DNA from: Syncephalis fuscata
Lineage: Eukaryota > Zoopagomycota > Zoopagomycetes > Zoopagales > Piptocephalidaceae
Reading direction: 5' to 3'
Length of the DNA stretch: 64,000 nt
Assembly: GCA_025786725.1 (NCBI GenBank)
Contig: JAHLTZ010000060.1
Location: 1 to 64,000 of the forward strand
The notes beneath the pieces are model-generated. The model was not told where the DNA came from, searched no databases, and worked only from the letters and a program-made list of their open reading frames with translations. Positions 1 to 64,000 of the stretch are shown here, piece after piece. The stretch's first letter is position 1. Each line of letters opens with the position of its first letter. A program made the translations under genes and the position numbers.

Positions 1-1628
1 CATTAAGAATCGAAGACCTAAGTCCTGATTTTGGCACAGTAAGTCAGCAATATTACAATTACAGCAGTCTATAGTATTTAACACATTCCTAGACAATCAA
101 CAGCAAATATGCTGTAACGGACCAACGGCTTGGTTCGTAAGTACTTATATCATTTAAATTAGCATATTGATAACATGAAAATAGTGGTGCTTTTGGCAGC
201 GTATTTTATGGAGAAATGCGCAGCAACAAGGCGCCAATTGCCATAAAAATTTCAAATAAGAAAAAAACTGCGGAGGCAGTCAGAAAAGGTTACGTAAATA
301 GCTTTGCCGATGAAAGCACCATACTCAGTAGGGCGCAAGGACATCAAGCCATTATTCAAGTAGTTGATGCGCATGAAACAACGATGCACAGCTACTTGGT
401 GCTTGAGTATGTAGCTGGCGGAGATTTACACAACCATTGTGCACAACATGGCCCTCTTCTTGAAGATGAGGCTAGGCACATTTTTAAACAGCTGCTGGAA
501 GCAGTAAAGGTAAGTAACAACATAATACAATAATTTATTAATGACTTTTGAATAGTTTTTACACAGTAAGCATATTGTTCACTGTGGTAAGTTGAAATAA
601 TTGTTTATTATTGCTACTAACAAATATCATTGTTAATCGTATTGCTATCAAATAGATATAAAAGTAAGTACTTGAAATGTTAACAATGACTGAAATTAAC
701 CGTGTTTACATTAGCCAGCAAATATATTGCTGCGAAAGTGCATCAACAACCCAGCGATTGTCCTTACAGATTTTGGTGCTGCTTGGAAAATTGTTCCAGA
801 TTCACCGCCACCACAAAAAAAGAAGCGTGGAACATTAGGTTATATGGCACCAGAAATAGTTTTGAGATCAGTTTTTAAAAAACTAGCAACTGCAAAAACT
901 AAAAAGATTGATATTAATCTGCAAGCGGCCTCAAATACAATAGAACTAACAGCCAACAATTACCACCAAGTTGATGTGTGGAGCCTTGGTGCTACATTAC
1001 ATTACATGCTATCAAGTAAGTGATTATAAAACTGTCATTTTTTACTAATGCCTTTATATTTAGATACATTACCATATGTAAAAAATAGTAATGAAGATGT
1101 TACCATCAAGGATTATGCTTTAGATTTATTAAATAGTTCTTTGGAATTCGATGATACTTGGGAAGCAGTATCAGAAGAAGGTAAATAAACCAAACAATAA
1201 TTATATAGAACTAATATTTATTGCTTACTAGGACGCAAACTGGTGCGCGATCTTCTTGCTCTTAACAGCGATTCACGTATTACTATTGAGCAGGCATTGG
1301 CAAGTTCTTGGTTTAACAAGCCACAAGATACGGTTGCTGAAGCTGATGTGGCTCAAGAAGAACAAGAAGAACCGGCATTGAAGTCACCAGAAAAAGAGGC
1401 CGAGATAGAATCAAGTCAACAGCAAGAAAGTAATCAAACTGAAGACGACAAAGAAGCTGAAGAGACAACAGCTTGCCAAGAGGCTTCCACACCTCAGCGT
1501 GGTATTAAGCGGTCGCATTCAATGACTGCTGATACTCAGGAAAAACGAGTGAAAATCAGCAATGGATGTAAGTGTTTATTAAGTCGTTGCTATGTAAACT
1601 AACCAACTAATTAGGCACCATCTTGTAA
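1..1628 (+). CDS. CHK2/Cds1-like serine/threonine kinase, 5' end outside the window
   Basis: Kinase domain with an acidic tail. Exons read as 3-38, 93-136, 185-509, 556-586, 656-663, 715-1015, 1064-1180, 1232-1567 and 1615-1628. Visible motifs in order: glycine loop LGSGAFGSVFYG, APIAIKI (VAIK lysine), LVLEYVAGGDLHNH, FLHSKHIVHCDIKPANILL (HCD replaces the usual HRD arginine), TDFGAAWK (DFG), GTLGYMAPE, and VDVWSLGATLHYM. A Glu/Gln-rich tail with a basic KRSH...KRVKI patch follows, ending CTIL-stop. Exon sizes around the catalytic loop (31 nt, then 8 nt) match the minus-strand kinase at 39351-42023, which carries FHA-like sequence; the FHA part of this copy would lie upstream of the window. 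In that family the kinase acts in the DNA-damage checkpoint. HCD and DFGAA suggest altered activity. The kinase call is firm; the CHK2 subfamily rests on the paralog. Confidence 0.85.
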
Positions 1629-2609
1629 ATATCTCATATTAGTGTATTTAGTTTATAAAGTACAAAAAACAATAAATATTATATTTTTACTATGATATGC
1701 TTCTATTCCATTACATTGCATACAATATAATTATTTAAATAATAAATTTAGTCATCTAAATGCAATTTATTACTCATTTATTGTACTTTGGTGGTTAAAT
1801 AACTGCATTTAATAACATTCATACATTTAAATTAAACTTTTTTTCTATTGAACAGAAAACAAGAAGTAATTCACATCAGGGTCCAAAATACTCATCATTA
1901 TAGATTCATTATTCAGTATACATACACTCTATTCATCTATATCATCCCATTCTATTCCATGCTATCATATATGCTTTCTTACCATACATTCATTATTTTA
2001 TATATCATTCTATACCCTCCTAGTCTTCCGCTACCCAAACTGTTTTTATTTTGTTTTAGCACTATTATTATTAAAATTAAACTATTTTGCTTATTGCTCA
2101 TTCATACATACATTATAACTTCAGCGCTGCTATTCACTCTAATATATCTATCCTATTATTCAATGCTCGCATATTATTCAGAGTTGTTTTCTGTTTCTTT
2201 CTAACTTTGTTTTTTATAAATTTCAACTTATTATGTTCATTTCGCTGTTATAAATACTATAAATTCAGTACCAGTGTTTATGTACTTTCATGGCATATTC
2301 ATATGGCTTTTAAATCATTGTTTTTATTATTCAGTTGTAATGGTCAGTACAATACTAATACATACATGTGGATTTGTATTGATAATATAGTATTAAAATA
2401 AACATAGTAGCACTAACAACAAAATTACATACTGGCTATTTATCAAATATACTGATTATTATGTAGTATTTTAGTACAGGTCTATCTGTAATAAAATTAA
2501 TAATCCAAAAATAAAATACATTAAAATTACACTAGATTGAGTTTACATTAATGTTATACGAGCATAACATTTTACTTTATTGAATTACATAAAGCGTGAT
2601 AGTTGCTGA
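1629..2609. repeat. AT-rich spacer with dispersed repeat R1, copy A (inverted)
   Basis: No gene is supported here. The reverse complement of about 1890-2060 matches 38810-39110 closely and 61105-61345 more loosely. Shared words include GGTATAGAATGATA/AGTATAGAATGATA, GTAAGAAAGCATAT, and the stretch around TACTGAATAATGAATCTATAATGATGAG compared with TACTGGATAACGAATTTATGATGACGAG (both longer than quoted blocks). Open frames here are low-complexity Leu/Ile/Tyr strings typical of AT-rich repeats. Copy boundaries are approximate. Confidence 0.6.
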
Positions 2610-3617
2610 TTAGTTGCTGGTTACTTCATTGATGAGTTGTTTATCTGCAGGTGAGACACCATTCCAGAGGCGCATGATTTCGTTCATGCTGAACTCTTGA
2701 AGGATACGGGCAATGATGTAGCTATCACTGGTCGAGCTGGGAGGCAATGGCACAAAGTCATCAGGGAAACGTTCTTCTTTAAGGAATTGTTCCGCATCTT
2801 TAACCTTCAATTGGCCGTTGCGTCCTATAATTTCCAACAAAAGTACAGCTTCACCATGAGACTTGAATTTGTTATCCAAAGTAAAGCCCATCGGTGGAGA
2901 TAGACCATCCTTTGCCTCGCGGTCGCGAACAACGTTACGGAATTTGGCAATTGAGCTGTAGGTAAGGACACCCTTTTCGGCATAGCTCAAAAACTCGTCG
3001 ATCTTGGTTCGATTGGCGTATAGAGCACGCTGTGGATTATTAGTTGTGAAACGTTCGCGCGTCAATGACACATCATGTTCAATAAAGTTATGCTTAAGCG
3101 AGTCCAATAGATCCATTGTTTGTGGATTGCTAGCGTGCATTGCCGATAAGTCACGGTGTCCCTTCATCAACGCCTTAAGGGCAACACCTCTAAGACCGAG
3201 TATGTTCTTAAGACCATGCTCAAGACGGGCCGCATCGACATTCTGGCCGGTGTAATCGCTATAATACAGTAAGTTTAATTATTATCCATTTAGAGCAAAT
3301 GCTACTATTACTACTTACATAATTTTATGATTAGCTAGTACGTTTAACATTGGGCAAGGAGAGCGGTGCTGTCCTTTGCCGCTTTCCCATCGTGCTTTAA
3401 TTTCATTGCCCCAGTAAGGATTGGGTGGCGGGGTGGATGCTTTGCCGAGAGGACGTAGCAATATGTCGAGACCGGCCACTTTATTCTTGATAAATTGAAG
3501 TGCTTCACCGAGCTGATCTCCAAATGGACCTGCTTCACTGGTGGGTGGCATAAAAACTAAAGCAAGTAGTGCTGTTGTGCCGGCAGTGCTGGCAAGCAAT
3601 CCAGTGGAGAAACGCAT
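2610..3617 (-). CDS. Secreted heme-thiolate peroxidase/peroxygenase (chloroperoxidase family)
   Basis: Two exons, 3319-3617 and 2610-3258, joined in phase 2 across a 60-nt intron, give 315 residues. The N-terminus is a signal peptide (RFSTGLL...LLALVFMPPTSEAG, cleavage near residue 29), so the enzyme should be secreted. SPCPMLNVLANH at residues 87-97 carries the proximal heme-ligand Cys88 of the PCP motif. The EHD motif at 160-162, in HNFIEHDVSLTRERF, is the family's second signature and includes the distal glutamate and a metal-binding residue. Length fits the 'short' unspecific peroxygenases. Family members use hydrogen peroxide for oxygenation or halogenation; substrate cannot be inferred. 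No neighbouring gene suggests a pathway. Confidence 0.93.
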
Positions 3618-4588
3618 ATTGTACTGATGTAATAGTCGTTAATGAATGTGGATAGGGATGGCTGTTCACAGAAACAATTGATGGATTGACACATTGACCA
3701 GCAAGTCAAAAGGTATAAATACTAAATGTAGGCATAGCCATCGGTGCTGTAAATTGCTCGGCAATCAGCAGCAGATTATCACAGAAAATACGGAGTTGTT
3801 ACACAAAATGGGAGCAAACAAAAAGTGCAATTTTCCAAACAACACGTTTTTACATATTTACAAATCAGGTATACTCTACAAGTATATTGAATATACAAAT
3901 GGTAATAGCAATATTTTATTTACAATAAACTGTTTGTTACTAATAAAGCGTATTGTTATTCAACTATCGTTCAATTAAATCGTAATTGTGATTATTTATT
4001 GACAATTGGATCGATGTATGCTTGTGTCAAACCCACGCGTCTTTCGTGCCATTGTGCAGCTATGATTAGTCAATAAACCAGTCGTGATTCATAAACTTCC
4101 CCAGTCGGCAGCGAGATGGCTCAACAGCCGAGGTGTTAGGAAACATTGTTGGCAAAAAAGGAGATCCACGAGGAACTGTATCCAAATAGTACCCATGATA
4201 AACACGTGTGTAAGTTAGTAATAATACTCAATTTGCAAAGTACCTGATACACTACGAGATAGCCATATTATTACTATTGTTGCTACTATTATCATTTTGC
4301 ACATTAGTATTTGTTAATAAAGACATGGAAGCAGATAATGAATGCTATTTTTATTTTTAAAATGTTTCTTTTCTATCTAAAGCCATAAACATCAGATGCT
4401 TGCTCAGTGAGCTACAAATAAAGGTACAATAGTGAGAATGATGATGCAGTAGCAAACATCAATGTTATGGAAGAATAAAACATAATAGATAATGTTCCAT
4501 GACGTAATAATAAAATAGTAAATTGACCGTATTATTATCATTGTCATAGTGGTATTTGGTGGCATTGTAAGACGTAATTGCTAATGAC
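3618..4588. other. Intergenic spacer between the peroxidase promoter and the C2H2 gene 3' end
   Basis: AT-rich, with only short open frames. It holds the peroxidase upstream region (3618 onward) and the 3' flank of the minus-strand zinc-finger gene. No RNA gene or clear repeat was seen. Confidence 0.5.
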
Positions 4589-5320
4589 TCAAGTCGACTT
4601 TTCTTGTCGCCATACTAAAATATTGCCTTGATGCTTCGTTGATTGGCTGTTCTGGCTGGAAGATGGCTGGGCAGACTGGTTACGCAGTGACGACATTAAT
4701 TCGTCCTCTTGTTCCGGATGCATATTGCGAATATGATAATGAAGACCGTTGGGACTCATGTAGCGTCGTCCACAGCCTTTCGACGTGCATCGAAATGGTC
4801 GTGGTCGCCGAGCAGTAATCTCGTCTACAAGCGATGCTGGCATTAAATCTAAATGTGCGTGTCGCATATGATATTCTAAGCCATTTGGATTTCGATAAGC
4901 TTTTGGACAGCCTGGTACTGCACATCGAAAAGGCTTATTTTCCTCAACAGTGGTGGCTGCTGCTGCTGTTGCTGTGACGGTGGCGTAATTGTCCGACATA
5001 GGAAAGACATTGACATTGAATGGACCACTATTCAATGCTGTATTTTGGCCCCTTAAATTATGCTGATCCTTTGCGCAATCTGCGATGAATTGGCCACAGA
5101 GTAAGTGTGGCCTACCGATCCCTTAGCTCGTTCTACGTGATATGAATCCATTAAGATTTTTGTAGCGTTTTAGACATCCAGGCATGGCACAACGGAATGG
5201 ACGCTCTAATGGCGCAGCTTGTCCAATGTGGCAGCGTTTAAAGTGATAAAGAAGTGCATGAGGCACTGTAAAGACAGCATTGCAGTCTGGATAGGCACAG
5301 CCATATGCTTCTGTCGTCAT
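4589..5320 (-). CDS. C2H2 zinc-finger protein (Sfp1-like fingers), frame broken
   Basis: Four C2H2-type units are readable on the minus strand: YGCAYPDCNAVFTVPHALLYHFKRCH, then FRCAMPGCLKRYKNLNG.., FRCAVPGCPKAYRNPNGLEYHMRHAH and FRCTSKGCGRRYMSPNGLHYHIRNMH (each C-x4-C-x12-H-x3/4-H). The NxNGLxYH core resembles fungal Sfp1-type transcription regulators. A TAA stop near 5131 separates the second and third fingers. Just before it, the expected YH of finger 2 appears only in a neighbouring frame, so the break looks like one or two indels rather than an intron. The C-terminus is a Gln/Ser-rich tail. The ATG at 5318-5320 lies about 40 nt after the MYB stop, on the same strand, and the frame is open back to about 5370, so this may be the C-terminal half of the MYB gene. 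Confidence 0.7.
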
Positions 5321-5360
5321 AGTTTGTCCTTCACCTTCCCGATAGCTCGCCTCTTCTTCA

Positions 5361-6496
5361 TTAGCGTTTCAGAGTGTGCGTATTTGTCGTCATATGAATA
5401 GCATCTGTAGTAGATGCATTATTATTTGGCACAATGTTTCCGGTAGGCGACGATCTTACTGCCATTTGTCTGGCAAGCTCTGCTCTTATATCCTCATCGG
5501 TGTCCTCGTCGTCATCCTTACCGTCGCCCCGTTCGTATTCTCTCTGATCATCGTCTCCATCAAACATCGACATCCATTGTCTGTCCTCTATAAATGAATC
5601 TTGTACATTATCATTATGATGAGCTGTGGCGTCTAATATAGCAGAAGCATTGTTGTTGTTATCACTCGTTAATGAATCGATATCTAGTCCGGCAATGATT
5701 GCTGCAGCATCAGGCATGCCTCTGCCGTTGCGCAAATGCTTAAACGGATTAATGCTTCGACATAATTTACGCCATCGATTACGACAGTGCAAGCCTGGAC
5801 GGCCAGGAAAATATTCGGCAATACGCTGCCATTGACTGCCAAATTCTCCTACCAGCCGTAGCAAGTCTTGATCCTCTGCGTCGGTCCATTCACTGCGATC
5901 AATGGCTGGATCTAGACTTTCACGCCATCGTTTTGAGCATTGGTCGTCAGTACGGCCAGGTACAAGTTCTGCAACACGACTCCATTGCTCGCCGAAATGT
6001 GCATGTGCCTCGCGTAATAAAAATCCTCCTTTTGTGTCCATGGGCCTTTACGACGTGATGGGTCCAAAGAATGAAACCACCGCTTGCGACAATGTTTATT
6101 CGTACGGCCTGGAACACATGCTGATATTTTGGTCCATTTATCGGTGTTATACCCGTATAATTGCACAGCTAGTCGTAAAAGGTTGTCCTCTTCTGGCAGC
6201 CATGGCACACGTTCACCTCTAGCACGTTTACGATGTACTATAGCTGATCCAGCTGGTTGAGTTCCGTCTGCTACTGACGCCATATTGGATGCCATATCCA
6301 TCGCATCTGCCAGCTCGTCTACGTTCTCTATGTCTTCGTCGAGATAAAGGCAAATGTCTGCTGTATCGTTAGTATTTTTGCGTTTAAGTAGCAAATTGGT
6401 AGTTGTGCCACTAGCGGATAAAACGGTTGATGCTCTTGCCAGCGATATGTCGTCTACATTAGCGGATGGCGGTACATAATTAGTATCCGTCATCAT
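5361..6496 (-). CDS. Three-repeat MYB DNA-binding protein, one frame break
   Basis: Nuclear DNA-binding protein with three consecutive MYB/SANT repeats. R1: VPWLPEEDNLLRLAVQ...KWTKISACVPGRTNKHCRKRW. R2: GPWTQKED...LLREAHAHFGEQWSRVAELVPGRTDDQCSKRW. R3: SEWTDAEDQDLLRLVGEFGSQWQRIAEYFPGRPGLHCRNRW. These are the tryptophan-spaced helices of the R1R2R3/BAS1-like families. R2 crosses a frame change at the A5 run 6019-6023: one more base there would restore E-D-F-L-L-R-E. The N-terminus is acidic (LDEDIENVDELADAMDM). The C-terminus is Asp/Glu-rich (DGKDDDEDTDED) and stops only ~40 nt before the C2H2 frame. Start chosen at ATG 6496, the first in frame. Confidence 0.85.
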
Positions 6497-8358
6497 ATTG
6501 AATAATATCTAAATTCGTAAATAAAAATATACAAATATTAGTAAATAGCTATACTGCTAAACAGCTACACTACTTACACAAGAAACTGTCTATGAAAGCG
6601 TCACTTGTATTAAACAAAAAAGACGTAAATTGGTTGTGAGGATAATGACGTTTAAACGGTCGCAGTAATAACTTGGCAATGTTTGCTCTCTTTTTCTTTC
6701 TCGTCTTGCAGTTGCAATCGGGTAAAAATGAAGCTTTGACTGTCAATCTACTAATACGTCTTATTTAATAAACTGTCTGTGAACAATGAAAAGCAACAAT
6801 GACAAAAGGAGAAAGTGTAGTGTATTCAAAAAAGCAAGCCAATATAACGCAAATGCAGCCAACTGGAACTTGGAGGCGATGTCGCCGTCGCTGTTGTCGC
6901 TATTATTGGCAATGTTGTTATTGTAGCAAAAATAGTACGATGACGAAACTACGCAAATAAAATACGATGCACTTGCACCCACTGTTACTGCGCTGCTACA
7001 AGAATACTTACCGTAAGATGGGTCCGGAACACTGTTGTTTCTAGTTAAACTGTAATCAACTAACACTGATTCTAGTCCTTTTCAGACCAGCAAACGTCAA
7101 ATCGTAAAAATAATGCTTGCCAACTATCAACAATCGTCAAGCGATGGCAAGCCAAAGCGCGATCGCGTATCTTCCCAGTAACACACTAGCAGATTAGAAG
7201 AGGAGTACAAGTCAAATAATAAAAAAAGGCTGCTTTCTTTTAAAAATAATTTTCTCATTTTTTTCTTTTAATCACGTGATTATTTATAGTACTATAGTTC
7301 GTAACCAACATCGCTGTAATAATGACACTGCAGTAAGTAGACCAATTATCAAGATCTGCAAGCTATTTTTATACGATAGCCAATGAGCGTAAATACATAA
7401 ATTATTTATGGGGTATGCATTAATTAGATTGTGGAGTTTGCTGATCCAAGCTGCAAGTACCTGTTCATTCATCGTCGTTATTACCGTCATTAATCATAGC
7501 AACTATAATGATATAGTCAATAGTCTATTAATGGTCATCTAAACACTTACTTGTTATTGTCATTACAAGCTATTGATACAATGCATCCAATTAGCAATAG
7601 CTTGTTGCTTGTTTAAAGCTATCGCCTTACGAAAATAGAAACAGGCTGTGTTTGAATTGTTTCATCTGGCATTGTCATTAATCGAAACACACTTGCCAAT
7701 TTCGTTACTTTAGCGGAATAAACGTCTTAAAAAGTTCCCAATCCACGATGCCTATACTATGATTGTCCGCCTTGAGTAGTTGGAGCACAAATAGAGCGTC
7801 GTTTGCTCCCTTTTCATTTATTAAGCGCTTTTATTCGTTTACTCGCACCCGAGTGCCCTTCCCCCTGCACAATTCTATCTATTGTCTTCTACCATTGCTA
7901 CTGCTACTCTACACTGAGTGTATTACGCATTCTTGCTACCAAGATCTATTAACGTAAGTTTTTTATTGATGTGCTATGTCTATGTTATTGTTTTTATGAT
8001 CTGAAATATGCCATATGTATTATTACTATGGATCACACAGGTCCATAGTAATGAATAGTTAGTAAAATATAACTACGCGTTATTTATACAATATAACATA
8101 TTATAGTATACTATACTATGCTATATGTATGTACCAGTGGCTATAGTCATTAATATATATATATATATATATATGTATGTCTATGCGTCAACACGCATAA
8201 TAGTTTGGATCTACACGTGTAGTGTTGTGAGTGTATAGTGCTGCGTAGTGGCCACTTACTACAGATAGCTGGGAGAAAGTGGCAATGGCAACCAGCTATG
8301 GGCATGGTGTGCTAGACGCCTGGCCTTTTGCTGCCTTATCTTATGGTTTGACAGGTAG
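6497..8358. other. Intergenic region upstream of the retrotransposon
   Basis: MYB promoter side plus unassigned sequence. Short frames at 6761-7066 (-) and 7763-7957 (+) have no recognisable domain; the latter ends at a GTAAGT and could be a 5' non-coding exon. A perfect 11-bp inverted repeat lies at 8022-8032/8042-8052, and a (TA)n tract at about 8152-8174. Confidence 0.4.
8022..8052. repeat. Perfect 11-bp inverted repeat
   Basis: ATTACTATGGA (8022-8032) and TCCATAGTAAT (8042-8052) pair exactly around a 9-nt loop. Function unknown; could be a protein site or a small hairpin. Confidence 0.6.
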
Positions 8359-8551
8359 TGTGGCGACATATTCAGAACACGTGGTACACGGGTACCACGT
8401 AATCGATGTGTCAAGCCAGCTATAAAAGCTGGAATATTTACATTTATTAATAAAGTAGTTCAATCCTAAGAAAAACCTTTTATTACAAGATCCTAGTGTT
8501 TTATCTACCTTGCCGTATTACTCAGTCCCCCTTCATAATAGTAATACGACA
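8359..8551 (+). repeat. 5' LTR
   Basis: 193 bp, TG...CA. It contains an inverted repeat ACGTGGTAC/GTACCACGT with a 4-nt loop, a TATA box (CTATAAAAG) embedded in the palindrome CCAGCT-ATAAA-AGCTGG, and AATAAAG further on as a possible polyadenylation signal. Confidence 0.97.
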
Positions 8552-8590
8552 ATTGGTGGAGGACCTGGGCAGTTTGCCCATAAACTGCCC
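8552..8590 (+). promoter_or_regulatory. Putative primer-binding site and leader hairpin
   Basis: TGG begins two bases after the 5' LTR (8554-8556), as expected for pairing with a tRNA CCA end; I could not assign the tRNA. It runs directly into a perfect 9-bp stem, GGGCAGTTT (8567-8575) and AAACTGCCC (8582-8590), around a 6-nt loop. Such a stem next to the PBS could govern primer annealing or packaging. Confidence 0.5.
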
Positions 8591-8718
8591 GTTCGCGTAG
8601 TCCCAATACTACAGATATAACACTATTTGATAGTCTCTACCATCGTAACATTCATATTCATTCTCGTACCTCACTTCCATCAAATCATCTCATTGTTCAT
8701 TGTTCATTGTTAATAACC

Positions 8719-10167
8719 ATGTCTAGTATAACCCGTTCTGGTCGTAGTACGCGTAACTCAGCAGCCGCAATGGCTACTGACGAGCCGGTACCCGACAATA
8801 TGTCCGAAGTAAGCGGTACTGATGAAGTAGCATCAACTGAAACAGAAGAAACCGTTGATGAAGTCGTCCAAGTTGACCAACCAATAGCTACGGTTCAACA
8901 ACAAGAAAATATTACTAGTACTCGTCCGGTGACATTCGCTACTCCAATCGATACACCTACTGATACTAATAACTTAACGGTAGCTGTACCCGTCGCTAGT
9001 CAAGCATTAGTAGATAACTTATTACGCACCATTCTAAATCCTACCAACGGACTCACTGTTCACCAAACAGCTCAATTGACAATGTCGCTGGTACACGCTT
9101 TTCGACAACTCAACCCAGGAGACCCAAATCCTCCAATTCCTACCTACACACCAGCTCCACAGTTCACTGTAGAAACGCCTGGCACTGCCCCAATTGCAGA
9201 ACTTGGTCCACCTGACAACAACACCACACCCACACGCATCAACAGACGAGTGTCCATTTCGTCCATAGATTCGGACGACTCTGACACCACATCCATCACC
9301 TCATCTTTCCCTTCCATTGCAGATAGTCAGCCTGAACCTGTTGCTGTTGTACCACCTGTGGTCACACAGCCACCCGACTTGAGTGTCCCTCAAGTGATGA
9401 CTAAACTACCAAAAATGGATATTGACAAACTAGATTTTAAAGCGGATCCTTTTGAATGGCTGCGTAGCTTCCACTTGATTGCTGGTTTGTCAGGATGGGA
9501 TGAACCCACGAAATGCAGTCGATTGATGTACGGTCTGCGTGACCGCGAGAATGCATGGTGCCTACTCAATATGCCGCGTGTCCAATCGTACCAGCCTGGC
9601 CTATTCGCGACGTTAGTAAAGGAGTTAGAGATTAAATGGTGTGCTGGTGATCCAAAAGAAGCGTTGAAAAACAAATTTTACTTACTTCGCTTAAACGACA
9701 AAGAAACATTATTCGAATACGCCGATAGAGTTGAAAGAGCTGGTACCAATGCCAAAAGGACGCCTAGACAAATTTGGAAACAGATCAAAATCGGTTCTAA
9801 CGACTACGTCCGCAGCAATGTCCGCTCGTTACGAATCCGTTCTATCGATGACTTTCGATCTGTTGGTCATAGTATTGAATTAGGAAGATACACCCATAAG
9901 TTACTGCATGCGGCTAAGGCCAGCATAAACGTTGTTACTAATGACCAATCTCTGTCCGTGTCCAAGACGGCACCCAATGCAATGCAAGTAGGTACCCGTT
10001 CCGGCAATAACCGTCGCCCCAAACAACAGCCAGCTACACGTCGCTTCCCTTGTACCCTCTGTGATGATACGAATCACTACACGCATCAATGTCCAAATTT
10101 AGCCACTGCCCGTGCATCGATAACCAGTAAACTACCTGCTGGTGATGCCAAACAGGCGGAAAACTAA
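8719..10167 (+). CDS. gag: Retrotransposon Gag
   Basis: About 482 residues from the ATG at 8719; frame also open a few codons upstream without ATG. The first ~230 residues are Thr/Pro/Val-rich and low-complexity. The region from about 235 (LPKMDIDKLDFKADPFEWLRSF onward, through RLMYGL and FYLLRLNDKETLFEYADR) is the Ty3-type retrotrans_gag capsid core. A zinc knuckle, CTLCDDTNHYTHQC (C-x2-C-x4-H-x4-C), lies near residues 445-458 and would bind element RNA. Pol lies in the -1 frame and is open only from about 10146, so gag and pol frames overlap by roughly 20 nt. Confidence 0.93.
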   Translation: MSSITRSGRSTRNSAAAMATDEPVPDNMSEVSGTDEVASTETEETVDEVVQVDQPIATVQQQENITSTRPVTFATPIDTPTDTNNLTVAVPVASQALVDNLLRTILNPTNGLTVHQTAQLTMSLVHAFRQLNPGDPNPPIPTYTPAPQFTVETPGTAPIAELGPPDNNTTPTRINRRVSISSIDSDDSDTTSITSSFPSIADSQPEPVAVVPPVVTQPPDLSVPQVMTKLPKMDIDKLDFKADPFEWLRSFHLIAGLSGWDEPTKCSRLMYGLRDRENAWCLLNMPRVQSYQPGLFATLVKELEIKWCAGDPKEALKNKFYLLRLNDKETLFEYADRVERAGTNAKRTPRQIWKQIKIGSNDYVRSNVRSLRIRSIDDFRSVGHSIELGRYTHKLLHAAKASINVVTNDQSLSVSKTAPNAMQVGTRSGNNRRPKQQPATRRFPCTLCDDTNHYTHQCPNLATARASITSKLPAGDAKQAEN

Positions 10168-10178
10168 ATGGGACGTCG

Positions 10179-13100
10179 ATGTGTAAGGGTAACGACGTCC
10201 CACCCCAAGTAAATCCCTTATCGACCATATCCGCAATTAATGTTGCTTCCGCTACCACATTATTGCAGGATGGAACGATTAATGGACATATGGTATCGAT
10301 GTTAATTGATACGGGTGCTGAACGAACGGTTATTTCTAGCGCTATATGTAGAAATATTGGCCTTGTCTTAGGCCCGTTCACTGATTCATTCGTTAGATTA
10401 GCTGATGGCCGACACGCTAACACTCGTGGCCACTCCTTGGTGGATATCGAAATAGCTAGCGTTGTTCGGAAGGTTAAAGCAATAGTATTAGATACTTCCC
10501 CGTATCCAGTATTATTAGGCATGGATTGGTTATCCGCCGCTGGTGCCAGCATTGATTGCGCAGCTGGCAAATTGTTTATTGATGGCCAATCCATTGACAT
10601 GAAATTGTCCAACACTCCATCGCACGGTATACATGTAGTTGCCGTGGCTGGAAAAGTCCGTAATGGCCGGATACTTTCTAAGTTACAACAGCACTTAGTA
10701 AGACGGGATATCCGACCTACCGAGCAAGTTGATAATGCCGTGGTATCATTGGCACTATCCCAACTACCTCGAGTAGATCTGTCTGAGTCCATCCGACTAG
10801 CCCGACTCAACAAACTGTTACTGGAATATACGGATCTATTCGCGGTAAATCCGAATAATCCACAAGCAGCTACTAGAGTTCGCCATACCATTAGTACTGG
10901 TGACTCTAAACCCATTAATACTCCTCCGTACCGTTCTGCTTACCGTCAACGTGAAAAGATAACTGAAGCCATTAACGATATGCTTGAGAATGGCATTATT
11001 GAACCATCTCGCAGTCCTTGGTCATCTCCAGTTGTCCTTGTTGGTAAGAAAGATGGTGGTGAACGTTTTTGTGTCGATTATCGTAAATTGAACGACGCCA
11101 CTAAGAAGGATTCATATCCTACGACTCGCATTGATGATGCACTAGATATGTTATCTGGTGCCTGTTGGTTTACTACTTTGGACCTTGCCTCTGGCTATTG
11201 GCAAATCCAAATGAACGAAGCAGACAAGGAAAAGACAGCCTTTGTTACACATGCTGGCCTATATCAATTCCGTGTCATGCCATTTGGCTTATGCAACGCG
11301 CCAGCGACCTTTCAACGATTAATGGACGAAGTATTGGCTGGTCTGAAGTGGCATTCATGTATTGTTTACTTAGACGATATTATTGTATTTGGTAGGACGT
11401 TTGATGAACACCTACAACGTCTACGAACAGTTTTTAATCGTCTACGCGATGCTGGACTTCGCCTTAAACGTAGCAAATGTCACTTTGGCCAACAACAAAT
11501 AGCCTATCTTGGCCATGTCGTGAATGCTAATGGTGTTAAACCAGACCCAGATAAAGTCGCTGCTGTGCATAATTTCCCTCGCCCTACTGATATACGTGGC
11601 TGTAAAAGTTTCCTTGGTCTTGCATCCTATTATCGACGCTTTATTAGCCGTTTTGCCGAACGAGCCGAGCCCATTCGTCGCCTTGAGAAGAAAGGTACAC
11701 CCTTCGTGTGGTCAGACGAACAACAAACCGCCTTCGATGATTTACGCACTACATTGACTAGTGATACTGTGTTAGCTTATCCAACACTATCTAAGCCGTT
11801 TCGAATTGAAACTGATGCTTCTACTTACGGTTTGGGCGCAGTATTATCGCAACAAATCGACGATGGATGGCGACCGATTGCTTATGCCAGTAGAGCGTTG
11901 AATGATGCACAAAAGAACTATTCAGCTACCGAATGCGAATGTATGGCTATTGTATGGGCCATAGAGAAGTTCCGACCTTATATATACGGTAGTGAATTTA
12001 CAGTAGTCACTGATCACTCAGCTCTACGTTGGTTAATGTCACGACCCAATCCAACTGGTCGACTTGGCCGTTGGGCATTGAAGTTACAGGAATACCGTCC
12101 GACTATCGAATATAGGCGTGGTACTGCCAATGCCAATGCAGATGCCTTGTCACGAGATCCGTTGCCATGGCACGAACTAGTTGAACTAGCTGAACAAGAC
12201 AAAGTAGAAGAAGTAATGCACATAGCTGAAAATACAACACCGTTGCTACCAACTGAAGAAGAATGGGTATATGCACAACAAACAGAGTTAACTACTGCTG
12301 ATGTATATGCTTATTTACAACAAGGTGCTGAGTATATGACGCTAATGTCCGATGCTAGTCGGCGTGCTTTACGAAAACGTGCTAAACGCTTTGAGCTAGT
12401 GACTGGTCGGTTGAAGAGGAAGGTTATGAAAGGCGATGTGATGACAGAGTTGTTGGATGTTGTGCCTAATCAATATCGACCTATAGTTCTATATCATTGT
12501 CATGATAAAGAATTAGCTGGTCATTTGGGTATTACTCGTACTTACCAACGACTACGTCAGAGCTACTGGTGGCAGAATATGCATAGTGATGTATGCGACT
12601 ATGTGACATCGTGCACAGTATGTCAGAAGATACGACGAATACACCAACGATCTGGATTATTACAATCACTACCAGTGCCAGAAAAGCCATTCGACTTTAT
12701 TGCCATCGACCTTATGGGTCCATTTACTGAGTCTGAACATGGTAATAAGTACGTAGCTGTATGCTGTGATTACACCACGCGTTGGATTGAAGCCGCTGCT
12801 ATCCCAGATGCAACTGCAGAAACTACAGTACAGTTCCTGATGAATAACGTTATTGCTAGACACGGCATGCCTAGTGTACTACTTACTGATGGTGGTACTA
12901 ACTTTACATCTGGATTAACTGCCGGTATTGCGAAACGACTTGGCATACAGCGACGGATTACCTCCGCACGACGTCCACAGACTGACGGACTAGTTGAGCG
13001 TTTTAATCATACACTTGCATCGATGATCGCTAAGTTCACTAGTGATTTCGAAAAAGATTGGGATAAATATCTACCCCTGCTATTGTTTGCATACAGAACA

Positions 13101-13706
13101 ACGAAACAGTCATCCGCTGGCCACTCACCATTTCAGTTACTATTCGGCCGAGAGGCGACTCAGCCATTAGAAGTAGCAGTTGGCCCTGTTTCAACGGCTC
13201 CAGTTCGGTTCCATAAGAGAGTAGAAGAATATGAGGAATACGTCACCGATCTGCAACTCCGACTCAATGATGTCAGGGAAAGAGCCAAGTTAATGATTGA
13301 AGCGGCCCAACGTCGGCAGTCGGCTAGGTATAATAAAGGAAGAAGAAAAGAACCATTTAAAGAAGGTGACTTAGTGTGGATAGAAGAACAACTACTAAAA
13401 GGTACGAAGTTGAGAAAGATGAAAGAAAGAATGAAAGGTCCTTTTAAAGTGATAGAACAAACGTCAGCTGTCAACTACAGACTCAAGGATTTGGAAACAC
13501 AAAGAATGTTTTCAGAACACGCTGATCGAATAATTCCACTTCACACACGACCTGCCCATTTATTATTACCCAACATATCAATTAACCAAATATCATTATC
13601 TAACCTTTCCACTAATTCACTTAATGTGTCAACGGGACGTTCGACACTTAGTGAGGGAGTGATGTGGCGACATATTCAGAACACGTGGTACACGGGTACC
13701 ACGTAA
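10179..13706 (+). CDS. pol: Retrotransposon Pol (protease, RT, RNase H, integrase)
   Basis: Continuous frame of 1175 residues counted from ATG 10179. Aspartic protease motif LIDTGAERT (D-T-G at about 44-46). Reverse transcriptase includes FTTLDLASGYWQI and the catalytic YLDD near residue 397. RNase H begins with RIETDASTYGLGAVL (about 543). Integrase has the HHCC zinc region (HCHDKELAGHLG...CTVCQK, about 773) and the DD-E triad in FIAIDLMGPF, LLTDGGTNF and TDGLVERFN. A GPF-type C-terminal module (MKGPFKVIE) follows. The last ~14 codons read into the 3' LTR. All catalytic residues I looked for are present, so the polyprotein looks functional. It may be expressed by -1 shifting or reinitiation; no canonical slippery heptamer is seen. 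Confidence 0.96.
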   Translation: MCKGNDVPPQVNPLSTISAINVASATTLLQDGTINGHMVSMLIDTGAERTVISSAICRNIGLVLGPFTDSFVRLADGRHANTRGHSLVDIEIASVVRKVKAIVLDTSPYPVLLGMDWLSAAGASIDCAAGKLFIDGQSIDMKLSNTPSHGIHVVAVAGKVRNGRILSKLQQHLVRRDIRPTEQVDNAVVSLALSQLPRVDLSESIRLARLNKLLLEYTDLFAVNPNNPQAATRVRHTISTGDSKPINTPPYRSAYRQREKITEAINDMLENGIIEPSRSPWSSPVVLVGKKDGGERFCVDYRKLNDATKKDSYPTTRIDDALDMLSGACWFTTLDLASGYWQIQMNEADKEKTAFVTHAGLYQFRVMPFGLCNAPATFQRLMDEVLAGLKWHSCIVYLDDIIVFGRTFDEHLQRLRTVFNRLRDAGLRLKRSKCHFGQQQIAYLGHVVNANGVKPDPDKVAAVHNFPRPTDIRGCKSFLGLASYYRRFISRFAERAEPIRRLEKKGTPFVWSDEQQTAFDDLRTTLTSDTVLAYPTLSKPFRIETDASTYGLGAVLSQQIDDGWRPIAYASRALNDAQKNYSATECECMAIVWAIEKFRPYIYGSEFTVVTDHSALRWLMSRPNPTGRLGRWALKLQEYRPTIEYRRGTANANADALSRDPLPWHELVELAEQDKVEEVMHIAENTTPLLPTEEEWVYAQQTELTTADVYAYLQQGAEYMTLMSDASRRALRKRAKRFELVTGRLKRKVMKGDVMTELLDVVPNQYRPIVLYHCHDKELAGHLGITRTYQRLRQSYWWQNMHSDVCDYVTSCTVCQKIRRIHQRSGLLQSLPVPEKPFDFIAIDLMGPFTESEHGNKYVAVCCDYTTRWIEAAAIPDATAETTVQFLMNNVIARHGMPSVLLTDGGTNFTSGLTAGIAKRLGIQRRITSARRPQTDGLVERFNHTLASMIAKFTSDFEKDWDKYLPLLLFAYRTTKQSSAGHSPFQLLFGREATQPLEVAVGPVSTAPVRFHKRVEEYEEYVTDLQLRLNDVRERAKLMIEAAQRRQSARYNKGRRKEPFKEGDLVWIEEQLLKGTKLRKMKERMKGPFKVIEQTSAVNYRLKDLETQRMFSEHADRIIPLHTRPAHLLLPNISINQISLSNLSTNSLNVSTGRSTLSEGVMWRHIQNTWYTGTT

Positions 13707-13855
13707 TCGATGTGTCAAGCCAGCTATAAAAGCTGGAATATTTACATTTATTAATAAAGTAGTTCAATCCTAAGAAAAACCTTTTATTACAAGATCCTAG
13801 TGTTTTATCTACCTTGCCGTATTACTCAGTCCCCCTTCATAATAGTAATACGACA
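13663..13855 (+). repeat. 3' LTR
   Basis: Identical to the 5' LTR in my reading. It is preceded by a purine-rich stretch (GTGAGGGAGTGA) that fits a polypurine tract for plus-strand priming, and followed by the target duplicate GGTAG. Confidence 0.97.
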
Positions 13856-14918
13856 GGTAGTATTGCGAATACTACAATTGTCAGTGCTATGATCATTATC
13901 GCTATTGCTGCTGTGTACATCTATCTACGTAACACGTCTTCTTATTTGACAGTTGTCTGCAACTACAACCATTAAAGAAAGAAGATAAAAAACAATCATG
14001 ATATATGGAGGAATAAGGGAGGATAGCGGTTTGTGTACACATGCATAGTGAAACCAAATATGTCTATGCTGTGGTAGCACTATTGCCTTCATTTGGTCTT
14101 GGCCTATTATTCATTACTAAACTTATACAAACTATAAGAGATAGCGCTGCCCTTATTGTTTATTACTTATCGTCGGTAACGGTCAATGAACGATGATGGA
14201 TCGTCTTTATCGTGTTGGTAGATTTGTAGGTTGGGTGGTGCAATAGATACAGGTCGGTCGAATCGGTTGGTAAAACCTGATTTGCTAGAATACTGTTGTT
14301 AGAACGCGCTAGTATTGTGGCTACACTGGTTGGTTATGGAGAGAAATAGAGAAAGGACAATCTGGGGCATACATATGAAATTGGAATGACTGTGTGACTG
14401 CGTGGATATGCACGCGTGTTCGCATGGTCCATCCAGCTACTTGTCTGCTGCACGGCATGGCCAAGGACAGCGTGTGCTGCTTGTTGCATGCTAGACAATA
14501 CATACTGTCTGTCTGCCTGTCACTCTCTATTGCTCTTGCCAACAAGCGCAGCGCCCCTTACTGCTACGGCCCAACTCCTTTTCTTTCAACTTAATCTCTG
14601 CAGTCATCATTATAGTATTCGTAATTCCTCCACTCGTTAATTACCAGGCATATAGTCTGCTATTTTTATTAAGCTTTAATCCTACCTAATATCCATACTT
14701 TTTGTTTCGCCGACCATAACCTGCAGGCCATAGCTACCTGTCTTTGTACTGCTCCCTTTGGTGTACAACGTTGCTAGATTGGTCTACGTTTATATATTAC
14801 GCTTTTGTAGTTCTTTGTTTAATTCGTGTTCTTTGACTTGTATTCGTGCTATCGGTGATTGTAGTGTTAGTTCTGACGCGTATTTCATATCATAGTCTTT
14901 TTTCCACTTTATATCACC
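13856..14918. other. Spacer and upstream region of the 14919 gene
   Basis: Contains the right target-site copy (13856-13860), then mixed sequence with short overlapping frames on both strands near 14320-14640 that show no domain. The CT-rich stretch before 14919 is probably promoter and 5' UTR. Confidence 0.4.
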
Positions 14919-16044
14919 ATGTCTGCTATCCAAGACAAGTCTACCACTGTAGTGGCCCCCGAACAGTTGCCACCATCGTCCAGCACTGGTGGTCGCAAGA
15001 AGAAGAGCAAGAGCGGTGCCGCCAAGCGCAAGAGAAAGCAGCAGCGTGCCGCTGAAGAAGCCGCTGCTGCTAAGGCCACAGCTCTTGCGGCTACCAACAT
15101 GTTTGTACACGCTGCCTCTGATGCTTCAGGTAGCGAGACTGAAGGTGCATCGACGCCCAAACATGAGATTGACACTGAGAAGCGTCAGCTTGCTGAAGCA
15201 TTGTTGAACGAATCAGCATCTGTTTCGTTGAGCAAGTCTGGTAGTTCCGGTGGCCAATCCACCGCATCAAACACCGATGTTGCCTCTGAGGATGACAAGG
15301 TGGTTGAGAAGGTGAAGAAGGCCGATAAGGCCGAGGAAAAGATTGAAGAGGAAGTCAAGGAAACTGAGGCAGAGCCTGAAGTAACCAACACTGAAGGTAG
15401 TTAGCATTATTTAATAATTAATAGCGTATTTAACTAATAATAATACTTTTATAGAACCAGCTGCAGTGGAAACGACCGAATCAGCTGATGTTAAGCCAGC
15501 TGAAGTTACTCCATTGGAGGAAGTAGTGGCTGCTGAGCCAGTTGAAGCTGCCTCCAAATCAGTAGAGGCTGAAGCTGTTGTCGTTGCTGATGAGCCCATT
15601 ACTGAAACAGCTGCTCTTGTTGAAGAAAAGGAGCCAGTTGTTGAAGCAGCAGGCAAAGATGATGACGCTGCTGTTGTTGCGGAGGAAGCTAAGCCTGTTG
15701 AACAAGAGGCTGTAGAGGAGGAGAAGAAAGTAGAGGCAGTTGTAGTTGAAGATGAAGTTAAGCCAGAAGTAACTGAGGAAGTCAAGGCGGCTGAACTAGT
15801 TAAAGAAGAAGTGGAAGAGACACGGGCTGAAGAGCCAACACCTGGTGTATCAACACGTAGCGTTGAAAGTGGTGCAGTTCTTGTTACTAAAGTACCAGTA
15901 TCCAAATCAAGCAACAAGACAGCACCATCATCCAAGACACGTTCTGTGCAGCCATCGATCGTTTCTGACACAACAGTTGATACGGCAACACCCAAGAAGA
16001 AGAAGAGCATTTGGAAGAAGATCAAAAAGATCCTTAAAAAGTAA
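14919..16044 (+). CDS. Low-complexity Ala/Glu/Lys protein with a cationic amphipathic C-terminus
   Basis: Two exons, 14919-15396 and 15455-16044, join in phase 1 across a 58-nt intron to give 355 residues. Near the N-terminus is a dense basic block (GGRKKKSKSGAAKRKRKQQRAAEEAAAAKA) resembling a nuclear/nucleolar signal or coiled coil. The middle ~220 residues are Glu/Val/Ala/Lys repeats with no fold signature, probably disordered. The C-terminus ends TPKKKKSIWKKIKKILKK-stop, a short basic amphipathic helix of the kind that binds acidic membranes or nucleic acid. Codon use is typical for the window. I do not recognise the family; a role in membrane or RNA association is only a guess. Confidence 0.8.
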
Positions 16045-17283
16045 AGCAATTAAGGATATGACAGGCATTACAGTGTCTGTCGCCACAGCACCCTTTTGAA
16101 TTGTGTTGGCAAGTGTAACGATCATGTTATATTTACACACACACACACACACAACGCTACGCAATCCGATCAAGTACATACACTGATATCTTATTATAGA
16201 TGACGTGTAATCACCGACAACGAATGCGTATTTGTGTATCGCCGTTTCTGCGTGTATAATTGGTGTTGTTTTTGTTTTCTTCGTTTTTAGTGCGCTGATT
16301 TACCTTATGCTTCGTTTCGTATTATTTCATCGAGATGTGCCTCTTTCTATTTTCATTCTTCCTATGCACACCGACAACAACATGCATGCTGCACACATTA
16401 TATATATATTTTATATAACCATTTATAATTTGTTGGCGCCTTTTTGTGACATTTCTGCAACTCATTTGATATTCAGCTACAATCTATCAACACGAGTTGA
16501 CCATTGAACCTATTCAATTAACCAACCAACCACTATTAGTACTAACCACAGCTATATTATGATACTTGGGAATGATGCTACAATATTAATCGTTTTTATT
16601 AACTATTAGCAAACAGTTTGTTTTTTTCTGTTATTCCACTAATATCATACAATCATAAATAAATCTATCATTGAAAAATACTAATACTATTAATACTAGG
16701 GAGCTATTTTACTTTGAATTCCTATCCTTCGGTTTAAGGATAAAAATATCCATAATTTGAATAGTAAATCGTCGATCAGTTTTACTACTGAGAAGTGCTA
16801 TTTGTTAAAGCAATGTCACATCAACTTTGATTGAATCAATCAATATTCGATATTAGTGTTAATAAATATTATAGTATTTCATGTCACTTACAATAAAATA
16901 TAATAGATAGATAAATGTTAATCCATGTTATTATTGCTGTAAAGTATTCAAAGCATTATAATTTAGTGATTTAATATAACTCACCACCCAGTTACATGTT
17001 TAGTAGAACAACAAATGTGTAGTTCAATCAAGTAAAGGATGTCAGCTTTGATCTTTTGACACTAAATTACATGAGTCTACTAATAACTTAATACATGGAA
17101 GTTATTATACGTTGCCTTTTACATTTTTATTTACTCGTTTCACTCTTATTTTTCTATTGCTATCTTATTGTTCTATTTAGTGCTATATTATACAATAATA
17201 CCGAATATAACAATATAAATAGCATACGTATTTGAACATCAATAAATAACATGATTCAATCCCTAGACTTTATTTCTTTTACT
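16045..17283. other. AT-rich spacer with fragments of repeat R1
   Basis: 3' flank of the preceding gene, a (CA)n tract near 16136-16153, and from about 16980 sequence resembling part of the R1 family (TCACCACCCAGTTACATGTTTAG compared with TCACCACCCATCATCATGTTCAATAG at 39112; also TTTTGACACTAAATTA). No gene supported. Confidence 0.4.
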
Positions 17284-17516
17284 TTACATCAACACCTGTT
17301 CAAGTAACCTCAACGGCATGCCGTATCTTCTGGCTACAACTGCCGCCACAAGATCTTCCTGATAAAGAAACTCAACCTATCATTATTGCATATGATAAAG
17401 GCCATTTGCTTCATCAATGGCTGGCAAATAAACTGCGCCTACCAAGTTGATATTAAGAATGCCTAAGAGAATGGTGAACATCAGAAATGCTAGTCGTCCT
17501 ACCTTCTTGTGACCAT
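17284..17516 (-). CDS. Possible small secreted peptide precursor, frame uncertain
   Basis: Minus-strand sequence reads M-F-T-I-L-L-G-I-L-N-I-N-L-V-G-A as a strong hydrophobic leader (ATG at 17481, or ATG at 17516 if one base is missing after AGAAGG). The same frame meets three consecutive stops (TAA TGA TAG) near 17370 and then reopens as VEFLYQEDLVAAVVARRYGMPLRLLEQVLM-stop, ending at 17284. An intron from GTAGGC (after INL) to GATAG would remove the stops and join leader to tail. The tail has a dibasic RR followed by YGMPLRLLEQV, the layout of a processed peptide. No branch motif is convincing. It may be a decaying gene. Confidence 0.3.
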
Positions 17517-17550
17517 AGACAAGTATTTTACATAGTAAATACGCCCAAAA

Positions 17551-17735
17551 TGCAACAATGGAAAATTAGAAAATAGAATAGACCACTCAGATACAAGAAC
17601 CCACACTGTACGTAGTAACAACAATAACAACTGCGGAGCGATATGAAATTGCGGTCAATGGCTTTTATTAATACTCAATCAATCTTTCTACACATAGCCA
17701 ACAACAATAATAATCAGCCTTATGAATTGCAAAGT
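17551..17735. repeat. Dispersed repeat R2, copy 1
   Basis: Shares long blocks with 21641-21800, including CAAGAACCCACACTGTACGT, AGTAACAACAATAACAA and TATGGCTTTTATTAATA/AATGGCTTTTATTAATA, and the tail TTTCTACA-ATAGCCAACAAC. A more decayed copy lies at 38411-38530. Confidence 0.75.
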
Positions 17736-19442
17736 AGTTAAATGAATATTGTAGCTATGTTTGTTGTGAATAATAGCATGACTTCAATTGAAACAAATTT
17801 TGCTTTGAAAACTCAAAATATGAGAGTCAAAGTAGAATTGGGAAATTTTGAAAAGCTAAAAATTCTTGATAAGAAAAAAAAGTTAATTACAATAAATGCA
17901 ACAAATTCTATTTTAAACTTTGTTTATTTACATAATCTAATTAATGTAGCAATATTAACGGCAATGCCAATAGTGTTTTATTTGCCAAAATACTTCCAAC
18001 AACTTACTTGTGGTAAATGTGGCTAACAAATACAATACAAAAATATGCTCTGTAAGAATTAGTATTAATAATATTGAGCTGGTAGTTAATGTTAAAACAA
18101 ATGTTTATATTGAATAAATACAAACTACTAATGAAACAACTATCAAAGTAAATAAAGTGTAATGCAAACAAAATAATTTAATTAATAATTTTTTTAAAAT
18201 ATAAAATTGACCAACAGATAAAATTATACTTGTTTGTTTAAAGCGTTTCAGATATCAGATTTAGCAAGTAAACAATTTCGAATTACATAAAAGTATTACT
18301 GTCTTAATTAACTTGAGCTAATTAGTTGATGTATCAAGCAAAAGTGGAGATATGCAAAATAAAACTGTCAATATGGCATTTATCATTGATAAACTAAAAC
18401 AATTTACTTGAACATTTATTCTTAAACGCCACAATAGTCGCTTCAATATTCTAATTTAAAAAAGTCATGGAACATGGCAAAAGAAGCTTAAGAGGGTGTT
18501 GTGGTGGATTACTTAAATTACTTGATTTGTATTAAATCTTATGGTAATTTTATTAACTAAATAAAGATAACCTTTTTTCATAATATTAAGCACAATATTG
18601 GTTGTTTAATGTAATTTAACTATTAAATAACTATAATAGCCTCACATTTAAACTAAATATCCGCTTTAGTGAAAATGAAACTGAGTGGTGAGTGTCATTG
18701 GTGATAAAATATATATTTACCATTATTATTGCACTGTAGATATCTATCCTGTATACATATACTATATATCCGCGTATACCACTAATATTGTAAATTGTAA
18801 AAGCTATATTAACAAAGGCTAAAAGTTTACTGCCAGCTGGATTCTTTAATAGATTTTGATTTATTTTGTTCATTACTTTTAGTAAATTGCATTAGTATAG
18901 TTTTGCTATTACTATTCATGTATTTGTTCTGTCTATTTATTTTATTTTATAGTATTCTATGCTTTATTGCCATGTTTTATTAAAAAAGCTTATTTATTCT
19001 AATTTCAGCACAATGTTATGTAGCTATATGATAATAATAGCTTTGCTACTATCCATACCAATATATGTCTATAGCTTAGACAATATAATTATACACATTT
19101 TGTTAATTTAACTATTTGATTAATAGTTATTAAGCATTGAATGCAAATAGAACATGGTTATAAATATAGCAATTCGATTGTATATAGTTAAGATGAAACC
19201 ATAAGTTTATAGTAATAAACTTGCACAGTTGAATAGAGGCAACTAGATGCAAACATGTTGGTAACATAATGATTCCATTGATTAAAGACTGGATAAACCG
19301 GAGCATTGGCCAAAACTTGATATATAGATAGACTGGACGGCGTAGTTGTCAAATAGTCTTGCTTTGCACCGAATATATACCTAAAGTGTATTGGACTAGT
19401 AGTTCAATTGCGCTACCGATGCTGATGTCTTGAAACCATCGA
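17736..19442. other. Gene-poor AT-rich spacer
   Basis: Weak frames at 17742-18026 (+) and 18631-18873 (-) have no recognised domain; the second begins with a hydrophobic stretch but lacks convincing exon structure. The last ~150 nt (19290-19442) are less AT-rich and would be the 3' UTR of the microexon gene. Confidence 0.4.
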
Positions 19443-20417
19443 TTATACTGTATTTACAAATAAAAATATTATATGCCATATAATTAGTGTATAAGGCATC
19501 AATATTAATATTAAATAATCGGTACAATCAGTAAATGGCATAGTTAATATATGGTCAGTCGACGTATAATATAACTTACCGCCTATTAATATTAAGTTAT
19601 TTATATGCATAATACATGACATAATTAGTGCATAGTTAGTTAACATACAACACAACTTACAGTCTATTAATATTGTTATTTATACACATAATACATGGTA
19701 CATAATTAGTGCATAATCAGTTGATATATAATATAACTTACCCCCTATTAATAATAAGTTATTTATATGCATAGTACATGACATAGTTAGTACATAGTTA
19801 GTTAACATACAACACAACTTACACCCTATTAATATCAAGTTGTTTATACGCATAATACGTGGTACATAATTAGTGCATAATCAGTTGATATATAATATAA
19901 CTTACAATCTATTAAGTTATTTATACGCATAATACATGGTGCATAGTCAGTGCATAATTAGTCAATATATAATACAACTTACATTCTATTAATATTAAAT
20001 TATTTATACGCATAATACATGGTACATAATTAGTGTATAATCAGTCAATATATAATATAACTTACTGCCTATTAATATTAAGTTGTTTATACGCATAATA
20101 CGTGGTACATAATTAGTACATGATCAGTCAATAATAGTATAACTTACAACCTATTAGTATTAAGTTATTTATGCGCGTAATAAACGGTACATAATTAGTG
20201 CATAGTCAGTCAATATACAATACAACTTACTCCCTATTAATATTAAGTTAGAAATACTGTTAGTAAGCATGATAATATAATATATCTATTGTCATCGAAA
20301 CATACGACGAACCAAAGTTGATTTATCATCTACCATAGCTGGTTTAGCATCTACTATGGTTGTAGCGGCTATCAAAGCCACAAGGACGATGCAAATAACG
20401 GCAATGGAAAGCTTCAT
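19443..20417 (-). CDS. Secreted peptide precursor assembled from nine consecutive 3-nt exons
   Basis: Exon 1 (20306-20417) encodes a signal peptide (KLSIAVICIVLVALIAATT) and a short pro-region ending DKSTLVR plus one base, followed by donor GTATGT. Intron 1 has a perfect TACTAAC branch motif and ends TTAATAG. Then come nine 3-nt exons on the minus strand: 20231-20233 GGA, 20148-20150 GTT, 20066-20068 GCA, 19983-19985 AAT, 19906-19908 ATT, 19823-19825 GGT, 19742-19744 GGG, 19661-19663 ACT, 19580-19582 GCG. Each is preceded by an AG and followed by GTAAGTT. The last intron ends AAATACAG at 19448 and exon 11 supplies TA TAA. In phase 1 this reads R-S-C-K-Y-W-W-D-C-V-stop, 47 residues in all. RR is a Kex2-type site, and the two cysteines could close a ring. 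Splice signals and the repeat are seen; transcription and processing are inferred. Confidence 0.7.
19465..20240 (-). repeat. Tandem array of near-identical introns (~82-bp unit)
   Basis: About nine copies of a unit of 77-83 bp (74-80-nt intron plus a 3-nt exon), with a decayed copy at the 19470 end. On the minus strand each unit reads GTAAGTT, an AT-rich body with CACTAATTATG (branch-like), a TATAAATAACTTAATATTAATAG end, then three variable bases. The plus-strand flanks ACTTAC and CTATTA are unchanged at all nine junctions. Two sub-types alternate: the units at 19661 and 19823 share TTAACATACAACACAACTTAC, and those at 19742 and 19906 share CAGTTGATATATAATATAAC. This points to duplication in two-unit blocks. 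Confidence 0.9.
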
Positions 20418-22104
20418 GGTAATATTGATTTGTTGAGACAAACGAATAAAAAAGATAGTAGAGTGTGATTGGTATAAAGTGTATAGTGGTGCGTGTTTAG
20501 CAAGGAGTAGAGTGTGATGATGATATCGCAGTTGGTTGTGTATATTTTGTGGGCTATTTAAACTTATGGCTATGTAGAGATACTAGTATACTGTAATATA
20601 TGAGGTATATTTTTGGTGTATAATATGAACCAATAAAGCAATCCAGGTGATGGTCTGAAATGCGCATGCACCAATAGATTCATGGCGTGACAGCATGCTT
20701 TCCAGCTTTGATTTTGACCTGCTCGGCATTTACACAAATGACGTAACAATGTTTATAATCCAGTACATATGCGATAGAGATAGATATACTAGCCTGTATT
20801 TTTGTCGCATGGTTTAACTATTTGCTAAAAACAAGTACATTATTTGGTTTTGTAAAAATTATAATGATGTCTTTGCTGCTGCTTCCACTGAATGACTCGA
20901 CCCCAATGTCTACATGCATACAAAATAGCACACAACACTGATGCAAAAACAAGTTTAATATATGAAACTAGTATTTTTTTTATATAGCTCTTTACTTCTA
21001 TACATAAGCTAATTATAATTTTTAAATTATAAAGCGTGTTGATTGGTACATGTGTGCATTTCATTCGACACTATGCTCATTGTTATGGGATAGCAATTGT
21101 TTTGAATTCACAAATGCATCATGCCACCTAGACATATTGTGCTACATGTCGTGCAACTACTATCATCCAAATGGCGGTTAATTCAAATTATCTAAAATTG
21201 ACTATACAATAAGTACTATTTGTAGGGTGATGCATCACAGCATTTTGAGCAATGGAACACTCCAACATGTCATTTTCGTCGTCAGTTTTCAGTTGTAAAC
21301 TAGATTGCATCGGATAAATTACACGCAATGCAATATGTAGACACTAGATTAGACACAGTAAAAAGCTCTAACCAATTACCAACAAGCTCGAGTGCATAAT
21401 GTTAATGGATTGCATATAAACCGGTAATCATCCAAGGCCTAACTGCTGCTTATATTTCTGAAACTTAATTCTGGCAAGTCAAGCAAGATGGAATATAGAA
21501 GAACAAGCCAAAGCAGAAACCAATGAAAAAAACAATCAGCAGCTCAAAGGCTTACTGGTTTAACCTATAGCAAATCATTACAGTTATGCTATGCTGAACT
21601 GCGTTTATCAAAAGTCGACTGTTGCTGATGCGACCAGAACGGTAGCAATGATGGAATATTGGAGAATAGAATACCATTTAGATACAAGAACCCACACTGT
21701 ACGTAGTAACAACAATAACAATTGCGGAATGGCATGTAATTACAATCATATGGCTTTTATTAATATTTGATTAATTTTTCTACATATAGCCAACAACGGC
21801 AATGATCAATCTCAAATATTTCAAAGAAATCAAGTAGAATGTTACATTGTTTAAATATTTAATATTATTACCGATACAATGTTCAGTTACATTTAATCAA
21901 TTTTATGGAAATAATAATGGACAATAATATTACATTAGTATTTATTGTGAATGATCATTTAAACACAAATTAATTTAATCAATTCGTCAATTATTTAAAT
22001 CATTATTTCTATTTCATATTGATTGTTTGGCTTGTTTATTATTATTGTTGTTGTGTTGCTGTTGCTGTTGCAACTATTGTTTATCTATAATCTCTAATGC
22101 AACT
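20418..22104. other. Promoter of the peptide gene and gene-poor spacer
   Basis: Immediately upstream of the peptide gene are two copies of GTAGAGTGTGAT (about 20458 and 20507 on the plus strand) and AT-rich TATA-like stretches. The rest has no supported gene. It includes repeat R2 copy 2 (21641-21800). Confidence 0.4.
21641..21805. repeat. Dispersed repeat R2, copy 2
   Basis: Best-preserved partner of the copy at 17551-17735, in the same orientation; the two share ACAAGAACCCACACTGTACG and following blocks over roughly 160 bp. Confidence 0.75.
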
Positions 22105-23820
22105 ATGGAGGAAGGCGAACTAGACTTAGACGCTAAACTTGCCGCTTCTAAAAACAACGGGCAGCCTAGTCATCGCGAAAATCTTGTACATTCTAGTACA
22201 AGCGAGTCAATCGCGTCAGGAGAACAGCAAACAGCACTAGGCCGGTCTAAATGGGAGTCTGATCACGAGTATAGCGATGACAATGAGAATAATACAACAC
22301 TTAGAAAGCGAAAGCCGGCAAAAACCGAACGTAAACGATTAAAACGACGAAAAGAAACTGTAACAATGGCAGAAGAAGAAAAGACGATTGATACAATGGA
22401 AGTAACATCTAAAGCACACCAAGAACCGCTCAATCAATCATCTGATATGGCGACAGCAGCAATGCATCAGCTATCGGTAAAAGAAGTATGGAAGCCACGA
22501 CCACAGCCACAGCCACCGACCATTCGACGATGTGGATCGGTCGATCGATATGAACGACTGAATCGTATTGATGAAGGCTCTTATGGCGTTGTTTATCGGG
22601 CACGTGATCGTGAAACCGGCGAAATAGTTGCGCTAAAACGACTCAAATGCGAGCATCAAGATCGAGTAGGCTTTCCAGTTACTGATCTACGTGAAATTCA
22701 TACACTTTTATGGGTCAAACATGAGAATATTGTCAATGTACGGGAGATTGTTGTAGGGAGTGGTACACCACCAAAGTAAGTGTAAACAATAACTATAGTA
22801 ATAATAATAATAATAATAGCTGGATCATTAATACACTAATGATTAGAGTATTTATTGTGATGGATTTCCTTGAACATGACCTAAAGACGTTAATGACGGG
22901 TATGCGCTCGCCATTCATGCAGTCGGAGGTAAAAACTCTTATGTTACAGCTATTGTCGGCTGTGAGTACACTGCATCGTAATTGGATTATTCATCGTGAT
23001 TTAAAAACAAGTAATTTGTTGATGAATAATCGCGGTCGTGTTAAAGTAGCCGATTTTGGTTTGGCGCGTAAATTTGGTAGTCCACTTAATGCAATGACCA
23101 TCCCTGTTGTGACACTATGGTATCGGTAAGCCGTATGCATAACAGGTGCCTTAATAGCAACGCTAACGTAGTGACGATAAATGACCAATATTAGTGCGCC
23201 AGAACTGCTCTTAGGCGCTAAGGAGTATACGACGGCGGTTGATATGTGGTCAATTGGTTGTATATTCGGAGAAATGCTACTTAATGAACCGATGATACCA
23301 GGTCGTGGTGAGATAGATCAGTTGAATAAGGTAAAAAATAGGAATTAAATACATAATGGATATTAATAGATCTACAGATATTTCAATTACTTGGGACACC
23401 CAATGAAGAATTTGGCCCGGATTAAATCAATTACCAAGTGCCAAAAGTATTAATTTTGTAGAGCAGCCGTAAGTAGTATTGATAACAAAATAAATGGATA
23501 ATTAATCGGTATGGATAGATATAATATGCTTCGATCCAAATTTAAATACGTTACAGCAAACGGAATAGATTTGCTGGGACAGTTTCTTACTTATGATCCG
23601 GAGAAGCGGATTACGGCAGAGAAAGCATTACAGCATCCGTATTTTAGGTAAGTGTTGGGCTATGATGAATCTTAGATGATTAATGAATACAATGAACAGC
23701 GAGAATCCACCGCCACAGCACCCGGATCTCTTTCCTAGCTGGCCATCAAAAGCGTCTAAAGAACGAGCCGGTGCTATGGTATCACCTGTACTTATTGTTC
23801 CCGAAGCAAATATGGAATAA
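22105..23820 (+). CDS. CDK11-like cyclin-dependent kinase (PITSLRE family)
   Basis: Six exons: 22105-22775, 22847-23125, 23195-23330, 23378-23468, 23519-23647, 23700-23820. About 475 residues if one missing base is allowed. A charged N-terminal extension (MEEGELDLD; basic [17 protein letters not shown]) precedes the kinase domain. Motifs: [34 protein letters not shown] (PITSLRE variant PVTDLRE), [14 protein letters not shown] (HRDLKTSN is diagnostic for CDK11), [47 protein letters not shown]. In exon 4 the conserved IWPGLNQLP frame is reached only by adding a base at GAAGAATTTGG (23406-23416). CDK11 acts with cyclin L in transcription and splicing. The start is the ATG beginning the acidic extension. 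Confidence 0.93.
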
Positions 23821-24156
23821 AATAGCTTGTTTAATTGTTATACTATTGATAGATCGTAGTTGATACGAATAACTGTAATGACTCAAGACACAGCATAAAT
23901 TAATGTTGTTTTATTAACAGACTATGATTAAAGAAAGCATTTGTGAAATTGGCATTATTAGCTGTATCGTCAACAATTGATTTATTGGATTTAAATGTAT
24001 TATAAAAGCTATATTTACTGCAACTATGTCCATGTTGAATGTGCGAGTTGAATGGTACAAAAATTACCGATCGGCTGCTGAGAGTCATTCAAGATTTGCA
24101 TTGAACCATCTCTGTAAGTTAAACCTTGAGATAATTGTTTATAATATCGTTAACCA
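23821..24156. other. Convergent 3' flanks
   Basis: Short region between the CDK11 stop and the stop of the minus-strand secreted-protein gene. Shared 3' UTR space; no other feature seen. Confidence 0.5.
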
Positions 24157-25206
24157 TCACGTTAATACGGGGTTGTCCTCGATATGCTCAAACTTGTTAG
24201 AAGACGTAATTGGTTCTGGTCGTGCATTTTTGTAATTGTATAGCACAATCTCCTTTCCGTTGTTCACGCAGATATCTAGTAATTACATATTTTAGTAAAT
24301 CAGAAATTATTAATCTATACGCTTACTTTCTGCTTTTAAATCGTACAGCCATCCCAAGTTGTATAATTCGTTCATGCCTAGTTTGCAATTAATTATTAAA
24401 GTATGATAGCATTGTTTAAATACTTACCATCTTGAATTTGTTTTCCCAAACTTGCCGATGTAGCAATCATTTTCTCTTTAGGAAGCCCATTAAAAATGGG
24501 TTTATATTGCCTGAGATTGACGTGGCAAATGTTTGGAGCTATATAGCAAATGCCATCTTTCAACTTGAAAGAAGTTGTGGAGCGAAGAATCAAATCCTTG
24601 AGAGATGAAGGCTTTGTTTTCTTTGGGTTAAACTTTGGGAGACTCTGTTTTGGTATATCAATTAATTAGTGGTTATTTAATAATGTGTTGTTGCTACATA
24701 CCTTGTAGACCTGAAGAGTCCGGTCCTTGATATTGTTTTGATTGTCGCTGCCGCATGCAATGGTGATTGGATTAATACCATTTCTTCCCTCAGTATAGCA
24801 TACACCATCTGCACAAGCAAATGCAGACTTGATGGAAACTGATCTTGGACCAAACTTGGTAAATTCCTGACTTGGAATAGTGGGAAGATCACTCAGCTGA
24901 TAGGCTAGATGTACGTTAATAAATAGTGTATTGGCAGGCAATTCATCATTGTAGTTACATACTCTTTCCAAACAGACTCATACCAGCAGCATCTTGGGTA
25001 TTTAGCACCAGTCCTAGGATGTAAATGGCGGCAATAGCGTTAAACTTGCTTGAGAAGATCTTGTAAATTGGATTTTTTGTTGACAATATAGAAATTCGTA
25101 AAAAGTAGAAATGTAAAAATGTAAGATCTAAAAGTGAACTGGTTGATGTTGATAATAGGTAGGCAAAGCAAATATGCTTTCGCTTTATAGCTTGGAACAT
25201 TGACAT
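24157..25206 (-). CDS. Secreted or membrane-anchored protein with two related Cys modules
   Basis: Five exons, 24963-25206, 24702-24904, 24428-24644, 24327-24377, 24157-24275, total 834 nt (277 residues), all phases matching. Near residues 55-75 lies a hydrophobic leader ending in small residues (FNAIAAIYILGLVLNTQDAAG); the ~50 residues before it are unusual, so the true start may be missing or differ. Two modules look duplicated: TKFGPRSVSIKSAFACADGVCYTEG and PKFNPKKTKPSS...TTSFKLKDGICYIAP, sharing KF-P, S-S and DG-CY. A further cysteine lies in NICVNNGKE. I do not recognise the family. Exon phasing and a leader support a real secreted gene. Confidence 0.7.
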
Positions 25207-26819
25207 TTGTGGCTAATCTACAAAAGAAGAAACATCAAACTGTCAGCTGTATTTGGAATGCACACAAGATCAGTTTAAAATTTGGAAATATACACGAGGT
25301 ATATAAGCTAGAATAAAAATAGCTGAAACAATACAAGCTTTGTATACTCGAATGTAATTCAGCCATTGGTCGAATGGTATATTGCGTGGTTTGAATTGTG
25401 GCTCCTAATCAAATTATACCAAAATAATCTAATTGAATTGCTTTATATGGCGTGGTGATGGCAATTAACTGACTACCCCTATATTGCAAACACTGATAAG
25501 CCTACTGCTATTGTGTCTATCCTAGTTTTATGTTCAAATGGCTATAAAACACTTCAAGGTTTTTAAAATAAAAGGAAATGATTGGATAGAAAATATATAC
25601 ATACAGAATAGTGATGATGAATCTATGATAATAATTATTTAATAGCCGATTCTACTCACCACTGAATTTCATATTAAATAGAACAAATATCTGGTTCAAT
25701 TGCAATTGGTGTTAAGCTTAATTACTTGATTTTAAATCACACTAAATAAGCTTGCTAACGGTTGCAATTTTAAGAGTAAAAATAGTGATCCAACAAGATT
25801 ACAGCTATTTGTCCTCATAAGACCATTCCAGCAACAAATGTCAGTTGTTCTGACTGCTAGAAAGCAGAAAGCAGGTCTAATAAAGATTGCCCAATGCAAT
25901 CTTAAACATTTGATGACTGTCTATATAATTCTGGTAATGGTACTATTAATATATTACCAAATATACTACATGTGATGTTGCTACATTCTCAAATATAAAA
26001 CCAAAAGGTGTACGAGTAAAAGTATTAAGTACATATTTAATTATTTAATATACACTACAACTGTGATAGCTCAACAGATGCTATTATTTTTATTACAAAA
26101 CTTGGTCTGCTTTTAATTGAATAAAAAAGACATTGTTAAAATAACAGTAATAAAGTGATGTAATATTGATCAAACAGCTAAAGGTGAAAAAGAAATTGAA
26201 ATAGTAGCTTAGTCAAATGTTTTAATATCAATTTAATAAAATACTATTAGTATAAATGAATTTAACTTGTAAAAATCTGTAATTGTATAAACGTTTCTTA
26301 TTCAACAAATACAAACTAGTAATAAAACAACTATAAAAAAGAAATCTATTATGGTAAAATTTAAAAACGGTGTATTTTCCTAATTTCCTTTAGTTTTATA
26401 CGTTTTACGGCTGGTGAAAATGGGACATGTACAAGTTTATGCATCAGCCAATGACGGTATGTACGACTACAACGATAGATCCAAATAATAGTGTAATACT
26501 GAAGTGTATATAAAAACTGCTTTATAAATTTGCTATGATGTAATAGAATAATCAGCAGCATAAATATCTAGTAACAATGATGGTAGATTTATGTATCGGC
26601 ATTAATGTTTGTCAAATATAGTAATAGGAATGCCGTAGTAGCAAAAATAGCAGTGCTTAATCATCGATAGTTATGCCATTATGACGACTTTGGTTTCAGT
26701 TTCATTGGCTGATTTGTATTGTCAGTCTGAAACCTTTATATATTTTTGTTCACTGTATCAGCAAGCCATAGACATACTTTTTCCTTGGTTACAACTGATT
26801 TTCATTTTACTTGTGCATC
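25207..26819. other. AT-rich intergenic region
   Basis: Upstream of both neighbouring genes. Only short AT-rich frames (for example 26361-26561 on the minus strand, no domain). No repeat match recognised. Confidence 0.4.
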
Positions 26820-27560
26820 ATGAGCTCGCAACAAAAAGACATGTCACAGCATCAGCCGAAAAAAGAACGTCGTCAGTCATTTGACTTGATCGATACTGGC
26901 AAGCATGGATCGAAGGAGGGCCCCGACTATGCCATTGATCTTCAGGACCATACTGGTGTGGTGGATGACAAGACACATCTTAAAGATGACATTTATACTA
27001 CCAACTATTACAACCGATATGCTGCCAAAGATGCTTCAACAGGAGCCGGATTTGAACCCGCTGTTTCTCAACGTATTGCCACCGAGCCGGATAAAGAGAA
27101 CGAGGGAGGAGCCAGCACTCGGCATTTGTCCAGTTCGGCCGATGTATCCGACCAAGACTCCTCGGTTTTCGAGTTGCGCGGTGCTCCCAGTCAAGCAGAA
27201 TCTGCAGAAGAAACAGCAGCACGTATTCGTGCCGGCTTAAGAGAGCACATAAAAAATGATCCCAACGTTGCACCACTGATGTTCAATCGTGACGGCTCGC
27301 GCCACGAGTCACTTAACATGAAACTTCAAGCTGATAATGCCCAGTGCTTCAAGGAGCCGGGATACTTTGGAGCCGGCATTTGCGGACATGCAGCAGATGA
27401 ACAAGCATTTGCCCATCCTCTTTCGGCCACAGGCCGTCGACGTGAATCGGTTATGTTAAACGAAATGGAGGAACAAAATGTGCATCGTCGATACAGTACT
27501 AGTTCTGGACCATTTGAGTTAGATGATAAATTGACCGAAGAGCCTTCATCGTTGGACTAG
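26820..27560 (+). CDS. Intronless hypothetical protein, hydrophilic and disordered
   Basis: 246 residues from the ATG at 26820 (MSSQQKDMSQHQPKKERR). Rich in Asp, Glu, Ser and Gln with scattered Tyr; no transmembrane segment or leader. Charged patches include GKHGSKEGPDYAIDLQDHTG and SAEETAARIRAGLREHI, the latter a likely amphipathic helix. RRRESVMLNEMEE and RRYSTSSG look like basophilic kinase target contexts. Its lack of introns is unusual here, where most genes have several. No family recognised; coding is supported by length, a higher GC content than its flanks and a clean start/stop. Confidence 0.75.
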   Translation: MSSQQKDMSQHQPKKERRQSFDLIDTGKHGSKEGPDYAIDLQDHTGVVDDKTHLKDDIYTTNYYNRYAAKDASTGAGFEPAVSQRIATEPDKENEGGASTRHLSSSADVSDQDSSVFELRGAPSQAESAEETAARIRAGLREHIKNDPNVAPLMFNRDGSRHESLNMKLQADNAQCFKEPGYFGAGICGHAADEQAFAHPLSATGRRRESVMLNEMEEQNVHRRYSTSSGPFELDDKLTEEPSSLD

Positions 27561-27940
27561 GACATTGTAAATAGTATAACGAGTAGCCGCTTAATAAATA
27601 GCTTCGCAAATAATGTCATATTTTTATTATATCACTTTAAACTTGTTGATTTTATTGGTAGAGATGCAATAGTAATACTAATATTATGCTATGTTTTGTA
27701 TCCAGTTATTCGATATGAGATTGCAATGCGAATAGTATACTTTTTATATTATATTATGTAACTAATATAATAGCATTTTACATTAGCAATATACGTAAGA
27801 AATATTCATCAATAGTCGCAAAGAGAAATGCATGAATCACGTATATTTATAAACAAAAACAACTAATCGGCGTTTACGTAATTAGCACACTAATACAGAT
27901 ATTAGCCATAGATGACAGAACTGTACAACTAACAGTGCAT
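27561..27940. other. Convergent 3' flanks
   Basis: AT-rich space between two converging stops; nothing further supported. Confidence 0.5.
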
Positions 27941-28542
27941 TTAATAATCATTGTAGTCGTCGTACTCGTCATGAATATTAAAATAACGTGGTTGCGCAAC
28001 GTAGCGGCTCGATGTAGGCCGCTGATTAAAATTAGTATGATTAAATCTTCTGCTATTTGAGGTGTTTGTCGCATTATCAATACTGATATAATCTTCTTGG
28101 CACGATCTAAACGTCGTAAAGGCCGTTTGATTGCCGTATCCCTGCGCTGATGAACCAATTTTGTAATCTATGCATATTCCAGTGCCATCATTGGTATTAC
28201 TATAGGCACTCCTGTGATTCTGGGTATCATCCCTGGTGTAGGTAGCGTAATTTTTCTTATCGTAATTCTTATTATTATTACTGGACGTGTTGCTTATAGT
28301 TGTGTCAGTAGATTTATACAATCCATGTACAAGAAATGCCTCAGCATCATCAATATTGTCAAATCGTTTGTATCGAGCATTAGAGTGTCCTTCTACCTGT
28401 TGCTTAGCTTCTTCCCTAGTAAGCAGCGTTAGATCGTGTCTCTATATCTGTTTATCCTTTACCATATTAAATAAATACCTGGTTCTCGCCCTTCTTTCAC
28501 AGCATAATAGCCTCTTCCTCCCGTTTTCTTGTTCTTACCCAT
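27941..28542 (-). CDS. Stand-alone RNase H1 hybrid-binding-domain (viroplasmin-fold) protein
   Basis: Two exons, 28463-28542 and 27941-28415, phase 2, 184 residues. The N-terminus MGKNKKTGGRGYYAVKEGREPGIYLIW joined to EEAKQQVEGHSNARYKRFDNIDDAEAFL is the hybrid-binding domain of eukaryotic RNase H1 (YYAV-x-GR-x-PGIY-x-x-W; V-x-G; ARYKxF; A-x-AF). That domain grips RNA/DNA hybrids or double-stranded RNA. The remaining ~120 residues are Asn/Thr/Ser/Tyr-rich and end DEYDDYNDY; none of the catalytic D-E-D-D residues of RNase H is present. So this is a binding-only protein or a split relative of RNase H1. The start is the first ATG, right before the lysine-rich lead-in typical of the domain. Confidence 0.87.
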
Positions 28543-29078
28543 TGTGTTGTTGTAATGACAAAGAAATGGTAATTTAAAAATAAAGAAAAGTGAAAAATAT
28601 TGCGTTTATGTGCAAAACACCTCGTTTGATCGTAATAGTCGTATAATAGATATTCCAAAATAAGCATAGTTAATATGCTCCTTGCTTTGCTTCCATAATT
28701 ATTGTGTTAATGAACAGCTTATATACAACTCAACAGCTATACATGGCACTTCTTATTCGGCGCACAAACTGTACTGTCTACTATTAAAGCAGTTATCATA
28801 CTTCAAACAAAAATTGTATTGCTACGCTGAATATTTAGCAACTCAGCTGTTTTACATCAGTGACCATTTGTAGACCAAACATCGTTATATTATAGACCAC
28901 TGTTAGTATGCAAGTAGCTTTTATGTACAGTAATTAATTATTTAGAATGACACAATGTTTTCACGTAGGTTTAAGCGTGATTTACTGTATTTTAGAATAT
29001 TAGTGCTATTGTAGGTTAATTTGTTAAAGCTATTCATTAATATTAAAACAAAGCTATAGAATAAATGATTTTCAAAGT
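28543..29078. other. Spacer
   Basis: AT-rich; contains the promoter of the hybrid-binding gene and the 3' flank of the 7TM gene. No other feature. Confidence 0.4.
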
Positions 29079-30105
29079 TTATATTAGCGTTAATAGTGAT
29101 ATATAGTTGGTAATGGTTGCAACCCGACTAGAATAGCCTGTTCTAGTTGTATTTATATTAACGCCACTACTGTAGATATTATTTTGCCGATTCACCGTCA
29201 AGGTGCTGGAGTCACTGCTCGTATGTTTTTTTGTACCATAGTTCACAAGTATTGTCGATGTAATATACCTAGATAGGTTTAGTAATATTCTGGATAATAT
29301 AAACTACTTACCAATCAATAATGTAAAAGTTCGTTGATAAGGGCCCTCCCATTTTAAAAATAATAAAGCTACAACATAATATATTGCAGAAAACTACCAA
29401 ACACATGGTCTGTATACCGTCATGAGCCAATCGCTTCCATGCGTCAGATCCATATTTTTTATAATGCTTATAGGTTACTGCACTAAAGATACCTGAGAAA
29501 AGTATATTGCTAGGAATCATCATACCGATCCAGTACCATACAACAATATGTTGATGATTAAAAGTGCAACCAGAGTGTTCATCCAGTGTAACATATGACC
29601 ATCCGTATGCAATAATAAAAAAGAAAAACTGTGGAAGAATGCAAATGGTGCCGCAAATAGCTACCCAGCGTTGCGACAACAGCACAAGGTAAGCTTTGTA
29701 AAGTATAACAATGCTGTTAAAAAATACAGAAAAACCTATACTCGCCATAATGCACCAAATAAGTATTCTACAGTTCAGCTGGTTGGTTAGTGATGCTACA
29801 ATAAATAGTATAGTATTTACGATGCCTAAAAATGACGGCAGAAAATAGCATAAATCAGATAGTTTGTACGACTGTGCCTTAATATGCCGGAATAGACGTA
29901 TCAGATTGTAGGCAAATAACGTCCCCAGCATGGTTGCAAGTGCTAGTTGAATATGAAGTCCCATTATTCGGTTCTGAACTTCAACGTTGGGTGTTTCGCC
30001 GCGACTTGATCTCATATTTATGTAACTAAGAAAAGCAATTTCACCGAGCGGATGCAATGGAATACCAAACAGCTTGGTTGCATTTGCTTCCCATGGTTCA
30101 TCCAT
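29079..30105 (-). CDS. Seven-transmembrane receptor-like protein, copy A
   Basis: Exons 29312-30105 and 29079-29268, phase 2, 327 residues. After a short extracellular N-terminus with one N-glycosylation site (EANATKLF), hydrophobic segments appear at LALATMLGTLFAYNLI, LCYFLPSFLGIVNTILFIVA, ILIWCIMASIGFSVFFNSIVIL, WVAICGTICILPQFFFFIIAYGW, VVWYWIGMMIPSNILFSGIF, and TMCLVVFCNILCCSFIIF, with another near LSTNFYIIDWYITSTILV. About seven passes and a Ser/Thr/Asn-rich cytoplasmic tail fit a GPCR-like topology. Conserved Cys in TM3 and in GCTF of the loop could form a disulfide. I cannot place it in a named receptor class. Copy B lies 1.6 kb upstream on the same strand (31754-32760). Confidence 0.75.
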
Positions 30106-31127
30106 ATCGTAACGTTATATTTAGATGTAGACTGATAGACAAAGTGATTTTAGAATATTTCGTATTTAAATAATTAAGAAGGCGTATAAATTAAAAGAAA
30201 ATGGGTTTAATGTGAACAAAGGATAATGAAACGCATGACTTGCAGTAACCGGTTTTAGTATAAATAGAACATATTACATGTACGAAATTGTCTGGGGCAT
30301 TATAAATAATAAACTGAAATGCATGTTATATTTTTAAAGTTACAAAAATGCTACTGCCATTAACTATTGGCTATATGGTTGGTATTGAACGTTGTAGATA
30401 CCACGACCTTACAAAAATAAACGTGATTATTACAGTTTTTCATAACTCTAACTTATCTATATTAGAATCACGTATACTGCTATGTGATATTAATTTGTGT
30501 AACCCAGTGATTGTGAATTAACGTAAATCTAGTAAATGACATGTTACTATATTCTTTTTATGTTATATGTATATGGTGTAAATCGTCGCTGTACATCGGT
30601 ATTTCTTCATACTAATTTGCTATTATAATTGTTACAGTATTGTAGAGTGCTTTGAACTTACTTGATCCAAATTCATTTTTAATATTAAATTTCTAAAATC
30701 ATAAAGTCTAATAACATTTTGTTAACTAATAAAATGTAAATTACATTTTTGACTAATTTTATATGCAAAAATCATTGTTCTATTTCTTATACCATTCATT
30801 ACAACTAAGCATGGAGAACTTGAATCCGGCAATCATTTTGCTATCTTTTAGCTATATAAACCATAATCCGTAAAAACCCCATTATTTTTACACATTTATT
30901 AGTGTATTAGCACAACTATCGTACCATCACTCAATGCATTTACAGTATACTTTGCCAATAGCTACCTATATGTCATAAGTACATTTATGCAAAAAATGTT
31001 ATAGATACTGTTTTATTATACGTAAAGTTATACGCATTGTTGCCAGTGCTTTATTAATTAAATGATTATTACTTTTAATGTATATTTCATTAAACTTTAC
31101 TATTTACTAACTGTTATTTTTACGCCT
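30106..31127. other. Spacer upstream of 7TM copy A
   Basis: AT-rich, no supported coding region. Confidence 0.4.
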
Positions 31128-31309
31128 TTAACCCATTTTAGATGCTAGGATGACTAGCCATTCAAAGTATTGCTCTAAAACTACGCTTAAACGGCCTAGA
31201 TATTTTTCAATTGGCATGTATTCATGAACAGTCATTAATTGTGCTGCTGATTCAGTTTCGCAATCAGTATTTTTTGCTTGTTTGCTTTTTGCTTTACGCC
31301 CTTGTTGAT
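31128..31309 (-). pseudogene. Coding fragment of unknown family
   Basis: After a TTTTCAG acceptor-like site at 31310-31316, the minus strand stays open to the TAA at 31128-31130: a basic start (QQGRKAKSKQAK), then LMTVHEYMPIEKYLGRL and VVLEQYFEWLVILASKMG. Composition looks protein-like, unlike nearby AT-rich frames. The only upstream ATG in range (MDEVVKDG) runs into a stop. It may be the last exon of a degraded or mis-assembled gene lying between the 7TM copies. Confidence 0.3.
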
Positions 31310-31753
31310 CTGAAAACAGGTTAAACTTTAAATTTTTTGCCTGAAAATACTTTCACCACGTATCCAGTTAGTTGATAACAACTAGCCGTCCTTTACTACC
31401 TCATCCATTAAATAAATAAATTATTATATGAATAATTATACAAACAATTACAATATGTTCATATGATTTATCACATAAACACTTATATATGCAATAACAA
31501 TTCACACCGTCATCGACACTTTCATTAACATGTCAGCAACATAATACCAAATAAACAACTAGTGTATGATTTAACATATTAAATTAACTAAATAAGCATT
31601 ATTTTATAGCCAATTGTTACTTATCTTACTATTTTCGAAATATTTTATTGTTTAGTTTACTATGATACACAAACAAATTGACTTTGACAATAAATGAGAA
31701 TAAATAACGGCCATAGAATCAATAATTTTAAAAGCTCATAGTAGCGTTAATAG

Positions 31754-32760
31754 TTATATATAGTTGGTGATAGCTACAAACCGGCTAGAATAGCCTGTTT
31801 CAATCGCATTTATATCAGCATCAGCACTGCGGATATTATTATGTCGATTCATTGCCAAGTTGCTGGAGTCATTGTTTGTGCGTTTTTTTGTACCATAGCT
31901 CACGAGTATCGTTGATGTAATATACCTAGATAGGTTCTAGCAATGTTTTGGATAATACAAGTTACTTACCAATCAAAATATAAAAAGTCCTTGAGAAAAG
32001 TCCTCCCATCTCAAGAAGAATAATGAAACAGCATATTAGGTTACAAAAATTACCAAACACATGGCCTGTATACCGTCATGGGCCAATTTTCTCCATGCGT
32101 CAGAGCCGTATCTTTTATACTGCTTGTAGGCCATAGTACTAAAGATTCCCGAAAAAAGTATATTGCTAGGAATCATCATACCGATCCAGTACCATAAAAC
32201 AATAGAATGCTGGTTAAAAGTACAACCAAATTGTCCATCCAATGTAACATATGACCATCCATATGCAATAATAAAAAAGAAAAATTGCGGCAGAATACAG
32301 ACAGTACCGCAAATAGCTACCCAGCGTTGCGACAACAGCACAAGTAAGCTTTGTAAAGTATAACAATGCTGTTAAAAAACATCGAAAAGCCTATACTTGC
32401 CATAGTATACCAAACAGTTATTCTACAATTCAGATGGCTCGTTAATGATGCTACAATAAATAGTATAGTGTTTCCAACGCCTAATAAAGACGGTAGAAAA
32501 TAGCATAAATCAAAAGCGTTATAAGGCTGAGTTTTAATATGTCGAAATAGACGTATCAGATTGTGAGCAAAAAAAGGTCCCAGCATAGTGATAAACGCCA
32601 GCTGACCATATAATCCTTTCATTCGGTACCAAGCATCGATTTCAAACGTTTCACCACCATTTGATTTTGTATTCACAAAACTAAGAAAATTCATTTCACC
32701 AAGTGGATGCAATGAAATACCAAACAGCTCGGTGGCGTTATTCTTCCATTCTGTATCCAT
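31754..32760 (-). CDS. Seven-transmembrane receptor-like protein, copy B, two frame breaks
   Basis: Tandem paralog of 29079-30105 with the same exon layout: first exon from the ATG at 32760 (MDTEWKNNATELFGI matches copy A), a GTAAGT intron, and a second exon ending TNYI-stop at 31754. Strings such as LIRLFRHIKTQ, LCYFLPSLLG, WVAICGTVCILPQFFFFIIAYGW and YWIGMMIPSNILFSGIFS are near-identical to A. The frame breaks twice: at 32344, where A has two G (plus strand CAAGGTAAGC) and B one, and at the A5 run 32045-32049, where six would restore CNLICC. Both are 1-nt shortfalls in homopolymers. Either assembly errors or a young pseudogene. Confidence 0.75.
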
Positions 32761-35320
32761 ATCAACACTATATCCAAGTATAACTGAATTACAAACTATA
32801 AAAATTGTGTATTGAAAGGAATAAAAAACGCTTAGCATAAAACTAAAGATCCTAAGGCGAAACAATGAGAGCAAAATGCATGGTTTGCATCAACAGGTTT
32901 TAACTTAAATAGAAATTTTCTATTTACAAGCCTGCTTTTATACAGCATAAAAGGTAAACTATTATAACACAAATACCGGTATTCGGGCCGATTAACCGAT
33001 AAAACGTATCACCAATGGCGTGCAGCTATCCGTAATAGTTGGCATAAATATTTCCTATTTACTATTTTCTAATAACAATAAAAATATTTAATATACCCCT
33101 ACTTCGTTTTTACACAAACTATTATTTAATTGGCAAGTGCCTTATTATTTCATCTTGTATTTTAAATTAAAAAATTGCTACTGCTATTAGCTATTCAAGC
33201 ATATCTTCGAATTGTAATTATATGTTATAATCCATTGTTTAGTTAGAATTTTTAACATCAATAGTTTATGGTTATATATTACAAAAACCAATTTGCCGTA
33301 TTGTTGTTTATTGAATTACAATGTTGTTTAATAAATGATGTATTAGTTTATGATTAGTGTCGGATTAAAAATTAAAAAAGCCACAAGACCTTAATGGTAT
33401 ATGTCACTTTTATATTCGTAGTACATGGGTAGCATACGCTCAGTATAAATACACACATGACTGCCTATATTTTAGTAAAGCTGTTATATTTACTCTGTTA
33501 TCGTTTTGCTACTATTTAATCTAGTCTTTCTACGATAAAACTATTTTAAATACTAATAAAACACACACACAGACTAATTAGCTAAGTAATAATGATAACC
33601 GTTTTATAAATAGTCAACTACAGTCTATCAATATTAATTTATGTAATATTGGCTTCAAATAATTATCATACTAACATATGTTAAGTAGATAAATAGTTAG
33701 TATGGATAATTATTTTAAATTACAGTTATTGCACTAATATAAATACTAAATGTGAATGTGCTATATAAATGTTTTAGTGTTGGATATTGTTTATTGTAGA
33801 ATAATTATGTATTAGTTTATAGCAGCTTGAGCACACAGATTAATTATATACATATTTGCAATAGGTCCATAGACAGTTATGTTTAATTTATTATTGCTTT
33901 TGCTTGCATCGAATAAACCTGGATAAATATAACTTATTTTGAAGATACAAATATATAAATTAGATTAGTATACAACATATAACCATTTAGTATTTATCAT
34001 AACTACCGACTTAAGCTTGGCGTTAGCTTATTACATTGTGTACTATTTAAACAAGCAGTGCAGTTTTAGAATAAAGTCATAATAGTATGACTAAATAGAG
34101 TTGTTTACTATGCCATTCACACAAGTTTGGCACATATCATTTTTATGCTTAATCGGTTAAGCCGTGTAATCTAGATTTAATCCATCAGCTTATCGCGTTG
34201 TAAAGAGCTTACCAATATTAATGTCCAGGCAATATAATGACAGCAATAAAGACTCTTTTGCAATAAGTGTACAAGAAAACACACGGTTTACTACATATTA
34301 CACTAATAGTTACATGTACTGAAGATTCTACTGGAATGGTTGTAGCTGCTTATACGGAAGACTAAGAGCAATTGCGTAGTACATTGGTCATAGACGGTTT
34401 TAGACGACTCATGTTTTATTACGACATTTTCCACAACTATCACAATACATAAGCTGGCTTTACCGCTCCTCCGAACCAACACTGCACCTTTATCTTCTCT
34501 TTCTACTCTTTACCACTCGATATACACTACACTCATTCGCCCTTACTGCCATTTGTTGTCCAATATGCTTTGCACTTGCTAGCCGTCTAATGATTACAAG
34601 ATCACTGCTGGTTGCTGCTATATGTACTAAGGTCGGTAAACGGGCGTGGGAGGTGCGATGCAGTTGTGCCTTTTGGCTATGAAGCACTGGATATGCAGTG
34701 TTCTAGAAGCTATATATCACGCAGTGTGTACTCCAGCATGCTGTAGAAGGCGCTTGTCTGCACATAGTTGATTGGTCTTTTGTATAGTAACATTGGTACG
34801 CTTACCGTGTGTTTGTTTGCGAGGTTGCCTTGCTGAGTATCTGGCTGTTGAGGCGACATAAGGTTTGCGCTTAAGATATCTGATATCTGATGGTGCAGAG
34901 CAAATGTTGTTTGGACAACCACTACTTATTGCGGTGTAGTCAAGCAGCAAACATCATTGGCACATGTGGCTCATCTCGTTTACTGACCCTCTTCAATAGA
35001 TATAGATTTGAGAGATATTTAGATTTGGCAAGAACAGGACCACAATATGCTGTACAGTCATCCGGTTTGTACTAGTCTATCATTATTTATGTATTTCTTT
35101 AAATAAAGCTTTTTTACAAATACTAAACAGTTTATTAACTATTTATCGTCATCATGTTCAATTGTGCGAATATTATCGATTTTAGTCATTTGAACATTAA
35201 ACAAACACTAAATTGGTAATAAACTGCTTAAAGTTTGTAAGAAAAAAAACATTATTTTATATTTAATATAACTAATAAACATTTTATTAAAATCTCAAGT
35301 ATATCAGTAAATTAAGTGCA
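32761..35320. other. Gene-poor region
   Basis: Largely AT-rich. A GC-richer island at about 34440-35080 has overlapping short frames on both strands (for example LARTGPQYAVQSSGLY on the plus strand, and a minus-strand frame with LPTLVHIAATSSDLVIIRRLAS, faintly ankyrin-like). None shows a full domain or exon structure; possibly a gene remnant. The 35140-35200 stretch shares CATCATGTTCAAT and TTTTAGTCATTTGA with R1 copy B. Confidence 0.35.
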
Positions 35321-38001
35321 TTAGAATCGTTGTCGAAGTGAAGTGCCCCATCGACGTGCCAGCCTTTTACGAGGGTCGTCGCGGTTTGAGCGGCATATAT
35401 TTAATAGATCTAGTTTAGTGGATTCTGCCTCCAAACGAATACACTGCTGATAGAATGGATTAAAATCATTAATGCGTATTTCAGGCCATACTTGACCACG
35501 ACTGTCGCGTCGTGACATGTCTTTTTGATGTCGACCTGACTCCCGGCTGCTTTTAGAATCTAGAGTTTGCAACAGCTTAAGCGCATTCTCTAGATCGCCA
35601 GCTCTATATAATAAGCATCGTAAGTATTAATCATGTCAATTCCTAGTTTAGCTTGCCTTGCTAAACCGTTAATCATTAGTTTATATGCATTGTGGCGCTG
35701 CTGTGGTTCGCAACCCAGATCTTGCCGTCGTGTCGTTTTAATGACAGCTGAAATGGCTGGATTCTCATCCTCTGATTTCCACCAAGCTTGCAATGTGTTC
35801 CAGATCTGCCATGCCTTTTTGATGTGACCAGATTTTTCGGTGTGAAGCTGTAAAGCAAGCGAGTAGGTCCAGCCATCGCGTACAAGTTTTAATTCATCAT
35901 AAACGTGCTCATATACACGGTTGGCCTCTTCGAACATACGGTATGATAATTGTACAGCCAAGTAACCGTTGACCAGTTGGACAGACAGTTTAGGTGGATG
36001 ACAAGCTGGCTTACTTTCGGCATTTGATTCTATGGCTGTACTTGTAAACTCAAGGCATAATTAAACAATCGTTTAGATTCTACCAATATGTGTATACGGG
36101 TGGTGGGCACAAATGGCAATAATGGGCCTTCATCGCCTGGTATGACCGATAATAATGTTGTTGACTTCTTTGAATCCAATGTAACAGGTGGGTTGTTCTC
36201 CTTTAATTTAGCGGCTTCATTTTGTTGTCGTCGCATAGCATCAGCTGCCCAGCCATTTCTTGCGGTGGCTGCGTAAGCCATAAACATATTTGTATATGTC
36301 GCCTCATCGGGAGCCAGTTCTGGCTCTTTCTTTGCACTATATAGCACTGATATGAGCCAGTTATTATAACACCATCTACACCTTCCTACCGCTTTAACAT
36401 GTCAAAAAATAGATTTCTAGCACGTTCTATATCTCCTTGACGTGCAGCCGCAGCCAACAGTGCATTATATGTGTAAATGTCGGCCATAAACCCATAATCG
36501 GCCATCTGTATTAGTAGTTGGAATGCCTCTGCATAATAATGTGTTAACAAGTTAAGAAAGCACAAATCAATATCAGCAATATAATATGAGTAACAACAAG
36601 GATATCTTTTCTACGTGCACACGCTCCGATCAATGCATTAAACGTAACATCTGTTGGATTTAATTTGGCACGAGCCATTTCCTCAAACAAATTCATGGCT
36701 CTTTCTACCTGGTTGCCCTGTAATATAAATACATAGTTAGTATCTTAACCATTCACTTGCCTATTATTATCTTTATCTTACCTTGGCACACGCGTGTATC
36801 ATCAACGAATAGCTGACTTCATCAGGTCGACAAATCTCAAATCGCATATGATCAAATGTTATCCATGCTCGATCAAGCTGTCCAGCTTGTACACATCCTT
36901 TCATCAGCATAGTCATAATCATCTATTAATGATCGTCAGTAATAGATCGTAATAACAATAAACGCATTACCTGGTTGGGCTGTAGATTACGCGATCGCAT
37001 AACCTGATATGTTTTGAATGCATCATCAACTCGACGGTTGTTGATATAAGCTTTAATCAATCCACCCATCGTCACCTCATTGGGCTTAATATCGGCTAAA
37101 AAATGATTAACAATTGCTGGTATACTCGATTGAATCTTACCTTCTTCCATTGCTTTAAATGTTTCAGTCACTTTCTCCAAATCAGCAACATTGGCGTGGA
37201 CATCAATTAGAAAGTTATAGGAACGAATATCTGGATAAATCTTTAAGCTCTAAGCATTGCTCTAAATTAACCATATAATATTGTTATTTCATACGAGCTA
37301 ACCTTCATATACTCAAATAATTTTGCTGAAGTGTCTGTCTGTCGTAGCATGGCCTACATACACGTTTAAACAAACTTGCCATGTTGTATTTTTGATTACT
37401 TACACTCATTTGCAATGCGCTATTAATCCGATTTAGTGAAATAGTTGGTGTAGTTATTGCTACACTGGTTATAGTGGTGCTTGCAGCACCGGTCACTGCC
37501 GTTTCAATTAGCTTTAGCGTACTCTCAAGCTGCAGCGCTACTTGTTTTAATTCCTCATCCTTACGCGTTTCAAGGTATTGGACATCTAAATTACGCAAAT
37601 AATTCTTATCAACCTTGCTATATCGCCCCAATAATTTTGGCTTAATGGTAGCAGTTGTCTTCGGCGATGTAGGCTTTGTAACCGATGAATATATTTGATT
37701 TAGCTCAGTTTCTGACCAGGCTCTCTCAGTCTATAATATTTTTTGTAAATATTCATATTTATAATTATTATAACACAAACCTTGTTGAATTTCAATCCTT
37801 TTAACTGTTGTTCTTCCATTAAATCCAAACTAATATACAGCATAAGTACAAGAAATACTAACGCGTTGTTAATTACCGTTCAGAAATAACGCTTTCAGCA
37901 GCAGCATGATTCAAGGATCGTATTGAAAAGTTACCAGATCCGACCAGCGAATGGCCAACAGCTGTCCTTCTCAGCACCGATTGTAGTAATTGACGCTGCA
38001 T
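35321..38001 (-). CDS. Mitochondrial pentatricopeptide-repeat (PPR) protein
   Basis: Multi-exon gene; first exon 37877-38001 (ATG 38001), last coding exon ending RWGTSLRQRF-stop at 35321. The N-terminus QRQLLQSVLRRTAVGHS...RSLNHAA is rich in Arg/Leu/Ser with no acids, a mitochondrial presequence. PPR-type helix pairs recur: ADIKPNEVTMGGLIKAYINNRRVDDAFKTYQVMRSRNLQPNQ, and in other exons ...NPTDVTFNALIGACARRK... and ...PDEATYTNMFMAYAATARNGWAADAM. Such repeats bind organelle RNA for stability, splicing or translation. Introns are short with GTAAG donors. The exact ortholog is not clear to me. Some exon joins in the middle are not resolved by eye. Confidence 0.8.
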
Positions 38002-38410
38002 ACGAATCTTGCAAACGGTGAATGTGACGCACAAAAGAAAAAAGAAATATTTTTGTAACAATATATTTTTTTTATGTTACAAAAGCTGTTATATTTTGAC
38101 TCTCACATTTTTTATTTATCCATTTCATCCCTCAATACTTTTAGATACAATTAAACACTTATTCATCACTATAACATGTATAACATCACATCCAACATTA
38201 ATTGATTCATGTGTAATTATCAATACAATAATGTAACTAATTAGTTATTTTTATTATTGTTTTGATATGTATATATATACATTGTCATTATGATATTAAT
38301 TGTTCAAAATGCCATTTATTTAGTTGGATTGGCTATAGAGAAGTGGCTGTTTAATAAACAACTTTTATATCAATTATATTAATAGTGATCTTACATCGCA
38401 AATATATCCA

Positions 38411-38535
38411 AAATACAATAGTAGAATATTGGAAAATAGAATAGACCATTCAGATGCAATAATTCATGCTGTATGTAGATATAACAACGACTGCAAAATG
38501 ACATTAAATCAATTATATGGTTTCTATATATCTAT
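38411..38535. repeat. Dispersed repeat R2, copy 3 (decayed)
   Basis: GAATATTGGAAAATAGAATAGACCA and CAGATGCAA, followed by TGTATGTAG and ATAACAACGACTGC, align to the R2 copies at 17551 and 21641 with many changes. Confidence 0.55.
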
Positions 38536-38799
38536 ACTATTATATAACATTTTATAATATACTGAATACACTATAGTGTTTATATGCTTCATGTAACTTA
38601 CTAAATGCATGAGGTAAATCAGGTGAAATTTATTAATAATAAAACTAGAACCAAAAGAACAACTGCAATAGTTAGCGCATATTTACTAGACAATAAAATA
38701 ACATACGATATAAAAAATATACGGTGTGAAATGACAATTAGCTATATCAAATTATTGAGTATATCTGCATGATCAATGAGCGGAATTAGTCGACATTTG

Positions 38800-39310
38800 T
38801 TAATAATAGAGCTAAAACAAACGCAAAAATAGTTTTGGATAGAAGAAGACTAGGCAAGTATAGAATGATAAATAAATGATAAATGTACAGTAAGAAAGCA
38901 TATAAAACGATGCCAAAGCTATAGAGCATATAATACAATGAGTGAACTGAGTGGAGTATATTGCAGCGTATAAAAAATAAAATGTGTCTAGTGTATCGTA
39001 GAATGATACATAGTAGTGTGGGACAGAATGGGAATGATATAGGTAAACGGTGGATATATGCGTACTGGATAACGAATTTATGATGACGAGTATTTGATGA
39101 CTGATGTCACTCACCACCCATCATCATGTTCAATAGACTGGATGTTATTAAATATTAGTCATTTGTCCTCCAAAAAAGCAATGTGTGGTGATGTGACGAT
39201 TAAATAAAACTCACCACTTGTCCCCATGTTCAATAGATTGAATGTGCAGTGCAATTGCGCGAATGTTATTAAATTTAGTCATTTGACACTGAATCGCATT
39301 AAATAATTAA
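38800..39310. repeat. Dispersed repeat R1, copy B
   Basis: Longest copy: AAGACTAGGCAAGTATAGAATGATA, GTAAGAAAGCATAT, GACAGAATGGGAATGATATAGG and GATATATGCGTACTGGATAA align to the reverse complement of 1890-2060 and to 61105-61345. It ends with two internal repeats of TCACCAC..CATGTTCAATAGA(C/T)TG(A/G)ATG (39112 and 39212). Confidence 0.65.
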
Positions 39311-39350
39311 TAAAAAACAATTTATTTAGTGCACAAAACTAAATACATGT

Positions 39351-42023
39351 TTAAAAATCATCGTCTAATATTGATGTTAGTTATTATAATGTATTGTTAG
39401 TATGTACTTACCAAGTTTGTTGCGCTTGCTTTCTTCAGCTTCATTCTCTGAAGCATGAGAAAGCTGGCGCTTCTCGACCTTGGAAGAAGAAAAAGGTTCA
39501 ACCAAATTTGCTGCTTCTTGTACATTCTGTACCAGCTCTTCCGCTTCTTCTTCCACTTTTGCTTCTTCATTCTGATCATCTTCTTGTTGAACTGGCTCAT
39601 CTTCTGTGCCAGTTGCTTGTTTTTGAGCCACTTCTTCTGGCTCTTCCTTGTCCGTGTCTTGGATTGGTTGAGCGCTGTCCTTTAGTTTGGTTAGTTCAGT
39701 TTGCTCGGTTTCTTCGTCTTCTTCCAGGTCCTTTAGTTCTTCCAATAGCTGAGGGTCGCGATACCGCTCAACCAGCGTTTTGAATGGCTCGCTGAGCCAT
39801 GAATTCTTTAGCGCCATTCCAGCCGTGTATCTGGCCGATGGGCTTGAATTCAACAAAGCAGCTATAAATCCTATAGCTGCAATTGTATTAATAAATTGTA
39901 TAAATCTAAACCATATTACTTACCTTGATCTGTAACAGTCTTCCACACTTCGCCGCTGAACTGAGGCTCATCATTTATCATCTTGCGTACAAGAAAGTGA
40001 ATATCCGTAAATCCCTCAAACGGATGCTTTTCTATTACATGTGTTAATAAAAACATAATAATCTAGTCTGTTAGAACTTACTTGAGAATAAAGAATATAT
40101 TGTTACGCCCAGACTCCATGCATCAACCTCTTTGCCATATCCATCAACAGCATGGTCAGAGACATCAAATGTGTTGACGACTTAGATTCGCAGCTGCTTG
40201 TTCGATAATAGCACGCCCTCCCTTGCTTCCCAAAAAGACCTCAGGCGCCATAAAAATTGGCGTACCACGGTAATCGTCTGCAAGTGCTTGGCATCTTCCA
40301 GCTGGCACGCCAGCCCAAAGTCGGAATACATCACATGCGGGTACTTGTGATGTCCGCGCAAAAGGATGTTTTTGGGCTACAGCAACATTAGTTGATTATA
40401 TTGCATTGCCAATTGTTACTTACTTTAATGTCTAATGTTTGATGGTGAAATCACATACAATTACCAAATGTTGCTAATAAATAACCATTACACTTACCCC
40501 GATGAATAATGTTATTTTTATGCAGGTACTAATTGATCTGTGTTAGTAAATATCAATGGTATAATTATTACTCACCTTCAATCCACGCATTAGTTGGTGC
40601 ACAATATACTGTGCTGCAGGCTCTGGCAGGGGGTGGTGCAGCTTTAGATAGTTTTTTAAATCACCACCCTCTGCCATCTCGAGCACAACGTAGTTGAACT
40701 TTGCTGTAGCCATAAAATCCAACATTTTAACCATAAACGGATTATCGAGCTCGTGAAGTATCTGAATTTCAGATACGAATGTTATAACAGCTAAATCTGC
40801 CTCCTCTTGAGTTTTTTCCAGTCCATTGCTGGACTTTTTTATGGCGACGCGTTCGCCTGTGGCATTAATCTCTGCTACATATACTTTGCCAAAGGTTCCA
40901 CTAGTAAATATTAATAGTTAATATATTGCAATAATAATTATTGCTACACTCACGACCCAAGTATGGCCTTGCTGATGGTATATTTTTTTCCAACAGCCTA
41001 TACGTTATTGTGTTAAATTATTTTAATATCATATGTTAATTAAACCTACCATTTTATAATCTGGGCTGTTGTCGGGTACAATGTGGTCTGTGAGTTCCAG
41101 ATTATATACGCGAAAGGTTACTAATAATTGATTATTAATTATAATAATTATAACTATTTCATAACCTACTTTCACAGCCAGGAATACTGATAAACCCGCC
41201 ATTCAAAAAAATGATTCTTTTCGTATCTTCTGCATTTTTACCATTGACTGTACAGCATGTCAGTGTATAATTAAGGGATATTTTTATAATTACCAGTTAA
41301 TGCAACGCCACTAATGTTCTAAATAAAATTTAGTTATAAATGGAAATAGAAATAATATACTTACATGGAACATAATCAAGTTCCCTTCCTATATCAACCC
41401 GTAGTAATTAGTACAAGTTATTAAACGTTGATATGGCAATTACCATAAATATACGAAAGGACTGTTTTGGCGCAACTGCTTCTTGAATAACATAATCACT
41501 ATATTAATAAAGTCATCATTACATAGTTGTTAGTAAAAGTCATTTTACCTCAAATAGTAGTTAATTCAATACTTACCACTCGACGCCACTTCCAAAGATA
41601 AAAGTTTGCCCAACTCTTATCAATATCTCTATAATATTGATCAGCCAATTACACCACAGTTATTTATAAACTTTTACTTACCTGTGCGTTCCAAGTCGAA
41701 CACTTCTATCCATCCAGCTACATCACGCATCTCAACATGAGGCAGGCTGTCCCATAGCATGGGCGTCTTTTTGAGGAAGCAGGTGTTTATACTGTCGTCA
41801 TCAGATGGTTTAAGTGGTGCATTGGCTGCAGTAGAAGCAGTAGATATAGTAAGGCAGGAGGGACGGGGGAGGCGGATGGGCCAGCAACTGATGTATTAAC
41901 AGCATCTGGTACGTGGCTAGAATGTGATAGCGACTTAAGCGGAGTGTCGTTAGATGCCAACGACGCGGCATGATAAGATGGCTCAGCATTGCCATATGAG
42001 GTGGAGTTGTTTGAAGACGACAT
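39351..42023 (-). CDS. CHK2/Cds1-like FHA-kinase, frame breaks
   Basis: Many-exon gene from ATG 42023 to TAA 39351-39353. A Ser/Pro-rich start is followed by an FHA-like region (GWIEVFDLERT; further exons to IFLNGGFISIPG and FRVYNLELTDHIVPDNSPDY), then the kinase: YTISKAILGSGTFGKVYVAE, RVAIKK, NYVVLEMAEGGDLKNYL, YLHKNNIIHRDIK, PKNILL, YSDFGLACQLED, GTPIFMAPEVF, VDAWSLGVTIY, SARYTAGMALKNSWL, and an acidic Glu-rich tail. The HRD-D-I-K stretch is split by a 31-nt exon (40498-40528) and an 8-nt exon (40424-40431), as in the kinase at window start. Frames break near 40270 (ACCGTGG needs one more C), near 40190, and in the CCCCC tract near 41867. Expected role: DNA-damage checkpoint kinase. Confidence 0.83.
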
Positions 42024-44306
42024 GTTTACAATAAACTTGGCAAGCAAAGTACGTGTTCCGACAAAAATAAAGCTCAAATAAAGATAGATAACAAAGGTGG
42101 CAGCGCGTCACTTTTATTTAGCTAGCTATATGCCAGCACCGGCATGCAAGGTGGCAGCTGAACCAATGACGCACGAACAACGTCGATAATGGAACATTGA
42201 TTCAAAGTGCACAAAATACCAATTGCAGTCATGATTATGCGACATTCTGCAGCGAATAGTCTATTTTAAATTTGCTAGTAAAGTGTTTTAAATACATTAA
42301 CTGTGCAATGCTTATTACAACAGTCGATGTTAATTTAAACCAACCAGTTTGTTATACATACATAACAATATTCATTTCCAATAAGCATTTCATATCATGT
42401 AAATTAATGAGCCTATTTATTACTAATGTGTAATATTGATGCATACTCAAACAATACAATCAAATGCAATATGAATGAAAAATAGAATATTTATTAATAT
42501 ACAGCTACTCTAATTATGCTGATCAAGTATAGGCTATAAGAATTGAATGTATTATTTTATTGCACTCTTGTAATAGGCAGCAGCAATTTGACAATAATAT
42601 ACAACACCGAGCCACTCTGGTAATTAAATAATAAGTAAATGTGGTATATTAAATAAAAATAGTAACGGCTTGAATGACTAAAAATACAAACGACGGCACT
42701 CCATAAAGCTGGCATTTGCTACTTGGACGATCCTCTTGTACGGCACCAGGTGTCCTTGAAACTATGTGCAGTTGTATCCATGATCTTAATCTAATAATTT
42801 CCCGTTAATATTATAATTAATAATTATAAATTGCTATGTACCTGTCGTATAATTACAACATATGTATATTAATTAATGTTCTAAATTATATAATCTAAAT
42901 GGTTATCTTATAATCTAATATTTATAATTGTTAAAAGCCCCGATGCAGCATGTAACAAACGACAGTATAGAAGCATTCAGCCCAGCACAAAGCAATTACT
43001 CCAGATATTTGAGTAGCACCTTTAATGACATAGTGGATGTCACAACATATGCCTACATCTAAATAAAGACAACACCAAATATATGAAGCTCCCACTTTGC
43101 CGTCATCGCTACATACCGCTTTACAACAGTGTTATATTAATGCACTTAACCATACATGCACACATAATACCGTAATAAAGCAGTGTACAATATGTAGCAA
43201 TCGTTAAAATAGCGCAAAGAGTTGTTTCGTATTGCACTGAATTTCCAGATGATGCTCGAATGCAATAAAAACAGCCGACACACTGAATTCACGATGTGAC
43301 TCAAATGCAGATACAAAACAATCGTTGCACTATATAGAACATCTAAGCTGCGCTCCACCCATCCTGTTTGCAGACAGTGTGATATTATGCTATAATACCA
43401 CACAATCGCATAGCTGCAATTATTACGTAGCCCACGCCAATTTTGTATGGATAGGTCCATAGTTGAGCTGAAGAAGCTATCTTGATAGTGCCAATAATAT
43501 TATGATATTGGCAACATGTAAGAGATAATCCTTCAAAGCAACCCATACGCAAGCTGCAAGCTAGCAGTGAACTGCCAACAAACAGTATGCTACACACTAC
43601 ATCGGGGCAAGTGCCTTCATCGTCCATATTCTGTGACATAGCAACAATGGCTGTATATCCATTATACTAGTCCCACACACCAGTGCACCACTAAAATAAC
43701 ACCGTAAAAGTAGCGGCCAACTACACCATTCAAGCGACCCTCCACTTGGCAGAACTTCTCACTGAGTCCTATTTAGACCACCACAGCACCCACTGCAAAC
43801 AGTTGCACTATCGCAGCAGCTAGCTTAGTGGTGTTATACCAACTGGATAGCCCTTTGAATATTTGTACTGGGCACTACTATTACAACAGTTGCTTTAGTG
43901 GCGTCCGTCAACAAGTGTGCCGTCCTTCTGTCACAGCTTGTAACAAATGAGCAGACAAACAAGCATTGCACAACACAACACAGTGTAATATCGATAGCTT
44001 TAAAGTGCGTATCTAGTACACAACTCGTCCAGCTAGCCTAATAATAATATGTGTATTCGTGTGTGCCACAAGCAGACGTTTTAGCGTGCACTACAGCATA
44101 GCTCGCTGCAATTGTAAGTTGCAAAAGCAATTCACGTATTCTTGTAGCAAAAATACATAGTGGTAGTAGTGGAATAGGAGAAGAGTGGTGAAGAAAGTGG
44201 GCAGCATAGGCGACATTCGTGTTAAGCAGTTGGTGAAACTGAGATTGCATAGTTTATATATAGCGACCAATAACAGCATGTGTAGCTACAGCAATGGATT
44301 CAGATA
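42024..44306. other. Spacer with a possible degenerate membrane-protein gene
   Basis: The region 42940-44040 is richer in GC and CA than its flanks. Two adjoining minus-strand frames (43385-43639 and 43146-43460) carry hydrophobic runs (CSILFVGSSLLACSLRMG, IGVGYVIIAAMRLCGIIA, LYSATIVLYLHLSHIVNSVCRLFLL), suggesting a decayed multi-pass protein. No full gene supported. Confidence 0.35.
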
Positions 44307-44534
44307 GTGGTATATTGCTATATTAATATCTGCAATTACTTTATTAATTTGTTAAATGTAATAGAACAGCAATTATATTTTATTCCTTATTATTTAGTAT
44401 TTTTGTTTAATAAAATATTGTTACAAAATCAGATATTTGGTATTGTATGGCGAGCTAAGCAAGCAAATGGCGAATTAATGAAAAGGACCCTGATAGGAAA
44501 AACCTTAATTAGAGTACAACGAAGTTTAAACTGA
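44307..44534 (+). pseudogene. Possible kinase P-loop fragment
   Basis: Within an AT-rich frame, QIFGIVWRAKQANGELMKRTLIGKTL resembles the G-x-F/Y-G-x-V-x-x-A start of a protein kinase followed by a stop; no further kinase motifs follow in any frame that I could find. Probably a remnant, or chance. Confidence 0.22.
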
Positions 44535-44856
44535 ACTTTGTTGAATCGTGTAATCTGATTAAGGAATGACAATATGATGAGCAACACTAATATGATAAAA
44601 CTATATAATTACAATTATACCCTGATGCCACCATATTATTATTTTGTGTGTATATATAAATAAAATTTATTTTTACAAACAAATCATTATTTTGTATTTA
44701 AAACCTACTGCTTAAAAAAGTTTTTATATTGTGATACAGTCATCATCAAATATTTGGCTCGATTGAAATTGTACTTTTGAAGCACTAATATTTTATTTTC
44801 TGTTACTACTGAAAATACAGTTGTAAGATATAATTTATTTTTTACATTGTAAAACC

Positions 44857-45006
44857 ATGATCTTGCCAATAAAAAGTATTTTAACCAATGTAATGACTGT
44901 CGTATACAGTGTACTGTTTACATTGTTGCTCTTCTTTAACCATAAAGCAGTACGTGGTGCATCTAATGCAGTTTTAAAGGTAAATGCCGCAATTATGATT
45001 AAATAA
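44857..45006 (+). CDS. Possible small secreted peptide (49 aa)
   Basis: ATG 44857: a Lys-containing start, then a long hydrophobic core (NVMTVVYSVLFTLLLFF) and NHKAVRGASNAVLK. A GTAAAT right after LK could begin a 38-nt intron ending TTATTTAG, giving the alternative tail LSNVLA-stop. Both versions are short. The leader is the only evidence; no relatives are recognised. Confidence 0.35.
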   Translation: MILPIKSILTNVMTVVYSVLFTLLLFFNHKAVRGASNAVLKVNAAIMIK

Positions 45007-45175
45007 TATTTATTTAGCTTTCAAATGTACTTGCTTAGTAGCAATTGTATATTGTTTGTTGATTATCGACGAATATAAGTTTGTAATAAAATAGTAGTAC
45101 GCAAATTTGTATTAGCGATTATAACAAAATAGTGTATTATAATTTAGCATTTGTAATATATAAAATAAGGTGTGT

Positions 45176-47050
45176 TTAAACAACCCTTTCATTTTGAAAA
45201 GAAGCATTCAGTGCCATTTTTCTTGAGAACATGCTGTTTTTCGATCCGCAGAGTTCCGTACTAACTGAAATTTTTGTATTTTGTATTCCTCGAGAATTGC
45301 CTCCACGAGTAGAGCTTTTTGAATGAGTTTGAAAAATAAATAGTATTGCTATGAAGCGTATTGTATAGGATGTATTGGAGAGAACTTTTAAAACAAGTTC
45401 GTAATACACATCACGTGTCGCCATATTAGATAGTTCCATGATGTTGGAAGCAAAGACAAGTACATAACCAAATAGACAGATGGCACATATACGAGTTACC
45501 TTGAATAGCAATGTTAATATTATTTCCAAATAGCTAAAATAAGTATACTTACCAGTGATAGCGCACGTTCTGTGCTTTTACTTAAAGCACATTTGACTTT
45601 TGCGGACCAGAAGTTAATACCTATGTTGTAAAGCGTAAGATAGAACATTGAAATGGTTATGCAGCTTACCATATAACACAAATGTAGCCATAACAATAAT
45701 TTGAAATAGTAAAGAAAAGCCTATTTGTAAATATACTATATAGATTAGAATTTCTGATTCAATAAAAAAGTGAAAAGAAAATTTTAAAACAAAAGCAACT
45801 AAATAGGCAACTATAGCTGATATGATTAAACATCTAAATAGCTTGATCAATCTACTGTTGCCAATACCAGCTAGTATGGAATTCCTGTATAGTTATATAA
45901 AGCTTGCATTAGCATATTGCCATATAGCTCGTATATACAAAAAGACCTACCAAAACCACAGTAATAGACAGAACGCTACTGTTAAAAAGGCTGTCATAAC
46001 AAACTGTAAATGCGAGTGTAGAGTTGTAGTTGGATTCACTAGTAAACTGATGCACCAAACTAGTTATATATATATTGATGGTTAGAAACTACAATTTTTA
46101 ATGATCTCTAGTGTAGTGACCTACTAATGCTGGCTATTGTCACGAATGTAAAAATTGCTGAACGAATTAATTTTGGGTACTGGCGTTCGATTAGCATTTG
46201 TCCCAAATTAATAAATCCACGTAAAAGGGTGATAATCTCTAGAATGATCATCAAGTAAATGTAGGCTTGGTATTTTTTGGAAAGAAACACATCGTTCCAT
46301 TTACCAGCCTCTATTAATTTAATAATAATGTAAGCAGCTCTTTCACCGAATTACTATTTCCAGTCTAAAAAGTACCTACCTTGCTGAACTTTAGTAAGGA
46401 CTCTTATATCTGTGCGCCTTTTTATGGCTGCCACATAATCAAAGCCTTGTATTAATGCCATATTCATGATCGGTTTGCCCTCAATTTTTTCCGAGTTGTA
46501 ATCTTTATAGAATACCACATTTTGTGTAACAGTTTTGTATCCTGGACGCATACCCAGAATATAAAGAACAGCTTTAAAAGTTGGCTGCTTATCCTTTTCT
46601 AGTTGCTTATTAAGTTCATAAGCAGCTGCGGCTACCTATAAATATAAATACATATATCCTTGTTAGCATTTTGAATTTAAATATTTAACATCATATTTTC
46701 AAGCACACATTACATACCCGAGCCACAGAATAACACTTTGCATTAAGAGCGCTATTTTCTGCAATAAACAGGACAATTCTATCTTGAGCTCCTTTTAATG
46801 GAGGGCTTCTAACGGCAGCAAGATCGGCTTTTGGATATTTCAGTCGGCAAGTGACGTTACTTTCGAATTCAGCGCCAACCAACTCGCCAGTAGTGATGTA
46901 CGGAGAGACCGATATCATAAATGGATCTTCTGTATGAATTTTATAAATTTCATTATCTATTTTAAATGTAACGAGGGCAAACACTGATAGTATATTTTGT
47001 AAAAGAAGAAAGACTAGACCAGTAGCGAGAAACGTTAGTCGCCAGACCAT
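45176..47050 (-). CDS. Multi-pass membrane protein with signal peptide and large ectodomain
   Basis: Exon 1 (46718-47050) begins with a signal peptide (VWRLTFLATGLVFLLLQNILSVFA) and an extracellular region with one N-glycan site (ESNVTCRLKYPKAD). Exon 2 continues the ectodomain (AAAAYELNKQLEKDK...KPIMNMALIQGFDYVAAI), faintly like a protease-associated domain. Later exons give membrane segments: AYIYLMIILEIITLLRGF, IFTFVTIASIS, FVMTAFLTVAFCLLLWF, LIISAIVAYLVAFVLKF, IYIVYLQIGFSLLFQIIVMATFVL, ICAICLFGYVLVFASNI, and TSYTIRFIAILFIF. The tail is Ser/Arg-rich (SKSSTRGGNSRG). Seven passes after a folded ectodomain suggest a receptor-like protein, unrelated by eye to the 7TM pair at 29-33 kb. Family not recognised. 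Confidence 0.7.
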
Positions 47051-47939
47051 GATGAATATGGAGTAGGAAAATAGTGTAGATAAGATGGAAACAAAAAAGA
47101 TAAAAAGTAGCCAATAATTATTTATGAAAATGGCTTGCTAGAACCAATGTCCTTAGTTAAATAGTCTGTGCCTTAGCCAAAAATGCTAATGTTATTAAAA
47201 AGTGCTGTTTTTACTTATGGTTACCCTGGGACTGGACAGGCCCATTGTACTTCAAAACCGGTTGGTTTTGATTAACCTCCAATCAAGTAGAGATTTCAGG
47301 CACAAGCTTGAATTTAGCACATGTCTACAAAATACATATGCAGCTTTATTTCTGTATAGAACGAAAGCTAATCTTTAAAATTATTGCTATTTTATTTAAA
47401 TAACGATATTACATAGTAGTTTCAACTCTAAAATACGGTTTAGTATCGACATGACTTTGCTAGTTAATCCAAAACATTTGTTGATCGTATAAACATAGTA
47501 CAGCTATATTTTGGTGTAGCCTTGTGTATTAAAATAGTGGCGAGCAGAGGCGAGAAAGTAAAAACCAATAAGATAAATACAGTAATCTATGTTTAAAATG
47601 CTAGAGGCATAATTTAAATAACCAAGCTATCAATTTAACAATAGCCTAATCCAAGGCCTTACTGCTTAAACATTTATCCACGCACTAGTGGTAAATCTAC
47701 ATGGCTGCTCTTCCTAAATATTGTACCTTAACACTATACATATCAAATCTTACGATACACTATAATAGGAATTAGTTAAAGGAATCATATACGCGTATAG
47801 CACTATAGTGACTCACAATGCTGCATATCATTTCCAATAATCGCAGCTTTATTCAGTATATATCAATATATCTATGCATAATAAACAACAAAGGATAAAT
47901 ATAAAGTGGCACTTTTCACCTTCGCTTCCCCTCTCTCTT
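47051..47939. other. Spacer
   Basis: Promoter side of the membrane protein. Contains a perfect 8-bp inverted repeat, TCAAAACC (47252-47259) and GGTTTTGA (47264-47271), around GGTT. Nothing else supported. Confidence 0.4.
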
Positions 47940-50900
47940 TTACAATGTAAGCTGTTCGACTGGTGGCAATTTATGCAACGATGTAATGTGATTAATCATC
48001 GGGGACTGGTGGGGTGTTGCCACAGCCGCTTGTTGCTGAAATCCTTTTGTTTTATCGATGGTGGTCGCCATACATTGAGGACATCGCATTTGTTTATTCA
48101 GTTGAATGCCAAGCATGGCATCGGCTTTCCGGCTTACACTGCCATCGGGCATTGATAGTTGCTGATCCGCTAAAAACAAGTCACCATCAAATAGGCAGAA
48201 CTCGTGGAAAGCATGTCCACAAAAGAACAGTACATTGACCACCGATGCTAGGGGAATAGTCAGTTTAAAAAAGCAAAAAAATGTCTAAATGTTTCCACTT
48301 ACTGTCAAATAAAAGAGGCCCTTCACACAAATGACATATCATATTCTCCGCTATATCATCGATTAACAAACAATTAGTGATCACGTGTATTGTAGTGTGT
48401 CGAGTAACTTACGTGAGCAGCTATAGCCGCGTCGTTGTGCCGATAATTGCTGATAGCCCAAATCAGAAATATGCGCGGTCAATATTTTATTACAGTCATT
48501 TTGCAACGACAACTAAATGTAATCCGCAAATTATCGGTTTGAATAAGTATTATTGTGTTTTTAGCCAAACCTATCTTTTACCTACCTGTAATGCATAGTC
48601 TTGTAGTATTTTTGATATACCTTGTTTTAAACCAGGTATTTCGAGTTGTTTAGGTATCAATTCAACCAATCTTACTGGATCTACATGGGATCCCACTCCC
48701 TCAAGCAAGCTCTTAATAAATACTATACAAATATAAATGATCAGTTACTATTATTATCATTATTATATTACTATTAAATAAAATCTTACCTGGCTTATCC
48801 TTTGAATATGTCAATAAATTATCCCATAATTGGGCATCATTTTGTTCTTTGGCAAATTCAACTGCCTAATTGTTGTTAATCAATGTCATTCTACTAATAA
48901 CTAATGATATAGTTACTATTGCTATTTACCTGATGTACATCATCGAGTCGTTCAATAATCAGCCATAAGGCCTTGTGGCTATTACCCATACGTCCTAGTA
49001 AATAAACCATTTCTGGTATAAAATCTCGTTCGTAACAAATGTTATAGGCCTAGATGTTTATAAGTCATATGCTACATAGCCTATTATTAGTATCTTGCTT
49101 ACCTCTTCCAGTGAATAAGTATTACATGTTCGCATAAATGCTAGTAGTTTATGTGGTGCATACTCGGCATATAATTCAATCTATATTAACTGGTTAATAT
49201 ACTACAATTACTATTTATTACACTACCTGTAAATTATGATATTCATAGCCAATACTTGGATCATATTCAAATAGGGCATCTAGATAGATGAAGAGTAGCT
49301 TGCGATCCTTGGCTAATTGCTCCACGACTCGTCCCACCTATAAATCATATTAATCATCAATATATGTATATATAGCCTTGTTTCAAATCTATGCCTTACT
49401 GGTATAGCATCGGTATTAGTGACTAGCAACTTAACAGATGCATTAAATGTTGCCGATTCCAATAATGCCGAATCATCTGATGTCGATGTCGTCTGCTGTT
49501 GTTGACTGAATTGCATAAGTAACAGTACTTTATCTTGTACTTCTGCAAACAAATTATGATTACGAATTAATTCAATAGTATCCGGTCGATGAAGTCGTAA
49601 ATAATACTCAAGGGCCTTTTCCGGTCGATGTTCTGTTACATATCTATAGTACAAGAGGTAAATAAAACTATCAATATACACACCACCTAACTTACAATAG
49701 AGCAAGACACTCCATCAATGCCACATCATCTGGTGTTGATTGAATAACATCTTCAATAGCCACTACCACACTATGTATATCATATAATTGACTTGGCCAT
49801 TGTTGTAGTGTCATCCATAGTTGCTAATCAGCGTTAATATCTACCATCAATAACAATAACATCGTCTATCACTCACTTCATGATCAACATTTAGAAAGTG
49901 TACCAAGGCCATTTCATACACTGTATTACTTAGTTGTGTATCTTTAGTTGGTAGATACGGAATAATAATCTGATAACACATATTAATAACTGTATAGTAA
50001 TCACTCGTTAACACTTACCTTCAATTGTCCCACTGAAGCAAAAGCAAACACCCATTGTTCCCAGAGCAGTGTATTATTTCTCATTATAGTGGGACACCAT
50101 TTAGCCGCAGTCGTATAAGCCTCTGTACATACTAATTAATAACTAGTAGATACAACCTATGAATACGCTCATTACCTTGTTCAAATAGTGTTTCTAAATA
50201 CGCTTGACCAATAGTTCTACTGAATGTTCCGGTGACAATCCCGTCATGCCTTCTTGTTCCTCGGTTGATTGGGCACAAGTAAGGGCATCGGCATAGCGTT
50301 CACGGGCCAGTAACCAGGCTATATGGTCATCCGCGGTACGTGCTTCAGCCACAATCAAATCTTTCGGACCAAGTACATAGAACAGATCACCGGTAGTTGC
50401 ACAAGCTGTAATGATAACATGTTAGTATGGCAGTTAACTAATTCGATCAGTTATCTATCACCTAAACTGTAATCATTCGGCTGATAGAACTCGTAGCCTG
50501 TAATGGCCAAAGCATCAGCCGATATTTCCTCATTATCCGCATCTAATATTCTTAATTCGGGCAACGATCCCGTCTATACAAATCATCGTTTTATATTAAT
50601 ATGCTGCTATGTACTATTCTTTATTAATAACCTACTTTACGCTTTTGTCGTTCTAAATCAAGTGTCTCTTCATCAGTGTCCAATTGGTCAAATGTATAGG
50701 CAAGCACAAGAATCATATCACCATAGGGAACAATACCCGATACAATATAATCTGTCGATATACTAAAATATAGCAATTAGCATTACTATAGTATACAATA
50801 TATAATATAATATACTATAATATATACAATATACTTACACGGAAATAATTTCTACATAAAGTAATGACTGATCAGATTGTGTAGGAGATCGTGTAGACCG

Positions 50901-52254
50901 TGATTTAACCATAGCCATCTTAATACAATTGGCCCATCCAATGTATAATAAAGAGTCATTTTTCCACCGTAAATGACACTGATAAAGATCAGCCCGTGGA
51001 CTGTCTAAAGGACGATCAATAAAAGTAATTCTACGACCTGTGGTCACATCATGCATTTTAACACCCTAAATAACAAATATGAATTAGTTAGTTAATTAAC
51101 TAATTAATTAAATATACTATTGATATTACCATATCATCAGCCCAAGCAATAAGATGTGTACGCCAGGTAATAGCACCGATGGGACCAGCATTTGAATGTA
51201 ATGTAGTATTTTTACCACTAAACCAACCTAGAATAAACACATATATACATATATTATGATTAATACAACTAATAGCTGGTGTATTAGTGTAGACGTACCC
51301 TTTTCATATAATACAAGCTGTTCAGCTAGACCACCTGATACAATACGCCGTGCTGTACTTCTGGCGTAGTTCGGTTCAATAGCAACACATTTAAGTGGAC
51401 GCATGTAATTAAGAATAATAGGCGGTTGTTCGGCATAAAGGCTCTGTACAATAACATGTCCATCATCCGAGGCACTGGCTACATACTCGCCAGCCTGATC
51501 AATCGATAATGATTGAACAGTGGCTGCATGGGCACGGTATTTCTTCACTTCATTACCCGTAAAATCCATAATATGCACCATACCCCAATGTGTGCCAATA
51601 ATCTAATTATATACCTTTTGTTAATGTTGTTATAATATTATTTGTATAAATAGATTACCATAAATTTATCTGATACTAAAATGATACTGGCAGCATCTTT
51701 TTTAAATATTTCAACTACATTAGTTGCAGTTACTCGTTGATACTTTAAATGTGGTTCCTCCTCTCTCCTCTTCTTCTTCTTCTTCTTCTTCTTCGTCATC
51801 CTCTTCTTCTGTTTCTTCACTTTCTTCTTCCTTTGAATGTACAGAAGTGGCTGTTGATGCTGGCAAGGTCACATTTATTGAGTGAGGTGAAGCATGTAAG
51901 TGACCGTCTAATAAGAGTTGTGGATTAGACGATGTCATATCTTGCTTCTTGTCTTGTAGTTCTTTAGCTTCTACTTTTTCTACTTCTTCTGTTTCCTTTG
52001 TTTCTTCTTTTACTGATTCGTTTACAGTTACTTTTTCTTTTCTTCTTCTTCATTCTTTAGTGGTTCTACAGTCTAATAAAACGTCAGGTTTACTCATCTT
52101 GTATTAGTATATTTATTACCGTATCAGCTACAATACTGTCTACTGTCTCGATTGGTGACGACGTAGTTTCTGCATCATCGCCAAGTGGCACTGTTGCCAC
52201 ACTTGATGGGTCAGCATCAGCTGTTGTTATTTCCTTGTCATCAACACTTGACAT
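47940..52254 (-). CDS. VPS41: VPS41, HOPS tethering-complex subunit
   Basis: Large many-exon gene from ATG 52254 to TAA 47940-47942. An acidic, low-complexity N-terminus (long Glu run) leads into the WD40 beta-propeller: PHLKYQRVTATNVVEIFKKD, GTHWGMVHIMDFTGNEVKKY, HAATVQSLSIDQAGEYVASASDDG, RPLKCVAIEPNYARSTARRIVSGGLAEQLVLYEKG, RITFIDRPLDSPRADLYQCHLRW, LYIGWANCIKMAMV, all typical of VPS41. Clathrin-repeat helices follow (EHRPEKALEYYLRLHRPDTIELIRNHNLF), and a C-terminal zinc/RING-like part (VLFFCGHAFHEFCLF...RCPQC). HOPS tethers late endosomes/vacuoles for fusion. The frame shifts at the plus-strand T5 run 52032-52036 and again in the (GAA)n tract near 51780, each consistent with a lost base. 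Confidence 0.9.
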
Positions 52255-52500
52255 GGCAGACTTGAATAAAAGCAATAGTAACTGTAGTAACTATAGGGTG
52301 CAGTAGTGAAGTAGTATAATAACAGTAATAAATGATATAAACACACAAATACACAGACGCACACTATAATTACGCTTTCTATTCTATTATTGATACACAC
52401 AAAACATCTCACGTCACTTGTCACGTGATGTAACTGACTATTTATTATAAGTTATATCAATGCTGTTTATTTACTGCTTGTCATATGTTGACAGTGCTAG

Positions 52501-55185
52501 TTACTCGGTTGCTTTACCGGCATCTTCCTTTAGGCCTACAGTGCGGTTAATAACAACACCGTCGAGTTCAGGTAGTCCTTGTTCGTCGACACGCAGTTTT
52601 GTATGTTTATCAAGACAGAAGAATCCAATACGTACAAATTGGAAGCGACAAGTTTCAAAGCAAAGCGACTGGTCCTTCTTATCTGCATTAAGCTTTTGCT
52701 GTTCGCTATACCAATCGTGTACTAAGTTGCGGAAGCCAGTTTCAAGTAATGCGCCCTCAACATTCTCCAAACTATTTGTATTAATATCGGACATCCAACC
52801 TTCTGGTACAAGTGTTTTGTCCATCGGATTGCTATGCTTAAATAGATTGCCATACATATGAATTGTATGTGCTTTAACAGGTGAGCGATGCGCATCTGAT
52901 TTGGCCACCCATTGAATGAATGCCTTTGGCTTCTTTGTCGTCTCAGGTTCAAGAATGCATTCATTTCAATAATGGCACCGGTCGTTGGATCTTTACGTAT
53001 ACCAGTGCATGTAATGATGGCATTGGCATGCAATAGACCGACGCTCTTACCAGGTGCCAGACGGTAATAGCCAGGTGTGTCTTGCTCCTTAAAGTCATCG
53101 GCATCAATCCATAAATGCTTGGTGAAGGGACTATATGTTCGCCAGCTTCTGGTTTGCGTGGAATATTCGGTACGGTAACTTCTCTGCAGTAGTCATCAGC
53201 CAGGTTAGTGATTACAATACGCAGCGGCTTTAACACGGCCATAATGCGACGGGCCCGTTCGTTCAACAATGAACGGATGTGAAAGTCGAGCTTACTAACT
53301 TCAATGGTTGTATTGGCTGTAGTAACACCAACTTCACGTACAAATGCATTGACTGCCTCGGGTGGTACACCGCGACGACGAATAGCAGGTAGCGTGTAGA
53401 GACGTGGATCATCCCATCCATCCACAATACCCGTCTCAACTAGCTTGCGCAATTTACGCTTTGACAACACGGTATTTGTAACGTCAAGACGGCCAGACTC
53501 CCACTGGACTGGTTTATACACTTCAAGTGCATCGCACAGCCAGTAGTAGGATTCACGCGACTGACGGAACTCAAGTGTGCACAACGAGTGTGTAATGTTC
53601 TCGAATGAGTCAACAAGACAGTGCGTATAGTCATAGGTTGGATATATGCGCCATGTACTGCCGGTACGATGATGTGGCGTGTCAAGAATACGATAGGCAA
53701 TAAGGTCCCAAAACTGTGGATTACCATCCTCAAGATTCATCTTCATACGAAGTATAGCCTCACCACTGGCGTAGTAGCCGTCGTGCATCTTTGTAAACTC
53801 GGTTAGCGACTCTTCAATTGGTCGGTTACGATGGATACATTCAGTTCGTGGTCCTTTAGCATCACCGCCACGGTGTTCGTGGATCTGCTCGGCTGTGCAG
53901 TGGCATATATAGGCTTTGCCACGCTTAATAAGATCGATGGCTAGATTGTAGAGCCGGTCAAAGTAATCCGACGAATAGGTGATTTTATACGGCGCAAAAC
54001 CAAGCCATTCGACTGCTTCACGAATCTTAATAAAATATTCTTCTTCCTCAGCTTCAGGATTTGTATCATCGTAACGTAAATAGCAAATGCCGTCGTAAGC
54101 TTTGGCATAACCAAAATTGATATTGATCGCTTTAGCGTGACCAATATGCAAATAACCATTAGGCTCAGGTGGGAATCGAGTAACAACTCGACTGCCAGTG
54201 GCCTTCAAGTGCTCTTCCATAATGGAAGGATGTAGCTGCTTGTTACCGCCTGGCTTGTGTAGACGTGAAAGTTCGCCCTCATAAAAGAGTGCATTAGAAG
54301 TGGCGGCCGTTAATGTATCGACTGGTCCTGGCTCTGAAGAAGCATCGACAACCTTAGTAATAGTTGTAGGTGCTACTGCGGCAGTCTTTGGCTTCTTTTC
54401 CTAATAAATGATTAATAAATGGTTAATAAATGATTAGTAAATATGCTGATTATAGTTTATAATGGTGTAAAAATACGTACTTTTTTCTTTGGTGCATCCC
54501 GTTCATCCTTTGGCCCAAGTAATACCTCAAATTGTGCTTCAAGCTCTGTTTTAACTAAAGCAGCACTGGCCCAACGTAGTGCTTCAAACTTCTTTACTTT
54601 GCTTAGTGTTGGACCAAGACTACGATAGCGGTCCTCTTGGATGCTGGTCGTATTCTCGGCAATATACGCAGCAATGATTGACTTGACTTCATCTTCACTT
54701 ACAACAACACCTATTAAGATACACATATAAACATACGACTCTATTAGCCAAATAGCATTATTGTCGCTACAAATACTTACCAACACCTGCGGCAAGTTCA
54801 TAATCGGCACGAACAATTTCTTTATGATCGTCAGCGTATTTAATGGCAGCTAGATAAATAATAATTAATCAACCAATTAATACAGCAATAAAAACTATTA
54901 CTTTTACTTACCTGCTACTTGGTCGGTAGTTAGCAATTGCTTTGCAGCAATTTCTTTTGCCAAAAAGTCGAGATGTGCTGTTGCATCGCCTGAAGCTGTC
55001 GAAGCTAGCGTGTAAAGCAATGTACCAACAGCACGATCACACTCGATGGTTGAGTCGGCGGTGAAGCCGGCCACATGGATAACGTGCTCAAGCTGCGGGG
55101 CAAGCTTCTTGTTTTTGGCCGTTTCTTTGGCCTTCTGCTCCGTCAGACCAATCTTTTGGAACAGAGCAATAGTGTCGTCCGTCAT
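52501..55185 (-). CDS. GLN4: Glutaminyl-tRNA synthetase, two frame breaks
   Basis: Cytosolic class I synthetase charging tRNA-Gln. The start ATG 55185 opens the eukaryote-specific N-terminal domain (TDDTIALFQKIGLTEQKAKETAKNKKL), carried on three exons, then the catalytic core in the exon containing 52961-54220: RFPPEPNGYLHIGHAKAI (HIGH), YLRYDDTNPEAEEEEYF, YICHCTAEQI, YPTYDYTHCLVDSFENITHSLCTLEF, VLSKRKL (KMSKS equivalent), WDDPRLYTLPAIRRRGVPPEA. The core breaks at about 53125 (PRKPEAGEHIVP; one extra T restores FTKHLWIDADDF) and at about 52950 (before LEPETTKKPKAFIQWV). The anticodon-binding end reads on to GKATE-stop at 52501. Both breaks are 1-nt shortfalls. Confidence 0.95.
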
Positions 55186-56629
55186 AAGAGAAATCGCACC
55201 GTTGACAGATCACAGATAAATAGGCGAACAGTGGCAAATTAGCCAACAGTAAAAGATAACAATGAGCAGTATAGAGGAATAAAAAGAAAAAGCAAGAATT
55301 TAAAGTGCTCAAATGTGCTGTTGTTAAAATACTCATCTATACAGATCTCTATTTATCCATCACATTGTGTCAATGACTCAATTCCGACTCTTTCCTATCA
55401 GCTAATAGTAATAGTGGAGGCTAGGCAATATTCTGCCACACATGGATGTTTATTTATGAAACAAGTAGTTGTGACAAGTATTATAGCATCATCATAACAT
55501 TATATTTTATAATTTTATCATTCATTAGTTGTGTTGAGTCATACTTTTAATATCATCTCCTAGACATCATTGTGTTTGCACCATAGAATATAGTGCTTAG
55601 ATAACCTATATTACATTATAATTGTAAATAAGATAAACTAATAAAATTCTGAGCATATTGTTCATATTAGATCGCATCTCTGGCAATGGCTATATTAAAA
55701 CATAATTAACATATTTTATACAATACAGGTACTTTAAATAGATAATAACAATTTTGCGTAAATGGCTTTTGATTTTACAATTACATTTACAGCCAATAAT
55801 ATAGAAATTATTTAAATTAATTGATTATGTATCATTTACTATTAACAGTATAAATTATAAATTGTTATTGTATTACCAAGCTATTAATTAATAATTAATA
55901 ATTTAGTTAGCCTTATTACTAATTCTGCTTATGTACATTATTGTAAATGTTAATACACTTATTAATTCATATATTATATTGACAAAACATATGAGCTACA
56001 GTTATATTATAGCTATGCATTATATCTATAGCATAATGAAACAGAGACTAGTTTATAAATGGACCGTTCGGCTAAGCGATAAATAGTCATAGTATTTATT
56101 TTGTTTTAGTCATCTATTTATTAATATGCATATTAATGCAACTGTTTTTATATTCCACGTGTATTCAATATACCAACTATAATCTTATACTCATTACTTA
56201 GCATAGTATTGAACATGGAATATTACCACTTAATAAACCAAAGTAATATTAACAAGCAGTGTTGCTATTCTTAGTACTACGACTGTACCACTTGGTATAT
56301 ACCACTTGTACGACAACTACCAAAGTTACCAGAAACTACTTATAGATAGATAAATACATTATAAATACTATAGAAACTGGTCGTGTATAAACAATAAAAA
56401 ACGCGAGGGTGAACAACTGCCGAAAAAAAAGACTGACCATCACACCGACACGACTTTTATTGCGCCACCACGATAACAACCACGACGATAAGTAAGCCGT
56501 CTTTTCTTCTTTTTCTTCTTTACCTGCTCGAGCAAACGACCAACCTGGCCTACTTGGTTATTGTGCTTTTGTTATTGCTGCTGCTGCTGTTATTGTTTCT
56601 ACCACTACCACCACGACGACTACCTCATC
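55186..56629. other. Intergenic region between GlnRS and CDK1 promoters
   Basis: AT-rich, divergent gene starts at both ends. The CT-rich and CTG-rich stretch just before 56630 is probably the CDK1 5' UTR. No gene or repeat recognised. Confidence 0.45.
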
Positions 56630-57991
56630 ATGTCGGACAATTATCAAAAGCTTGAAAAGATTGGTGAAGGCACTTATGGTGTCGTGTACAAAGCGAGAGA
56701 ACTTGCAACGGGCCGAGTGGTAGCTTTAAAGAAGATTCGGCTTGATTCCGAGGACGAAGGTGTGCCGTCGACTGCCATGCGTGAAATCTCGGTGCTTAAA
56801 GAATTAAAACACTCCAATATCGTGCAGTAAGTCATTCTGGATACGCGTTTTCGGCGCGACAATTACGCGCTTCCCTATTAACTTTCCATTAACTACTTAC
56901 AACACCTTACCTGTTTATTTAATCGCTAATTGTTCCTTACGTCTACGAACCACCAATGATATCAATACTATGGATAGGCTGCTCGATATCGTGCATAGTG
57001 ATTCTAAATTGTATTTAGTGTTTGAATTTTTAGATTTGGATTTTAAGAAATATATGGATTCGAGTGCACCCAATGGACTAACTACTGAACACATTCAGGT
57101 AGAAATAACTATATAGAGTAGACTCTACTTCAATGACCTATTGACCAACCATGCTCCTTTATTAGAGCTATCTCTATCAATTGGTTGATGGTATTCACTT
57201 TTGCCATGCACGCCGTATTATGCATCGCGATTTAAAGCCGCAAAACTTGCTTATCGATCGTAATGGCTTGCTTAAACTTGCTGACTTTGGTTTAGCCCGT
57301 GCCTTTGGCGTTCCACTGCGCGCCTACACTCACGAGGTATGGCACGAGCAATGCCGTGCTTTCAACTACATATTAATATACCAGCCTGTAGGTTGTAACA
57401 CTTTGGTATCGTGCTCCAGAGATTCTACTTGGATCAAGACATTATGCTCCACCAATGGATATGTGGAGTGTAGGCTGCATTTTTGCCGAAATGGTACAAC
57501 GCCATCCACTGTTTCCTGGTAATTATTTTTATTGACTAATTAAACAATAATTTCGATATTTACTAATAAGATTTAATGATCAACTATAATGGTTATACTA
57601 ATGATTATAGGTGATTCTGAAATTGATGAATTGTTCCGTATTTTCAGGTAAATGATTATTGATTTTATTAACTTTACTAATTACCAATTAACACGACGAA
57701 CAGAGTATTGGGCACACCAACTGAAGATGTATGGCCTGGTGTCAGCAGTCTTCCTGACTTCAAGTCTATCTTTCCTAAATGGACGGCACAGCCATTATCT
57801 GACTCGGTGCCTACACTGAATGCTGATGGTTTGGACCTGTTAGAAGTAAGTAGAGTAGTTGCGACTTTTTGTCTATATCTAATGACTATGATCAGAGTAT
57901 GCTCACCTACAATCCGGCCAAGCGTATCTCGGCCAAGCGAGCATTGCAACATCCATTCTTCAGCGATATGACCAAGTCTGTGACACATTAA
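56630..57991 (+). CDS. CDC2: CDK1/Cdc2 cell-cycle kinase with PSTAMRE helix
   Basis: Seven exons: 56630-56826, 56978-57098, 57166-57336, 57392-57518, 57611-57647, 57704-57845, 57896-57991; total 891 nt, 296 residues, all phases intact. [13 protein letters not shown] carries the inhibitory Thr/Tyr pair; [24 protein letters not shown] is the cyclin-binding helix, with Met50 where CDK1 normally has Ile. [45 protein letters not shown] (activation loop with its Thr), [24 protein letters not shown] and [17 protein letters not shown] follow. Length and motifs match Cdc28/Cdc2. Drives G1/S and G2/M with cyclins. The call is firm; CDK2-like naming would be the alternative. Confidence 0.95.
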
Positions 57992-58189
57992 GATTTAGAA
58001 GTCAAGGAATACCCACTGCACTGCTTTCTATATTCATATCCATAACCATTTATCAGTCTAGCAGCTAACGTAATGAATCGTCTTTATTATTGTTATAAAT
58101 GCTAGTTCAAGTAGTATAACTTTGATTGCTATCAATTCCTCAATAAACTGCATGTTTATTAACAACGAGTGTTATTGTGTTAAATGAGA

Positions 58190-59053
58190 TTATTTAGCCT
58201 TTTTCGCCTTTTGGTCTCGTTCCGCATAGATCTTGGCCGTAAAAGGTCTAATTACAGATTAGTAACATTAACAGATATCATGAATGATTTATACACTTAC
58301 TCTTCAAATCGCAATACGACATTATAGCCAATAAACACTTGAATGGTCAAAAGAACACCGGTCAACGAGCCATACCAAAGAGCAGTACCTAAGAATACCA
58401 ATGTAGAGCCATGATACATTGGATTGTCGGTAACATTGAATGGGAATCCCGTAACACGTTCATTCATTAGAATGCCGAAATAATCACCTATGCTATATTA
58501 TTAATAACTGTATATATATATATATATACAGCAAATTGCACTAGTTTTACTGTCTACATACCAAGATAGGTACCAGTAACACCTAATGAGTACATGGATG
58601 ACAAGACAAGTACATTACCGGCCAGTACAAGTACAGCGGCCAATACTTTAAATTCGCCATAGGCTAGCGGTGGATAGATGGGCTGATGTTCAAGGGCATT
58701 TTTGTATCTAATAAGTATATGTTGTTAATAGATACACAAACAAATAAACAATAAATGAAAAGTATTACGCGACTTACATGAAATCACGAATAATACCGAG
58801 TGAAAAGATAGAAACAGCAAGCAAATAGCAACCATAGAGTCGATTGCCACCAACTAGCTTTGTAATGGTCTTATGGCGATATTCTAATAACAGTCATATA
58901 TTGCAAATAAGTCATTATAAATACTATTAACATGCGATACATACCCGAACGGGCAGCTATTGTCCAAAAAATTGGATTGAACGCAATAGCAGCCGACGCC
59001 CAATAAAGAGACGTCTGGCTTAGGTCCACCCACTGATGTATAGTAGAAGCCAT
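58190..59053 (-). CDS. OPI3: Phospholipid methyltransferase (Opi3/PEMT type)
   Basis: Small four-pass ER membrane enzyme that methylates phosphatidylethanolamine derivatives to phosphatidylcholine using S-adenosylmethionine. From ATG 59053: IHQWVDLSQTSLYWASAAIAFNPIFWTIAAR, then YKNALEHQPIYPPLAYGEFKVLAAVLVLAGNVLVLSSMYSLGVTGTYLGDYFGIL, and the family signature MNERVTGFPFNVTDNPMYHGSTLVFLGTALWYGSLTG, then QVFIGYNVVLRFEEPFTAKIYAERDQKAKKAK-stop at 58190. The Lys-rich end is an ER-retention-like tail. Five short-intron exons. Starts 124 bp from the divergent SNAPC3 gene, so the two probably share a promoter. Confidence 0.94.
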
Positions 59054-59177
59054 GAGTCAGCAACAATAGCAATATACGAAAGGAACCTGAATAAAGGAAA
59101 AAAGAGACGAAGAAAGCGGAGGAAGCGTCGTTGTTACTGTTACGATCGTTGTTGTCGCAGTCGTCGTCAGCGTTGGT

Positions 59178-60976
59178 ATGCCACTTATTAAGTATTATTT
59201 CATTGGTACAGACACCAATGTTTCTACACGTTGGATGACGTGCTACACTGTTTATTTGTCACCCACATCTATCACATGTCAATTAATACTTATTAGATTC
59301 TGTGAGTATTCATTTTTTACCCCAACAGCGGTTACGCACTCTACGCAATTACCTTTTCGTCGTCACTTTCATAAACTACACGTCTCGGCGACACGTGTAA
59401 ACAGCAGTGGTATGACCGCCGAAGACAAAGCCGATAGATACCGGGTGCTTGACGAGCCAATTCGCTTGACGGCGCTGGCTGATCGGGTTCGAACAGCAGT
59501 GGAGGAATTTGATCAGCTGATTGGTGTCAACACACCCGATGAACAGAGCCAGCTACGTAAATGGATAAAGCGATGCAAGTAAGTAAAGGTGGCGCGTGTA
59601 TAATAGCTATAGAAGTGACATCTGTGCCATTGTTATAGAGTAAAAACAGCTGCCAATACTACAAAACAGCAATTCACCAATGCCGGCCTATTAGTATTAA
59701 TGCGGCAACACTATGAAACGGTACAAGGCTCGGATATATCTTATATGCCATCTGGTTCATCTTATTTAGACACAGCAACGGGTGAGCAGCTACCAATAGG
59801 CTAATAGACGCTGGTTACTAATACAATTTGTAGCACCAGTATCCAATTCACTTACTAGCCATTTCAATACTATTTTGGGCGAGATGTATCAATCACCACT
59901 TGATGTGTACAAGTAGGCTACAGTATTATATTTAATAGAAAAAATCAGATTCTAATTATCGCTTGAATAGACGGCATTGTCGTGTTCCAGTGCCAGTGCA
60001 TCGACGTCCTGATATTAATTATTTGAGTGAACGACCGGTAACTACATGATGGTATTTAATAACGAATGTCTAATGCAGTGTGATAGCAATTGAAGCAAAT
60101 ACCGATTTCTAAAATGGCCAATTCGAATGCATTTGTCACTATTATTACGGTTACGTTATTTAATCCAGAAAAGCAACATGCACGTAGTGAAGAAGTGGAA
60201 ATACTTTCGTCACAAACTGTCGCTGATTTACTTTCACATATTGGATGCCATACACCAGCCAGAACAGCCGAGTCAGAGCAGATACTGACAGGTGTGTGTT
60301 GTATCGGTGATAATGTTTATGTCGATGTTACCGATAAGCCATCGGTAGAATATGGCCAGTAGGTAGAATATGGCAATATTCATATATCAACTAATTGGTT
60401 ATATTAGACGTCTTTCCCGTTCGCTCAAAGAAGATCCCTATACATTTATAGTGCCTACAACAGCTGTGTTAGCTACTAAATTTGAGGATATTGATATTGT
60501 GCTGGGTCAACAGAATCTACTTAGTCATGGCGGACATTGTAGACATGCATTTATGTTTAAGAATGTTAGGTAACGTGTATTGAGTTGTTAAATGATTACA
60601 GCATATATATGCTAATTCTAATGGACATTGGTAGATGTGTACAATTAGCACAGGCTAAAGATAAAAGTTTATTTCCTCGAACAATCTTTCGTGGTAGAAT
60701 TAATCGTGTCAAATGCCATATGTGCACCATTTATCCGGCCGAGTAAGTAACCGATCAAATAACGTGTAATAGGCATACTTACATGATCGATTATACAGAC
60801 GAGTTATTCTTGATGATGTTCATTGTGGTGATACTCCAGTTATGCTGTGCATCTGTTGCTATTCTATGTTTCTTGAAGATGCTGATGGCAAATTACTGCG
60901 TGAAGTCAAAGAGGTTCCATACAACACAAAGCAAATGGAGTTTGACGAGGCATGCGATGAAGCTGGTGGTATGTAG
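59178..60976 (+). CDS. SNAPC3: SNAPC3 (SNAP50)-like snRNA-activating protein subunit
   Basis: Nuclear factor that binds the proximal element of snRNA promoters. Exons run from ATG 59178 (or ATG 59412, MTAEDKADRYRVLDEP, if the hydrophobic first part is not coding) to TAG 60974-60976. Family blocks: PVPVHRRPDINYLSERP.VIAIEAN, SSQTVADLLSHIGC, HAFMFKNVR, FPRTIFRGRINRVKCHMCTIYPAERVILDDVHCGDTPVMLCICCYSMFLEDADGKLL. The C-x2-C, H-C and C-x2-C residues form the family's zinc site. The region 60050-60120, around NTDF, does not splice in one frame and probably holds an indel. This subunit is better known in animals and plants. Confidence 0.88.
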
Positions 60977-61461
60977 ATGTAGGGCTGTAGTCATTTGTAC
61001 CATAAACATTTATATTATAAAGATACTTGCAGATACATTATTACATTAATACAAGTATGCTATGTGTCATTTAACATTAATATGCAATTTAATTTAATTT
61101 ATTAATTATTAATTACGATTAGTTGTGTTGAAGCTATGGTACATATATTACAATGAGTAAATGAATAAAGGTTGTTGAATTTTATAATAAATATAATATG
61201 TTTATCGTATGGCAGAATGATACATAATAAAATAAACATGTACTGTGAAGGTAATAGATGAATAAAATATATATGCGTACTGGATAATAAAATTATGATA
61301 TTAGATAGCATGATCATTAAATTGGATATGATAAATACGGACAAATAAAAAGTAGTCCACTATATTAATAGGTAATGAATACATAACAGTCAACGATAGA
61401 CCAATTTATTGTGTTGCTATTGCATATACATTAATATACTTAAGCTATCAAATATAATAGA
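60977..61461. repeat. Spacer with dispersed repeat R1, copy C (about 61105-61345)
   Basis: AGCTATGG...ATATTACAATGAGT, GCAGAATGATACATAATA and ATATATGCGTACTGGATAA align to R1 copy B at 38925-39075 in the same orientation. Lies between converging genes. Confidence 0.55.
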
Positions 61462-62568
61462 TTAAGCGGCAAGTTGCCATTGTAAATCTTTGAGTAGAAC
61501 AATCGATTCAAATGTTAGTCGTGTCATTGCTAGAGCATCTTGAACTGGGTTGGGACTTTTCTCGCTTGTAGCATGCTCTTGTGACAGTACTACATCGACT
61601 CGCTTTTCATTTCTAAGCTTTACTAAATGTAAAAGTAAGCCACGTCCTGCAGCCAATGCTACTGTTTCCGGTACATTTGGATAAATAGATTCAACGAGTT
61701 GCGTAACTGTCCAGCGAGGCTTTTGATCCTGCGTTGCTGTGTTTGGCGCCCAACCTTGCATCAGTTTTAAAATTTCTTCATCCCGTGCCATGCGGTGGTC
61801 GATATACGTATCAAGTAGTGTTTGCACGTTATCTTCGCCATCAACAATTGGACCATGGCCTGGATAAAGTCGTTTAGCGTGTAGGCCTTTAAGTCGTTCA
61901 AGCGATTCAAGATATACTGGTAAATCTTCAAATATGGTTGTTTTTTCACCTAGTACACAATCGCCAGTAAATATAGCCTCCTCTTCTTCTAGATAGAAAG
62001 CTAAATGATCGCGAGTATGGCCAGGTGTATGTAAGGCAATCAAGGTACAGTCATCTACGTGAAAGACATCGCCATTTGCTACTGGCTTTAAAGTATGGTC
62101 CTTTGTTCCTTGGACAGCTGGTATGTCGGGTCGACTAGATTTGGCAGGTTTGCCGTCGTATTCTTCATCTGCAAATTTATAGGCTGTTGAATTCAAGTTT
62201 TAAATTGCTTGCAAACATCGGCCAATCCGCCTACATGATCACGATGCCAATGAGTTAGCAGCACTTGATCTATTACTGGCTCGGATGCGTTTGCACTGCC
62301 ATTATTGTCGTTGTTTTGCTTCAGAGCTTGCACCAGCTGCGGCACGTATCCTTTAATACCTTCACCAGTATCAATCAATATACGTTTCGGGCCACTGCCG
62401 ACAAATATGTGTTTGTGCCTGATGTCCACAATGATTAGAACTTATCTAGGCTTTGGTTCTACTATAGTACAGACCTTGTAGCGTAAATGGTCCAGGATTA
62501 AGACCAAGAACGCGAATAACACGTCGTGAATGCACTTCAATATTGGCCAATGGTGTTAGTCCTGACAT
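61462..62568 (-). CDS. LACTB2: LACTB2-like metallo-beta-lactamase-fold hydrolase, two frame breaks
   Basis: From ATG 62568 (SGLTPLANIEVHSRRVIRVLGLNPGPFTLQG), a GTCTGT-type intron, then GSGPKRILIDTGEG, the zinc motif LTHWHRDHVGG (HxHxDH), HTPGHTRDHLAFYLEEEEAIFTGDCVLG, RLYPGHGP, and a C-terminal winged-helix-like region ending LQWQLAA-stop. This matches LACTB2, a single-stranded-RNA endonuclease of mitochondria in animals. The frame breaks at 62402 (one more C on the plus strand gives TNTYLVGSG) and at 62195-62196 (one more A gives KTLNSTAYKF). The internal splice and frames agree once these are allowed. Divergent from the NUDIX gene, 277 bp away. Confidence 0.92.
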
Positions 62569-62845
62569 TGCGTTATTATATGACAACAATCGATGGATAG
62601 ATAGATAGTAGAGGTAGTAGTAGTGCCAGTAGCTAAACAGTTGTGTCAACTATAGGCAAGTAAAAAAGGTCTGTGAGTCGGCTATCTTACTTGCCGCCAA
62701 TTCAATAAAGCTCTTGTATACTCTTTACTTCTTTTCGTCGCCTTTGTCATACCAACCAACTTCCACACACGGTATATATATACATATATACTCGATTGCT
62801 CACACGCGTGTACGCAACGATATTCTACTTTAGGACAGCTCAACC

Positions 62846-63513
62846 ATGGAATTGCCAACTGAAGCTCGGCACGGTCGCTCACTTCAAGTCTGGAATGAGG
62901 AGGGTGCCAGAGAAGTAAGCGCTGCTAGCATTTTTGCAAACTAATACTGCACAATGCTTACGTTGTCTTCTGCGTCTCTTGCATTGCAATCAGGTGTCGG
63001 TTTGCATACCAGTGAATAAAGAGACTGGCAAAGTGCTGCTTGTTTCTAGTCGGTCATCGCCAGACCAGTGGATTCTAGTAAGTGTGACGCCTCTTTACTG
63101 CAATGACGTCAGGAATAACCGCTGCAACACTAGCCCAAGGGAGGCTGGGAATCGGACGAGACTAAAGAACGATCTGCAGAACGGGAAGCCTGGGAGGAGG
63201 TAAGCTATAATGTCTATCGTCTAAGTAGTTGTTGAAAGCTATACTAACGTGCCAATGATCAACTATAGCCGGTGTGGTAGGCAGGATTGTTAAAGAAATT
63301 GGCACTTGGAGCACATTTCGTAAAAAGAAGCCATTGAAGGCAAAATCATGCTTTACAGTATTCGAGTTACAGGTAGACGAGTGCCATGATGTCTGGCCCG
63401 AACAGTCATTCCGTAAACGACAATGGTTCGACGTAGACGACGTAAAAGATGCAGTCAAGCATGCCTGGATGGTAGAAGCGGTCCAGCAATGCTCAGCTGG
63501 TAAAGCATCTTAA
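62846..63513 (+). CDS. DIPP-type NUDIX hydrolase (diphosphoinositol polyphosphate phosphohydrolase)
   Basis: Exons 62846-62914, 62994-63077, 63134-63199 and 63269-63513. About 154 residues. Start MELPTEARHGRSLQVWNEEGARE. VSVCIPVNKETGKVLLVSSRSSPDQWILPKGGWE leads into the NUDIX box GGWESDETKERSAEREAWEEAG (G-x5-E-x7-RE-x-x-EE-x-G), the Mg2+ site. The tail FRKRQWFDVDDVKDAVKHAWM fits DIPP/Aps1 enzymes, which cut inositol pyrophosphates and diadenosine polyphosphates. Exon 3 needs one more G before its GTAAGC donor (63199-63200) to give EE-A-G; a further sign of missing bases. No signal peptide; cytosolic. Confidence 0.93.
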
Positions 63514-64000
63514 TGTGTATACATTTTTGTTCGCTATGTTTGGCTGTAGTGTATCCAAACAGTTCAATAAACATTACTTATTATTTCATCGTATTAATTG
63601 ACTCACCATAGTTTATATGCAGTCATACTATCTCATTTCCATCATAATCAATTTGAGTCACACTTTAATATTTAATAAAGCAGATTATTAAGCTTATAGA
63701 CATGTGTGCCAATATTTTACTTTTAATTGATTTTAGCTTGTCAGATTTACACATTTGAAACTTCTATAGTAAAATACTGATTCAAGCTATTGTTGAATGC
63801 TAAATTATTAAAATACTAGTAATTATATAATCTTTATTGATTTAGTGTTTATTGTCTGACTAAGCTACATTGTCTGATTTTCCTTCTTTCTTTAATTGCT
63901 TGGTTAATGTTAAAATATAACATTCTGATACTGTACAATATTATATATTTTTATAAACAATTTGAATTTTAAATACTGCATCTAATAGCATTCGCGTAAT
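63514..64000. other. Terminal AT-rich flank
   Basis: 3' flank of the NUDIX gene to the window end; nothing else recognised. Confidence 0.5.

Follow-up and report, generated by a model that had tools for sequence, protein, structure and literature searches.

Candidate secreted-peptide genes of Syncephalis fuscata with mature regions cut into exons of one codon's length

Analysis of a 64,000-nucleotide window (the whole stretch of DNA under study, contig C257 of the 29-Mb, 299-contig Syncephalis fuscata assembly that was searched genome-wide) points to a minus-strand gene that is very probably protein-coding and part of a large S. fuscata family of predicted secreted peptides, in which the mature peptide would be cut into exons of one codon's length that are all joined. 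The assembly matches P0121, a database protein of S. fuscata, with 100% identity at two sites. Between an exon for a putative signal peptide and a terminal exon with the stop, the gene has nine exons of 3 nt (Table 1). The layout claimed by the first-pass annotation for positions 19443..20417, namely exon 1, a GTATGT donor, TACTAAC in intron 1 and nine TAG-NNN-GTAAGTT junctions, is present as described, and re-reading the sequence returned the same triplet order (GGA GTT GCA AAT ATT GGT GGG ACT GCG) with a stop 2 nt into the terminal exon. By eye, exon 1 looks like a putative signal peptide, and the 3′ UTR resembles that of intronless paralogs. The introns measure, in order, 72, 80, 79, 80, 74, 80, 78, 78, 78 and 132 nt. 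The sequence TAGNNNGTAAGT occurs ten times in the window, nine of them inside the array, against 0.79 copies expected from shuffles, and TRF reports the array as a tandem repeat with a period of about 83 bp, or double that. Because exon 1 ends in phase 1, the exon triplets differ from the codons: with phase-1 introns, each codon draws its first base from one exon and its other two from the exon after it. After splicing, the codons are CGG AGT TGC AAA TAT TGG TGG GAC TGC GTA TAA (R S C K Y W W D C V stop), giving a product that ends ...STLVRR-SCKYWWDCV-stop. The repeat unit had been described as an intron plus one codon, which is correct as to length, one codon's worth per unit, and incorrect as to the codons, which straddle exons separated by phase-1 introns. 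An Rfam search of the whole window at gathering thresholds gave no matches. Elsewhere in the window, a gag-like ORF (8719-10167) and a pol ORF (10179-13706) on the plus strand mark a retrotransposon at 8719-13706, which we take to be of Ty3 type, and two similar minus-strand ORFs (29308-30105 and 32317-32838) resemble multi-pass membrane proteins and have no Pfam match.

Table 1. Parts of the array gene, with positions counted from the first nucleotide of the window.
Feature	Position	Strand	Length or basis
Exon 1: putative signal peptide and pro-region, encodes MKLSIAVICIVLVALIAATTIVDAKPAMVDDKSTLVR and ends one base into the following codon (phase 1)	20306..20417	-	112 nt
Intron 1, 72 nt: GTATGT...TACTAAC...TAG	20234..20305	-	sequence read
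One-codon-length exon 1 of 9: GGA	20231..20233	-	junction pattern
One-codon-length exon 2 of 9: GTT	20148..20150	-	junction pattern
One-codon-length exon 3 of 9: GCA	20066..20068	-	junction pattern
One-codon-length exon 4 of 9: AAT	19983..19985	-	junction pattern
One-codon-length exon 5 of 9: ATT	19906..19908	-	junction pattern
One-codon-length exon 6 of 9: GGT	19823..19825	-	junction pattern
One-codon-length exon 7 of 9: GGG	19742..19744	-	junction pattern
One-codon-length exon 8 of 9: ACT	19661..19663	-	junction pattern
One-codon-length exon 9 of 9: GCG	19580..19582	-	junction pattern
Nine repeat-derived introns, eight separating the 3-nt exons and one, ending AAATACAG, behind the last of them	19448..20230	-	TRF and sequence
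Terminal exon, coding part: TA plus stop TAA	19443..19447	-	3′ UTR next

Taken alone, an open frame across nine triplets is weak evidence, and it is the genome-wide family that lifts the frame of this gene above chance. The first 28 bases of exon 1 were found at 242 places with up to 3 mismatches (reversed control, 0), and the terminal acceptor followed by the stop and the beginning of the 3′ UTR at 60 places when one mismatch was allowed and at 82 when three were (control, 3). AATAG-NNN-GTAAGT junctions number 3,183 genome-wide, compared with 54 for a four-base spacing (reversed-pattern controls, 28 and 50), and these counts suggest that the genome holds about three thousand one-codon exons. 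Individual arrays reach 41 internal exons in an open model and 42 in one that is not open. The original description of a single gene with nine single-codon exons is accurate for this locus and too narrow for the family, some of whose exons span two codons. Duplicated segments, near-identical or inverted, contain several of the family genes (L004/L005; C1:475325 and C1:534399; C2:225326 and C2:244718).

A profile search of a protein collection at E up to 1, a search of limited reach, listed 14 family members, every one from S. fuscata. None of the annotated family proteins inspected is a spliced array product, and the models of two of them (P0125 and P0127) seem by eye to run on into an array intron. 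For the intronless members, Pfam returned no clear match to any of 17 sequences (best E 0.0096; nine weak families, each in one member) and a PDB profile search no clear relative (best E 0.66). Structure prediction for the intronless family was poor (mean pLDDT 65, pTM 0.35).

Array genes were spliced in silico with a caller that uses splice-site scores and spacing only and is blind to reading frame. It demands AG, prefers GTAAGT and penalises any exon length but 3; its exon-1 donor rule was widened midway, when the first peptides were already known, and its junction profiles were rebuilt in each run from all loci in the set, test arrays included. The resulting set of 34 genes excludes L043, in which no donor was found, the incomplete second array of L053, which lacks a terminal exon, and L006, which is the same gene as L047, while L098-L100 and the C2:225326 array stand outside it, having been added later or handled separately. 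Its 827 internal exons comprise 786 of 3 nt, 34 of 6 nt, one of 12 nt and six that are not multiples of three, such that the mature peptide, exon 1 being exempt, is encoded mostly by tiny symmetrical exons. A regular-expression count over 14 arrays, which involves no splice model and, unlike the caller, carries no exon-length preference, gave 273 spacings of three and nine of six, with one each of zero, two, four and five. Exon 1 ends in phase 1 in all 34 genes. Frames are open to the terminal exon in 27 of the 34; all 27 belong to the 29 genes in which every exon length is divisible by three, and when exon order was shuffled gene by gene, a mean of 7.8 of these 29 stayed open, with a maximum of 15 in 2,000 rounds, figures which, like the other shuffle results, overstate the count of independent cases, the paralogs being related. 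The seven genes not open by the caller are L039, L046, L048, L049, L065, L090 and L097, of which L046 may be intact, its stop coming just one codon too soon. The earlier claim that serial 3-nt exons between copies of one intron encode a peptide is thus borne out by the 27 open frames among 34 array genes, with the intronless paralogs as an independent check.

Triplet columns are nearly as variable as four letters allow (entropy 1.84-1.94 bits), and the splice sites beside them are nearly fixed, in part through the caller's own rules. Cysteines number 135 in the spliced frame and 14 and 37 in the other frames. The motif CxxCxxxC occurs in 15 of 26 array genes with at least 17 exons (shuffled mean 0.27, maximum 3); examples of spliced products are GESLTCEECRSKCKEWKDYISACVFKCRQTECE from L068 (29 exons) and GDPAQCAACVENCKRRTGLDWGKCRNGSCRTICA from L091 (31 exons). 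Two arrays first examined once the caller was set, L100 (33 exons, its terminal exon just past the stretch covered) and the C2:225326 array (41 exons), are both open. L099, chosen to test an array, has no exon 1 by pattern in the stretch examined. L098 (C1:574900-576300) was picked by its junctions alone; with hand-picked junctions its spliced end reads ...GVAEAAPPGFTQD-stop. This end lacks cysteine, the 3′ UTR is similar and the 5′ end, outside the stretch examined, may be a different one. An element of about 400 bp with a tRNA-like end (SINE-like by eye) lies inside array introns of L039, L047, L049 (two copies), L055 and L057; the spliced frames of L047, L055 and L057 are open despite it, and introns of 491-497 nt in L091, L092 and L095 may contain the same element.

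The intronless paralogs provide a comparison that does not depend on splicing models. L004, L005, L007 and L008 resemble the array genes in exon 1 and 3′ UTR and encode the mature peptide between them in one uninterrupted stretch without introns, and by eye the likeness of the 3′ UTRs to those of array genes starts about at the terminal exon of the latter. Among 30 translated contiguous loci (L054/L089 and L004/L005 being protein-identical pairs and L052 ending early), 15 carry the pattern C-x2-C-x3-C-xn-C-x3..6-C-x3..5-C; the remainder start with a spacing of 2-4 (three) or 3-3 (four) instead of 2-3, or with neither (eight). The array gene L091 and the contiguous L051 both have a 2-3-10-4-3 cysteine spacing with 16 of 31 residues identical, and their alignment score of 94, the best of the array-to-contiguous comparisons, stands against at most 44 in 100 shuffles. 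When mature regions only were aligned to 24 contiguous paralogs, 15 of 26 spliced peptides scored above each of their 100 shuffles and 11 did not. Two spliced array peptides used as genome queries at E up to 1e-12 found no near-identical processed copy; their best intronless matches were 59-64% identical over the precursor, a value helped by the common signal peptide.

In-frame joining was examined further in the 28 of 34 genes with internal exons of 3 or 6 nt only. Joins between neighbouring exons (i to i+1) create 2 stops in 599, compared with 37.2 (sd 4.4) in shuffled order, while for joins from i to i+2, +3, +4, +5 and +6 stops are as frequent as in shuffled order (38 of 571 against 35.9 for i+2). 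This bears on the idea that 3-nt exons are freely skipped, so that one gene would yield a library of peptide variants differing by single residues. Skipping any 3-nt or 6-nt exon leaves the frame intact, and published schistosome micro-exon genes (MEGs) are said, in the part of the source available, to use combinatorial splicing (PMC4350168). On the other side, stops are avoided at neighbour joins and not at skipped joins, and it is the full-length spliced products that have the cysteine spacing of the intronless paralogs; we consider a combinatorial library unlikely. Judging from the sequence data, selection appears to have kept the full chain readable and not to have prepared the genes for skipping, with which occasional skipping would still be compatible, and the fully joined reading is supported as the one that selection would see.

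The same observations weigh on the view that a splice-like repeat merely grew inside an intron and that the real mRNA runs from exon 1 straight to the terminal exon. TRF does call a tandem repeat, and the direct join is in frame too wherever the array exons are all multiples of three. Such a minisatellite would nevertheless have to account for the cysteine pattern, the open frames, the depletion of stops at neighbour joins and triplets of nearly maximal variability, as well as for array and intronless genes having exon 1 and the 3′ UTR in common and differing between them; it seems to us highly improbable. Its strict form, a minisatellite free of coding constraint, does not agree with the open frames and the neighbour-join depletion.

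For the evolution of the arrays, units of nine paralog pairs, some of which share a gene, were aligned by intron similarity, and triplets differ more than introns in every pair. In the four close pairs, defined by equal exon number and compared with splice sites trimmed, 32 of 288 triplet sites differ as against 243 of 5,708 intron sites (odds ratio 2.8, p 3e-6; a 2.6-fold rate); tested singly, two of the four are significant. These pairs show 21 nonsynonymous codon changes and one synonymous change, and 13 of 14 cysteine positions are kept. The arrays could alternatively be formerly coding genes that are now mostly pseudogenes, the intronless copies doing the work, and both the seven frames not open by the caller and the absence of a recognisable exon-1 donor in L043 agree with decay. 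The 27 open frames, the retention of cysteine codon positions though triplets outpace introns, and the excess of nonsynonymous changes make general decay very unlikely.

The split layout itself may be neutral: arrays would have spread by tandem duplication and been tolerated, with triplets evolving fast under ordinary diversifying selection on an effector-like peptide, to which the introns are irrelevant, a reading we place a little below an even chance. It agrees with the intronless members, which are very diverse too, so introns are not needed for diversity; with intron identity, which falls slightly with distance, as plain tandem duplication predicts (0.772 for neighbours, 0.733 for distant copies in an array, 0.72 between genes); and with some triplets that change while their flanks stay almost untouched. 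Against it, paralogs differ by whole codon-exons: L096 has three more than L069 in a loop, and L039 is without units found in L042, an array of 34 internal exons. Further, by eye, the last triplet of L002 and part of its preceding intron match an earlier unit of the same array, and in three pairs the 80 flanking intron columns differ more beside changed triplets (6.3 versus 2.5, permutation p 0.0004), as fits exchange of segments. The proposal in the first-pass annotation that tandem amplification wrote the peptide is supported in part, by the slightly greater likeness of neighbouring introns and by the gain or loss of whole units between paralogs.

In a tree of exon 1 plus 3′ UTR with 12 array and 25 intronless rows (L080, L085 and L088 omitted for want of a 3′ UTR anchor, L043 and L048 included though not open), the two layouts are mixed and a single array clade is rejected. 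At least 8 layout changes are needed, where shuffled labels give means of 10.2-10.3 and 29-41 of 500 shuffles are as low; the tree is weakly resolved, with 7 of 33 inner branches starred and these forcing only 2 layout changes, and gene conversion may distort it. The array gene L047 (EPCWRPRRPLWCP) is sister to the intronless L008 (KPCWPRPWC) with support 97/78 on a branch that is not starred. Repeated intron loss via cDNA is the simplest reading of how intronless genes arose, gain being possible as well; for intronless APC11 copies in plants, the available part of one report gives reverse transcriptase-mediated intron loss as the explanation (PMC8831610). We tentatively suggest, at slightly less than even confidence, that the layout serves as a device of codon cassettes: recombination or gene conversion in near-identical introns would insert, delete or swap single residues without frameshift, quickly rewriting the loops between fixed cysteines, and spliced copies would return via cDNA as intronless genes.

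In the proposed pathway, exon 1 would encode a signal peptide and a pro-region ending at a dibasic site. Array members would carry the mature peptide in exons the length of one codon or occasionally two, set between introns of about 78 nt that are copies of a single sequence and have diverged. The pre-mRNA would most likely lose its introns one at a time, probably in sequence by intron definition, because an exon of 3 nt is too short for splicing complexes to fit at both of its ends. All exons would be joined and the frame would close on the stop in the terminal exon, after which the precursor would presumably be secreted and cut after RR by a Kex2-type protease. The released short peptide, SCKYWWDCV for the gene in the window, would probably be disulfide-bonded. 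Syncephalis, a zoopagomycete genus, lives on other fungi, and the peptides may be used against or towards the host fungus or rivals. Recombination in near-identical introns could add, drop or swap single residues with the frame intact, which may be why the layout persists.

No report of serial arrays of one-codon (3-nt) exons was found in the open-licence literature searched, a body of text that mostly excludes subscription journals. In the layout proposed here, each unit of the tandem repeat contributes as much coding sequence as one codon. Introner elements are thousands of near-copies of one intron per genome, inserted at scattered positions in unrelated genes. The arrays described here likewise hold many near-copies of one intron; these copies differ in standing in tandem, within one gene family and at about one intron per codon, a comparison made on arrays chosen by the family's exon 1 and hence blind to introner-like copies in unrelated genes. 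Schistosome MEGs are described, in the excerpts available, as secreted, with a coding region of mostly very small symmetrical exons and a mature part of high dN/dS (PMC4350168), with exons of 3-81 bp and introns of up to 5 kbp (PMC10526429). Mostly tiny symmetrical exons are a shared feature, and secretion, predicted for S. fuscata from the look of exon 1, may be another; so far as those excerpts go, MEG exons vary in length and MEG introns are long, whereas nearly all S. fuscata exons are 3 nt and the introns are tandem copies of about 78 nt. The S. fuscata arrays further differ from MEGs in having intronless sister genes and in showing no sequence sign of tolerance to skipping. Aphid bicycle genes, as covered by the accessible text of PMC9168663, are putative effectors that evolve fast and average about 17 exons, with numerous small internal exons all in one phase, and their relative megacycle has more than 100 microexons. 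Their exons are of phase 2, where all 34 S. fuscata array genes use phase 1, and one-codon exons and tandem copies of a single intron, both found in S. fuscata, are not among the features that this text describes. Isolated microexons of comparable size are known from the 1-nt exon of Arabidopsis APC11, for which intron definition and recursive splicing were suggested (PMC4674806), and from the 3-bp exon of Drosophila homothorax (PMC7392893), both sources being available in part; these cases indicate that spliceosomes are able to include exons of 1-3 nt. The plant and animal examples, as there described, are isolated in ordinary genes, whereas the S. fuscata exons form serial arrays that carry the mature product.

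The array genes would represent the extreme form of the split gene: most of those examined encode the mature peptide in exons of at most two codons. Within a class of genes built from microexons, the S. fuscata arrays would be the limiting variant. Gene finders are suggested to miss such genes, since two models among the 14 annotated family proteins seem to run through into an array intron. The arrays pose the testable question of how a spliceosome could accurately join 30-40 exons of 3 nt without exon definition. Equally testable are how the arrays originated and whether introns act as recombination spacers for the residue-by-residue diversification of secreted peptides.
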